The translations under genes and the position numbers were made by a program. DNA of 34,713 nucleotides from an uncultured Solirubrobacteraceae bacterium (GTDB lineage Bacteria; Actinomycetota; Thermoleophilia; Solirubrobacterales; Solirubrobacteraceae): NCBI GenBank assembly GCA_902806205.1, contig CADCVR010000010.1, forward strand, positions 1 through 34,713, read 5' to 3'. Below are positions 1 to 34,713 of this stretch, one piece after another. The notes below the pieces were generated by a model. The model was given only the letters and a program-made list of their open reading frames with translations, ran no database searches and was not told the DNA's origin. Each line of letters opens with the position of its first letter. Position 1 is the stretch's first letter.

Positions 1-496
1 CGCCCCGAGCGCCGAGATCTGAGTTGCTCTTGCCCTCGCCGTCCCCGCTCTCGGTCTCGTCGTCGGTGATCCCGTACTTGCACGGAGCTAACACCTGCGT
101 GACGCTGCCGGTCTGGCCGGGCGCGACGGCCGTGAGGCCGCCGCCGTCCTCGATCCAGGCTGGGATCGGCGCGCCCTCCTTGTCGACGGCCTTCTCGAAC
201 TCCTCGACGGTGTGATCGTCGAGCAGCCGCACGATCCCCGCCGAGCGCGGGGTCTTGTCGGAGTTCGCAAGCGTCAGCGTGACCAGGCCGGCCTTGACGC
301 TCGCCGGAAACGCGAGCTTCTTCTTCTTGCCCTCCGCGGTGGCCTCGATCTGAAAGCTCGCGGGCGCGGCAGGGGCCGCAGAGGCAGCCGGGGCAGCCCG
401 CTTGGACGCCGGCTCGTCCTCGTCGTCGCCGCAGCCGGCGACCAGTGCCCCCGCACCGAGCACGGCAACACCGAGGATCCTCGTGCGGGGGCTCAT
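1..496 (-). CDS. Lipoprotein, partial (3' end outside the window)
   Basis: The reading frame starts at the ATG at 496 and stays open to the window edge, so about 165 residues are visible and the C-terminus is missing. The N-terminus is a short positively charged segment, a hydrophobic stretch and the lipobox LVAGC (Cys about residue 21), followed by an acidic and Ala/Pro-rich linker. This predicts a membrane-anchored lipoprotein. The mature part (FQIEATAEGKKKKLAFPASV...) alternates like a beta-sandwich, with PGQTGS and a single Cys near the end. A cupredoxin-like fold is possible but no copper ligand set can be assigned. The start overlaps the stop of the upstream barrel gene as ATGA, so translation is probably coupled. 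Function is unknown. Confidence 0.8.
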   Translation of the reverse strand, partial: MSPRTRILGVAVLGAGALVAGCGDDEDEPASKRAAPAASAAPAAPASFQIEATAEGKKKKLAFPASVKAGLVTLTLANSDKTPRSAGIVRLLDDHTVEEFEKAVDKEGAPIPAWIEDGGGLTAVAPGQTGSVTQVLAPCKYGITDDETESGDGEGKSNSDLGARG

Positions 497-786
497 ACGA
501 CGACGTGGTGCAGCTCGTAGCGTTCGCGGCGAGCGGGTGGCGGGGTGTCGCCGGCGACCTCGCGGATCGCGGGCATCAGTCGCTCGGCGGTGAAGCGCTG
601 CTCGAGCTCGTCGCTGGTCCAGACCTCGAACATGCGAAACGTGCCGTCCTCGGTGAACCCGGCGCAGTGCACCAGCAGGCCGTCGGGGCGGTCGGCGTCG
701 ATGCCCATCCGCTGGGTCACGGCGTCGTAGTTGGTCGTGGTGAGGTCGTCGCTGGCGGCGAACTCATACAGGTAGGCGATGGCCAT
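493..786 (-). CDS. Small dimeric alpha/beta-barrel (ABM-like) protein
   Basis: A 97-residue cytosolic protein beginning MAIAYLYEFAASDD. The ATG at 786 is preceded by a GAGGAG ribosome-binding site. The pattern of an N-terminal strand, a helix, a Gly-rich strand (GLLVHCAGF), then FRMFEVWTSDELEQRF and a C-terminal strand resembles small ferredoxin-like dimeric barrels such as antibiotic-biosynthesis-monooxygenase-type proteins. There are no diagnostic catalytic residues, so no reaction is assigned. It lies 26 nt after the enolase-like gene and overlaps the lipoprotein start by 4 nt, which suggests a three-gene operon. The fold call is inferred from the sequence pattern only. Confidence 0.75.
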   Translation of the reverse strand: MAIAYLYEFAASDDLTTTNYDAVTQRMGIDADRPDGLLVHCAGFTEDGTFRMFEVWTSDELEQRFTAERLMPAIREVAGDTPPPARRERYELHHVVV

Positions 787-812
787 GGGTGGTCTCCTCT
801 CGGTGGTGGTGG

Positions 813-1877
813 TCACGGCGCCCGGAACCCGGGCTCGTCGGTGGATACGGGCAGCGGACTGGCCCGCAAGCCCGTGGGAATCGGTGATTCGTTGAAGCCG
901 GTGGGCGCCACGTCGTTGGGCGCGTCGGGATGAAAGAGCGAGGCGAGCACCTGGATCTGCCCCCGCCCGGGGCCGAGCTCGAACTGCCCGCCGCCGTAGG
1001 TGCCGATCCCCACTTCCGCGCACAGGTCGTAGGCGTCCAGGACCGCAGGCAGGCTGCCGAAGCGCGAAGGCTTCATGTTGAGCATGCGCGGGCGCACGGC
1101 GCAGCGCGCGATGTCCCCGACGGAGCGGATCGGCGCATCCCAGGTCACCCTCGGCCAGTGGGGGCGAAGGACCGGCTCGGTCTCGGGCGTGACGCCGGGA
1201 TCCTCCACCCACGCGTCGGGGAACGCGCGCAGCACGCGCTCGTACAAGGCCGCGTCCACGCGCACGGCGACCGGAACGTCCTCGTCGTACTGGCCCTTGA
1301 GGTCGACCACGTCGATCACCCCGGTGGCCGCCACGCCGAGCATGGCCCCCGCGTCCCATGCTGGTGCGGCCATGAGCTTGAGCCGCATCCCTGGATAACG
1401 CTCGTGCAGCGCGGCCACCGAGGCGGCGGACGTCTCCGGGCCCGGTGAGACGACGTAGGACACGGGGCGCGGCACCCGGCCGAGGGCCACCGCGAGCGAG
1501 AGCCCGGCCTGGCGCAGCGCCAGGTCGAGCGCGGCGCTCTCGAACGCCCAGCGGCGGAAGCGGCGGAAGTCGGCGTGGCTCGCGCCGCGTGGAAACAGGT
1601 CGAGCGTTCCGACCTGCCGCCCGAACGCATCCAGGGTCCAGTCACCGGCGAGCGGCAGCCGTCGCGCGTCGGCGCGGAAAGAGGTCTGGTCCGGGGAAGC
1701 GTAGCTGGTGTCCTCTCCCTGGCCCTCGTGACCGGCGCCGTAGAGGCGCACGACGGTGCTCAGGCGGGTGAAGTGGTCGCTCACCCGCAGCTCGAGCCCG
1801 GAAAGCTCGTACTCCTCGATGCGCAGCGGCAGCTGCGCGATACGTGAGTAGGTGCGCTCGAGGGCCACGCGGGACAT
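813..1877 (-). CDS. Enolase-superfamily (mandelate racemase/muconate cycloisomerase-like) protein
   Basis: A 354-residue protein if the ATG at 1877 (MSRVALERTYSRIAQLPLRIEEY) is used. An in-frame start 36 nt upstream at 1913 is less likely because family N-termini begin near this strand. The arrangement fits an enolase-superfamily capping domain followed by a barrel: a central RLKLMAAPAW strand, DVVDLKGQYD, then AWVEDPG and a later MLNMKPSRFGSL strand, ending with GTYGGGQFELGPGRGQIQVLASLFHPD. Metal-ligand candidates are the Asp of DLKGQYD and the Glu of VEDPG. The usual KxK base motif is not obvious, and LKLM carries only one Lys, so the substrate cannot be predicted and some members of this type may not be typical racemases. 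It is the probable first gene of the 1877-to-1 operon. Confidence 0.8.
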   Translation of the reverse strand: MSRVALERTYSRIAQLPLRIEEYELSGLELRVSDHFTRLSTVVRLYGAGHEGQGEDTSYASPDQTSFRADARRLPLAGDWTLDAFGRQVGTLDLFPRGASHADFRRFRRWAFESAALDLALRQAGLSLAVALGRVPRPVSYVVSPGPETSAASVAALHERYPGMRLKLMAAPAWDAGAMLGVAATGVIDVVDLKGQYDEDVPVAVRVDAALYERVLRAFPDAWVEDPGVTPETEPVLRPHWPRVTWDAPIRSVGDIARCAVRPRMLNMKPSRFGSLPAVLDAYDLCAEVGIGTYGGGQFELGPGRGQIQVLASLFHPDAPNDVAPTGFNESPIPTGLRASPLPVSTDEPGFRAP

Positions 1878-1954
1878 GGCGCCACTCTTGCGGCGCCCGG
1901 CCGCGCTGACCACGGGGCCGACCCTGGACCGCGCCCCTGGGATTTGCCCGCTTA

Positions 1955-2118
1955 GGAGCCCGTTGAAGAATCCGCGTGGTCGCAGTGAACCACCTCGCGC
2001 GCGCCAGGCACCACCCGATGACTTGTCGATCCAACCAGGATCGACGGCGTCATCGGTCGGCGCCTGACACGGGCGATGCGGCCCGCTGCGACCACGCGGC
2101 TATTCATCAACAGACTCC
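1955..2118. repeat. Long imperfect inverted repeat with a 5-nt centre
   Basis: The core arms are 1972-2032 and 2038-2099 around the centre AACCA. The outer 14 nt (CCGCGTGGTCGCAG at 1972-1985, its reverse complement at 2086-2099) and the inner 8 nt (GTCGATCC/GGATCGAC) are perfect. By hand alignment 48 of about 62 columns match. Similarity continues outwards (GGAGCCCGTTGAAGAAT at 1955-1971 against 2102-2118), so the right arm includes the last codons and stop of the LuxR-type gene. Seven of the core mismatches are A/G or C/T changes that become G-U pairs in a minus-strand transcript, the direction of both neighbouring genes. This is much longer than an ordinary terminator stem. It could be a structured RNA, a palindromic mobile element or the scar of an inverted duplication. 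Confidence 0.8.
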
Positions 2119-4914
2119 CAGCGCCCCGGCCAGGCCGGCGCGGCCCGGGACGTCGAGCTTTCGGTAAGCGTGGGTGAGGTGCATCTCCACCGTCTTGACG
2201 GTGAGAAAGAGCTCCTGCGCGATCTCGGCGTTGGCCAGCCCGGCGACCGCCATCCCGGCGATGCGCTGCTCGCTCGGGGTGAGCGCGTCCGCCCCGGTCA
2301 GCGCATCGCGGCGCAGCCGCACGCCGCTCGCGCGCAGCTCCGTGCGCGCCGCCTCGGCGAGGGCCTGCGCACCGCAGCGGCGCGCCAGCTCGTGCCCCTC
2401 GCGCAGCGGCTCGCGGCTCTCCCTCCGCCCGCCTTGGCGCCGCAGGGCCCCGCCGAGCGCCACGAGCGCGCGGGCGTGCTCCAGCTGGACGGGGCTCTCG
2501 GCGAGCTCGTCGACCGCACGCCGCAGGAGCTCGACCGGATCGCCCCCGACGCCCGCGCGGGCCTGCGCGTGCAGCGCCTGCCCGATCGCGCCGCGGGTGC
2601 CCCAGCGCTCGGCCAGGCGCAGCATCTGCCGGGCGCTCGCCGCTGCGGCGGCGGCGTCGCCCGTCGCGCGGTGCACATCGACCACCACCGCCAGGTCCTC
2701 GAGCCACCCGGCGTTGACCTGGCGCCCATGCCGGCCGACGCGCCGGACGGCCTCGTCCCAGTCGGCCAGGGCCCGGCCGTGTTCCCGCCGGGCTGCGTGC
2801 AGGGCCATCCGCGCCAGCATCACCGGGATCATCGGGGGCGAGTCGGGGATGTCCTCGACGAGGAGCGCGCACTCGAGCTCCCTGAGCGCCTCGTCGGTGC
2901 GACCGCGATCCAGCAGCGTCCCGATCAGCGGGGCGATCCCGCGGGCGAAGAACCACTCGCGGTCCAGCGTGGCCTCCAGCGCGGAACGGGCATCGGCCTC
3001 GGCCTCCCGCAGGCGCCCGGCCCGGCGGTGAACCGCGGCCCGCAACGTCATCGCGGTCCCGAAGTCGGTGACCGACCCGCGACGGCGGGCATCGGCGACC
3101 GCGCGATCCAGCAGCCGCGACGACGACTCGAGGCGATCGGCCCATCGCAGGCCGAGTACGACGCCCGTGAAGGCCAGCGACAGAGCCCCCTCCGCGAGCA
3201 GCCCGTCGGTCTGCTTCGCCGCGCGCTCGGCGATGCCCGCGACCTCGTCGGCCGTCGCGTCGGGCAGCATGCGGGCAAAGACGAGGTTGCCGAGCACGAT
3301 CGCCTCACCGAGCGTGTCGCCGGCGAGGTCGTCGGCGAGCGTGACGGCGCCCTCGAGGACGAGAATGGCCCGGAGTCGCAGCGCGAGCTCGCGGTCCCGG
3401 CGTTCCACCTCGGGCAGCGTCTCCTCGACAAGCCCGACGATGCGCGTGCGCAGGCCGGCATCGCCGGGGTTCGCAAGCGGCAGCAGCGCGGCGGCGCGGC
3501 CGCGGGTCAGCGGGTCAGCCGCACAGCGGTGGGCCTCCTCGAGGTGCCCGGCCGATGCGGCGGTCGCGCCGACCGCGAGCTCCGCCCGGCCGAGCTCGAA
3601 CAGCACCTCACTGCGCAGCTCGGGCGCGGGCGGCTCGGCCAGCGCCCGCGACAGCAGCGCCTGGGCGGTCTCCGACGCGCCGCGCCCGGCTGCGTGCCCG
3701 GCTGCCAGCCGAAGCTCGTCGACCACCCTTCCGTCCGCCGCCGGGGCGGCATGGAGCAGGTGCAGCGCCACCCGCTCGGGCGGCGCTCCGCGCGCGCGCA
3801 GCAGGTCGGCGGCGCGGGAGTGCATCGCGGCCCGCTCCCGGGCCGAGATCCCGGAGCGCGTCGCTCCGATCAGAATCGGGTGACGGAAGCTCAGCGCCGG
3901 CGCATCGTCCAGCAGCCCGATGCGGACCAGCTCGAGCGCCGCCGTCGAGGCCGCCGCCGCGGACATCGCGGCGAGCTCGGCGGCCAGCTCCTGCGCGGCG
4001 CCGTCGCCCAGGATCGCCGCGGCGCGCGCCAGCGCGGCCACTTCGGGACCGGCCCGCCGCAAGGTGAGGCTCACCGCCCGGGCGATCCCGGGGGGCGTCG
4101 AGTCCATCACGCGCTGCGCCCCCGCCGCGGTGAACGGGACCCCGTCGGCGCGCAGCGCCTGGAGCAGCTCGCCGAGGAGAAACGGATTGCCGCCCGTGGC
4201 CCGGTGACACGCGGCCGCGAAGCGCTCGTCGACCACACCCGGATCGAGCTCGCGCAAGAGCCGCTGTAGGCCCGTCTGGCCGAGGGCGCGGAGATCGAGC
4301 AGCTCGCAGGCGGGCTCGGCGGCCATCTCGGAGAGCACGGTGGCCGCGGGGCCCCCGGACTCCTCGCCCGTGCGCGCGGCGACCACGAGGGCGACGGGGA
4401 GCGAATCCACCCGTCGCGACAGGTACGCGAGGTACCGCAGCGACGGCTCGTCGACCCAGTGGGCATCGTCGACCACCATCAGCAACGGCGATTCCTCGGA
4501 GAGCTTGGCCGCCAGCCAGAACAGCCCGTGCAGGATGCCCGCGAGCTCTGCCCGCGAGCCCCCCGCGGCCGCGAGGAGGACCGGCTCGGCCAGCCGCGCG
4601 GCGCCGGTCAGGAGGCGCTCGCGGTCGGCGGCATCGCGGACGGCAGGCTCCAGGCACTGCCGGACGACACCCATCGGGTAGTCGCGCTCGAGCTCCGTCC
4701 CGCGTCCGTGCAGGAGCCTCATGCTCGGCTCGGCGAGCTCCCGAGCCACCTCCAGCAGCCTGGATTTTCCGATCCCCGCCGGTCCTTCGACCAGAACGAT
4801 GCCGCCGGTGCCGGCCCGTGCCGCAGCCAACGTGTCGCGAAGGACCTCGACCTCGTGTTCGCGCTCGACCAGCGGATGGCCGCCCGACGCGCGCCTTCCT
4901 GCCTCGTAGGCCAT
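2107..4914 (-). CDS. Large ATP-binding LuxR-family (LAL/MalT-like) transcriptional regulator
   Basis: A 935-residue protein of the size expected for LAL regulators. The N-terminal AAA/STAND-type ATPase has Walker A GPAGIGKS (about 44-51) and a Walker B-like stretch LLMVVDDAHW (about 144-153). The middle 500 residues are Ala/Leu/Glu-rich helical repeats, probably TPR-like. The C-terminus is a LuxR helix-turn-helix (LTPSEQRIAGMAVAG, NAEIAQELFLTVKTVEMHL, about 870-925). Family members bind ATP and an inducer and activate nearby genes, but the inducer and targets cannot be told here. It is monocistronic or followed by the enolase-like operon across the long inverted repeat. The stop lies inside the outer part of that repeat. 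The ATG at 4914 gives MAYEAGRRASGGHPLVERE, a normal family start. Confidence 0.93.
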   Translation of the reverse strand: MAYEAGRRASGGHPLVEREHEVEVLRDTLAAARAGTGGIVLVEGPAGIGKSRLLEVARELAEPSMRLLHGRGTELERDYPMGVVRQCLEPAVRDAADRERLLTGAARLAEPVLLAAAGGSRAELAGILHGLFWLAAKLSEESPLLMVVDDAHWVDEPSLRYLAYLSRRVDSLPVALVVAARTGEESGGPAATVLSEMAAEPACELLDLRALGQTGLQRLLRELDPGVVDERFAAACHRATGGNPFLLGELLQALRADGVPFTAAGAQRVMDSTPPGIARAVSLTLRRAGPEVAALARAAAILGDGAAQELAAELAAMSAAAASTAALELVRIGLLDDAPALSFRHPILIGATRSGISARERAAMHSRAADLLRARGAPPERVALHLLHAAPAADGRVVDELRLAAGHAAGRGASETAQALLSRALAEPPAPELRSEVLFELGRAELAVGATAASAGHLEEAHRCAADPLTRGRAAALLPLANPGDAGLRTRIVGLVEETLPEVERRDRELALRLRAILVLEGAVTLADDLAGDTLGEAIVLGNLVFARMLPDATADEVAGIAERAAKQTDGLLAEGALSLAFTGVVLGLRWADRLESSSRLLDRAVADARRRGSVTDFGTAMTLRAAVHRRAGRLREAEADARSALEATLDREWFFARGIAPLIGTLLDRGRTDEALRELECALLVEDIPDSPPMIPVMLARMALHAARREHGRALADWDEAVRRVGRHGRQVNAGWLEDLAVVVDVHRATGDAAAAAASARQMLRLAERWGTRGAIGQALHAQARAGVGGDPVELLRRAVDELAESPVQLEHARALVALGGALRRQGGRRESREPLREGHELARRCGAQALAEAARTELRASGVRLRRDALTGADALTPSEQRIAGMAVAGLANAEIAQELFLTVKTVEMHLTHAYRKLDVPGRAGLAGALGVC

Positions 4915-4956
4915 GCCACACCATCATGACGTCCGGCGCTGGCGGGCTCTTCGCCC

Positions 4957-6177
<1,221 letters not shown>

Positions 6178-6236
6178 GGGGGAGGGTTCCTGTGTCGAGG
6201 TGGGCTACGGGACGTAAACCCTGCGGGGTGACCTGG

Positions 6237-6896
6237 TTACAGGCCGCGGAGCAGGGCGCCGCGCACGTGCAGGATGCGCTGGAAGGTGGTGATGAGGGTG
6301 AGGACGGCCAGCACGTAGATGGCCGGCTCGAGCAGCGCGAGGTCACCCGGCCCCTCCGCGAACAGCAGGCCGATCGAGAGGATCACGACCCGAACGGCCC
6401 GCGAGGCGATGCCGACCTTGCACTCCACGCCGAGGGCTTCGGCCCGGGCGCGCGTGTAGGACACCATCAGGGAGAAGAGCACCGCCGCGACGGTCGCGGC
6501 GACGGCGAGCTCGTCGCCCCGCTCGGAGAAGTAGCCCCCGACGGCGATCAGGACGATCCCCTCTTCCATCCGGTCGAGCGTCGAGTCCAGGAAGGCACCG
6601 AACGGTGAGCCCTTGCCCGACATGCGCGAGTAGCGCCCGTCGAGCGTGTCCATGACCGAGCCGAGGATGAAGGCGACCCCGGCCAGGAAGAGCTCCCGCT
6701 CGTAGACCAGGTAGGCGGCGATCAGGTTCCCGAGCAGACCGGTCAGCGAGATGGCGTTGGGCGTCAGGCGCGACTCGATCAGCGCGTTGCGCATCTCCGA
6801 GCGGCGTGAGCCGGAGCCGATCGGGGCGCGAAGTGCGGCCTGGCGGGCCTGGGCCCGCTCTTCGCGGTTGCGCTGGGAGGTCTGCTGATCGGTCAT
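6237..6896 (-). CDS. CDP-alcohol phosphatidyltransferase, probable phosphatidylinositol-phosphate synthase
   Basis: A 219-residue integral membrane enzyme. The family signature is present as D-T-L-D-G-R-Y-S-R, eight residues, then G-A-F-L-D-S-T-L-D, which supplies the metal-binding aspartates. Several hydrophobic helices follow (ISLTGLLGNLIAAYLVY, IVLIAVGGYF, VVILSIGLLFA). Actinobacterial PIP synthases are about this long and use CDP-diacylglycerol plus inositol 3-phosphate. The adjacent inositol-3-phosphate synthase strongly favours that substrate over glycerol phosphate or serine. The N-terminus before the membrane part is basic and polar (MTDQQTSQRNREERAQARQ). The product would be the precursor of phosphatidylinositol and its mannosides. 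Specificity is inferred from context. Confidence 0.88.
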   Translation of the reverse strand: MTDQQTSQRNREERAQARQAALRAPIGSGSRRSEMRNALIESRLTPNAISLTGLLGNLIAAYLVYERELFLAGVAFILGSVMDTLDGRYSRMSGKGSPFGAFLDSTLDRMEEGIVLIAVGGYFSERGDELAVAATVAAVLFSLMVSYTRARAEALGVECKVGIASRAVRVVILSIGLLFAEGPGDLALLEPAIYVLAVLTLITTFQRILHVRGALLRGL

Positions 6897-7059
6897 GGCG
6901 CCGCAGGACCGTACCGCGCCCGTCCTGTTCGGTTACGTCCGGTGCGCGGCCCCTACCTGAGCGGCCCGAGCGACGCGTAGGGCCGTCCGCGCTCCTCCGG
7001 CCGTTTGCGCAAGCCGGCCTCGGCCCCATGCTGCCCGGGCAACGTGAGAGAGTGGGCCG

Positions 7060-8169
7060 ATGTGCTCAGGGGTCGGTGGGCAACTAGCAGGGGCCGTCGG
7101 AGTGCGCCGGCGAGCGGATGGACGGCTGAAGGCGTCGGGGCCGTCTGGACTCGGGGCGAGCAGCCTTCGGCGCGCCGGGGTCGTGCTCGCGCTGCTGGCG
7201 AGCCTGGTGGTCGGTGGCTGCGGTGGGGGTGGCGATCGCGGCAAGCAGACCGTGGCGCGGTCCGCGCCCGCCCTCACGCTGGCGGTGATCGGCGACACGC
7301 CGTACGGCCCTGAGCAGGTCGCCGCGTTCCCCGACCTCGTCGCCGACGTCAACCGCGATCCCGAGGTCGACGTCGTATTGCACCTCGGCGACATCAAGAC
7401 CGGCGCCAGCACCTGCACCGACAAGCGCTTCAAGCGGCTGCGGGCACTGTTCAACACGTTCGAGGATCCGTTCGTCTACACGCCGGGCGATAACGAGTGG
7501 ACCGACTGCCACCGCCGGGTCGCCGGCGGTTATGCGCCGACGAAGCGCCTCCAGCGGCTGCGCAGGATCTTCTACGCCCAACCCGGCCGCGCGCTGGGCG
7601 GGCGGCCCATGCGGATGCGCACGCAGGCCAAGCAGCCCGGCTTCGAGGAGTTCGTCGAGAACCAGCTTTGGGTGCGTTCGGAGGTGGTGTTCTCCACCGT
7701 CCACGTCGTCGGCAGCAGCAACGGCCTTGCTCCCTGGTCCGAGGTCGCCGAGACGGCGAAGCAACGCCGCCTTCGCCTGGCCGAGTTCGATCGCCGGCAG
7801 GCCGCAGACCTGGCGTGGCTGGACCGCACGTTCGCCCTCGCCGAGGAGCGTGAGGCGCGCGGCGTCGTCGTGGCCATGCAGGCCGACATGTTCGCCGGGG
7901 CCGCCGGCGGCGGCTACGACGCCATCGTGCAGCGGCTCGCCGAGCGGGCCAGCCGCTTCGACGGGCCGGTGCTGCTGCTGGAAGGCGACACGCACAAGTT
8001 TCTCGTCGACGAACCGCTGGCCTCGGGGAGCTCGGTGCATGCCGTCACGACGCGGGCCCCCAACGTCACCCTGATCGTGGTCGAGGGAGAGACCGCGGGC
8101 GAGTGGCTGCGCCTGAGGGTCGCCCCTCAGGCGGAACGGCTGTTCTCGTGGAAGCGCGAGCGGGTCTGA
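7060..8169 (+). CDS. Metallophosphoesterase-like lipoprotein
   Basis: A 369-residue protein if the ATG at 7060 is used. An in-frame GTG at 7102 is a reasonable alternative because the first 40 residues are a long polar leader. A hydrophobic segment ends in the lipobox LVVGGC, predicting a lipid-anchored exported protein. The mature domain has calcineurin-like phosphoesterase motifs in order: AVIGDTPYG, VVLHLGDIKTG, YTPGDNEWTDC, later VVVAMQADMF and LLLEGDTHKFLVD. The usual His in the GDxH-type first motif is replaced by GDTPY, but the GD and GDNE metal ligands are intact. The substrate is unknown. It is divergent from the PIP synthase gene (163 bp between starts). Confidence 0.85.
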   Translation: MCSGVGGQLAGAVGVRRRADGRLKASGPSGLGASSLRRAGVVLALLASLVVGGCGGGGDRGKQTVARSAPALTLAVIGDTPYGPEQVAAFPDLVADVNRDPEVDVVLHLGDIKTGASTCTDKRFKRLRALFNTFEDPFVYTPGDNEWTDCHRRVAGGYAPTKRLQRLRRIFYAQPGRALGGRPMRMRTQAKQPGFEEFVENQLWVRSEVVFSTVHVVGSSNGLAPWSEVAETAKQRRLRLAEFDRRQAADLAWLDRTFALAEEREARGVVVAMQADMFAGAAGGGYDAIVQRLAERASRFDGPVLLLEGDTHKFLVDEPLASGSSVHAVTTRAPNVTLIVVEGETAGEWLRLRVAPQAERLFSWKRERV

Positions 8170-8210
8170 CCCATCCTGGGAAGTCAGCCGGCGATGCGCT
8201 CGGCGGCCGT

Positions 8211-9017
8211 TCAGGCGGTGAGGAACTCCACGACGGTGGCGATGAGGTCCGGGCGGTCCAGCCACGGCCAGTGGCCCGCGTCGGGCAGGCGGAGGACGTC
8301 GGCGTGCGGGCCCAGAGCGGCCGCGTAGGCGTCCGCGAACTCCGCCGGGATGTACGGGTCCTGGTCGCCCCAGACGACGAGCGCCGGGCAGTCGAGGCGC
8401 TCCAGCCCCAGCCCGGCGAGCGCGAGCTTCTCCGGCGGTGACGTCCGGTACAGGCGCAGGATCGCGCGCTGGGTGCCCAGGTCGAAGCCCGCCATGATCT
8501 GGTCGAGGAAGGCCGCGGGCAGCGACCCCTTCGTCGCGTTGGCTTCCCGCAGGGCCTGCTTGAGCGCGAAGCGGTTCGTCGCGCCCATGACGATCTCGCC
8601 CACGCCCTGCGTGCGCCACAGCCGTGCGAGCCGGTGCCAGCGGTAGCCGGGCAAGAACGGCACCGCGTCCATGACCACGAGGCGCTCGAGGCGCTCGGGG
8701 AAGCGTTGGGCGAGCAGCAGCCCGACGGCGCCCCAGTCGTGGACGAGCAGCCGGAACCGCTCCACCTCGAGGTGGTCGAGGAACGCTTCGAGCCACCGGT
8801 CGTAGCCCTCCATCGTGTACGCGCCGTCGGCGCGCTTGCCCGAGCGCCCGAAGCCCGGGAGGTCCGGTGCGATTCCGCCCCCGAGCGCCAAGAACGGCGT
8901 CCAGTCGTCGGCGGACGTCGGCACCCCGTGGACGTAGAGCACGGGCGGGCTGCCCTCCGAGGGAGCCGAGCGCCAGAACACGGGCTGCCCGCCGAGCTCG
9001 GAGCGGTGCTCGGTCAC
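8211..9017 (-). CDS. Alpha/beta hydrolase, haloalkane dehalogenase/epoxide hydrolase-like
   Basis: A 268-residue protein starting at the GTG at 9017 (VTEHRSELGGQPVFWRS). The open frame extends far upstream, but that part is antisense to the PfkB gene. The oxyanion-hole motif is VHGVPTS (about 29-35). The nucleophile elbow is HDWGAVG with Asp at about 94, where serine hydrolases have GxSxG. The acid region is VVWGDQDPYIP (Asp about 220) and the catalytic His is DAGHWPWLD (about 249). An Asp nucleophile is typical of haloalkane dehalogenases and epoxide hydrolases, which form an ester intermediate. The actual substrate is not predictable, although the Trp following the nucleophile Asp fits the dehalogenase-like group. 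It is divergent from the kinase with 111 bp between starts. Confidence 0.9.
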   Translation of the reverse strand: MTEHRSELGGQPVFWRSAPSEGSPPVLYVHGVPTSADDWTPFLALGGGIAPDLPGFGRSGKRADGAYTMEGYDRWLEAFLDHLEVERFRLLVHDWGAVGLLLAQRFPERLERLVVMDAVPFLPGYRWHRLARLWRTQGVGEIVMGATNRFALKQALREANATKGSLPAAFLDQIMAGFDLGTQRAILRLYRTSPPEKLALAGLGLERLDCPALVVWGDQDPYIPAEFADAYAAALGPHADVLRLPDAGHWPWLDRPDLIATVVEFLTA

Positions 9018-9128
9018 GGCGGGCACCGGCCGGAGCCTAGAGGGTGCTCCTCGCCCGGCGCTCGGGCGCCCGGCACCCGGCCGGCCGGTCCGGTCCCCGG
9101 CGGGTGCATCGGGCAGACTGACCGGCTC

Positions 9129-10028
9129 ATGCGGACCCTGATCCTCGGAGAGACGCTCGTCGACCTCATCTGCGAGCGGCCCGTTGCCTCGCCCGGCGAG
9201 GCCGACCGCTTCACGCCCCACTTCGGCGGGGCCGGCGCGAACGTCGCGGTCACCGCTTCGCGCGCTGGAGCCGACGTCGCGCTCGCCGGTGGCGCGGGGA
9301 AGGACACCTGGGGCTGCTGGTTGCGCGACGGTCTCGCGGACGCCGGCGTCGCCCTGGACCACTTCGCGCTCCTGCCCGGCGTACGCACGAGCGTGGCGTT
9401 CGTCACCGTCGACGCCGCGGCCGAGCCGCAGTTCGTCATCTACGACGAGGGTCTTACCGCGGTCAGCGAGCAGCTCGGGCCGCGGCTGGTCGCGGCCGTC
9501 GAGGCGTCCGACGCGTTCTTCTTCTCCACGGGCACGATGGTGGGTGAGCCCGAGCGCGCGATGACCCAGGCCGCGCACGCCCGCGCGCTCGAGCTCGGCC
9601 TGCCGGTCGTCTTCGACCCGAACCTGCGGCCGGGCCGCTGGAGCAACCCGGGGCGCGCGACGACCGTCGCGCGCGAGTGCGTCCCCGGCGCGTTCCTGGT
9701 CAAGGCCAACCGCCGCGAAGCGGAGCTGCTGACGGGCGAGGCGGATCCCGTTCGCGCGGCGGAGGCGCTGTTGGCCGCCGGCGCGCAGACCGCCGTGATC
9801 ACGCTCGGCGGCGACGGCGCGCTGCTGCGCGGCGCGGGACTGCGCCGCGACGTGCCGGGCCGCCCCGCGGATCCGGTCAACGCCACGGGCGCGGGCGACA
9901 CGTTCGCCGGGACGCTCCTCGCCCGCGTGGCCGCCGCAGGCTGGTACCCGCCGGCGATCGCCGCGGCGCTCGACGAGGCGGTCGCCGCCGGTGCCCTTGC
10001 GACGGAGCGGTGGGGCGCGGTCGCTTGA
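9129..10028 (+). CDS. PfkB-family carbohydrate kinase (fructokinase-like)
   Basis: A 299-residue ribokinase-superfamily kinase starting MRTLILGETLVDLICERP. The sugar-binding region GGAGANVAVTASRAGADVALAGGAGKDTWG and the C-terminal PfkB signature NATGAGDTFAG (catalytic Asp about residue 257) are intact. VKANRREAELLTGE matches the conserved NxxE-type segment. It would phosphorylate a sugar such as fructose with ATP, but the exact sugar is not determined by these motifs. Its stop codon overlaps the probable TTG start of the downstream acetyltransferase (TTGA), suggesting coupled translation. The longer open frame upstream of 9129 is antisense to the hydrolase and is not part of the gene. Confidence 0.93.
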   Translation: MRTLILGETLVDLICERPVASPGEADRFTPHFGGAGANVAVTASRAGADVALAGGAGKDTWGCWLRDGLADAGVALDHFALLPGVRTSVAFVTVDAAAEPQFVIYDEGLTAVSEQLGPRLVAAVEASDAFFFSTGTMVGEPERAMTQAAHARALELGLPVVFDPNLRPGRWSNPGRATTVARECVPGAFLVKANRREAELLTGEADPVRAAEALLAAGAQTAVITLGGDGALLRGAGLRRDVPGRPADPVNATGAGDTFAGTLLARVAAAGWYPPAIAAALDEAVAAGALATERWGAVA

Positions 10029-10567
10029 GCGCGGCGGTCACGGTGTGGTCGCTGGAGCTCACCGACCCGGCGTGCCTGCGCCCCCCGGCGCGTCCGCCGG
10101 GGCGCCCGCTGTACGTCGAGCGCCTCGACGAGCGCGCCGGTGGCCACAGCGAGCGGCTCTACCGCACGGTGGGCGCCGACTGGCAGTGGACGGATCGCCT
10201 GCATTGGCCGCAGGAGCGCTGGGCCGCCTGGCAGGAGCGCGTCGAGACCCACGTCGGGTGGGTGGACGCGCCGGCGCCCTCCGGTCAGGAGGCGGGGTAC
10301 GTCGAGCTCGACCCCTCGCAGCCGGGGTCCGTCGAGATCGCCTACTTCGGCCTCCTGCCGGTGTTCCACGGCTGCGGGCTCGGCGGCCACCTGCTCACCC
10401 ACGGACTGCGTCGCGGCCTCGAGCTCGCTCCGCGCGTCTGGGTCCACACCTGCTCACTCGACGGCCCGCACGCGCTGGCCAACTACCTCGCTCGCGGGCT
10501 CGAGCCCTTCAGGACCGAGACCGTCCTGCGGCAGCCGGCTACCCACGGACCGCGAGATCCACGGTGA
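10025..10567 (+). CDS. GNAT-family N-acetyltransferase
   Basis: A protein of about 180 residues. The TTG at 10025 overlaps the kinase stop and gives MSAAVTVWSLELTD. An in-frame GTG at 10043 is the alternative, and neither has a strong ribosome-binding site. The GNAT core is visible as VEIAYFGLLPVFHGCGLGGHLLTHGLRRGLE (beta4-alpha3, with acetyl-CoA pyrophosphate loop HGCGLGG), then VWVHTCSLDGPHALANYLARGLEPF, the conserved C-terminal strand and helix. The acceptor substrate is unknown. The last 29 nt overlap the end of the convergent CAP-domain gene. Confidence is high for the family and lower for the start. Confidence 0.85.
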   Translation: MSAAVTVWSLELTDPACLRPPARPPGRPLYVERLDERAGGHSERLYRTVGADWQWTDRLHWPQERWAAWQERVETHVGWVDAPAPSGQEAGYVELDPSQPGSVEIAYFGLLPVFHGCGLGGHLLTHGLRRGLELAPRVWVHTCSLDGPHALANYLARGLEPFRTETVLRQPATHGPRDPR

Positions 10568-10958
10568 CCATGGTGCCGCGCTGCGACGAGAGCGCGCCGT
10601 ACATCCGGCCGATGCCCATGACGCGAAACCGGCCGTCGAGCAGCTGCCGGCGATGGGAGGGGGAGCGCATCCACATCCGCACGACGGTCCTGGCGCGGAA
10701 ACCGGAGCCGCGCGGTGCGAACGCGATCACCTCGCCGGCCAGCCGGAACGAGCCGACGCGTGCGATCCGGCGTGCGAACGGCGTGCCGTCGGACGAGGCG
10801 TGCCCCAGGCGATCGTTGCGCAACAGGTCGTACGAGTGGCGGGCCGCGCCGCGCGAGAGGCGGCGGTTCGCGCGAAGGCCGGGGAGGCCGAGGGCGGCCC
10901 GTTCGGCGTTGACGGCGCGCACGATCGCGCGCTCGGGCATGTCCAGGGGAACGGTCAT
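10539..10958 (-). CDS. CAP-domain (SCP/YkwD-like) protein
   Basis: A 139-residue protein consisting of almost nothing but a CAP domain. It has VRAVNAERAALGLPGL (helix 1), ARHSYDLLRNDRLGHASSDG with the conserved His, FRLAGEVIAF with the Glu, WMRSPSHRRQLLDGRF with the second His, and the final RFRVMGIG and TMVTVDLAV strands. The start is taken as the ATG at 10958, with 10940 also possible. Neither start gives a signal peptide, which is unusual for a bacterial CAP protein. Extending upstream only reads antisense towards dnaK. Its 3' end overlaps the convergent acetyltransferase gene by 29 nt. The role of bacterial CAP domains is mostly unknown. Confidence 0.8.
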   Translation of the reverse strand: MTVPLDMPERAIVRAVNAERAALGLPGLRANRRLSRGAARHSYDLLRNDRLGHASSDGTPFARRIARVGSFRLAGEVIAFAPRGSGFRARTVVRMWMRSPSHRRQLLDGRFRVMGIGRMYGALSSQRGTMVTVDLAVRG

Positions 10959-11031
10959 CGCGGGCACCCTAGGGGAAGCGGGCCGCGGGAGGTGAGCCGG
11001 GGGCCTACCCGCCCCCTTCCCGGGATTCTTC

Positions 11032-11064
11032 GCAAGATCTGCCATACTGCGACTAAGATCTCTA
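11032..11064. promoter_or_regulatory. Probable HspR operator (HAIR-like) of the dnaK operon
   Basis: Two AGATCT hexamers (11035-11040 and 11056-11061) are separated by exactly 15 nt, the same spacing as in the perfect palindrome before clpB. Aligned to that palindrome, the right arm ACTAAGATCTCTA matches 10 of 13 positions and the left arm 7 of 13. Canonical HAIR in Streptomyces is CTTGAGT-N7-ACTCAAG. Here the arms differ but the 7-nt central spacer fits. A -10-like TAAGAT (11054-11059) lies inside the right arm and CATACT (11043-11048) is another candidate. No clear -35 was found. The operator assignment is inference from symmetry, position and the linked hspR. Confidence 0.6.
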
Positions 11065-11118
11065 CAGGCGCACCCACGCAGCACCGCGTCAGTCCCCTGA
11101 CTCCAAGGAGCCCACTTC

Positions 11119-13029
11119 ATGGCCAAGACCATCGGCATCGACCTCGGCACGACGAATTCCTGCATGGCCGTCCTCGAGGGCGGCGAACCGACCGTGATCG
11201 AGAACGCGGAGGGCGGGCGCACCACCCCGTCCGTCGTCGCCTTCGCGCAGTCGGGCGAGCGCCTGGTGGGCACCGTCGCCAAGCGCCAGGCGGTGACCAA
11301 CCCGCAGAACACGATCTTCTCCGTCAAGCGCTTCATGGGCCGCAAGGAGCGCGAAGTCAAGGAGGAGGAGTCCATCGTCCCGTACAAGGTCGTCCCGGGG
11401 CCCAACGGCGACGCGCGCATCGAGGCCGACGGCAAGCAGTACTCCCCGCCGGAGATCTCGGCGATGACCCTTGCGAAGCTGAAGGCAGATGCGGAGGCCT
11501 ACCTCGGCCAGAGCGTCGACTCCGCCGTGATCACCGTTCCGGCCTACTTCAACGACGACCAGCGCCAGGCCACCACCGACGCGGGCAAGATCGCCGGCCT
11601 CGAGGTCAAGCGCATCATCAACGAGCCGACCGCGGCCGCGCTGGCCTACGGCCTGGACAAGGAGACCGATCAGACGATCCTCGTCTTCGACCTCGGTGGT
11701 GGCACCTTCGACGTCTCGGTCCTGGAGATCGGCGACGGCGTCTTCGAGGTCAAGGCCACCGCGGGCGACAACCACCTCGGTGGCGACAACTTCGACAAGG
11801 CGGTCGTCGACTGGCTCGCCGCGGAGTTCAAGCGCGACCAGGCCATCGACCTGAAGAACGACCCGATGGCCCTCCAGCGCCTCTACGAGGCCGCCGAGAA
11901 GGCGAAGATCGAGCTCTCCTCCGCGCAGGAGTCCCAGATCAACCTGCCGTTCATCACCGCGGACGCCTCGGGCCCGAAGCACCTCGACGTGCGCCTGACG
12001 CGCTCCAAGCTCAACGAGCTCACGGGCGACCTGCTCGATCGCGTGGTCGTGCCGGTGCGCCAGGCGCTCGACGACGCCAAGGAGAAGGGTGCCGCCAAGA
12101 TCGACCACGTCGTGCTCGTCGGCGGCATGACCCGCATGCCCGCCGTGCAGGAGAAGGTCAAGGAGCTCACGGGGCAGGAGTCCCATCGCGGCGTCAACCC
12201 CGACGAGGTCGTGGCGGTCGGCGCTGCCATCCAGGCCGGCGTGCTGGCCGGCGACGTCAAGGACGTCCTCCTGCTCGACGTCACCCCGCTGACCCTCGGC
12301 ATCGAGACCAAGGGCGGCGTGATGACCAAGCTCATCGAGCGCAACACGACGATCCCCACGCGCAAGAGCGAGGTGTTCTCCACCGCGGAGGACAACCAGC
12401 CCTCCGTGGAGATCCATGTCCTGCAGGGCGAGCGCGAGATGGCGACCTACAACAAGTCGCTCGGCAAGTTCCAGCTCACCGGCATCCCGCCGGCTCCTCG
12501 CGGCATCCCGCAGGTCGAGGTCGGCTTCGACATCGACGCCAACGGGATCCTCTCGGTCTCCGCGAAGGACCTGGGGACGGGCAAGGAGCAGAAGATCGAG
12601 ATCAAGGCGGGGGGTGGCCTGTCCGACCAGGAGATCAAGTCGATGGTCGCCGACGCGGAGTCGCACGCCGAGGAGGACCGTCGCCTGCGTGAGCTCGCCG
12701 AGGCGCGCAACAACGGCGAGAACGCCGCCTACCAGGCCGAGAAGCAGGTCAAGGACCTCGGCGACGCCGTCGACGACCAGTCCAAGTCCGAGATCGAGGA
12801 CCGGATCAAGGAGTTGCGGGAAGCGCTCACCAGCGACGACGCGGCGGAGATCACCGCCAAGACCGACGCGCTGCAGTCCGCGTTCCACAAGGTCTCCGAG
12901 GCGATGTACGAGCAGGCCCAGGCCAAGTCGGAGGCTGCCGCGGCGGCCAACGGCGGCGATCCGGCGGCGGCGGCGAACTCCGAGGAGGAGGACGTCGTCG
13001 ACGCCGAGGTCGTGGACGAGGGCAGGTAG
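11119..13029 (+). CDS. dnaK: Chaperone DnaK (Hsp70)
   Basis: A 636-residue ATP-dependent Hsp70 that binds unfolded polypeptides. It has the N-terminal phosphate-1 motif [17 protein letters not shown], the phosphate-2 motif [16 protein letters not shown], and the third signature [17 protein letters not shown]. The substrate-binding domain follows ([40 protein letters not shown]). The acidic tail ends [15 protein letters not shown], as in actinobacterial DnaK. The ATG is preceded by AAGGAG with 8-nt spacing. It is the first gene of dnaK-grpE-dnaJ-hspR, with 3 nt between dnaK and grpE. A HAIR-like palindrome about 55-87 nt upstream suggests HspR repression. Confidence 0.99.
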
Positions 13030-13032
13030 GTC

Positions 13033-13692
13033 GTGACCGAAGAGTCACAGTCACACCGGGCCGCCGCGGAGTCCTCCGCGGCGGCCGACTCCGCCGATTC
13101 GCCGCTCTCGGCCGAGGAGGCCCAGAGCGCGGCGACCGACGCCCTCGACGAGATCACGATGCCCTCCACGGCGGCGGCAGGCGAGGAGGTCGCGTCCGCC
13201 GAAGAGACGCTCCTTGCAGACCCGGCCACCCCCGACTACCAGGACCTCTATCTCCGCGCCTCGGCCGAGATGGACAACCTGCGCAAGCGGGCGCGCCGCG
13301 ACGTGGGTGCCGCGGAGGCGCGGGGCATCGGCAAGCTCGCCCGGGAGCTCCTCCCGGCCGTCGACAACCTCGAGCGGGCCCTGCAGGCCGCCGAGACGGC
13401 GACCCAGCGGTCGGTCTCGCCGCCGGCGCAGGGCACGGGTGAGGGCTCCGGCGAGCAGGACTTCCTGAAGGGCATCCGCCTCGTACAGGCCGAGTTCGTC
13501 GCTGCGCTGACCCGCGCGGGCATCTCGATCGAGGACCCGAAGGGCGAGCCCTTCGACCCGCACCGCCACGAGGCACTCGCCCAGTCGCCCGTCGAGGGCA
13601 TCGCGCCCGGCATCGTCGTCGAGGTCTACCAGCCCGGTTACCTCCTGGGCGACGCCGTGCTCCGCGCGGCGCGGGTGGTTGTCTCGGGCTGA
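13033..13692 (+). CDS. grpE: Nucleotide exchange factor GrpE
   Basis: A 219-residue protein with a GTG start 3 nt after the dnaK stop. The first 70 residues are Ser/Ala/Glu-rich and probably disordered. The coiled-coil and beta-wing GrpE domain follows (YLRASAEMDNLRKRARRDV, LLPAVDNLERALQA, FLKGIRLVQAEFVAAL, FDPHRHEALAQSPVEGIAPGIVVEVYQPGYLLGDAVLRAARVVVS). GrpE releases ADP from DnaK and so resets the chaperone cycle. The stop overlaps the dnaJ start by one base (TGATG), so the two are likely translationally coupled. Confidence 0.98.
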   Translation: MTEESQSHRAAAESSAAADSADSPLSAEEAQSAATDALDEITMPSTAAAGEEVASAEETLLADPATPDYQDLYLRASAEMDNLRKRARRDVGAAEARGIGKLARELLPAVDNLERALQAAETATQRSVSPPAQGTGEGSGEQDFLKGIRLVQAEFVAALTRAGISIEDPKGEPFDPHRHEALAQSPVEGIAPGIVVEVYQPGYLLGDAVLRAARVVVSG

Positions 13693-14819
13693 TGGCTGCC
13701 GACCTGTACAACGCGCTCGGGGTCGACAAGAAGGCGACCCAGGCCGACATCAAGAAGGCCTACCGCAAGCTCGCGCGCCAGTACCACCCCGATCGCAATC
13801 CGGGCGACGTGGCCGCGGAGACGCGCTTCAAGGAGATCTCGGGCGCCTACGACGTGCTCGGCGATCCCGAGAAGCGCAGGCAGTACGACCGCAACGGCCC
13901 CTTCGGCGGCGGGGGAGGCCCCGGCGGCACCGCTGCCCCCGGCGGCTTCTCGGACATCGGAGACATCTTCTCGAACCTCTTCGGGGACCGCGTGCCCGGT
14001 GGCGCCGCAGGCCGGACGTCGCCGCCACGTCCGCGGCCCGAGCGCGGCAGGGACCTCGAGGGGGAGGTCACCGTGACCTTCGCCCAGGCGATGGAGGGCG
14101 CCCAGATCCCGCTCAGCGTCCCCACCGCGCAGGGCTGCAAGACGTGCCACGGCACGGGGGCGAAGCCGGGCACGTCGCCGAAGATCTGCCCGCGCTGCCA
14201 GGGCCGCGGCATCGAGTCGGAGGGGCAGGGGCTCTTCTCGATCTCCACACCCTGCTCGCGCTGCGGTGGAGCCGGGACGGTCATCGAGGATCCGTGCCCG
14301 ACGTGTCAGGGTTCGGGGGTCACCCGGACGGTGAAGAAGTACCGGGTCAACATCCCGGCCGGCGTGAAGGACGGCTCGAAGGTGCGTCTGGCCGGCAAGG
14401 GGGAACCCGGGCCCCACAACGGTGCGCCCGGCGACTTGTTCGTGATCACCCGCGTGCAGCCCTCGCCGGTCTTCACGCGCAAGGGCGAGCACCTCGAGGT
14501 CGAGGTGCCGATCACGTTCCCGGAGGCGGCGCGCGGCGCGGAGGTCGAGGTCCCGACCCTCAACGGCACCAAGCGCCTGCGGGTCCCTCCGGGAACGCGT
14601 TCGGGAACCGTGCAGCGCCTGCGCGGCGAGGGCCCGCCGCGACTGGGCGCCAAGGGCCGCGGGGACATCCACTACCGCTTCGTCATCGACGTCCCCGCTT
14701 CGCTCTCACGCGAGCAGTCCGACGCGGTCGACAAGCTCTCCCGGGTGATGCCCGGCGACCCACGCTCCGACCTGTTCGCCCAGACCGGCGCCGCGACGGG
14801 CGCCGGGAGCGAGGAGTAG
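13692..14819 (+). CDS. dnaJ: Co-chaperone DnaJ (Hsp40, type I)
   Basis: A 375-residue protein with all type I parts. The J domain (about 1-70) has the HPD motif in YHPDRNPGD. A Gly/Pro-rich linker (FGGGGGPGGTAAPGG) follows. The zinc-binding region has four CxxCxGxG repeats (CKTCHGTG, CPRCQGRG, CSRCGGAG, CPTCQGSG). The C-terminal substrate-binding beta domain follows (NIPAGVKDGSKVRLAGKGEPG). It stimulates the DnaK ATPase and delivers substrates. Its start overlaps the grpE stop and its stop is 3 nt before hspR. In other actinomycetes dnaK-linked DnaJ sits in the same place, so this is the DnaJ of the HspR operon. Confidence 0.98.
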   Translation: MAADLYNALGVDKKATQADIKKAYRKLARQYHPDRNPGDVAAETRFKEISGAYDVLGDPEKRRQYDRNGPFGGGGGPGGTAAPGGFSDIGDIFSNLFGDRVPGGAAGRTSPPRPRPERGRDLEGEVTVTFAQAMEGAQIPLSVPTAQGCKTCHGTGAKPGTSPKICPRCQGRGIESEGQGLFSISTPCSRCGGAGTVIEDPCPTCQGSGVTRTVKKYRVNIPAGVKDGSKVRLAGKGEPGPHNGAPGDLFVITRVQPSPVFTRKGEHLEVEVPITFPEAARGAEVEVPTLNGTKRLRVPPGTRSGTVQRLRGEGPPRLGAKGRGDIHYRFVIDVPASLSREQSDAVDKLSRVMPGDPRSDLFAQTGAATGAGSEE

Positions 14820-14822
14820 TCG

Positions 14823-15308
14823 GTGTCCGCCGCCCGCCGCACCTCGCGATCTCGGACCACCATCACCGTGGAGCACGACCGCGGGGTCTTCATGATCTCC
14901 GTGGCCGCCGAGCTCGCGGAGATGCACCCCCAGACCCTGCGCATGTACGAGGCGCGCGGGCTGATCGAGCCGAAGCGCTCACCCAAGGGCACCCGCCTGT
15001 ACTCCCGGGCCGACGTCGACCGGTTGCGCCGCATCCAGGAGATGACGGGTGAGCTCGGTCTCAACCTCGCGGGCGTCGAGCGCGTCCTCGAGCTCGAGGA
15101 GCAACTCGGTCGCATGGTGGGCAGGGTGAAGGCCCTCGAGCGTCGCGCCGCCCAGTTGCAGGACGAGATCGCCTGCCTCGAGGACCGCCGCGACGAAGTT
15201 CGTGCCGACCTCGTCCGGTACGAGGCCCGGCCGGGCAGCGAGATCGTCCGCGCCTCCGACGTGCGCCCGCAGCGGCGCACCGTCCAGGCCGACCGCCCGT
15301 CCCACTGA
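14823..15308 (+). CDS. hspR: MerR-family heat-shock repressor HspR
   Basis: A 161-residue protein with a GTG start 3 nt after dnaJ. The MerR-type winged helix-turn-helix is the HspR form: RGVFMISVAAELAEMHPQTLRMYEARGLIEPKRSPKGTRLYSRADVDRLRRIQ (about 21-75), with the conserved MHPQTLRMYE recognition-helix region. GLNLAGVERVLELEEQL and a coiled coil (about 85-135) follow for dimerisation. HspR represses dnaK and clpB operons at HAIR sites in Streptomyces and mycobacteria, using DnaK as co-repressor. Being last in its own operon gives autoregulation. Two HAIR-like palindromes, before dnaK and clpB, are plausible targets. Confidence 0.96.
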   Translation: MSAARRTSRSRTTITVEHDRGVFMISVAAELAEMHPQTLRMYEARGLIEPKRSPKGTRLYSRADVDRLRRIQEMTGELGLNLAGVERVLELEEQLGRMVGRVKALERRAAQLQDEIACLEDRRDEVRADLVRYEARPGSEIVRASDVRPQRRTVQADRPSH

Positions 15309-15312
15309 GATC

Positions 15313-15437
15313 CGGACAGACCGTCCGACAGGGCTGGTATAACGCGTTCAGCGGGGCACGCCGTGGTTTACGATCTGCCATGGCGGGGATGGGCACTCTG
15401 GGGCGCCGGGCTACCGGCGCGGGCTTAAAGCAAAGGA
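15313..15437 (+). promoter_or_regulatory. Promoter candidate and two-hairpin leader of the surface-protein gene
   Basis: An extended -10 element, TGG then TATAAC (15335-15343), has a weak -35-like CGGACA at 15313-15318 with 19-nt spacing. The resulting leader of nearly 100 nt contains two stems. CGCCGTGG (15359-15366) pairs with CCATGGCG (15378-15385), with one G-U. GCGCCGG (15403-15409) pairs with CCGGCGC (15414-15420) across a GCTA loop. The ribosome-binding site AAAGGA (15432-15437) follows 11 nt later. I could not match this leader to a riboswitch class I know. Confidence 0.45.
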
Positions 15438-15446
15438 CATGTGGTC

Positions 15447-17090
<1,644 letters not shown>

Positions 17091-17098
17091 TGATTGTT

Positions 17099-17134
17099 CC
17101 TCCTGCAGATCGTCGTGCGAGGATCTGCAGGAGG
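17099..17134 (+). promoter_or_regulatory. Perfect 13-bp hairpin containing the ribosome-binding site of the next gene
   Basis: CCTCCTGCAGATC (17099-17111) and GATCTGCAGGAGG (17122-17134) form a perfect 13-bp stem with a 10-nt loop. The right arm contains an ideal ribosome-binding site, AGGAGG at 17129-17134, 9 nt before the GTG at 17144, and the left arm contains its exact complement CCTCCT. There is no T-run after the stem, so a simple terminator is less convincing, although U-less terminators are known in actinomycetes. Sequestration of the binding site is a direct reading of the sequence; a regulatory role is inferred. Confidence 0.8.
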
Positions 17135-17143
17135 GATCACTAG

Positions 17144-17716
17144 GTGCGCCGCATCGCCGACGGAGCAGGACGGCGCCGCCTCGTCGGCGCCGGCCTGCTG
17201 CTTGCGGGCTTGGCCATCGCCGCGCTGGTGCTCATCCCCGGTGCTGACGGGCCCCCCGGCAGGGCCCCGCGGCCTGTCGCGGCGAGCGTCTCGGTGCCTG
17301 GCCTCGGGCTGGCCTTCGCGCATCCCGCCAGTTGGAAACGGGAGATCGACGGTCGCGCGTTCCGGCTGCGCAGCCCCGAGGGCTCGGTGATCCTGACGAT
17401 CGCCTCGCCGCTGGCCGAGCGCCGCCCGGAGGAGGTGAAGGCCGCGCTGAGGTCGGCGCTGCTGCGGCGGCTGGCACCGGCGAAGGTGCTGCGCGAGGGT
17501 CCGGGACCCCTGGGGGCCCGCCGCGCCACCACCTTCGAGCTGACCGGGCGCTCCGGGGGCGAGCGTGTGCGCGCGCTCGGCGTGGTCGAGAGCACCCCCT
17601 TTCGCACCTACACCATCACGCTCGTCACCTCGGCGTCGCCGTCCGCACGCCGGGTCAAGGAGGCCCAGGACGTGCTCGGCAGCGTCCGCCTCACCAAGCC
17701 GACCAGACGACGATGA
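17144..17716 (+). CDS. Membrane-anchored protein of unknown function
   Basis: A 190-residue protein with a GTG start. A basic N-terminus (MRRIADGAGRRR) and one hydrophobic segment (LVGAGLLLAGLAIAALVLIP, about 13-32) predict a type II anchor or an uncleaved signal. The extracytoplasmic part begins with FAHPASWKREIDGRAFRLRSPEGSVILTI and continues with TTFELTGRSGGERVRALGVVES and YTITLVTSASPSARRVKEAQDVLGSVRL. This pattern of strands resembles the PsbP/DUF1795-type lipoprotein fold, but I cannot confirm a family. It follows the LPFTG protein by 53 nt, and its ribosome-binding site is buried in the intervening hairpin, so its expression may depend on opening of that structure. Confidence 0.75.
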   Translation: MRRIADGAGRRRLVGAGLLLAGLAIAALVLIPGADGPPGRAPRPVAASVSVPGLGLAFAHPASWKREIDGRAFRLRSPEGSVILTIASPLAERRPEEVKAALRSALLRRLAPAKVLREGPGPLGARRATTFELTGRSGGERVRALGVVESTPFRTYTITLVTSASPSARRVKEAQDVLGSVRLTKPTRRR

Positions 17717-17903
17717 CGACCTCCCGGCGCTGTGTCGCCGGTGCGCCGGGCGGTCTCGCGTGGAAGTGCCTGGACGTGGGCGGCGCTTGAGCGAGAGGAG
17801 CCCCGTCTGCGTTGCCGCAGCGCCCCCGACCCCGGCCGAGCGAATCGTGGCGCGTCCGCGGACCGTGCGCCTCCGCTGAGCAGTCGCGGCTGTTGCGGAC
17901 GCC

Positions 17904-17920
17904 TATAGATTCAACGCCGG
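17904..17920 (+). promoter_or_regulatory. -10 element placed for a leaderless transcript
   Basis: TATAGATT (17904-17911) lies 8 nt before the GTG at 17920. This -10-to-start distance is typical of leaderless mRNAs in actinomycetes, where transcription begins at the start codon. No ribosome-binding site is seen before the GTG, which supports the reading. The -35 region is not recognisable. Confidence 0.5.
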
Positions 17921-19800
17921 TGACCGACGAGGCCCACGAGCCGGAGCAGCCCGCTCCCACTGCCCGAGTGCGGACCTGGAGCGTTCCCGCGACGCCGCGC
18001 AGCGTGTCTGCACTGCGTGAGCACGCCCGTACGTTCGCCGAGGGTCACGGCGTGGACCCTGAGACGGTGAGCGCCATCACCCTCGCGGTCAGTGAAGCCG
18101 TGACCAACGCGGTCTTGCACGCCTTCCTGGGCCGCGAGCCCGGGCTGATCACGCTCACCTGCGAGGCGGGCACCGGGGAACTGCGCCTGCTGATCGCCGA
18201 CGACGGTCGCGGCATGCAGGTCCGTCCCGACTCGCCGGGCATGGGCACGGGATTGTCGACCATCGGACAGCTCGCGACCCGGATGGAGGTGCGCCCCAAC
18301 CCGTCCGGCGGTGGCACGATCGTCGGCCTGGCCTTTCAGGCCGCGGGCGTGCACGGCGGGAGGGTCGTCGCACCGGGGGAGCCCGGAGGGCGGCTGCTCA
18401 TCGCCGCGAGCGAACTCGCGCGCAGTACCGCGTGGCCGGTGGAGGGCTTCGAGCGGCTGTGCGACCTGGTCTTGCACGCCTTCGCCGACGCGGCTTGCGT
18501 CGATCTGGTCGAGCACGGCTGCCTCCGGCGTCTGGCCGCGCGGGTGCACGCGGACGAGGCGTTGTCAGCGCGGCTGGCCGACAGCGCTCCCCCGGTGAAG
18601 CCGGACACCGCCACATGGGCGGCCCTGAACGGCGGCGGGCCGCAACTCGTCGTCCACGACCCGTCGGTCCCGCGCCCGCCCGCCGGGGTGGGAGTGATGC
18701 TTGATCTCTCCTGGTGGCTGTCGGTGCCGCTGGCCGATGCGAACGATGGCATCCTCTGCCTCTGGGGACTTGGCGGGCGCGCCGGCCGGCCCGAGCCCGA
18801 CGAGGCGACCATCGCGCTGATCGCCGAAGCCGGCATGCGCGCCGCTGCGGGGCTGGCCAACGCCCGCGTGCTCGCCGGGACGCACGCCACCCGTCGCCGG
18901 CTGGAGGCGGTGCTCTCCGCCCTCAGCGAGGCGGTGAGCGTCACCGACGCCACCGGCCGCTTGTCCTACGCCAACGAGGCCGCCGCACGGCTCATGGGCG
19001 CCGCGAGCCCCACCGAGCTCATGGCCGCGCCCTCGACCGTCTGGCGGGAGCGCTTCCGCATCACCGACCAGCACGGCGAGGAGCTGCAGGCCGATCGGCT
19101 TCCCAGCCGGAGGCTGTGCGTCGGCAAGGAGGCCGAGCCGCTTGTGAAGCGAAGCGTCGACACGGTGACGGGCCGCGTTCAGTGGCTGCGGACCACGTCG
19201 CGGCGGCTGGAGGACCCGGAAGGCCCGCTCGCGGTCGACATCGTCGAGGACATCACGCCGGCCGTCGAGGCCGAGCGTCGCCACCGGAGCACGATCGAGA
19301 TCGGGAAGGTGCTCGACGAGCCGCCGGCCATCGTCCCGGCGTTGCAGGCCGTCGCCGAGCTCCTGGCTCCCGAGCTGGCCGACGGTTGTGCCATCGACCT
19401 GCTCGACGGGAAGCGGGCGCTGCACCGCGTCGCGCTGTCGCACCCCGACGCGGCCCAGCGCGCTCGCCTGCGCGCTCTGCCCGAGCGGCGGCAGACGTCA
19501 GCCGATTCGCCTCTCTGGCTGACGCTCGACCCGTCGGGTGCCCGCTTCGTCACCACCGTCACCCAGGAGGAGCCGAAGCTGTGCGCCGACGAGGAGAAGC
19601 ACGTGGCGGCGCTCCGCGAGATCGGATGCCGTTCGGTGGGGGTCGTCCCGCTGCGCGCGGCGGGAGCGGCGGTCGGGCGGCTCATGGTCACCCAGGACCG
19701 GCGCAGCGGCCGGTCGTTCGGCGCGGCGGATGTCGAGACGATCACCGATGTCGGGCGCCGGGTCGCGGCGGCGGTGGCGATGGCATGCCGTCGAAGCTGA
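17920..19800 (+). CDS. RsbW-like ATPase fused to GAF and PAS sensor domains
   Basis: A 626-residue cytosolic protein if the GTG at 17920 is used (VTDEAHEPEQPAP); the upstream frame lacks family resemblance. The N-terminal 140 residues are an anti-sigma-factor-type histidine-kinase-like ATPase, with N-box AVSEAVTNAVLHAF (Asn about 63), DDGRGM (about 94-99) and GMGTGL (about 107-112). A GAF-like region (about 145-315), a PAS domain (VLSALSEAVSVTDATGRLSYANEAAARLMG, about 320-450) and a second GAF-like region (about 455-620, VGVVPLRAAGAAVGRLMVTQ) follow. There is no phospho-acceptor His domain and no PP2C/SpoIIE phosphatase domain, so it is not a normal histidine kinase or RsbU. It probably controls a partner such as a sigma factor or anti-anti-sigma in response to a ligand or redox signal. 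No STAS partner is nearby. Confidence 0.85.
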   Translation: MTDEAHEPEQPAPTARVRTWSVPATPRSVSALREHARTFAEGHGVDPETVSAITLAVSEAVTNAVLHAFLGREPGLITLTCEAGTGELRLLIADDGRGMQVRPDSPGMGTGLSTIGQLATRMEVRPNPSGGGTIVGLAFQAAGVHGGRVVAPGEPGGRLLIAASELARSTAWPVEGFERLCDLVLHAFADAACVDLVEHGCLRRLAARVHADEALSARLADSAPPVKPDTATWAALNGGGPQLVVHDPSVPRPPAGVGVMLDLSWWLSVPLADANDGILCLWGLGGRAGRPEPDEATIALIAEAGMRAAAGLANARVLAGTHATRRRLEAVLSALSEAVSVTDATGRLSYANEAAARLMGAASPTELMAAPSTVWRERFRITDQHGEELQADRLPSRRLCVGKEAEPLVKRSVDTVTGRVQWLRTTSRRLEDPEGPLAVDIVEDITPAVEAERRHRSTIEIGKVLDEPPAIVPALQAVAELLAPELADGCAIDLLDGKRALHRVALSHPDAAQRARLRALPERRQTSADSPLWLTLDPSGARFVTTVTQEEPKLCADEEKHVAALREIGCRSVGVVPLRAAGAAVGRLMVTQDRRSGRSFGAADVETITDVGRRVAAAVAMACRRS

Positions 19801-19824
19801 GTTTCGGGCGCTGGCCGGCTCGGG

Positions 19825-22200
19825 TCAGGCCCTGGTCGCTCGGGAGGAGCGCCGCGTGCGCTTTGCCTCGTACATCGAGCGGTCCGCGCGCTCGAGGGCA
19901 TCAGTCAAGTCGCTGATGTCGGCGTCGATCGCGGCGAACCCGATGCTCGCGGTGATGGCTGGGGACTCGCCTTCCACCGGCACCGCGGTGGCCGCGAGCG
20001 AACCACGAAGCTTCTCCGCGACTTCGATCCCCTCGGCCGCCGTCGTGTGGGCGAGGATCACCCCGAACTCGTCCCCGCCGAGTCGCCCGAGCACGTCGCT
20101 CGCCCGCAGGGACGCTCGCAGCGTGTGGGCGACCCCGCGCAGTGCGGCGTCGCCGGCGAGATGGCCGTGCGTGTCGTTGACCGCCTTGAAGCCGTCGAGA
20201 TCGAGGAGGAGCAACACCGCCTCCTCGCCGTAGCGCCGGGACCGCTCGACCTGGCGGGCGAGGTCCTCCTCGAAGCGGCGACGGTTCGCCAGGCCGGTCA
20301 GCGAGTCGTGGTCGATCAGGGCCCGCAGCTCGCCGTCGAGCCGGCGGCGTGCGGTGACGTCCGCCAGTGACGTCACCACCGCATGCGGCCGGGAGCGGCG
20401 GCGGCGCAACGGCCGCGCGCTCACCGAGATCCAGGTGACGTTGCCGTCGTGGCTCTCCAGGCCGATCGATACCGCCCCGCTCGGCGTCCCGGTGCGCAAC
20501 GCAACCTGCCACGGGTAGGCGTCGGGTGCCACCGGCCGGCAGTCCTCGTCGAGGATCGAGAGCGTGCCACCGGGACCGAGCGCGGCTTCGAGCTCCGCGT
20601 GGCCTAACCCGAGGATCCGCTCCGCGCTCGGGTTGCACGTCCGCACGCGCCCGTCGAGGTCATGGACGACGATTCCGTCGTCGAGTGCGTCGATGAGCGC
20701 CCGGAACGACGCGCCGGAGCCGCCACGGTGCAGCGCGTCCGGCCCGGCCGGCCGGCTGCGCCCCAGTTCGGCGGTGACGCGGTCGAGCGTCTTGTCCGAC
20801 GGCGCGAGGGGGACCTGCGAGGCGTCCGCGTCGCGCTGTCGGATGACCTCCACCACGGACTCCACGACAGCCGGGTCGAACTGGGTGCCGGCGCAGGCCC
20901 GCAGCTCGGCGAGCGCCTCGTCGGCGGAGCGGGCCGGGCGGTACGGACGGTCCGTCGTGATGGCGCTGAACGTGTCGCAGCAGCTGATGATCCGTGCCGC
21001 GAGGGGGATCTGCTCCGCGGTCAGCCCATCCGGGTACCCCGTCCCGTCCCAAGACTCGTGTGACGCCCGGACGATCACTCCGACGTGCTTGAGAACACCG
21101 CCGACGCGCTGGAGCATCCGTTCGCCCTCGACCGTGTGCGTTCGCATGATCGCCCACTCCTCGGGAGTCAGCGGGCCCGGCTTGTTGATGATCTCACCCG
21201 GGATGACGACCTTCCCGATGTCGTGCAACAACGCGCCGAACTCGATGTCGCGCCGGGCTCGATCGTCGAGTCCCATGTGGTCGGCGGCCTCGAGCGCCAG
21301 CATCCCGACGCCCTGGCTGTGGCGTCCGGTGTACTCGTCGTCGCTCTCGACGACCTCGCCGAGCAGCAGTGCGGTGCCCCGATACGCTCGGGCGAGCTCG
21401 ATCTGGCTGTCGATGAGCGCGGTCCGCTCGCGGCCGAAGAGCGCGATGAGCGCGATGAGGGGGAGGACGAGAACCCAAGCGAACTGCGTGTCGCGCGCGG
21501 CGAGCGCCGCGAGCAGACCGAGCGGCGCGAGGACGAGGTCGAGGCGCTGGGCGAAGCGCAGTTCGCGCAGCAGCTCGAGCGGGTGGGTGCCGAAGGCCAG
21601 GCCGGCGCGCAGTCCCGCCGTGAGTGCGTCGAGCGCGAGCTGCGCCGCGAGGGCGGCGACGTAGACCGGCCAGGAGGGCAGCGCGGGATCCTCGGCGTGG
21701 GCGAGGGTGACGACGAGGATCGGCGCGAGGGTGTACCAGGCGTTCGCGAACTCGCCCACGATCCGCTCGGGCCCGAGCGGCGGGCGGGGGGATTCGCTTG
21801 CCCGCGCGAGGACGTACCCTGTCCCCACGACGATCGGCACCGTCCATGCCGGAAGGGCGAACAGCATCGGCACGAAGACGAGCTGCGTGGGCACCGCGTA
21901 CCCCGCCCCCGTCTGGAACTCGACGCGCGCGGCGACGGTGAAGGCCACGAGGAACGCGAGCACCGGGCCCGCCTGGAGCGGGCGCGGATCGTCGACGAGC
22001 AGCGCGACGGCCGCGACCGCGAGCAGCAGCGCGATCCCGAACGGGGCGCCCACGAGGCGCTCGCGCCCGGCCAGCGCGTGCCTGTGGCGCTCCCGGGTCT
22101 CACGGGCGGCGCCTTCGACCTCCGGCGACCACGTCTCCGCGTCTGCCTCGACGGCGACGCGTGGCCGACCGCGCCGCCGGTTCTGGGCAAGTTCGAGCAC
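19825..22200 (-). CDS. Membrane HD-GYP / PAS / GGDEF cyclic-di-GMP enzyme
   Basis: A 791-residue protein with a GTG start at 22200. The N-terminal 50 residues are charged. About six hydrophobic segments (50-255) form a MASE-like sensor. An HD-GYP domain follows with HDIGKVVIP (HD at 326-327) and HESWDGTGYP (381-390), the hallmarks of c-di-GMP phosphodiesterases. A PAS domain (about 500-610, ALDDGIVVHDLDGRVRTCNPSAERILG) precedes a C-terminal GGDEF cyclase (708-712 GGDEF intact). RASD sits five residues before it, the inhibitory I-site. Both catalytic motifs look intact, so it could make and break c-di-GMP. It is 35 nt downstream of the small exported protein gene and convergent with the RsbW-like gene. 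Confidence 0.94.
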   Translation of the reverse strand: MLELAQNRRRGRPRVAVEADAETWSPEVEGAARETRERHRHALAGRERLVGAPFGIALLLAVAAVALLVDDPRPLQAGPVLAFLVAFTVAARVEFQTGAGYAVPTQLVFVPMLFALPAWTVPIVVGTGYVLARASESPRPPLGPERIVGEFANAWYTLAPILVVTLAHAEDPALPSWPVYVAALAAQLALDALTAGLRAGLAFGTHPLELLRELRFAQRLDLVLAPLGLLAALAARDTQFAWVLVLPLIALIALFGRERTALIDSQIELARAYRGTALLLGEVVESDDEYTGRHSQGVGMLALEAADHMGLDDRARRDIEFGALLHDIGKVVIPGEIINKPGPLTPEEWAIMRTHTVEGERMLQRVGGVLKHVGVIVRASHESWDGTGYPDGLTAEQIPLAARIISCCDTFSAITTDRPYRPARSADEALAELRACAGTQFDPAVVESVVEVIRQRDADASQVPLAPSDKTLDRVTAELGRSRPAGPDALHRGGSGASFRALIDALDDGIVVHDLDGRVRTCNPSAERILGLGHAELEAALGPGGTLSILDEDCRPVAPDAYPWQVALRTGTPSGAVSIGLESHDGNVTWISVSARPLRRRRSRPHAVVTSLADVTARRRLDGELRALIDHDSLTGLANRRRFEEDLARQVERSRRYGEEAVLLLLDLDGFKAVNDTHGHLAGDAALRGVAHTLRASLRASDVLGRLGGDEFGVILAHTTAAEGIEVAEKLRGSLAATAVPVEGESPAITASIGFAAIDADISDLTDALERADRSMYEAKRTRRSSRATRA

Positions 22201-22235
22201 GTCGTTGAGGGGTTCGCCCGTCTAGGCCGCGCGAC

Positions 22236-22874
22236 TCACGGACCGCGCCACGGATCGACGTACAGGTCGTCGATCTGCCAGCTTCCCGTCGCGACCGGGG
22301 TGAACCGGAACGCCACCGGCACCATGCCGTCCTCCGACAGGGCTCCGAGCGTATTGACGAGCATGACCATCTGGGGTGTCGGCCACCAGTTGCCTCCGGG
22401 TGTCGCCGTGCCGATCTGGAGGGACTGCGTCGCACGGGTGGCGGCGCTCTCGAAGAGGACTTCGACGCGCAGCGAGGACAGCGACGACGTCCCGCTCGAC
22501 CGGGTGAAGAATCGGATCGTCGGCCACTCGAGGCCGACGCAGGTCGGCGCGCTCGTGGCGCTCGAGCCGCTCGGCAGATGCAGCGACCGGCTGTCGTTCG
22601 AGCCACCGACGAAGAACGGCTCGTTGCCGGCCGTCGACGTCGCGCCGCCCGACAGCCTCCACCCCTTCCCGCCGGCCTCGAGCCCTCCGTCGGGGGAGAG
22701 GGCGTAGTTCGCCAGATCCGCCCACGGAAGGAACGGCTGGGTCAGCGGGCGGGACGCCGAGCAGTCCGCCTCGGAGCTGATCGGGCCTGCGTACGCCCCG
22801 GGTGCGAGGAGCGCAAGTGCCCCGGCAGCACCGAGCCCCACGGCGGCAAGACGACAACCCAACGCCTCAAACAT
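22236..22874 (-). CDS. Exported protein of unknown function
   Basis: A 212-residue protein. The ATG at 22874 (MFEALGCRLAAVGLG) is chosen because AAGGAG lies 8 nt upstream; an in-frame GTG 9 nt earlier is too close to it. A signal peptide (LAAVGLGAAGALALLAPGAYA) precedes a mature domain rich in Ser, Gly and Trp. This contains GLEAGGKGWRLSGGATSTAGNEPFFVGG, SLHLPSGSSATSAPTCVGLEWPTIRFF and the ending GSWQIDDLYVDPWRGP, which resembles carbohydrate-binding-module-like beta sandwiches. Two Cys in the mature region could form a disulfide. The family is not recognised. It is probably the first gene of an operon with the HD-GYP/GGDEF protein. Confidence 0.8.
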   Translation of the reverse strand: MFEALGCRLAAVGLGAAGALALLAPGAYAGPISSEADCSASRPLTQPFLPWADLANYALSPDGGLEAGGKGWRLSGGATSTAGNEPFFVGGSNDSRSLHLPSGSSATSAPTCVGLEWPTIRFFTRSSGTSSLSSLRVEVLFESAATRATQSLQIGTATPGGNWWPTPQMVMLVNTLGALSEDGMVPVAFRFTPVATGSWQIDDLYVDPWRGP

Positions 22875-23069
22875 CTGCTCCACTCCTTGGACGAATTGTC
22901 ATTGCCCGGTCCAATCGGCGGATGGCGGAAACGACCTTGATCGGACATCCGTCGAGGCCGGGGGGTCGGGCTCAAGAACATCGCAGCGCGGCGGGACCGG
23001 GCGCGGGAAGCTCCGAGCCGGGGCCGGCTCGGCCCTTCTGTGCCTCAGGACACAGTGAGCAGGCGGCCG

Positions 23070-23094
23070 GTTTACATACTCGCCCGCCGGGAAC
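23070..23094 (+). promoter_or_regulatory. Sigma-B/SigF-like stress promoter candidate
   Basis: GTTTAC (23070-23075), 13 nt and GGGAAC (23089-23094) resemble the general-stress consensus GTTTAA-N12-14-GGGTAT, matching 5 of 6 and 4 of 6 positions. Transcription would start near 23102, giving a leader of about 90 nt. The gene downstream is of a stress-linked family, which fits. This is a pattern match only. Confidence 0.45.
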
Positions 23095-23115
23095 TTAGTT
23101 CTAATAGACGGCTCG

Positions 23116-23136
23116 GCGCCGACCGTGCATCGGCGC
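23116..23136 (+). other. Leader hairpin
   Basis: GCGCCGA (23116-23122) and TCGGCGC (23130-23136) form a perfect 7-bp stem with a 7-nt loop, followed by TTTCATT. It lies between the promoter candidate and the DUF892-like gene. It could be a weak attenuator or an mRNA-stabilising stem. No role is shown by the sequence. Confidence 0.4.
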
Positions 23137-23192
23137 TTTCATTGCCCTCCGGTTCAGCCGTCCCGGAACTCAACTTAGATCGGTCGTTCTCG

Positions 23193-24215
23193 ATGAACGC
23201 AGACCAGAACAAGGTGTTGCAGTATCTCAACGAGGCACAGGGCAACGAGCAGGGGCTCGTCCGTGTGCTCCAGTCGCAGATCGCCATGACCCCGAGCGGG
23301 TCCTACCGCTCGATCCTGGAGACGCATCTGGGCGAGACGCGCGATCACGCCGACCGCGTCGCCAAGCGCCTCAAGGAGCTCGGCCAGGGCGGCAACCCGA
23401 TCACTGCGGTGGTCGGCGCGGTCCAGGGCGTCGCCGGTCAGGCGCTCGCGCTGGGCAAGACGCCGTTCGATCTCGTGCGCGGCACCGGCGGCGAGGAGAA
23501 GGTGCTCAAGAACGCCAAGGACGCTTGCGCCACCGAGGGGCTGGAGATCGCGACGTACACCGCCATCGAGCGCTTGGCCCAGAAGGTCGGTGACGAGCAG
23601 ACCGCCAAGCTCGCCGCGTCGATCCGCGCCGACGAGGAGAAGATGCTCGATCGCGTCCTGCGCGAGATCCCGAAGCTCACCGACGCGGTCGTCCGCGCCG
23701 CAGTGGACGGCAACGCGTCCTACGACATCACGACCACGGGCGCAGCGGACGCTGTCCGCGCGGCCGGCGAGACCGCCCGCAAGTCAACGGCCAAGACGGC
23801 GGCGAGCGCCAAGCGGACAGCGCGCCAGGCGCGCAAGGTGCCCGGTGTCGCCCAGGCGGAAGGTCAGGTCAAGGGCGCCGTCGCCTCCGAGCAGGATCTC
23901 GCGATCGCGCGGTACGACAGCCTCAACGCCGACGAGATCACCGCCAAGCTGACGGAGCTCTCGCAGGTCGACCTGGCCAAGGTCGACTCCTACGAGCGCA
24001 AGCACGAGAATCGGAGCACGATCCTGAGCCGCGTCTCGACGCTTCGCGGCGACGAGCCGTGGGCGGGCTACGACGAGCTCACCGCTGCCGAGGTGGTCTC
24101 CGCCTTGTCCGGCAGTGACGACGAGCAGGTTTCGAAGGCCCGCGGCTACGAGCGCGCGCACAAGAACCGCGCCGGCGTGATCAAGGCCGCCGAGCGCGAG
24201 CTCGCCAACGCCTGA
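23193..24215 (+). CDS. DUF892-like (YciE/YciF-type) stress protein with two C-terminal repeats
   Basis: A 340-residue protein starting MNADQNKVLQYLNEAQGNEQGLVRVLQSQI. The N-terminal 165 residues form a ferritin-like four-helix pattern with repeated E/H positions (LETHLGETRDHADRVAKRL, IATYTAIERLAQKVGDEQTAKL, IRADEEKMLDRVLREI), like DUF892 proteins found in general-stress regulons. A Lys/Ala-rich linker (about 185-230) follows. Two tandem repeats of about 50 residues (240-291 and 292-340) follow, each with YDxL...AxE(I/V) and YERxH(E/K)NR at identical spacing. Residues 240-340 are probably helical. A sigma-B-like promoter candidate and a strong terminator hairpin frame the gene as a single unit. 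The biochemical role is unknown. Confidence 0.85.
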   Translation: MNADQNKVLQYLNEAQGNEQGLVRVLQSQIAMTPSGSYRSILETHLGETRDHADRVAKRLKELGQGGNPITAVVGAVQGVAGQALALGKTPFDLVRGTGGEEKVLKNAKDACATEGLEIATYTAIERLAQKVGDEQTAKLAASIRADEEKMLDRVLREIPKLTDAVVRAAVDGNASYDITTTGAADAVRAAGETARKSTAKTAASAKRTARQARKVPGVAQAEGQVKGAVASEQDLAIARYDSLNADEITAKLTELSQVDLAKVDSYERKHENRSTILSRVSTLRGDEPWAGYDELTAAEVVSALSGSDDEQVSKARGYERAHKNRAGVIKAAERELANA

Positions 24216-24241
24216 TCGCAGCTTCCTTCAACACGCACCGA

Positions 24242-24273
24242 CCCGAGGGCCCGGCTAGCGCCGGGCCCTCGGG
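24242..24273. terminator. Strong intrinsic-type hairpin, possibly bidirectional
   Basis: CCCGAGGGCCCGGC (24242-24255) and its perfect complement GCCGGGCCCTCGGG (24260-24273) form a 14-bp GC-rich stem with a TAGC loop. It lies 26 nt after the stop of the DUF892-like gene and between convergent genes (the minus-strand gene ends at 24310). There is no T-run, as often in high-GC actinomycetes. Confidence 0.8.
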
Positions 24274-24309
24274 GTGCTTGGAGGTGGAGACGGCTCCCTC
24301 CGGGGGCGC

Positions 24310-24555
24310 TCAGCTGTCCGGCGGTGCGTGTGACGGGTCGTTGTGGCCCCGCGTGGTGCCGTCGTCGCCGCCGGCCTGGTCCTCGGCCGCCTGGCGCCCC
24401 GGGTGGCCCGGAGGGAGGTCGTGCGGGGAGATCTCGTCGTGCGCCTCGTCCGTGTCGCCGAGCGGCCTATCGTCGTCGGCGAGGATGTCGCCCGGCGGGC
24501 CCTGGGCCTGGCTGTCGGCGTCTGCGCGGCTCTCGTCCTGCTCGGCGTCGCTCAT
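24310..24555 (-). CDS. Small acidic protein with the LGDT/EAHDEI/GTTRG motif (paralogue C)
   Basis: An 81-residue soluble protein, MSDAEQDESRADADSQ..., with a disordered acidic N-terminus. Residues 31-71 hold the motif shared with the genes at 24565-25011 and 27867-28100: PLGDTDEAHDEISPHDLP, then GHPGRQAAE and GTTRG. Spacing from PLGDT to GTTRG is 35 residues in all three. The gene is 9 nt downstream of paralogue B, so they are co-transcribed. No catalytic signature is recognised. The conserved His, Asp and Glu could bind a metal or a partner, but that is speculation. The repeated motif supports it being a real gene. Confidence 0.8.
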   Translation of the reverse strand: MSDAEQDESRADADSQAQGPPGDILADDDRPLGDTDEAHDEISPHDLPPGHPGRQAAEDQAGGDDGTTRGHNDPSHAPPDS

Positions 24556-24564
24556 CGGCGGACC

Positions 24565-25011
24565 CTACCGCGCACCCTCGCCGGCCTCCGCGGGATCCGC
24601 GTGCCCGCGCGTCGTGCCCGCGGGCTCCTCCACCTGCTCCTCGGCCGCCTGCCGGCTCGGGTGCCCGATCGGGAGGTCGTGCGGGGAGATCTCGTCGTGG
24701 GCCTCGGGCGTGTCGCCCAGCGGCGTCTCGGAGTCCGGGATCAGGTGCGCCGACGGGATGGGATCCTCGTCGTCGTTCATGGCGTTCTCCAGCGAGCCGT
24801 CGCGCTCGATGACCCGCCGGGTCAGGCGGCGGTTGACCATCGCGTAACCGAGCACGAGGCCGACCAGGATCAGCGCGGGTACGAGGTAGATCGGCTCCCC
24901 GGTGGCCACGACGGTCGCGGCGTAGGCGGTCATGAAGAGGCCGAGGACCGCGAACATCCACTTGGGGATCGCTCCTCCGCCGGCCTTGCTCTCCTGCTTC
25001 GAGACGCTCAT
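24565..25011 (-). CDS. Two-helix membrane protein carrying the same motif (paralogue B)
   Basis: A 148-residue protein. Residues 1-15 are polar. Two transmembrane helices follow (about 17-37 and 41-59: WMFAVLGLFMTAYAATVV and IYLVPALILVGLVLGYAMV), then a basic patch (NRRLTRRVIER). A cytoplasmic or external tail ends in the motif at residues 97-137 ([32 protein letters not shown]). So the shared motif is a C-terminal module added to a membrane anchor here. The gene is 77 nt after the helicase and 9 nt before paralogue C, all on the minus strand. No strong ribosome-binding site is visible upstream of the ATG at 25011. Confidence 0.82.
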   Translation of the reverse strand: MSVSKQESKAGGGAIPKWMFAVLGLFMTAYAATVVATGEPIYLVPALILVGLVLGYAMVNRRLTRRVIERDGSLENAMNDDEDPIPSAHLIPDSETPLGDTPEAHDEISPHDLPIGHPSRQAAEEQVEEPAGTTRGHADPAEAGEGAR

Positions 25012-25088
25012 GGAGCGCGGCTACCCGGCGCCCTCGGCGTGAGAACCGGCGGCACGAGCGGTCCCGCGCCCGATTCGGGCGGGCGGCC

Positions 25089-27827
25089 TCAGTGCCAGAC
25101 GGTTCGTCGACTGGCCAGGTACGCGGTCCCGGCGGCGACCGCGTGGGCCCGCGCGGCCCGGCCCTCGTCCGTGCGGCCGGCGAAGAGCAGGTCTCCGGCT
25201 CCGAGCCAGCGCGTCCACGCGCGGTGGAAGGCATCGGCGCGGTGGCGGTGCGTGGCCAGGTCGCTCGGAACGGGGTGCCACGCGGCCTCGAGCACCGAGA
25301 ACCCGAGCAGTGCCCGCCAGCGGAGGCCCGCGCGGTCCTCGGCCGCCGGCCAGGCCGCTCGCGAGACGACGTAGCGCGGCACCGCTCCGCCGCCGAGGAC
25401 GTCCTCGAGCGCGGACGCGAAGCGCTGGTTCTCGTCGGGGTTCCCGTCGAGCAGCAGGCAGCGCAGGCTCCCGCCGGGGCGAGGGAGCAGCGCGACGGAG
25501 CCCGCCGCGGCAGGCGTGATCTCGCCGAGGGCCGTGTAGGTCTCCGCGATGGCCTGCGCGACGCGGTCGAGGGGAAGCACGTGCGGGTAGCAGCGCGCCG
25601 CGGCGCCCAGACGGAACGCCAGGACGGGGCCGCGGCGCCCGGGGAGCCGCGGCGGGCGGTCCGGCGCCGCGGCCCGACCCACCGGAGGAGCGCCGCCGGC
25701 GGGCGGGCGGACGAGCAGCACCGCAAGCTCCTCACCGACGTAGTCGCCTCCGATGTCCCAGCGCTCCCGGGCTCCCGCCCGGTCGGCGGCGCGCTCGAGC
25801 GCCGCGGCGTTGAGCGCGGCGAACGCCGCGGATGGTGGAGGCGTGACGGGTGAGAGCGAGGGATGGACGTGCGAGACGCCGGTCTCGATCGAGCCGTCCT
25901 CGCACGGCGCGTGCAGGTGGCTGTGGCGGCGGACGAAGCGGGCGTAGTCCGCGGTGCCGCGCGCGAGCTCGGGTGCGACGCAGACGACATCCCAGTGGGA
26001 GCTGATCTTCTCCGGGTCCCGCGGATCCAGGCGCAGCGCACGACCGCGCATCTGGCGGACCGAGACGTCGGCCGCGACCGTCGTGAGATCGACGAGGCAG
26101 TTCAGCGTCGGCGCGTCCCACCCCTCGCCGAGGAGCCCGCGGGTCGCGACGAGCAGCTGGGTCTCGCCCGTCGCGAGGGCGGCGCCCGCCGCCCCGACCC
26201 AGTCCCGGGTGCTCCAGCCCGGGCGCGTCAGCTCGACGAGGCCGTCGGCCGTCGGGGTGCTCTCCGCGTCGAGCGCGCGACACAGGCGGGCAGCGTCGGG
26301 CGGGAGGCAGGCGACGGTGCGGCCCGTCACGAGCAGCGGACGCAGCGCTGCGGTGCGCAGGTCGTCTCCGAAGACGGCGAGCAGCCCGCGAGCGCCGCCG
26401 GCGAGCTCGAGCGCGCTGCCTTCGGGCCGTCGAGGCGCGTCCTGGGTGTCGCAGAGCACCGCCGCGCGCAGCCCGTCTCCTCGCGCGTGCGCCTCGGCGC
26501 CGAGGAGCTCGACGGCCGCGAGCGCCTTGGCGCGCGAGGTGGTCAGGACACGGTCGACGTCCGACGCGCCCCGCCGGATCCCGGTTCGCGTCAGCTGAAA
26601 GCCGAGGTCCCGCAGGCCGACGCCGAGCTCGTCGAAGCGTCGCTCCGCGGGCGCACCCGGGTGGCCTCGCAGGCACCCGACGGCGTAGTCGCCGAGGAGC
26701 ACGAGCCAGTCGTCGAGCGTCGGCGGCGCTCGCCAGCCCTCGCCGCGCGGGGCGTCCTCGGGCAGCTCGAGGTCATCCGCGTGCAGGTAGCGCAGCCCCG
26801 CTCGGGCGAGCTCGGGCCGGCGCGCGGCAAGCGTGGAGAAGGGGACGCGCGCCTGCCCGGTCCCGTCGTCGGAGTAGCGGATGCGCCCGATCACCCACGG
26901 CGCGAAGGCGAGGTGCTCCTCCTCGGAGGGCGCCGGCGTATGGAGGTGGTCGAGGAGCTCGGCGAAGCGGACGTGGCGCTCGGCGAGCCAGTCGTACTCC
27001 GACTGCAGCGGCGCGGTGAACCAGGCGAGCTCCTGGTAGGGCGCGAGGTGGCCGTCGCGAACGACGGCCGGCGTGGGGATCTCGAAGTCGACTGGGCCGA
27101 GAAGCCTCGCGTAGACCTCCGCGTCGTCCGCCGCGAGCTCGGCGGGCGCGGTGGCCGTCAGCCCGATGACGTGCACGTCGCCGGGAAGGCGCGCGATCAG
27201 CGCCGCGACGAGGTATCCCCACATCGAGGCGAGGTGGTGGCATTCGTCCAGGACGACCGTCCCGATGCCGCGTCGCACGAGCTCGTCGACCCGGGCGCGG
27301 GCAGTCGCCGACAGCAGCCCCGAGATGTCGCCGTCGCGGGCCGCATCGCGCTTGAGCGACGCGACGCGCGACGCGATGTCCCGGCCTTCGCGTGCGGACG
27401 GGGCGTGGCGCAGCCGGTCGCGGAGGGTTCGGCGCTCGGCGTCGGTGAGCCCGAGCCGCTCGCCGGCGAGCCGGTCGATCGCGGCGTCCCGCAGTGCGCC
27501 GGCGGGGTCGGTCGTCTGGCACAGGGACTGGTAGGTGAGCACATGCAGCGGACCGTCCGGCCCGACGAGCGCGCTCGGCGTCTGCGTGAACAGGGCCACG
27601 GCCCGCTCCCACTGCTCGGCGATCGTCGTGGTCGGCGCCAGGACCAGCACCGGCCGATCGAGGCGACGGGCGATCTCCAGGCCGACGACGGTCTTCCCGC
27701 TGCCCGGCGGCGCCACCAGATGCGTCGAGGTTCGCCGGCTGCGGCGGTCGGCCTCGAAGGCGTCGAGCGCGAGCTCCTGTGCGTGGCGGAACGCTCGCGG
27801 AGGCCGGAGGTCGGCGAGGGCGCCCAC
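25089..27827 (-). CDS. Superfamily 2 DNA/RNA helicase (DECH-box, res-subunit-like)
   Basis: A 912-residue protein. Helicase motifs are in order: motif I APPGSGKT (39-46), motif Ia VLAPTTTIAEQW, motif II LDECHHL (DECH at 194-197), motif III GLTATAP (222-228), and a C-terminal RecA domain with the motif VI-type QMRGRALRLDPRDPEK. The region between the two RecA domains is long (roughly 250-430) and Ala/Leu-rich. The C-terminal 250 residues contain no recognised domain. Res/type III-type helicases couple ATP hydrolysis to strand separation or translocation, but no nuclease or methylase is nearby, so a restriction role is not supported. It lies between paralogues A (39 nt upstream) and B (77 nt downstream) on the same strand. 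Confidence 0.9.
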   Translation of the reverse strand: MGALADLRPPRAFRHAQELALDAFEADRRSRRTSTHLVAPPGSGKTVVGLEIARRLDRPVLVLAPTTTIAEQWERAVALFTQTPSALVGPDGPLHVLTYQSLCQTTDPAGALRDAAIDRLAGERLGLTDAERRTLRDRLRHAPSAREGRDIASRVASLKRDAARDGDISGLLSATARARVDELVRRGIGTVVLDECHHLASMWGYLVAALIARLPGDVHVIGLTATAPAELAADDAEVYARLLGPVDFEIPTPAVVRDGHLAPYQELAWFTAPLQSEYDWLAERHVRFAELLDHLHTPAPSEEEHLAFAPWVIGRIRYSDDGTGQARVPFSTLAARRPELARAGLRYLHADDLELPEDAPRGEGWRAPPTLDDWLVLLGDYAVGCLRGHPGAPAERRFDELGVGLRDLGFQLTRTGIRRGASDVDRVLTTSRAKALAAVELLGAEAHARGDGLRAAVLCDTQDAPRRPEGSALELAGGARGLLAVFGDDLRTAALRPLLVTGRTVACLPPDAARLCRALDAESTPTADGLVELTRPGWSTRDWVGAAGAALATGETQLLVATRGLLGEGWDAPTLNCLVDLTTVAADVSVRQMRGRALRLDPRDPEKISSHWDVVCVAPELARGTADYARFVRRHSHLHAPCEDGSIETGVSHVHPSLSPVTPPPSAAFAALNAAALERAADRAGARERWDIGGDYVGEELAVLLVRPPAGGAPPVGRAAAPDRPPRLPGRRGPVLAFRLGAAARCYPHVLPLDRVAQAIAETYTALGEITPAAAGSVALLPRPGGSLRCLLLDGNPDENQRFASALEDVLGGGAVPRYVVSRAAWPAAEDRAGLRWRALLGFSVLEAAWHPVPSDLATHRHRADAFHRAWTRWLGAGDLLFAGRTDEGRAARAHAVAAGTAYLASRRTVWH

Positions 27828-27866
27828 CGCCGCGAGCGTACCGCAGGGCAGCCCGCTGGAGCTCGC

Positions 27867-28100
27867 CTACGCGACGTTCCCGCGGGTCGTGCCGTCGCCG
27901 TCGGCGGCCTGCCGCTCGGCGGCCCGTCGGCCCGGGTGACCCTTGGGAAGATCCTGGGGCACGATCTCGTCGTGCGCCTCCGGCGTGTCGCCGAGTGGGG
28001 TCCGGCGGTCAGGGGTGAGCGGACCGAAGCGCTCCCGCCGCGTGCGGCCGCGCCGGGAGGACTTGCGGCGTTCCTGCAGGTCTGATCGTGAATCGCTCAT
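27867..28100 (-). CDS. Small basic protein with the same motif (paralogue A)
   Basis: A 77-residue protein, [26 protein letters not shown]..., with an Arg-rich first third that could bind nucleic acid. Residues 35-75 hold the shared motif ([32 protein letters not shown]). The start at 28100 is chosen because paralogue C also starts MSD. GGAGGG precedes it very closely. An in-frame ATG further upstream (28154) would read through the clpB operator region and is rejected. It is the first gene of the minus run ending at 24310 and is divergent from clpB across 89 bp. Confidence 0.8.
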
Positions 28101-28156
28101 GCCCTCCGGTACACCGCCCGTTGCCGAGAAGATCACGTGTGAGCGCCATGACACAC

Positions 28157-28189
28157 GACAGATCTCAGTCGGCTACACTGAGATCTGTC
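28157..28189. promoter_or_regulatory. Perfect palindromic operator of clpB (HAIR-like), abutting its start codon
   Basis: GACAGATCTCAGT (28157-28169), the 7-nt spacer CGGCTAC and the exact reverse complement ACTGAGATCTGTC (28177-28189) form a 13-bp perfect inverted repeat. The ATG of clpB begins at 28190, directly after the repeat. TACACT (28174-28179) is a -10 candidate inside it, which would put the transcript start almost at the ATG (leaderless). In RNA the same repeat would be a hairpin touching the start codon. Its layout matches HAIR (N7 spacer), and the linked HspR is the likely binder. Confidence 0.8.
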
Positions 28190-30727
<2,538 letters not shown>

Positions 30728-30731
30728 GCGC

Positions 30732-31412
30732 TCACTTCACCTTGACGCCCATGGTGTAGAAGAGAAACGACGAACGCGGGGTGCCCGGCGTGTAGCGCTT
30801 GCGGCTGTCGAACTGCAGGCGCCAGGTGCCGCGGCGCGGGGTGAAGGCGAACAGCCGGCGTCGCGTCGTGCGCAGGAAGCCGCAGGCCCGGGCGGCGGTG
30901 CCGAGTCGCACCGTCCGCGCGACGCGACCCGTCGGCCCGACGTAGTGCAGGAAGACCGGCGGCCGGGTGGCGCCCTGCAAGGAGAAGCCGTAGAGCGAGA
31001 AGCGCACGCGGAGCGTGCTCGGGTCGCCCGTGGCGGGTCTGAACGAGGCGAGCAGACGTGAGACGGTGAAGCGCGTCACGGGCTGGTTGGCGCCCTCCTG
31101 GACGCTGAGCCGGAACGTGTGCTGACGGGCGATCGGCGAGACGGTCCTCACGCCGGGTGCGGTGAAGCGGCCCGACATGTTGCCGCCGGCGTCCGTCCTG
31201 CCGTTGCCGCCCGTGAGCGGCTGACCGTCGAGCACGACCTGGTAGGCGGCGTTCGGCGTGAAGCCGCTTCCCGTCAACTCGACGGTGTCCGCGCGATCGG
31301 ACGGGTCGGCGAAGCAGGAGCGGTTCACACGTATCTCCGCGCCGCGCGCCTCCGCCGCCGTTCCCCCCGTTGCGACCAGCGTCATAAAGAAGGCGACCGA
31401 CCGCGAACGCAT
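30732..31412 (-). CDS. Exported protein with an Ig-like domain, function unknown
   Basis: A 226-residue protein starting [29 protein letters not shown]. The N-terminus is a signal peptide ending near ARG-AE. The next 75 residues ([34 protein letters not shown]) resemble an IPT/TIG-type immunoglobulin fold, with a conserved GSGFTP turn. The second half ([58 protein letters not shown]) is beta-rich and Arg-rich, with a second Cys. The open frame upstream of 31412 is antisense to purD and the GYD gene. The gene ends 4 nt from the clpB stop (convergent) and starts 27 bp from the divergent GYD gene. Confidence 0.8.
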
Positions 31413-31439
31413 CGCCGGATGATGGTAGAAGGACTCACT

Positions 31440-31721
31440 ATGCCCACCTACATCATGCTGACGACGCTGACGCCCGAAGGGGTGCAGACGGTCAAGAACA
31501 ACCCGCAACGCATCCGGGAGGTCAACAAGGAGATCGAGCAGCTCGGCGCGACCGTCAGAGCGCAGTGGTCGACGCTCGGCCGCTTCGACTTCATCAACAT
31601 CGTCGAGGCGCCGGACGAGCACACGATGGCACGCGTCTCGCTCGAGCTCTCCTCGCGCGGTACCTCGCGCTACGAGACGCTGGCCGCGATCCCGATCGAC
31701 GACTTCATCGCGTCGCTGTAG
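31440..31721 (+). CDS. GYD-domain protein
   Basis: A 93-residue protein, [70 protein letters not shown]. This is a ferredoxin-like small fold known as the GYD domain, here with GRFD in place of GxYD. Members are usually stand-alone and of unknown function. AGAAGGAC precedes the ATG at 31440. The gene precedes purD by 58 nt in the same direction. Confidence 0.9.
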
Positions 31722-31779
31722 GCCATGAGGCCTCGCCGCGCGGCGGTGCGCGCGTCTTCCCGGGCGCGCCGGGGCTAGC

Positions 31780-33066
31780 GTGCGCATTCTGGTGGTGGGC
31801 GCGGGCGGGCGGGAGCACGCCATCGTCCGGGCCCTGCGGCGCTCGCCCCAGGCACCCGAGGTGCTGTGCGCCCCGGGCAACCCGGGCATCGCCGCCGACG
31901 CCCGCCTGGTCGACGTCACCGTCTCAGACCTCGAGGGCCTCGTGCTGGCCGCACGGCGCGAAGCGGTCGACCTCGTCGTCGTGGGCCCGGAGGGGCCGCT
32001 CGTCGGCGGGCTGGTCGATCGGCTCGGCCGGGCGGGGATCCCCGCGTTCGGGCCGAGCGCGGCGGCGGCGCGGCTCGAGGGCTCGAAGGCGTTCGCGAAG
32101 GAGGTCATGGCGGCCGCCGGCGTGCCGACGGGTGCGCACACCGTCGTCACGTCCGTCGACGACGGCCTCGCCGCGATCGGCGCGCGCTATCCCGCCGTCC
32201 TGAAGTTCGACGGCCTGGCCGCGGGCAAGGGCGTGGTGCTGCCCGCCGGCGAGGCCGAGGCGCGCGCGGCGCTCGAGGCCGTCCTCGTCGAGCGCCGCCA
32301 CGGCCCGGGCGACGTCGTGGTGGAGGAGTTCCTCGACGGTGAGGAGCTCTCGCTCCTGGCGCTCTGTGACGGCGAGCGCGCGTATCCGCTCGCGCCGGCG
32401 CAGGACTACAAGCGCATCTTCGACGGCGACGCGGGCCCCAACACGGGCGGCATGGGCTCCTACTCGCCCGTGCCGGCGGCCGGCGCGGAGGATGCGGCGG
32501 CGCTCGCGGCGCTCGTGCATCAGCCCGTACTCGACGAGCTCGCCCACCGCGGCACCCCCTTCCACGGCGTGCTCTACGCGGGGCTCATGCTCACCGCTGA
32601 CGGCCCGAAGGTCATCGAGTTCAACGCGCGCTTCGGCGACCCGGAGACCCAGGCGGTGCTCGTGCGCCTGGAGAGCGACCTGGCCGAGCTGCTCCTGCTC
32701 GCCTCGCGGCCCGGCGGGCTGGCCGACGCGCCGGCGCTAGCGTTCTCCGACGACTGGGCGGTGACGCTCGTGCTCGCGGGGGCGGGCTATCCCGAGCGCT
32801 CGGCTTCCGGCGAGGTCGTCACGATCGGTGCGGTGCCCGACGGCATCGAGGTGACCCACGCGGGAACGGCGCTCGACGCGGAAGGCCGGCTCGTGACGGC
32901 GGGGGGACGTGTGCTCAACGTCACCGCGCGGGCTGCCACCGTCGGCGCCGCGCGGCACGCCGCCTATGCTGCCGCGGACGAGATCACCTTCGAGGGGCGC
33001 CAGCTGCGGACGGACATCGCGTTGCGCGCCGTAGACCAGGAGCACCATGACCGACGCAGAGGATGA
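31780..33066 (+). CDS. purD: Phosphoribosylamine-glycine ligase
   Basis: A 428-residue ATP-grasp enzyme that joins glycine to 5-phosphoribosylamine in purine synthesis. It has a GTG start ([22 protein letters not shown]), the N-domain GGREHA motif, [14 protein letters not shown], the ATP-grasp segment [35 protein letters not shown] and [17 protein letters not shown]. All family motifs look intact. The end overlaps purE by 20 nt, so the two are probably translated together. No other purine gene is in the window. Confidence 0.98.
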
Positions 33067-33577
33067 GGGCAGGCTCGAGGTCCCGGGAAGCGAACCGGTG
33101 CCCGTCGTGGCGCCCGGGGAGATCCCGCTCACCGAGGCCGAGGCCGCGCACGCACTGGACGACATGCCCACCGACGCGCCGCGCGTCGGGATCATCATGG
33201 GCTCGAAGTCCGACTGGGACACGATGCAGAAGGCCGGAGACGTCCTCGAGGCGGCCGGCGTCCACTACGAGATGCGGGTCATGTCCGCCCACCGGGAGCC
33301 GGACGTGGTCGCCGATTACTGCCGCAACGCGCAGATGCGCGGCCTGCGGGTGATCATCGCGGGCGCCGGGCTGTCCGCCGCGCTCCCGGGCGCCGCCGCC
33401 GCCCACACCGGGCTGCCGGTCATCGGCGTCCCGCTGACCTCCTCGCTGAGCGCCGCGGGCGGCCTGGACGCGATCCTGTCCGTCGTGCAGATGCCTCCGG
33501 GGGTGCCCGTCGCTGCCGTCGGCCTGGACAACCCGAAGAACGCGGGGCAGCTGGCCCTGCGGATCATCGGGGCGTAG
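33047..33577 (+). CDS. purE: N5-carboxyaminoimidazole ribonucleotide mutase
   Basis: A 176-residue class I PurE. The core [45 protein letters not shown] carries the catalytic-site motifs GSKSDW and SAHR. An extra N-terminal segment of about 46 polar, acidic residues ([17 protein letters not shown]...) is unusual for this enzyme. The phosphate-loop region reads [27 protein letters not shown], where many PurE proteins have GGAAHLPG, so the conserved His there is an Ala. AGGAG precedes the ATG. It converts N5-CAIR to CAIR in purine synthesis; a PurK partner is not in the window. Confidence 0.95.
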
Positions 33578-33926
33578 GAGCCTGTTGGTCGGCGCAGCGC
33601 CAGGTGACGCGCGCCGACGAGCATCACGCGTCGCCCGTCGGCCGTTCGGCGGTCGAGGCTGCCACGGGAAGCGGAGCGACACGGTGTCCTACTTACGTGC
33701 AGAGAACTTTGAGTTGTCTCGTTTGGCTTCAGATGCACTCGGGCACGCCCGGTCTTCGCGATGAACCAGCCGTCGCACCGTCGAGCCGAGCCCGCGAGCC
33801 CGGCGGCCCGTTGACTTAAAGACCACGACACGCGGGTCCCACGCCGGCCAAGGAGAGGCCGGGACCGTAGCTTGAGCTGATCGTCCTGCTTCTTCACCTC
33901 ACCTCCAATTCCTCAAGGAGCTTCGC
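33578..33926. other. Intergenic region (349 bp) before the Asp23-like genes
   Basis: No supported gene. Small open frames here lack family resemblance. It contains the leader hairpin (33835-33866) and a weak sigma-B-like candidate: GTTTGG (33721-33726), 14 nt and GGGCAC (33741-33746), matching 4 of 6 at each box. TTGACT (33811-33816) could be a -35 but no -10 was found. The 3' end carries AAGGAG before the ATG at 33927. Confidence 0.5.
33835..33866 (+). other. Leader hairpin upstream of the Asp23-like gene
   Basis: CCGGCC (33844-33849) pairs with GGCCGG (33857-33862) across a loop AAGGAGA. GGTC (33835-33838) can pair with GACC (33863-33866) outside a small bulge. The loop carries a ribosome-binding-site-like AAGGAG, but no start codon at usable spacing follows. 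Its role is unknown. Confidence 0.4.
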
Positions 33927-34412
33927 ATGTCTGATTCTGAGTCCGAAGGCACCACGTCGAGGCCCAGCGGCGGCCAGTCGCTCGAGCGGACGCCCGGCGG
34001 TGGCGAGAAGGCCGGTCCGCTGCAGTCCTCCAAGGGCAGCACCAAGGTCGCCGACGTCGTCGTGACCAAGGTGGCGGGCATCGCCGCACGCGAGGTCAAC
34101 GGCGTTCACTCCCTCGGCGGCGGGGCGTCGCGGGCGCTGAGCAGCGTCACCCAGCGCGTCGGCCTCGGCGACGAACGCTCGCAGGGCGTCTCGGTCGAAG
34201 TCGGTGAGCGCGAGGCCGCCGTCGACCTGACGATCGTCATCGAGTACGGCGAGTCGATCCCCACGGCCACGCAGGCCATCCGGGAGAACGTCATCCGCCG
34301 GGTCGAGGGCATCTGCGGCCTGGTGGTGACCGAGGTCAACATCGCCGTCAACGACCTCTACTTCCCGGGCGACGACGTGCCCGACCCCGAGCAGCCACCG
34401 CGCGTCGCCTAG
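33927..34412 (+). CDS. Asp23/Gls24-family envelope stress protein
   Basis: A 161-residue protein. The first 40 residues are Ser/Gly/Glu-rich and disordered (MSDSESEGTTSRPSGGQSL). The Asp23 domain follows with TKVADVVVTKVAGIAAREVNGVHSLGG, VSVEVGEREAAVDLTIVIEYGESIPTATQAIRENVIRRVEGICGLVVTEVNIAVNDLYFP, matching the family beta-alpha-beta pattern including the final VNIxVxDLYF. Family members in Gram-positives associate with the envelope and respond to stress. AAGGAG lies 7 nt before the ATG. It is followed after 10 nt by a second, partial Asp23-like gene. Confidence 0.94.
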   Translation: MSDSESEGTTSRPSGGQSLERTPGGGEKAGPLQSSKGSTKVADVVVTKVAGIAAREVNGVHSLGGGASRALSSVTQRVGLGDERSQGVSVEVGEREAAVDLTIVIEYGESIPTATQAIRENVIRRVEGICGLVVTEVNIAVNDLYFPGDDVPDPEQPPRVA

Positions 34413-34422
34413 TCCGAGCCGA

Positions 34423-34713
34423 GTGGTCGACCACATCCCCACCGCGCCCGGCTCAGACCGGGTGCGGCTCGCTCACCTGGCGCTCGACGCCGCGCTGGCG
34501 GTCGACGGAGTGCACGCCGCCGACGCGGGGCCGCGCGGGATGCACCTGACCGTCAGCGGCGCGAGTGTGGTGCGCGGCGTCCGCGTGGCCGCCGAGCCGG
34601 GAGGTCGCTACAGCGTCGACCTCGGGCTGCGAGCCCGCATGGTCTCCCTGCCCGCGCTGGCCAACGCCGTCCGGGCGCGCATCGCGCGCAGCGCGCAGAT
34701 CGCCGGCAGCGAG
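34423..34713 (+). CDS. Second Asp23-like protein, partial (3' end outside the window)
   Basis: A GTG start at 34423, 10 nt after the preceding stop, opens a frame of 97 residues to the window end: VVDHIPTAPGSDRVRLAHLALDAALAVDGVHAADAGPRG..., then VRGVRVAAEPGGRYSVDLGLRARMVSLPALANAVRARIARSAQIAGSE. The order of a helix, DGVH, strands and a final helix parallels the Asp23 domain (compare NGVHSLGG and AIRENVIRRVEGI in its neighbour). It is therefore probably a paralogue in the same operon. The rest is outside the window. Confidence 0.75.
   Translation, partial: MVDHIPTAPGSDRVRLAHLALDAALAVDGVHAADAGPRGMHLTVSGASVVRGVRVAAEPGGRYSVDLGLRARMVSLPALANAVRARIARSAQIAGSE

Follow-up and report, generated by a model that had tools for sequence, protein, structure and literature searches.

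The DNA analysed here, a stretch of 34,713 nucleotides from an uncultured Solirubrobacteraceae bacterium (hereafter the window), encodes three small proteins that share a sequence motif and a helicase whose gene lies between theirs. The question this raises is whether motif proteins and helicase form a system, as an earlier note on this DNA had suggested, or whether the motif genes belong with a different locus. The genes concerned are:

24310 to 24555, minus strand: motif gene P0001, 81 aa, acidic soluble form (open reading frame, tree)
24565 to 25011, minus strand: motif gene P0002, 148 aa, membrane helices at residues 17-37 and 40-71, motif C-terminal (open reading frame, AlphaFold2 secondary structure)
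25089 to 27827, minus strand: SF2 (XPB/ResIII-like) helicase between the motif genes, matching PF04851 (E 1.5e-13) and PF00270
27867 to 28100, minus strand: motif gene P0003, 77 aa, Arg-rich soluble form, head-to-head with clpB (open reading frame, motif)
24242 to 24273, unstranded: perfect 14-bp hairpin between P0001 and a convergent DUF892 gene

An undescribed family of Solirubrobacteraceae

The segment from PLGDT to GTTRG is gapless in P0001, P0002, and P0003, with the spacing of 35 reported earlier. It comprises 40 residues, one fewer than the 41 columns previously given, and the count of 28 columns identical in all three stands. Pairwise BLASTP aligned 48-50 residues of the trio at 66-69% identity with zero gaps (E 9e-20 and 1e-21), and by these alignments the similarity far exceeds chance. 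The three carriers are as the earlier note described them: P0003 is Arg-rich (pI 10.9), P0002 has two membrane helices, and P0001 is acidic (pI 4.05). The intergenic gaps running from P0003 through the helicase and P0002 to P0001 are indeed 39, 77, and 9 nt, and the intervening helicase frame is a genuine gene. The hairpin beyond P0001 lacks a T-run and is a possible bidirectional transcription end; a terminator scan did not call it.

Searches of Pfam, NCBIfam, PADLOC, and PHROGs returned no match above cut-off for P0001-P0003, in keeping with the claim that no described domain carries this motif, and Pfam returned none above cut-off for 18 family members. A profile search of the kind that the earlier note had called for found a family nearly confined to Solirubrobacteraceae: of the 146 genomes searched from this GTDB family, 32 matched the core profile at E <= 0.001, 28 of them strongly. 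At class level, the lone strong match outside the family came from a low-completeness MAG of another family (G411); over the region used for the tree it is identical to a sequence from an uncultured Thermoleophilia MAG, and it may be misbinned. Relatives elsewhere in Actinomycetota were sought among 396 genomes of the phylum and rejected, the searches giving marginal partial matches at most outside the family. Named records with the motif are mostly from Solirubrobacteraceae or Solirubrobacterales and include the isolate Paraconexibacter antarcticus (NZ_CP098502.1), in which two motif genes stand beside clpB. A viral or mobile origin was likewise rejected, viral contigs and plasmids yielding zero relatives.

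A codon comparison of 37 family cores gave pN < pS in 96% of pairs (mean pS 0.41, mean pN 0.23); these are therefore protein-coding genes under purifying selection. About 22 residues of the core are gapless and conserved across genera. The motif proteins are an undescribed, lineage-specific paralogous family of Solirubrobacteraceae.

The conserved neighbourhood is a heat-shock locus

The head-to-head clpB gene and the intergenic inverted repeat beside P0003 were absent from the earlier note. Two loci of the window are relevant here:

11119 to 15308, plus strand: dnaK-grpE-dnaJ-hspR operon, with NCBIfam TIGR02350 (DnaK), NF008035 (DnaJ), and NF047375 (HspR) above cut-off
28190 to 30727, plus strand: clpB, the divergent conserved neighbour of P0003, matching TIGR03346 at 1281.9 bits, above cut-off

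The HspR match, at 113 bits, clears its cut-off of 105; for GrpE the top matches are GrpE models, yet the scores fall below the cut-offs of those models. A motif gene stands head-to-head with clpB in 18 of the 28 strong-motif genomes (G000, G001, G002, G003, G005, G006, G007, G009, G014, G017, G043, G044, G045, G047, G049, G055, G056, and G149), counting G049, where a short contig carries the match with clpB and hspR to either side. These clpB-adjacent genes span GTDB genera g1, g3, g6, g8, and g11, plus one g18 genome. The same slot holds orthologues of P0003 in G005 and G002; in G001 and others it holds soluble relatives. Two-helix forms related to P0002 are also present in G005 and G002, and such a form is the sole motif gene beside clpB in G056, G009, G055, and G017.

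In most genomes with a long enough contig, the dnaK-grpE-dnaJ-hspR operon lies just beyond the motif gene and clpB, the motif gene usually being placed just downstream of it. Even where the contig ends at the motif gene (G004) or only a fragment of clpB is present (G012), hspR is still nearby. The window hides this link because many other genes fill the interval from the end of hspR at 15308 to the start of clpB at 28190. The conserved partner locus of the motif genes is thus the dnaK-grpE-dnaJ-hspR/clpB locus and not the helicase.

Co-occurrence of motif and ClpB says nothing about partnership, since 29 of the 30 genomes examined for ClpB have it, with or without the motif. The family went undetected in 114 of the 146 Solirubrobacteraceae genomes, so ClpB can in general work without it. 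Genus g18 offers a different setting: in five of its genomes the motif gene precedes genes for a CHAD-domain protein and a ParA-type ATPase, and in three of the five a conserved open reading frame of 75-80 aa lies upstream. G048 has two scattered copies. These locations argue against an obligatory tie of the motif gene to clpB.

Gene position makes the ClpB/DnaK system the leading guess for the partner of the conserved tag. As the best overall explanation, which we put at a little under an even chance, the family would consist of stress proteins that combine a disordered chain with a docking tag, share HspR control with clpB, partner ClpB/DnaK, and include membrane-tethered forms.

A candidate HspR operator between clpB and P0003

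One further feature occupies the divergent intergenic region:

28157 to 28189, unstranded: inverted repeat GACAGATCTCAGT-cggctac-ACTGAGATCTGTC between clpB and P0003, with perfect 13-bp arms and a 7-nt spacer

From its sequence, this repeat is a candidate HAIR-like HspR operator. Of 32 loci, 30 have the core ATCTCAGT-N7-ACTGAGAT, or a close variant, upstream of clpB, usually at a distance of 2-30 nt from that gene and 46-130 nt from the start of the motif gene. A degenerate form (ATCT-3-A-N7-RCT-N-AGAT or similar) precedes dnaK in most of 15 loci, with scores that overlap background. Control of clpB by HspR through HAIR is published for actinobacteria (PMC6102357, PMC8223512), and the Streptomyces HAIR box is CTTGAGT-N7-ACTCAAG (PMC6102357). 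A scan of the window for that sequence with up to three mismatches gave no match. The locus resembles the HspR regulon of Streptomyces and Mycobacterium (dnaK operon, clpB) in having hspR, clpB, and a symmetrical repeat with a 7-nt spacer before clpB, but differs in the arm, which is ATCTCAGT here and CTTGAGT in Streptomyces. A limited literature search turned up no report of such a small motif protein among the genes of this regulon, and to our knowledge none is known.

Whether the repeat also serves the motif gene is less clear. The same operator precedes clpB in loci that have no motif gene (L168-L186); it therefore belongs to clpB and may serve clpB alone, and because motif-free clpB genes have it too, co-regulation of the motif gene can be argued only from the shared intergenic space. 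A HAIR-like repeat with a 7-nt spacer was found in the promoter region of the clpB-adjacent motif genes; motif genes at other sites (most of those in g18, and those of G048) have no adjoining operator.

Of 34 motif genes, 12 have a GGGTA element some 10 nt ahead of the ATG, versus 18 of 505 non-operon genes, and GGGTA also peaks at 10-13 nt before unrelated genes. The genome encodes a sigma factor of the SigBFG type. The SigB/SigF promoter GGTTC-N13-16-GGGTA was considered and set aside: it occurs 8 times genome-wide versus 7 for the reversed control, which leaves stress specificity unsupported.

These observations bear on the main rival, that a small disordered family with an unrelated role has simply been inherited beside clpB as a passenger, with its own promoter and with the palindrome being that of clpB only. 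The operator at motif-free clpB genes speaks for it, as do the GGGTA elements, which suggest near-leaderless promoters belonging to many motif genes themselves, and the g18 genes that are mostly found upstream of CHAD-domain and ParA genes instead. Against it stands the head-to-head position with clpB, which persists over several genera while the flanking genes change, and we regard this explanation as a serious possibility that is nonetheless improbable on balance.

A conserved tag on disordered and membrane-anchored carriers

The soluble members are Cys-free proteins of 69-100 aa, mostly with a pI of 4-5, P0003 being the Arg-rich exception. Hydrophilin composition thresholds (Gly > 6% and mean hydrophilicity > 1; PMC8998581) are passed by 18 of 19 soluble members versus 4 of 107 other small open reading frames from the same loci. 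Members with membrane helices, taken as whole proteins, fail them. The thresholds also agree with the original definition of hydrophilins.

AlphaFold2 modelling was applied to the soluble form and to P0002, in both cases with low confidence. For the soluble form, modelled from a 19-sequence alignment, mean pLDDT was 64 and pTM 0.30, and residues ~41-60 alone reached 72-85; this low-confidence model has one short helix in the conserved core and no strands. The soluble members are accordingly predicted to be disordered, and the pLDDT pattern would fit a peptide that becomes ordered on binding.

The motif behaves as the portable module that the earlier note took it for, being a C-terminal tag on soluble, two-helix, and multi-helix carriers, the last, with several hydrophobic segments, occurring in G046, G010, and G006. 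P0002 has two membrane helices, then an Arg-rich stretch, then the motif. By the positive-inside rule, the Arg-rich flank of membrane helices stays cytoplasmic, so the motif of P0002 is probably cytoplasmic as well. Two-helix forms cluster in the tree (54 columns, low resolution), with P0001 among them, and P0001 was possibly derived by helix loss.

Resemblance to the Rib domain (PF08428; GBS R4 protein 6s5y) was examined and membership rejected. The look-alike VGETPKAEDSI-NLPDLPKG aligns with 18 motif residues, at a whole-sequence E of 9e-4 in a PDB profile search and, for one member, 0.037 in Pfam; but the per-domain E is 0.96-2, only ~30-40 residues are covered with the rest of the Rib domain unmatched, and the AlphaFold2 model, at its low confidence, is strandless. 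We take the resemblance as convergence or chance.

A second alternative is that the proteins are generic protectants of the hydrophilin or LEA type, shielding proteins or membranes by bulk disorder during drying or heat and having no specific partner. In small size, high Gly content, strong hydrophilicity, and predicted disorder, and here in their heat-shock gene neighbourhood, they do resemble hydrophilins such as yeast Hsp12, and their composition passes the thresholds. No homology to these proteins was shown, however, and the motif family differs in its strongly conserved gapless core and its membrane-anchored variants. Conservation of ~22 gapless residues across genera goes beyond the specificity that bulk protection should call for, and the membrane-bound versions retain the same tag. 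This alternative is consequently unlikely.

The helicase is incidental to the motif genes

The helicase, whose nearest solved relatives are XPB/Rad25, is present in 23 of the 146 family genomes. Among the 28 strong-motif and 23 helicase genomes, helicase and motif genes adjoin in this window only. Fourteen of the 23 helicase genomes have no strong motif match, and in another eight (the window genome excluded) the two lie on different contigs, non-linkage being weaker evidence in several genomes that are fragmented MAGs than in the less fragmented G003 and G149. Ten helicase neighbourhoods were inspected; they contain no recognisable motif gene and differ among themselves. In G005, counterparts of P0003, P0002, and P0001 follow one another in that same order, separated by 48 and 10 nt, and no helicase intervenes. 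The simplest reading of these arrangements is that the helicase entered the trio later, in the lineage of the window, as an incidental insertion.

A single functional unit of helicase and motif proteins, for example in defence, is very improbable: the genes share a strand and short gaps here and the helicase is weakly similar to some defence helicase models, but distribution refutes conserved co-location, and neither a PADLOC match nor viral or plasmid relatives were found for the motif proteins. The earlier note had itself named motif proteins free of any helicase link in related genomes as grounds for abandoning the system, and this is what the family presents.

Proposed role and significance

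Returning to stress proteins with a docking tag, we propose the following sequence of events. HspR bound at the operator would repress both the motif gene and clpB until stress from heat or damaged protein lifted the repression. The conserved stretch of ~22 residues would act as a docking peptide, becoming ordered when it meets its partner in the cytoplasm; a component of the ClpB/DnaK system is the most plausible such partner. The rest of the chain, disordered and for the most part acidic, would maintain solubility under stress. Helix-bearing forms would place the tag at the inner face of the membrane. The trio of the window would be one such set, interrupted by the helicase gene. In a more elaborate form that we consider rather doubtful, soluble and membrane-tethered docking tails under HspR control would recruit or regulate ClpB/DnaK at the cytosol and the inner membrane, together constituting a lineage-specific accessory module of the bacterial disaggregase.

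What is new is a family of proteins that share a sharp sequence signature on both soluble and membrane carriers and whose gene position ties them to the actinobacterial heat-shock cluster. Its recognition eliminates a spurious helicase-system candidate; a helicase system it is not, and as a family it is worth naming and testing. Docking on ClpB/DnaK is testable in Paraconexibacter antarcticus, an isolate with a complete genome, and if the tag does dock there, the family would represent a new accessory factor in bacteria with HspR-type regulation.

Sequence elements in the window

Features of the window:
25011-25030, stretch with a GGGTA element 10 nt 5' of the ATG of P0002 (the motif protein with two membrane helices)
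24242-24273, 14-bp perfect hairpin between P0001 (the acidic soluble motif protein) and a convergent gene
23193-24215, that gene, DUF892 ferritin-like, convergent with P0001
17099-17134, perfect inverted repeat with 13-bp arms, CCTCCTGCAGATC-N10-GATCTGCAGGAGG

GGGTA likewise lies 10 nt ahead of the ATG in many relatives, and it also occurs ahead of unrelated genes; for this lineage, it has the look of a -10 element that serves near-leaderless genes. The hairpin, which has no T-run, is possibly a bidirectional transcription end. The inverted repeat lies directly downstream of the gene at 15441-17090.

Motif genes in related genomes

In genome G012, the motif gene adjoins only a clpB fragment (L110:9542-9697, ~52 aa at 92% identity), and the genome yielded no clpB of full length; gene loss or an assembly fault is possible. 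Five genomes of genus g18 (L111, L112, L113, L114, L118) share an arrangement in which genes for a CHAD-domain protein (polyphosphate-binding type) and a ParA-type ATPase lie downstream of the motif gene; three of them carry a 75-80-aa ORF of unknown family directly upstream. The motif additionally occurs at the C-terminal end of membrane proteins that are larger and contain several hydrophobic segments (L130, L137, L085).
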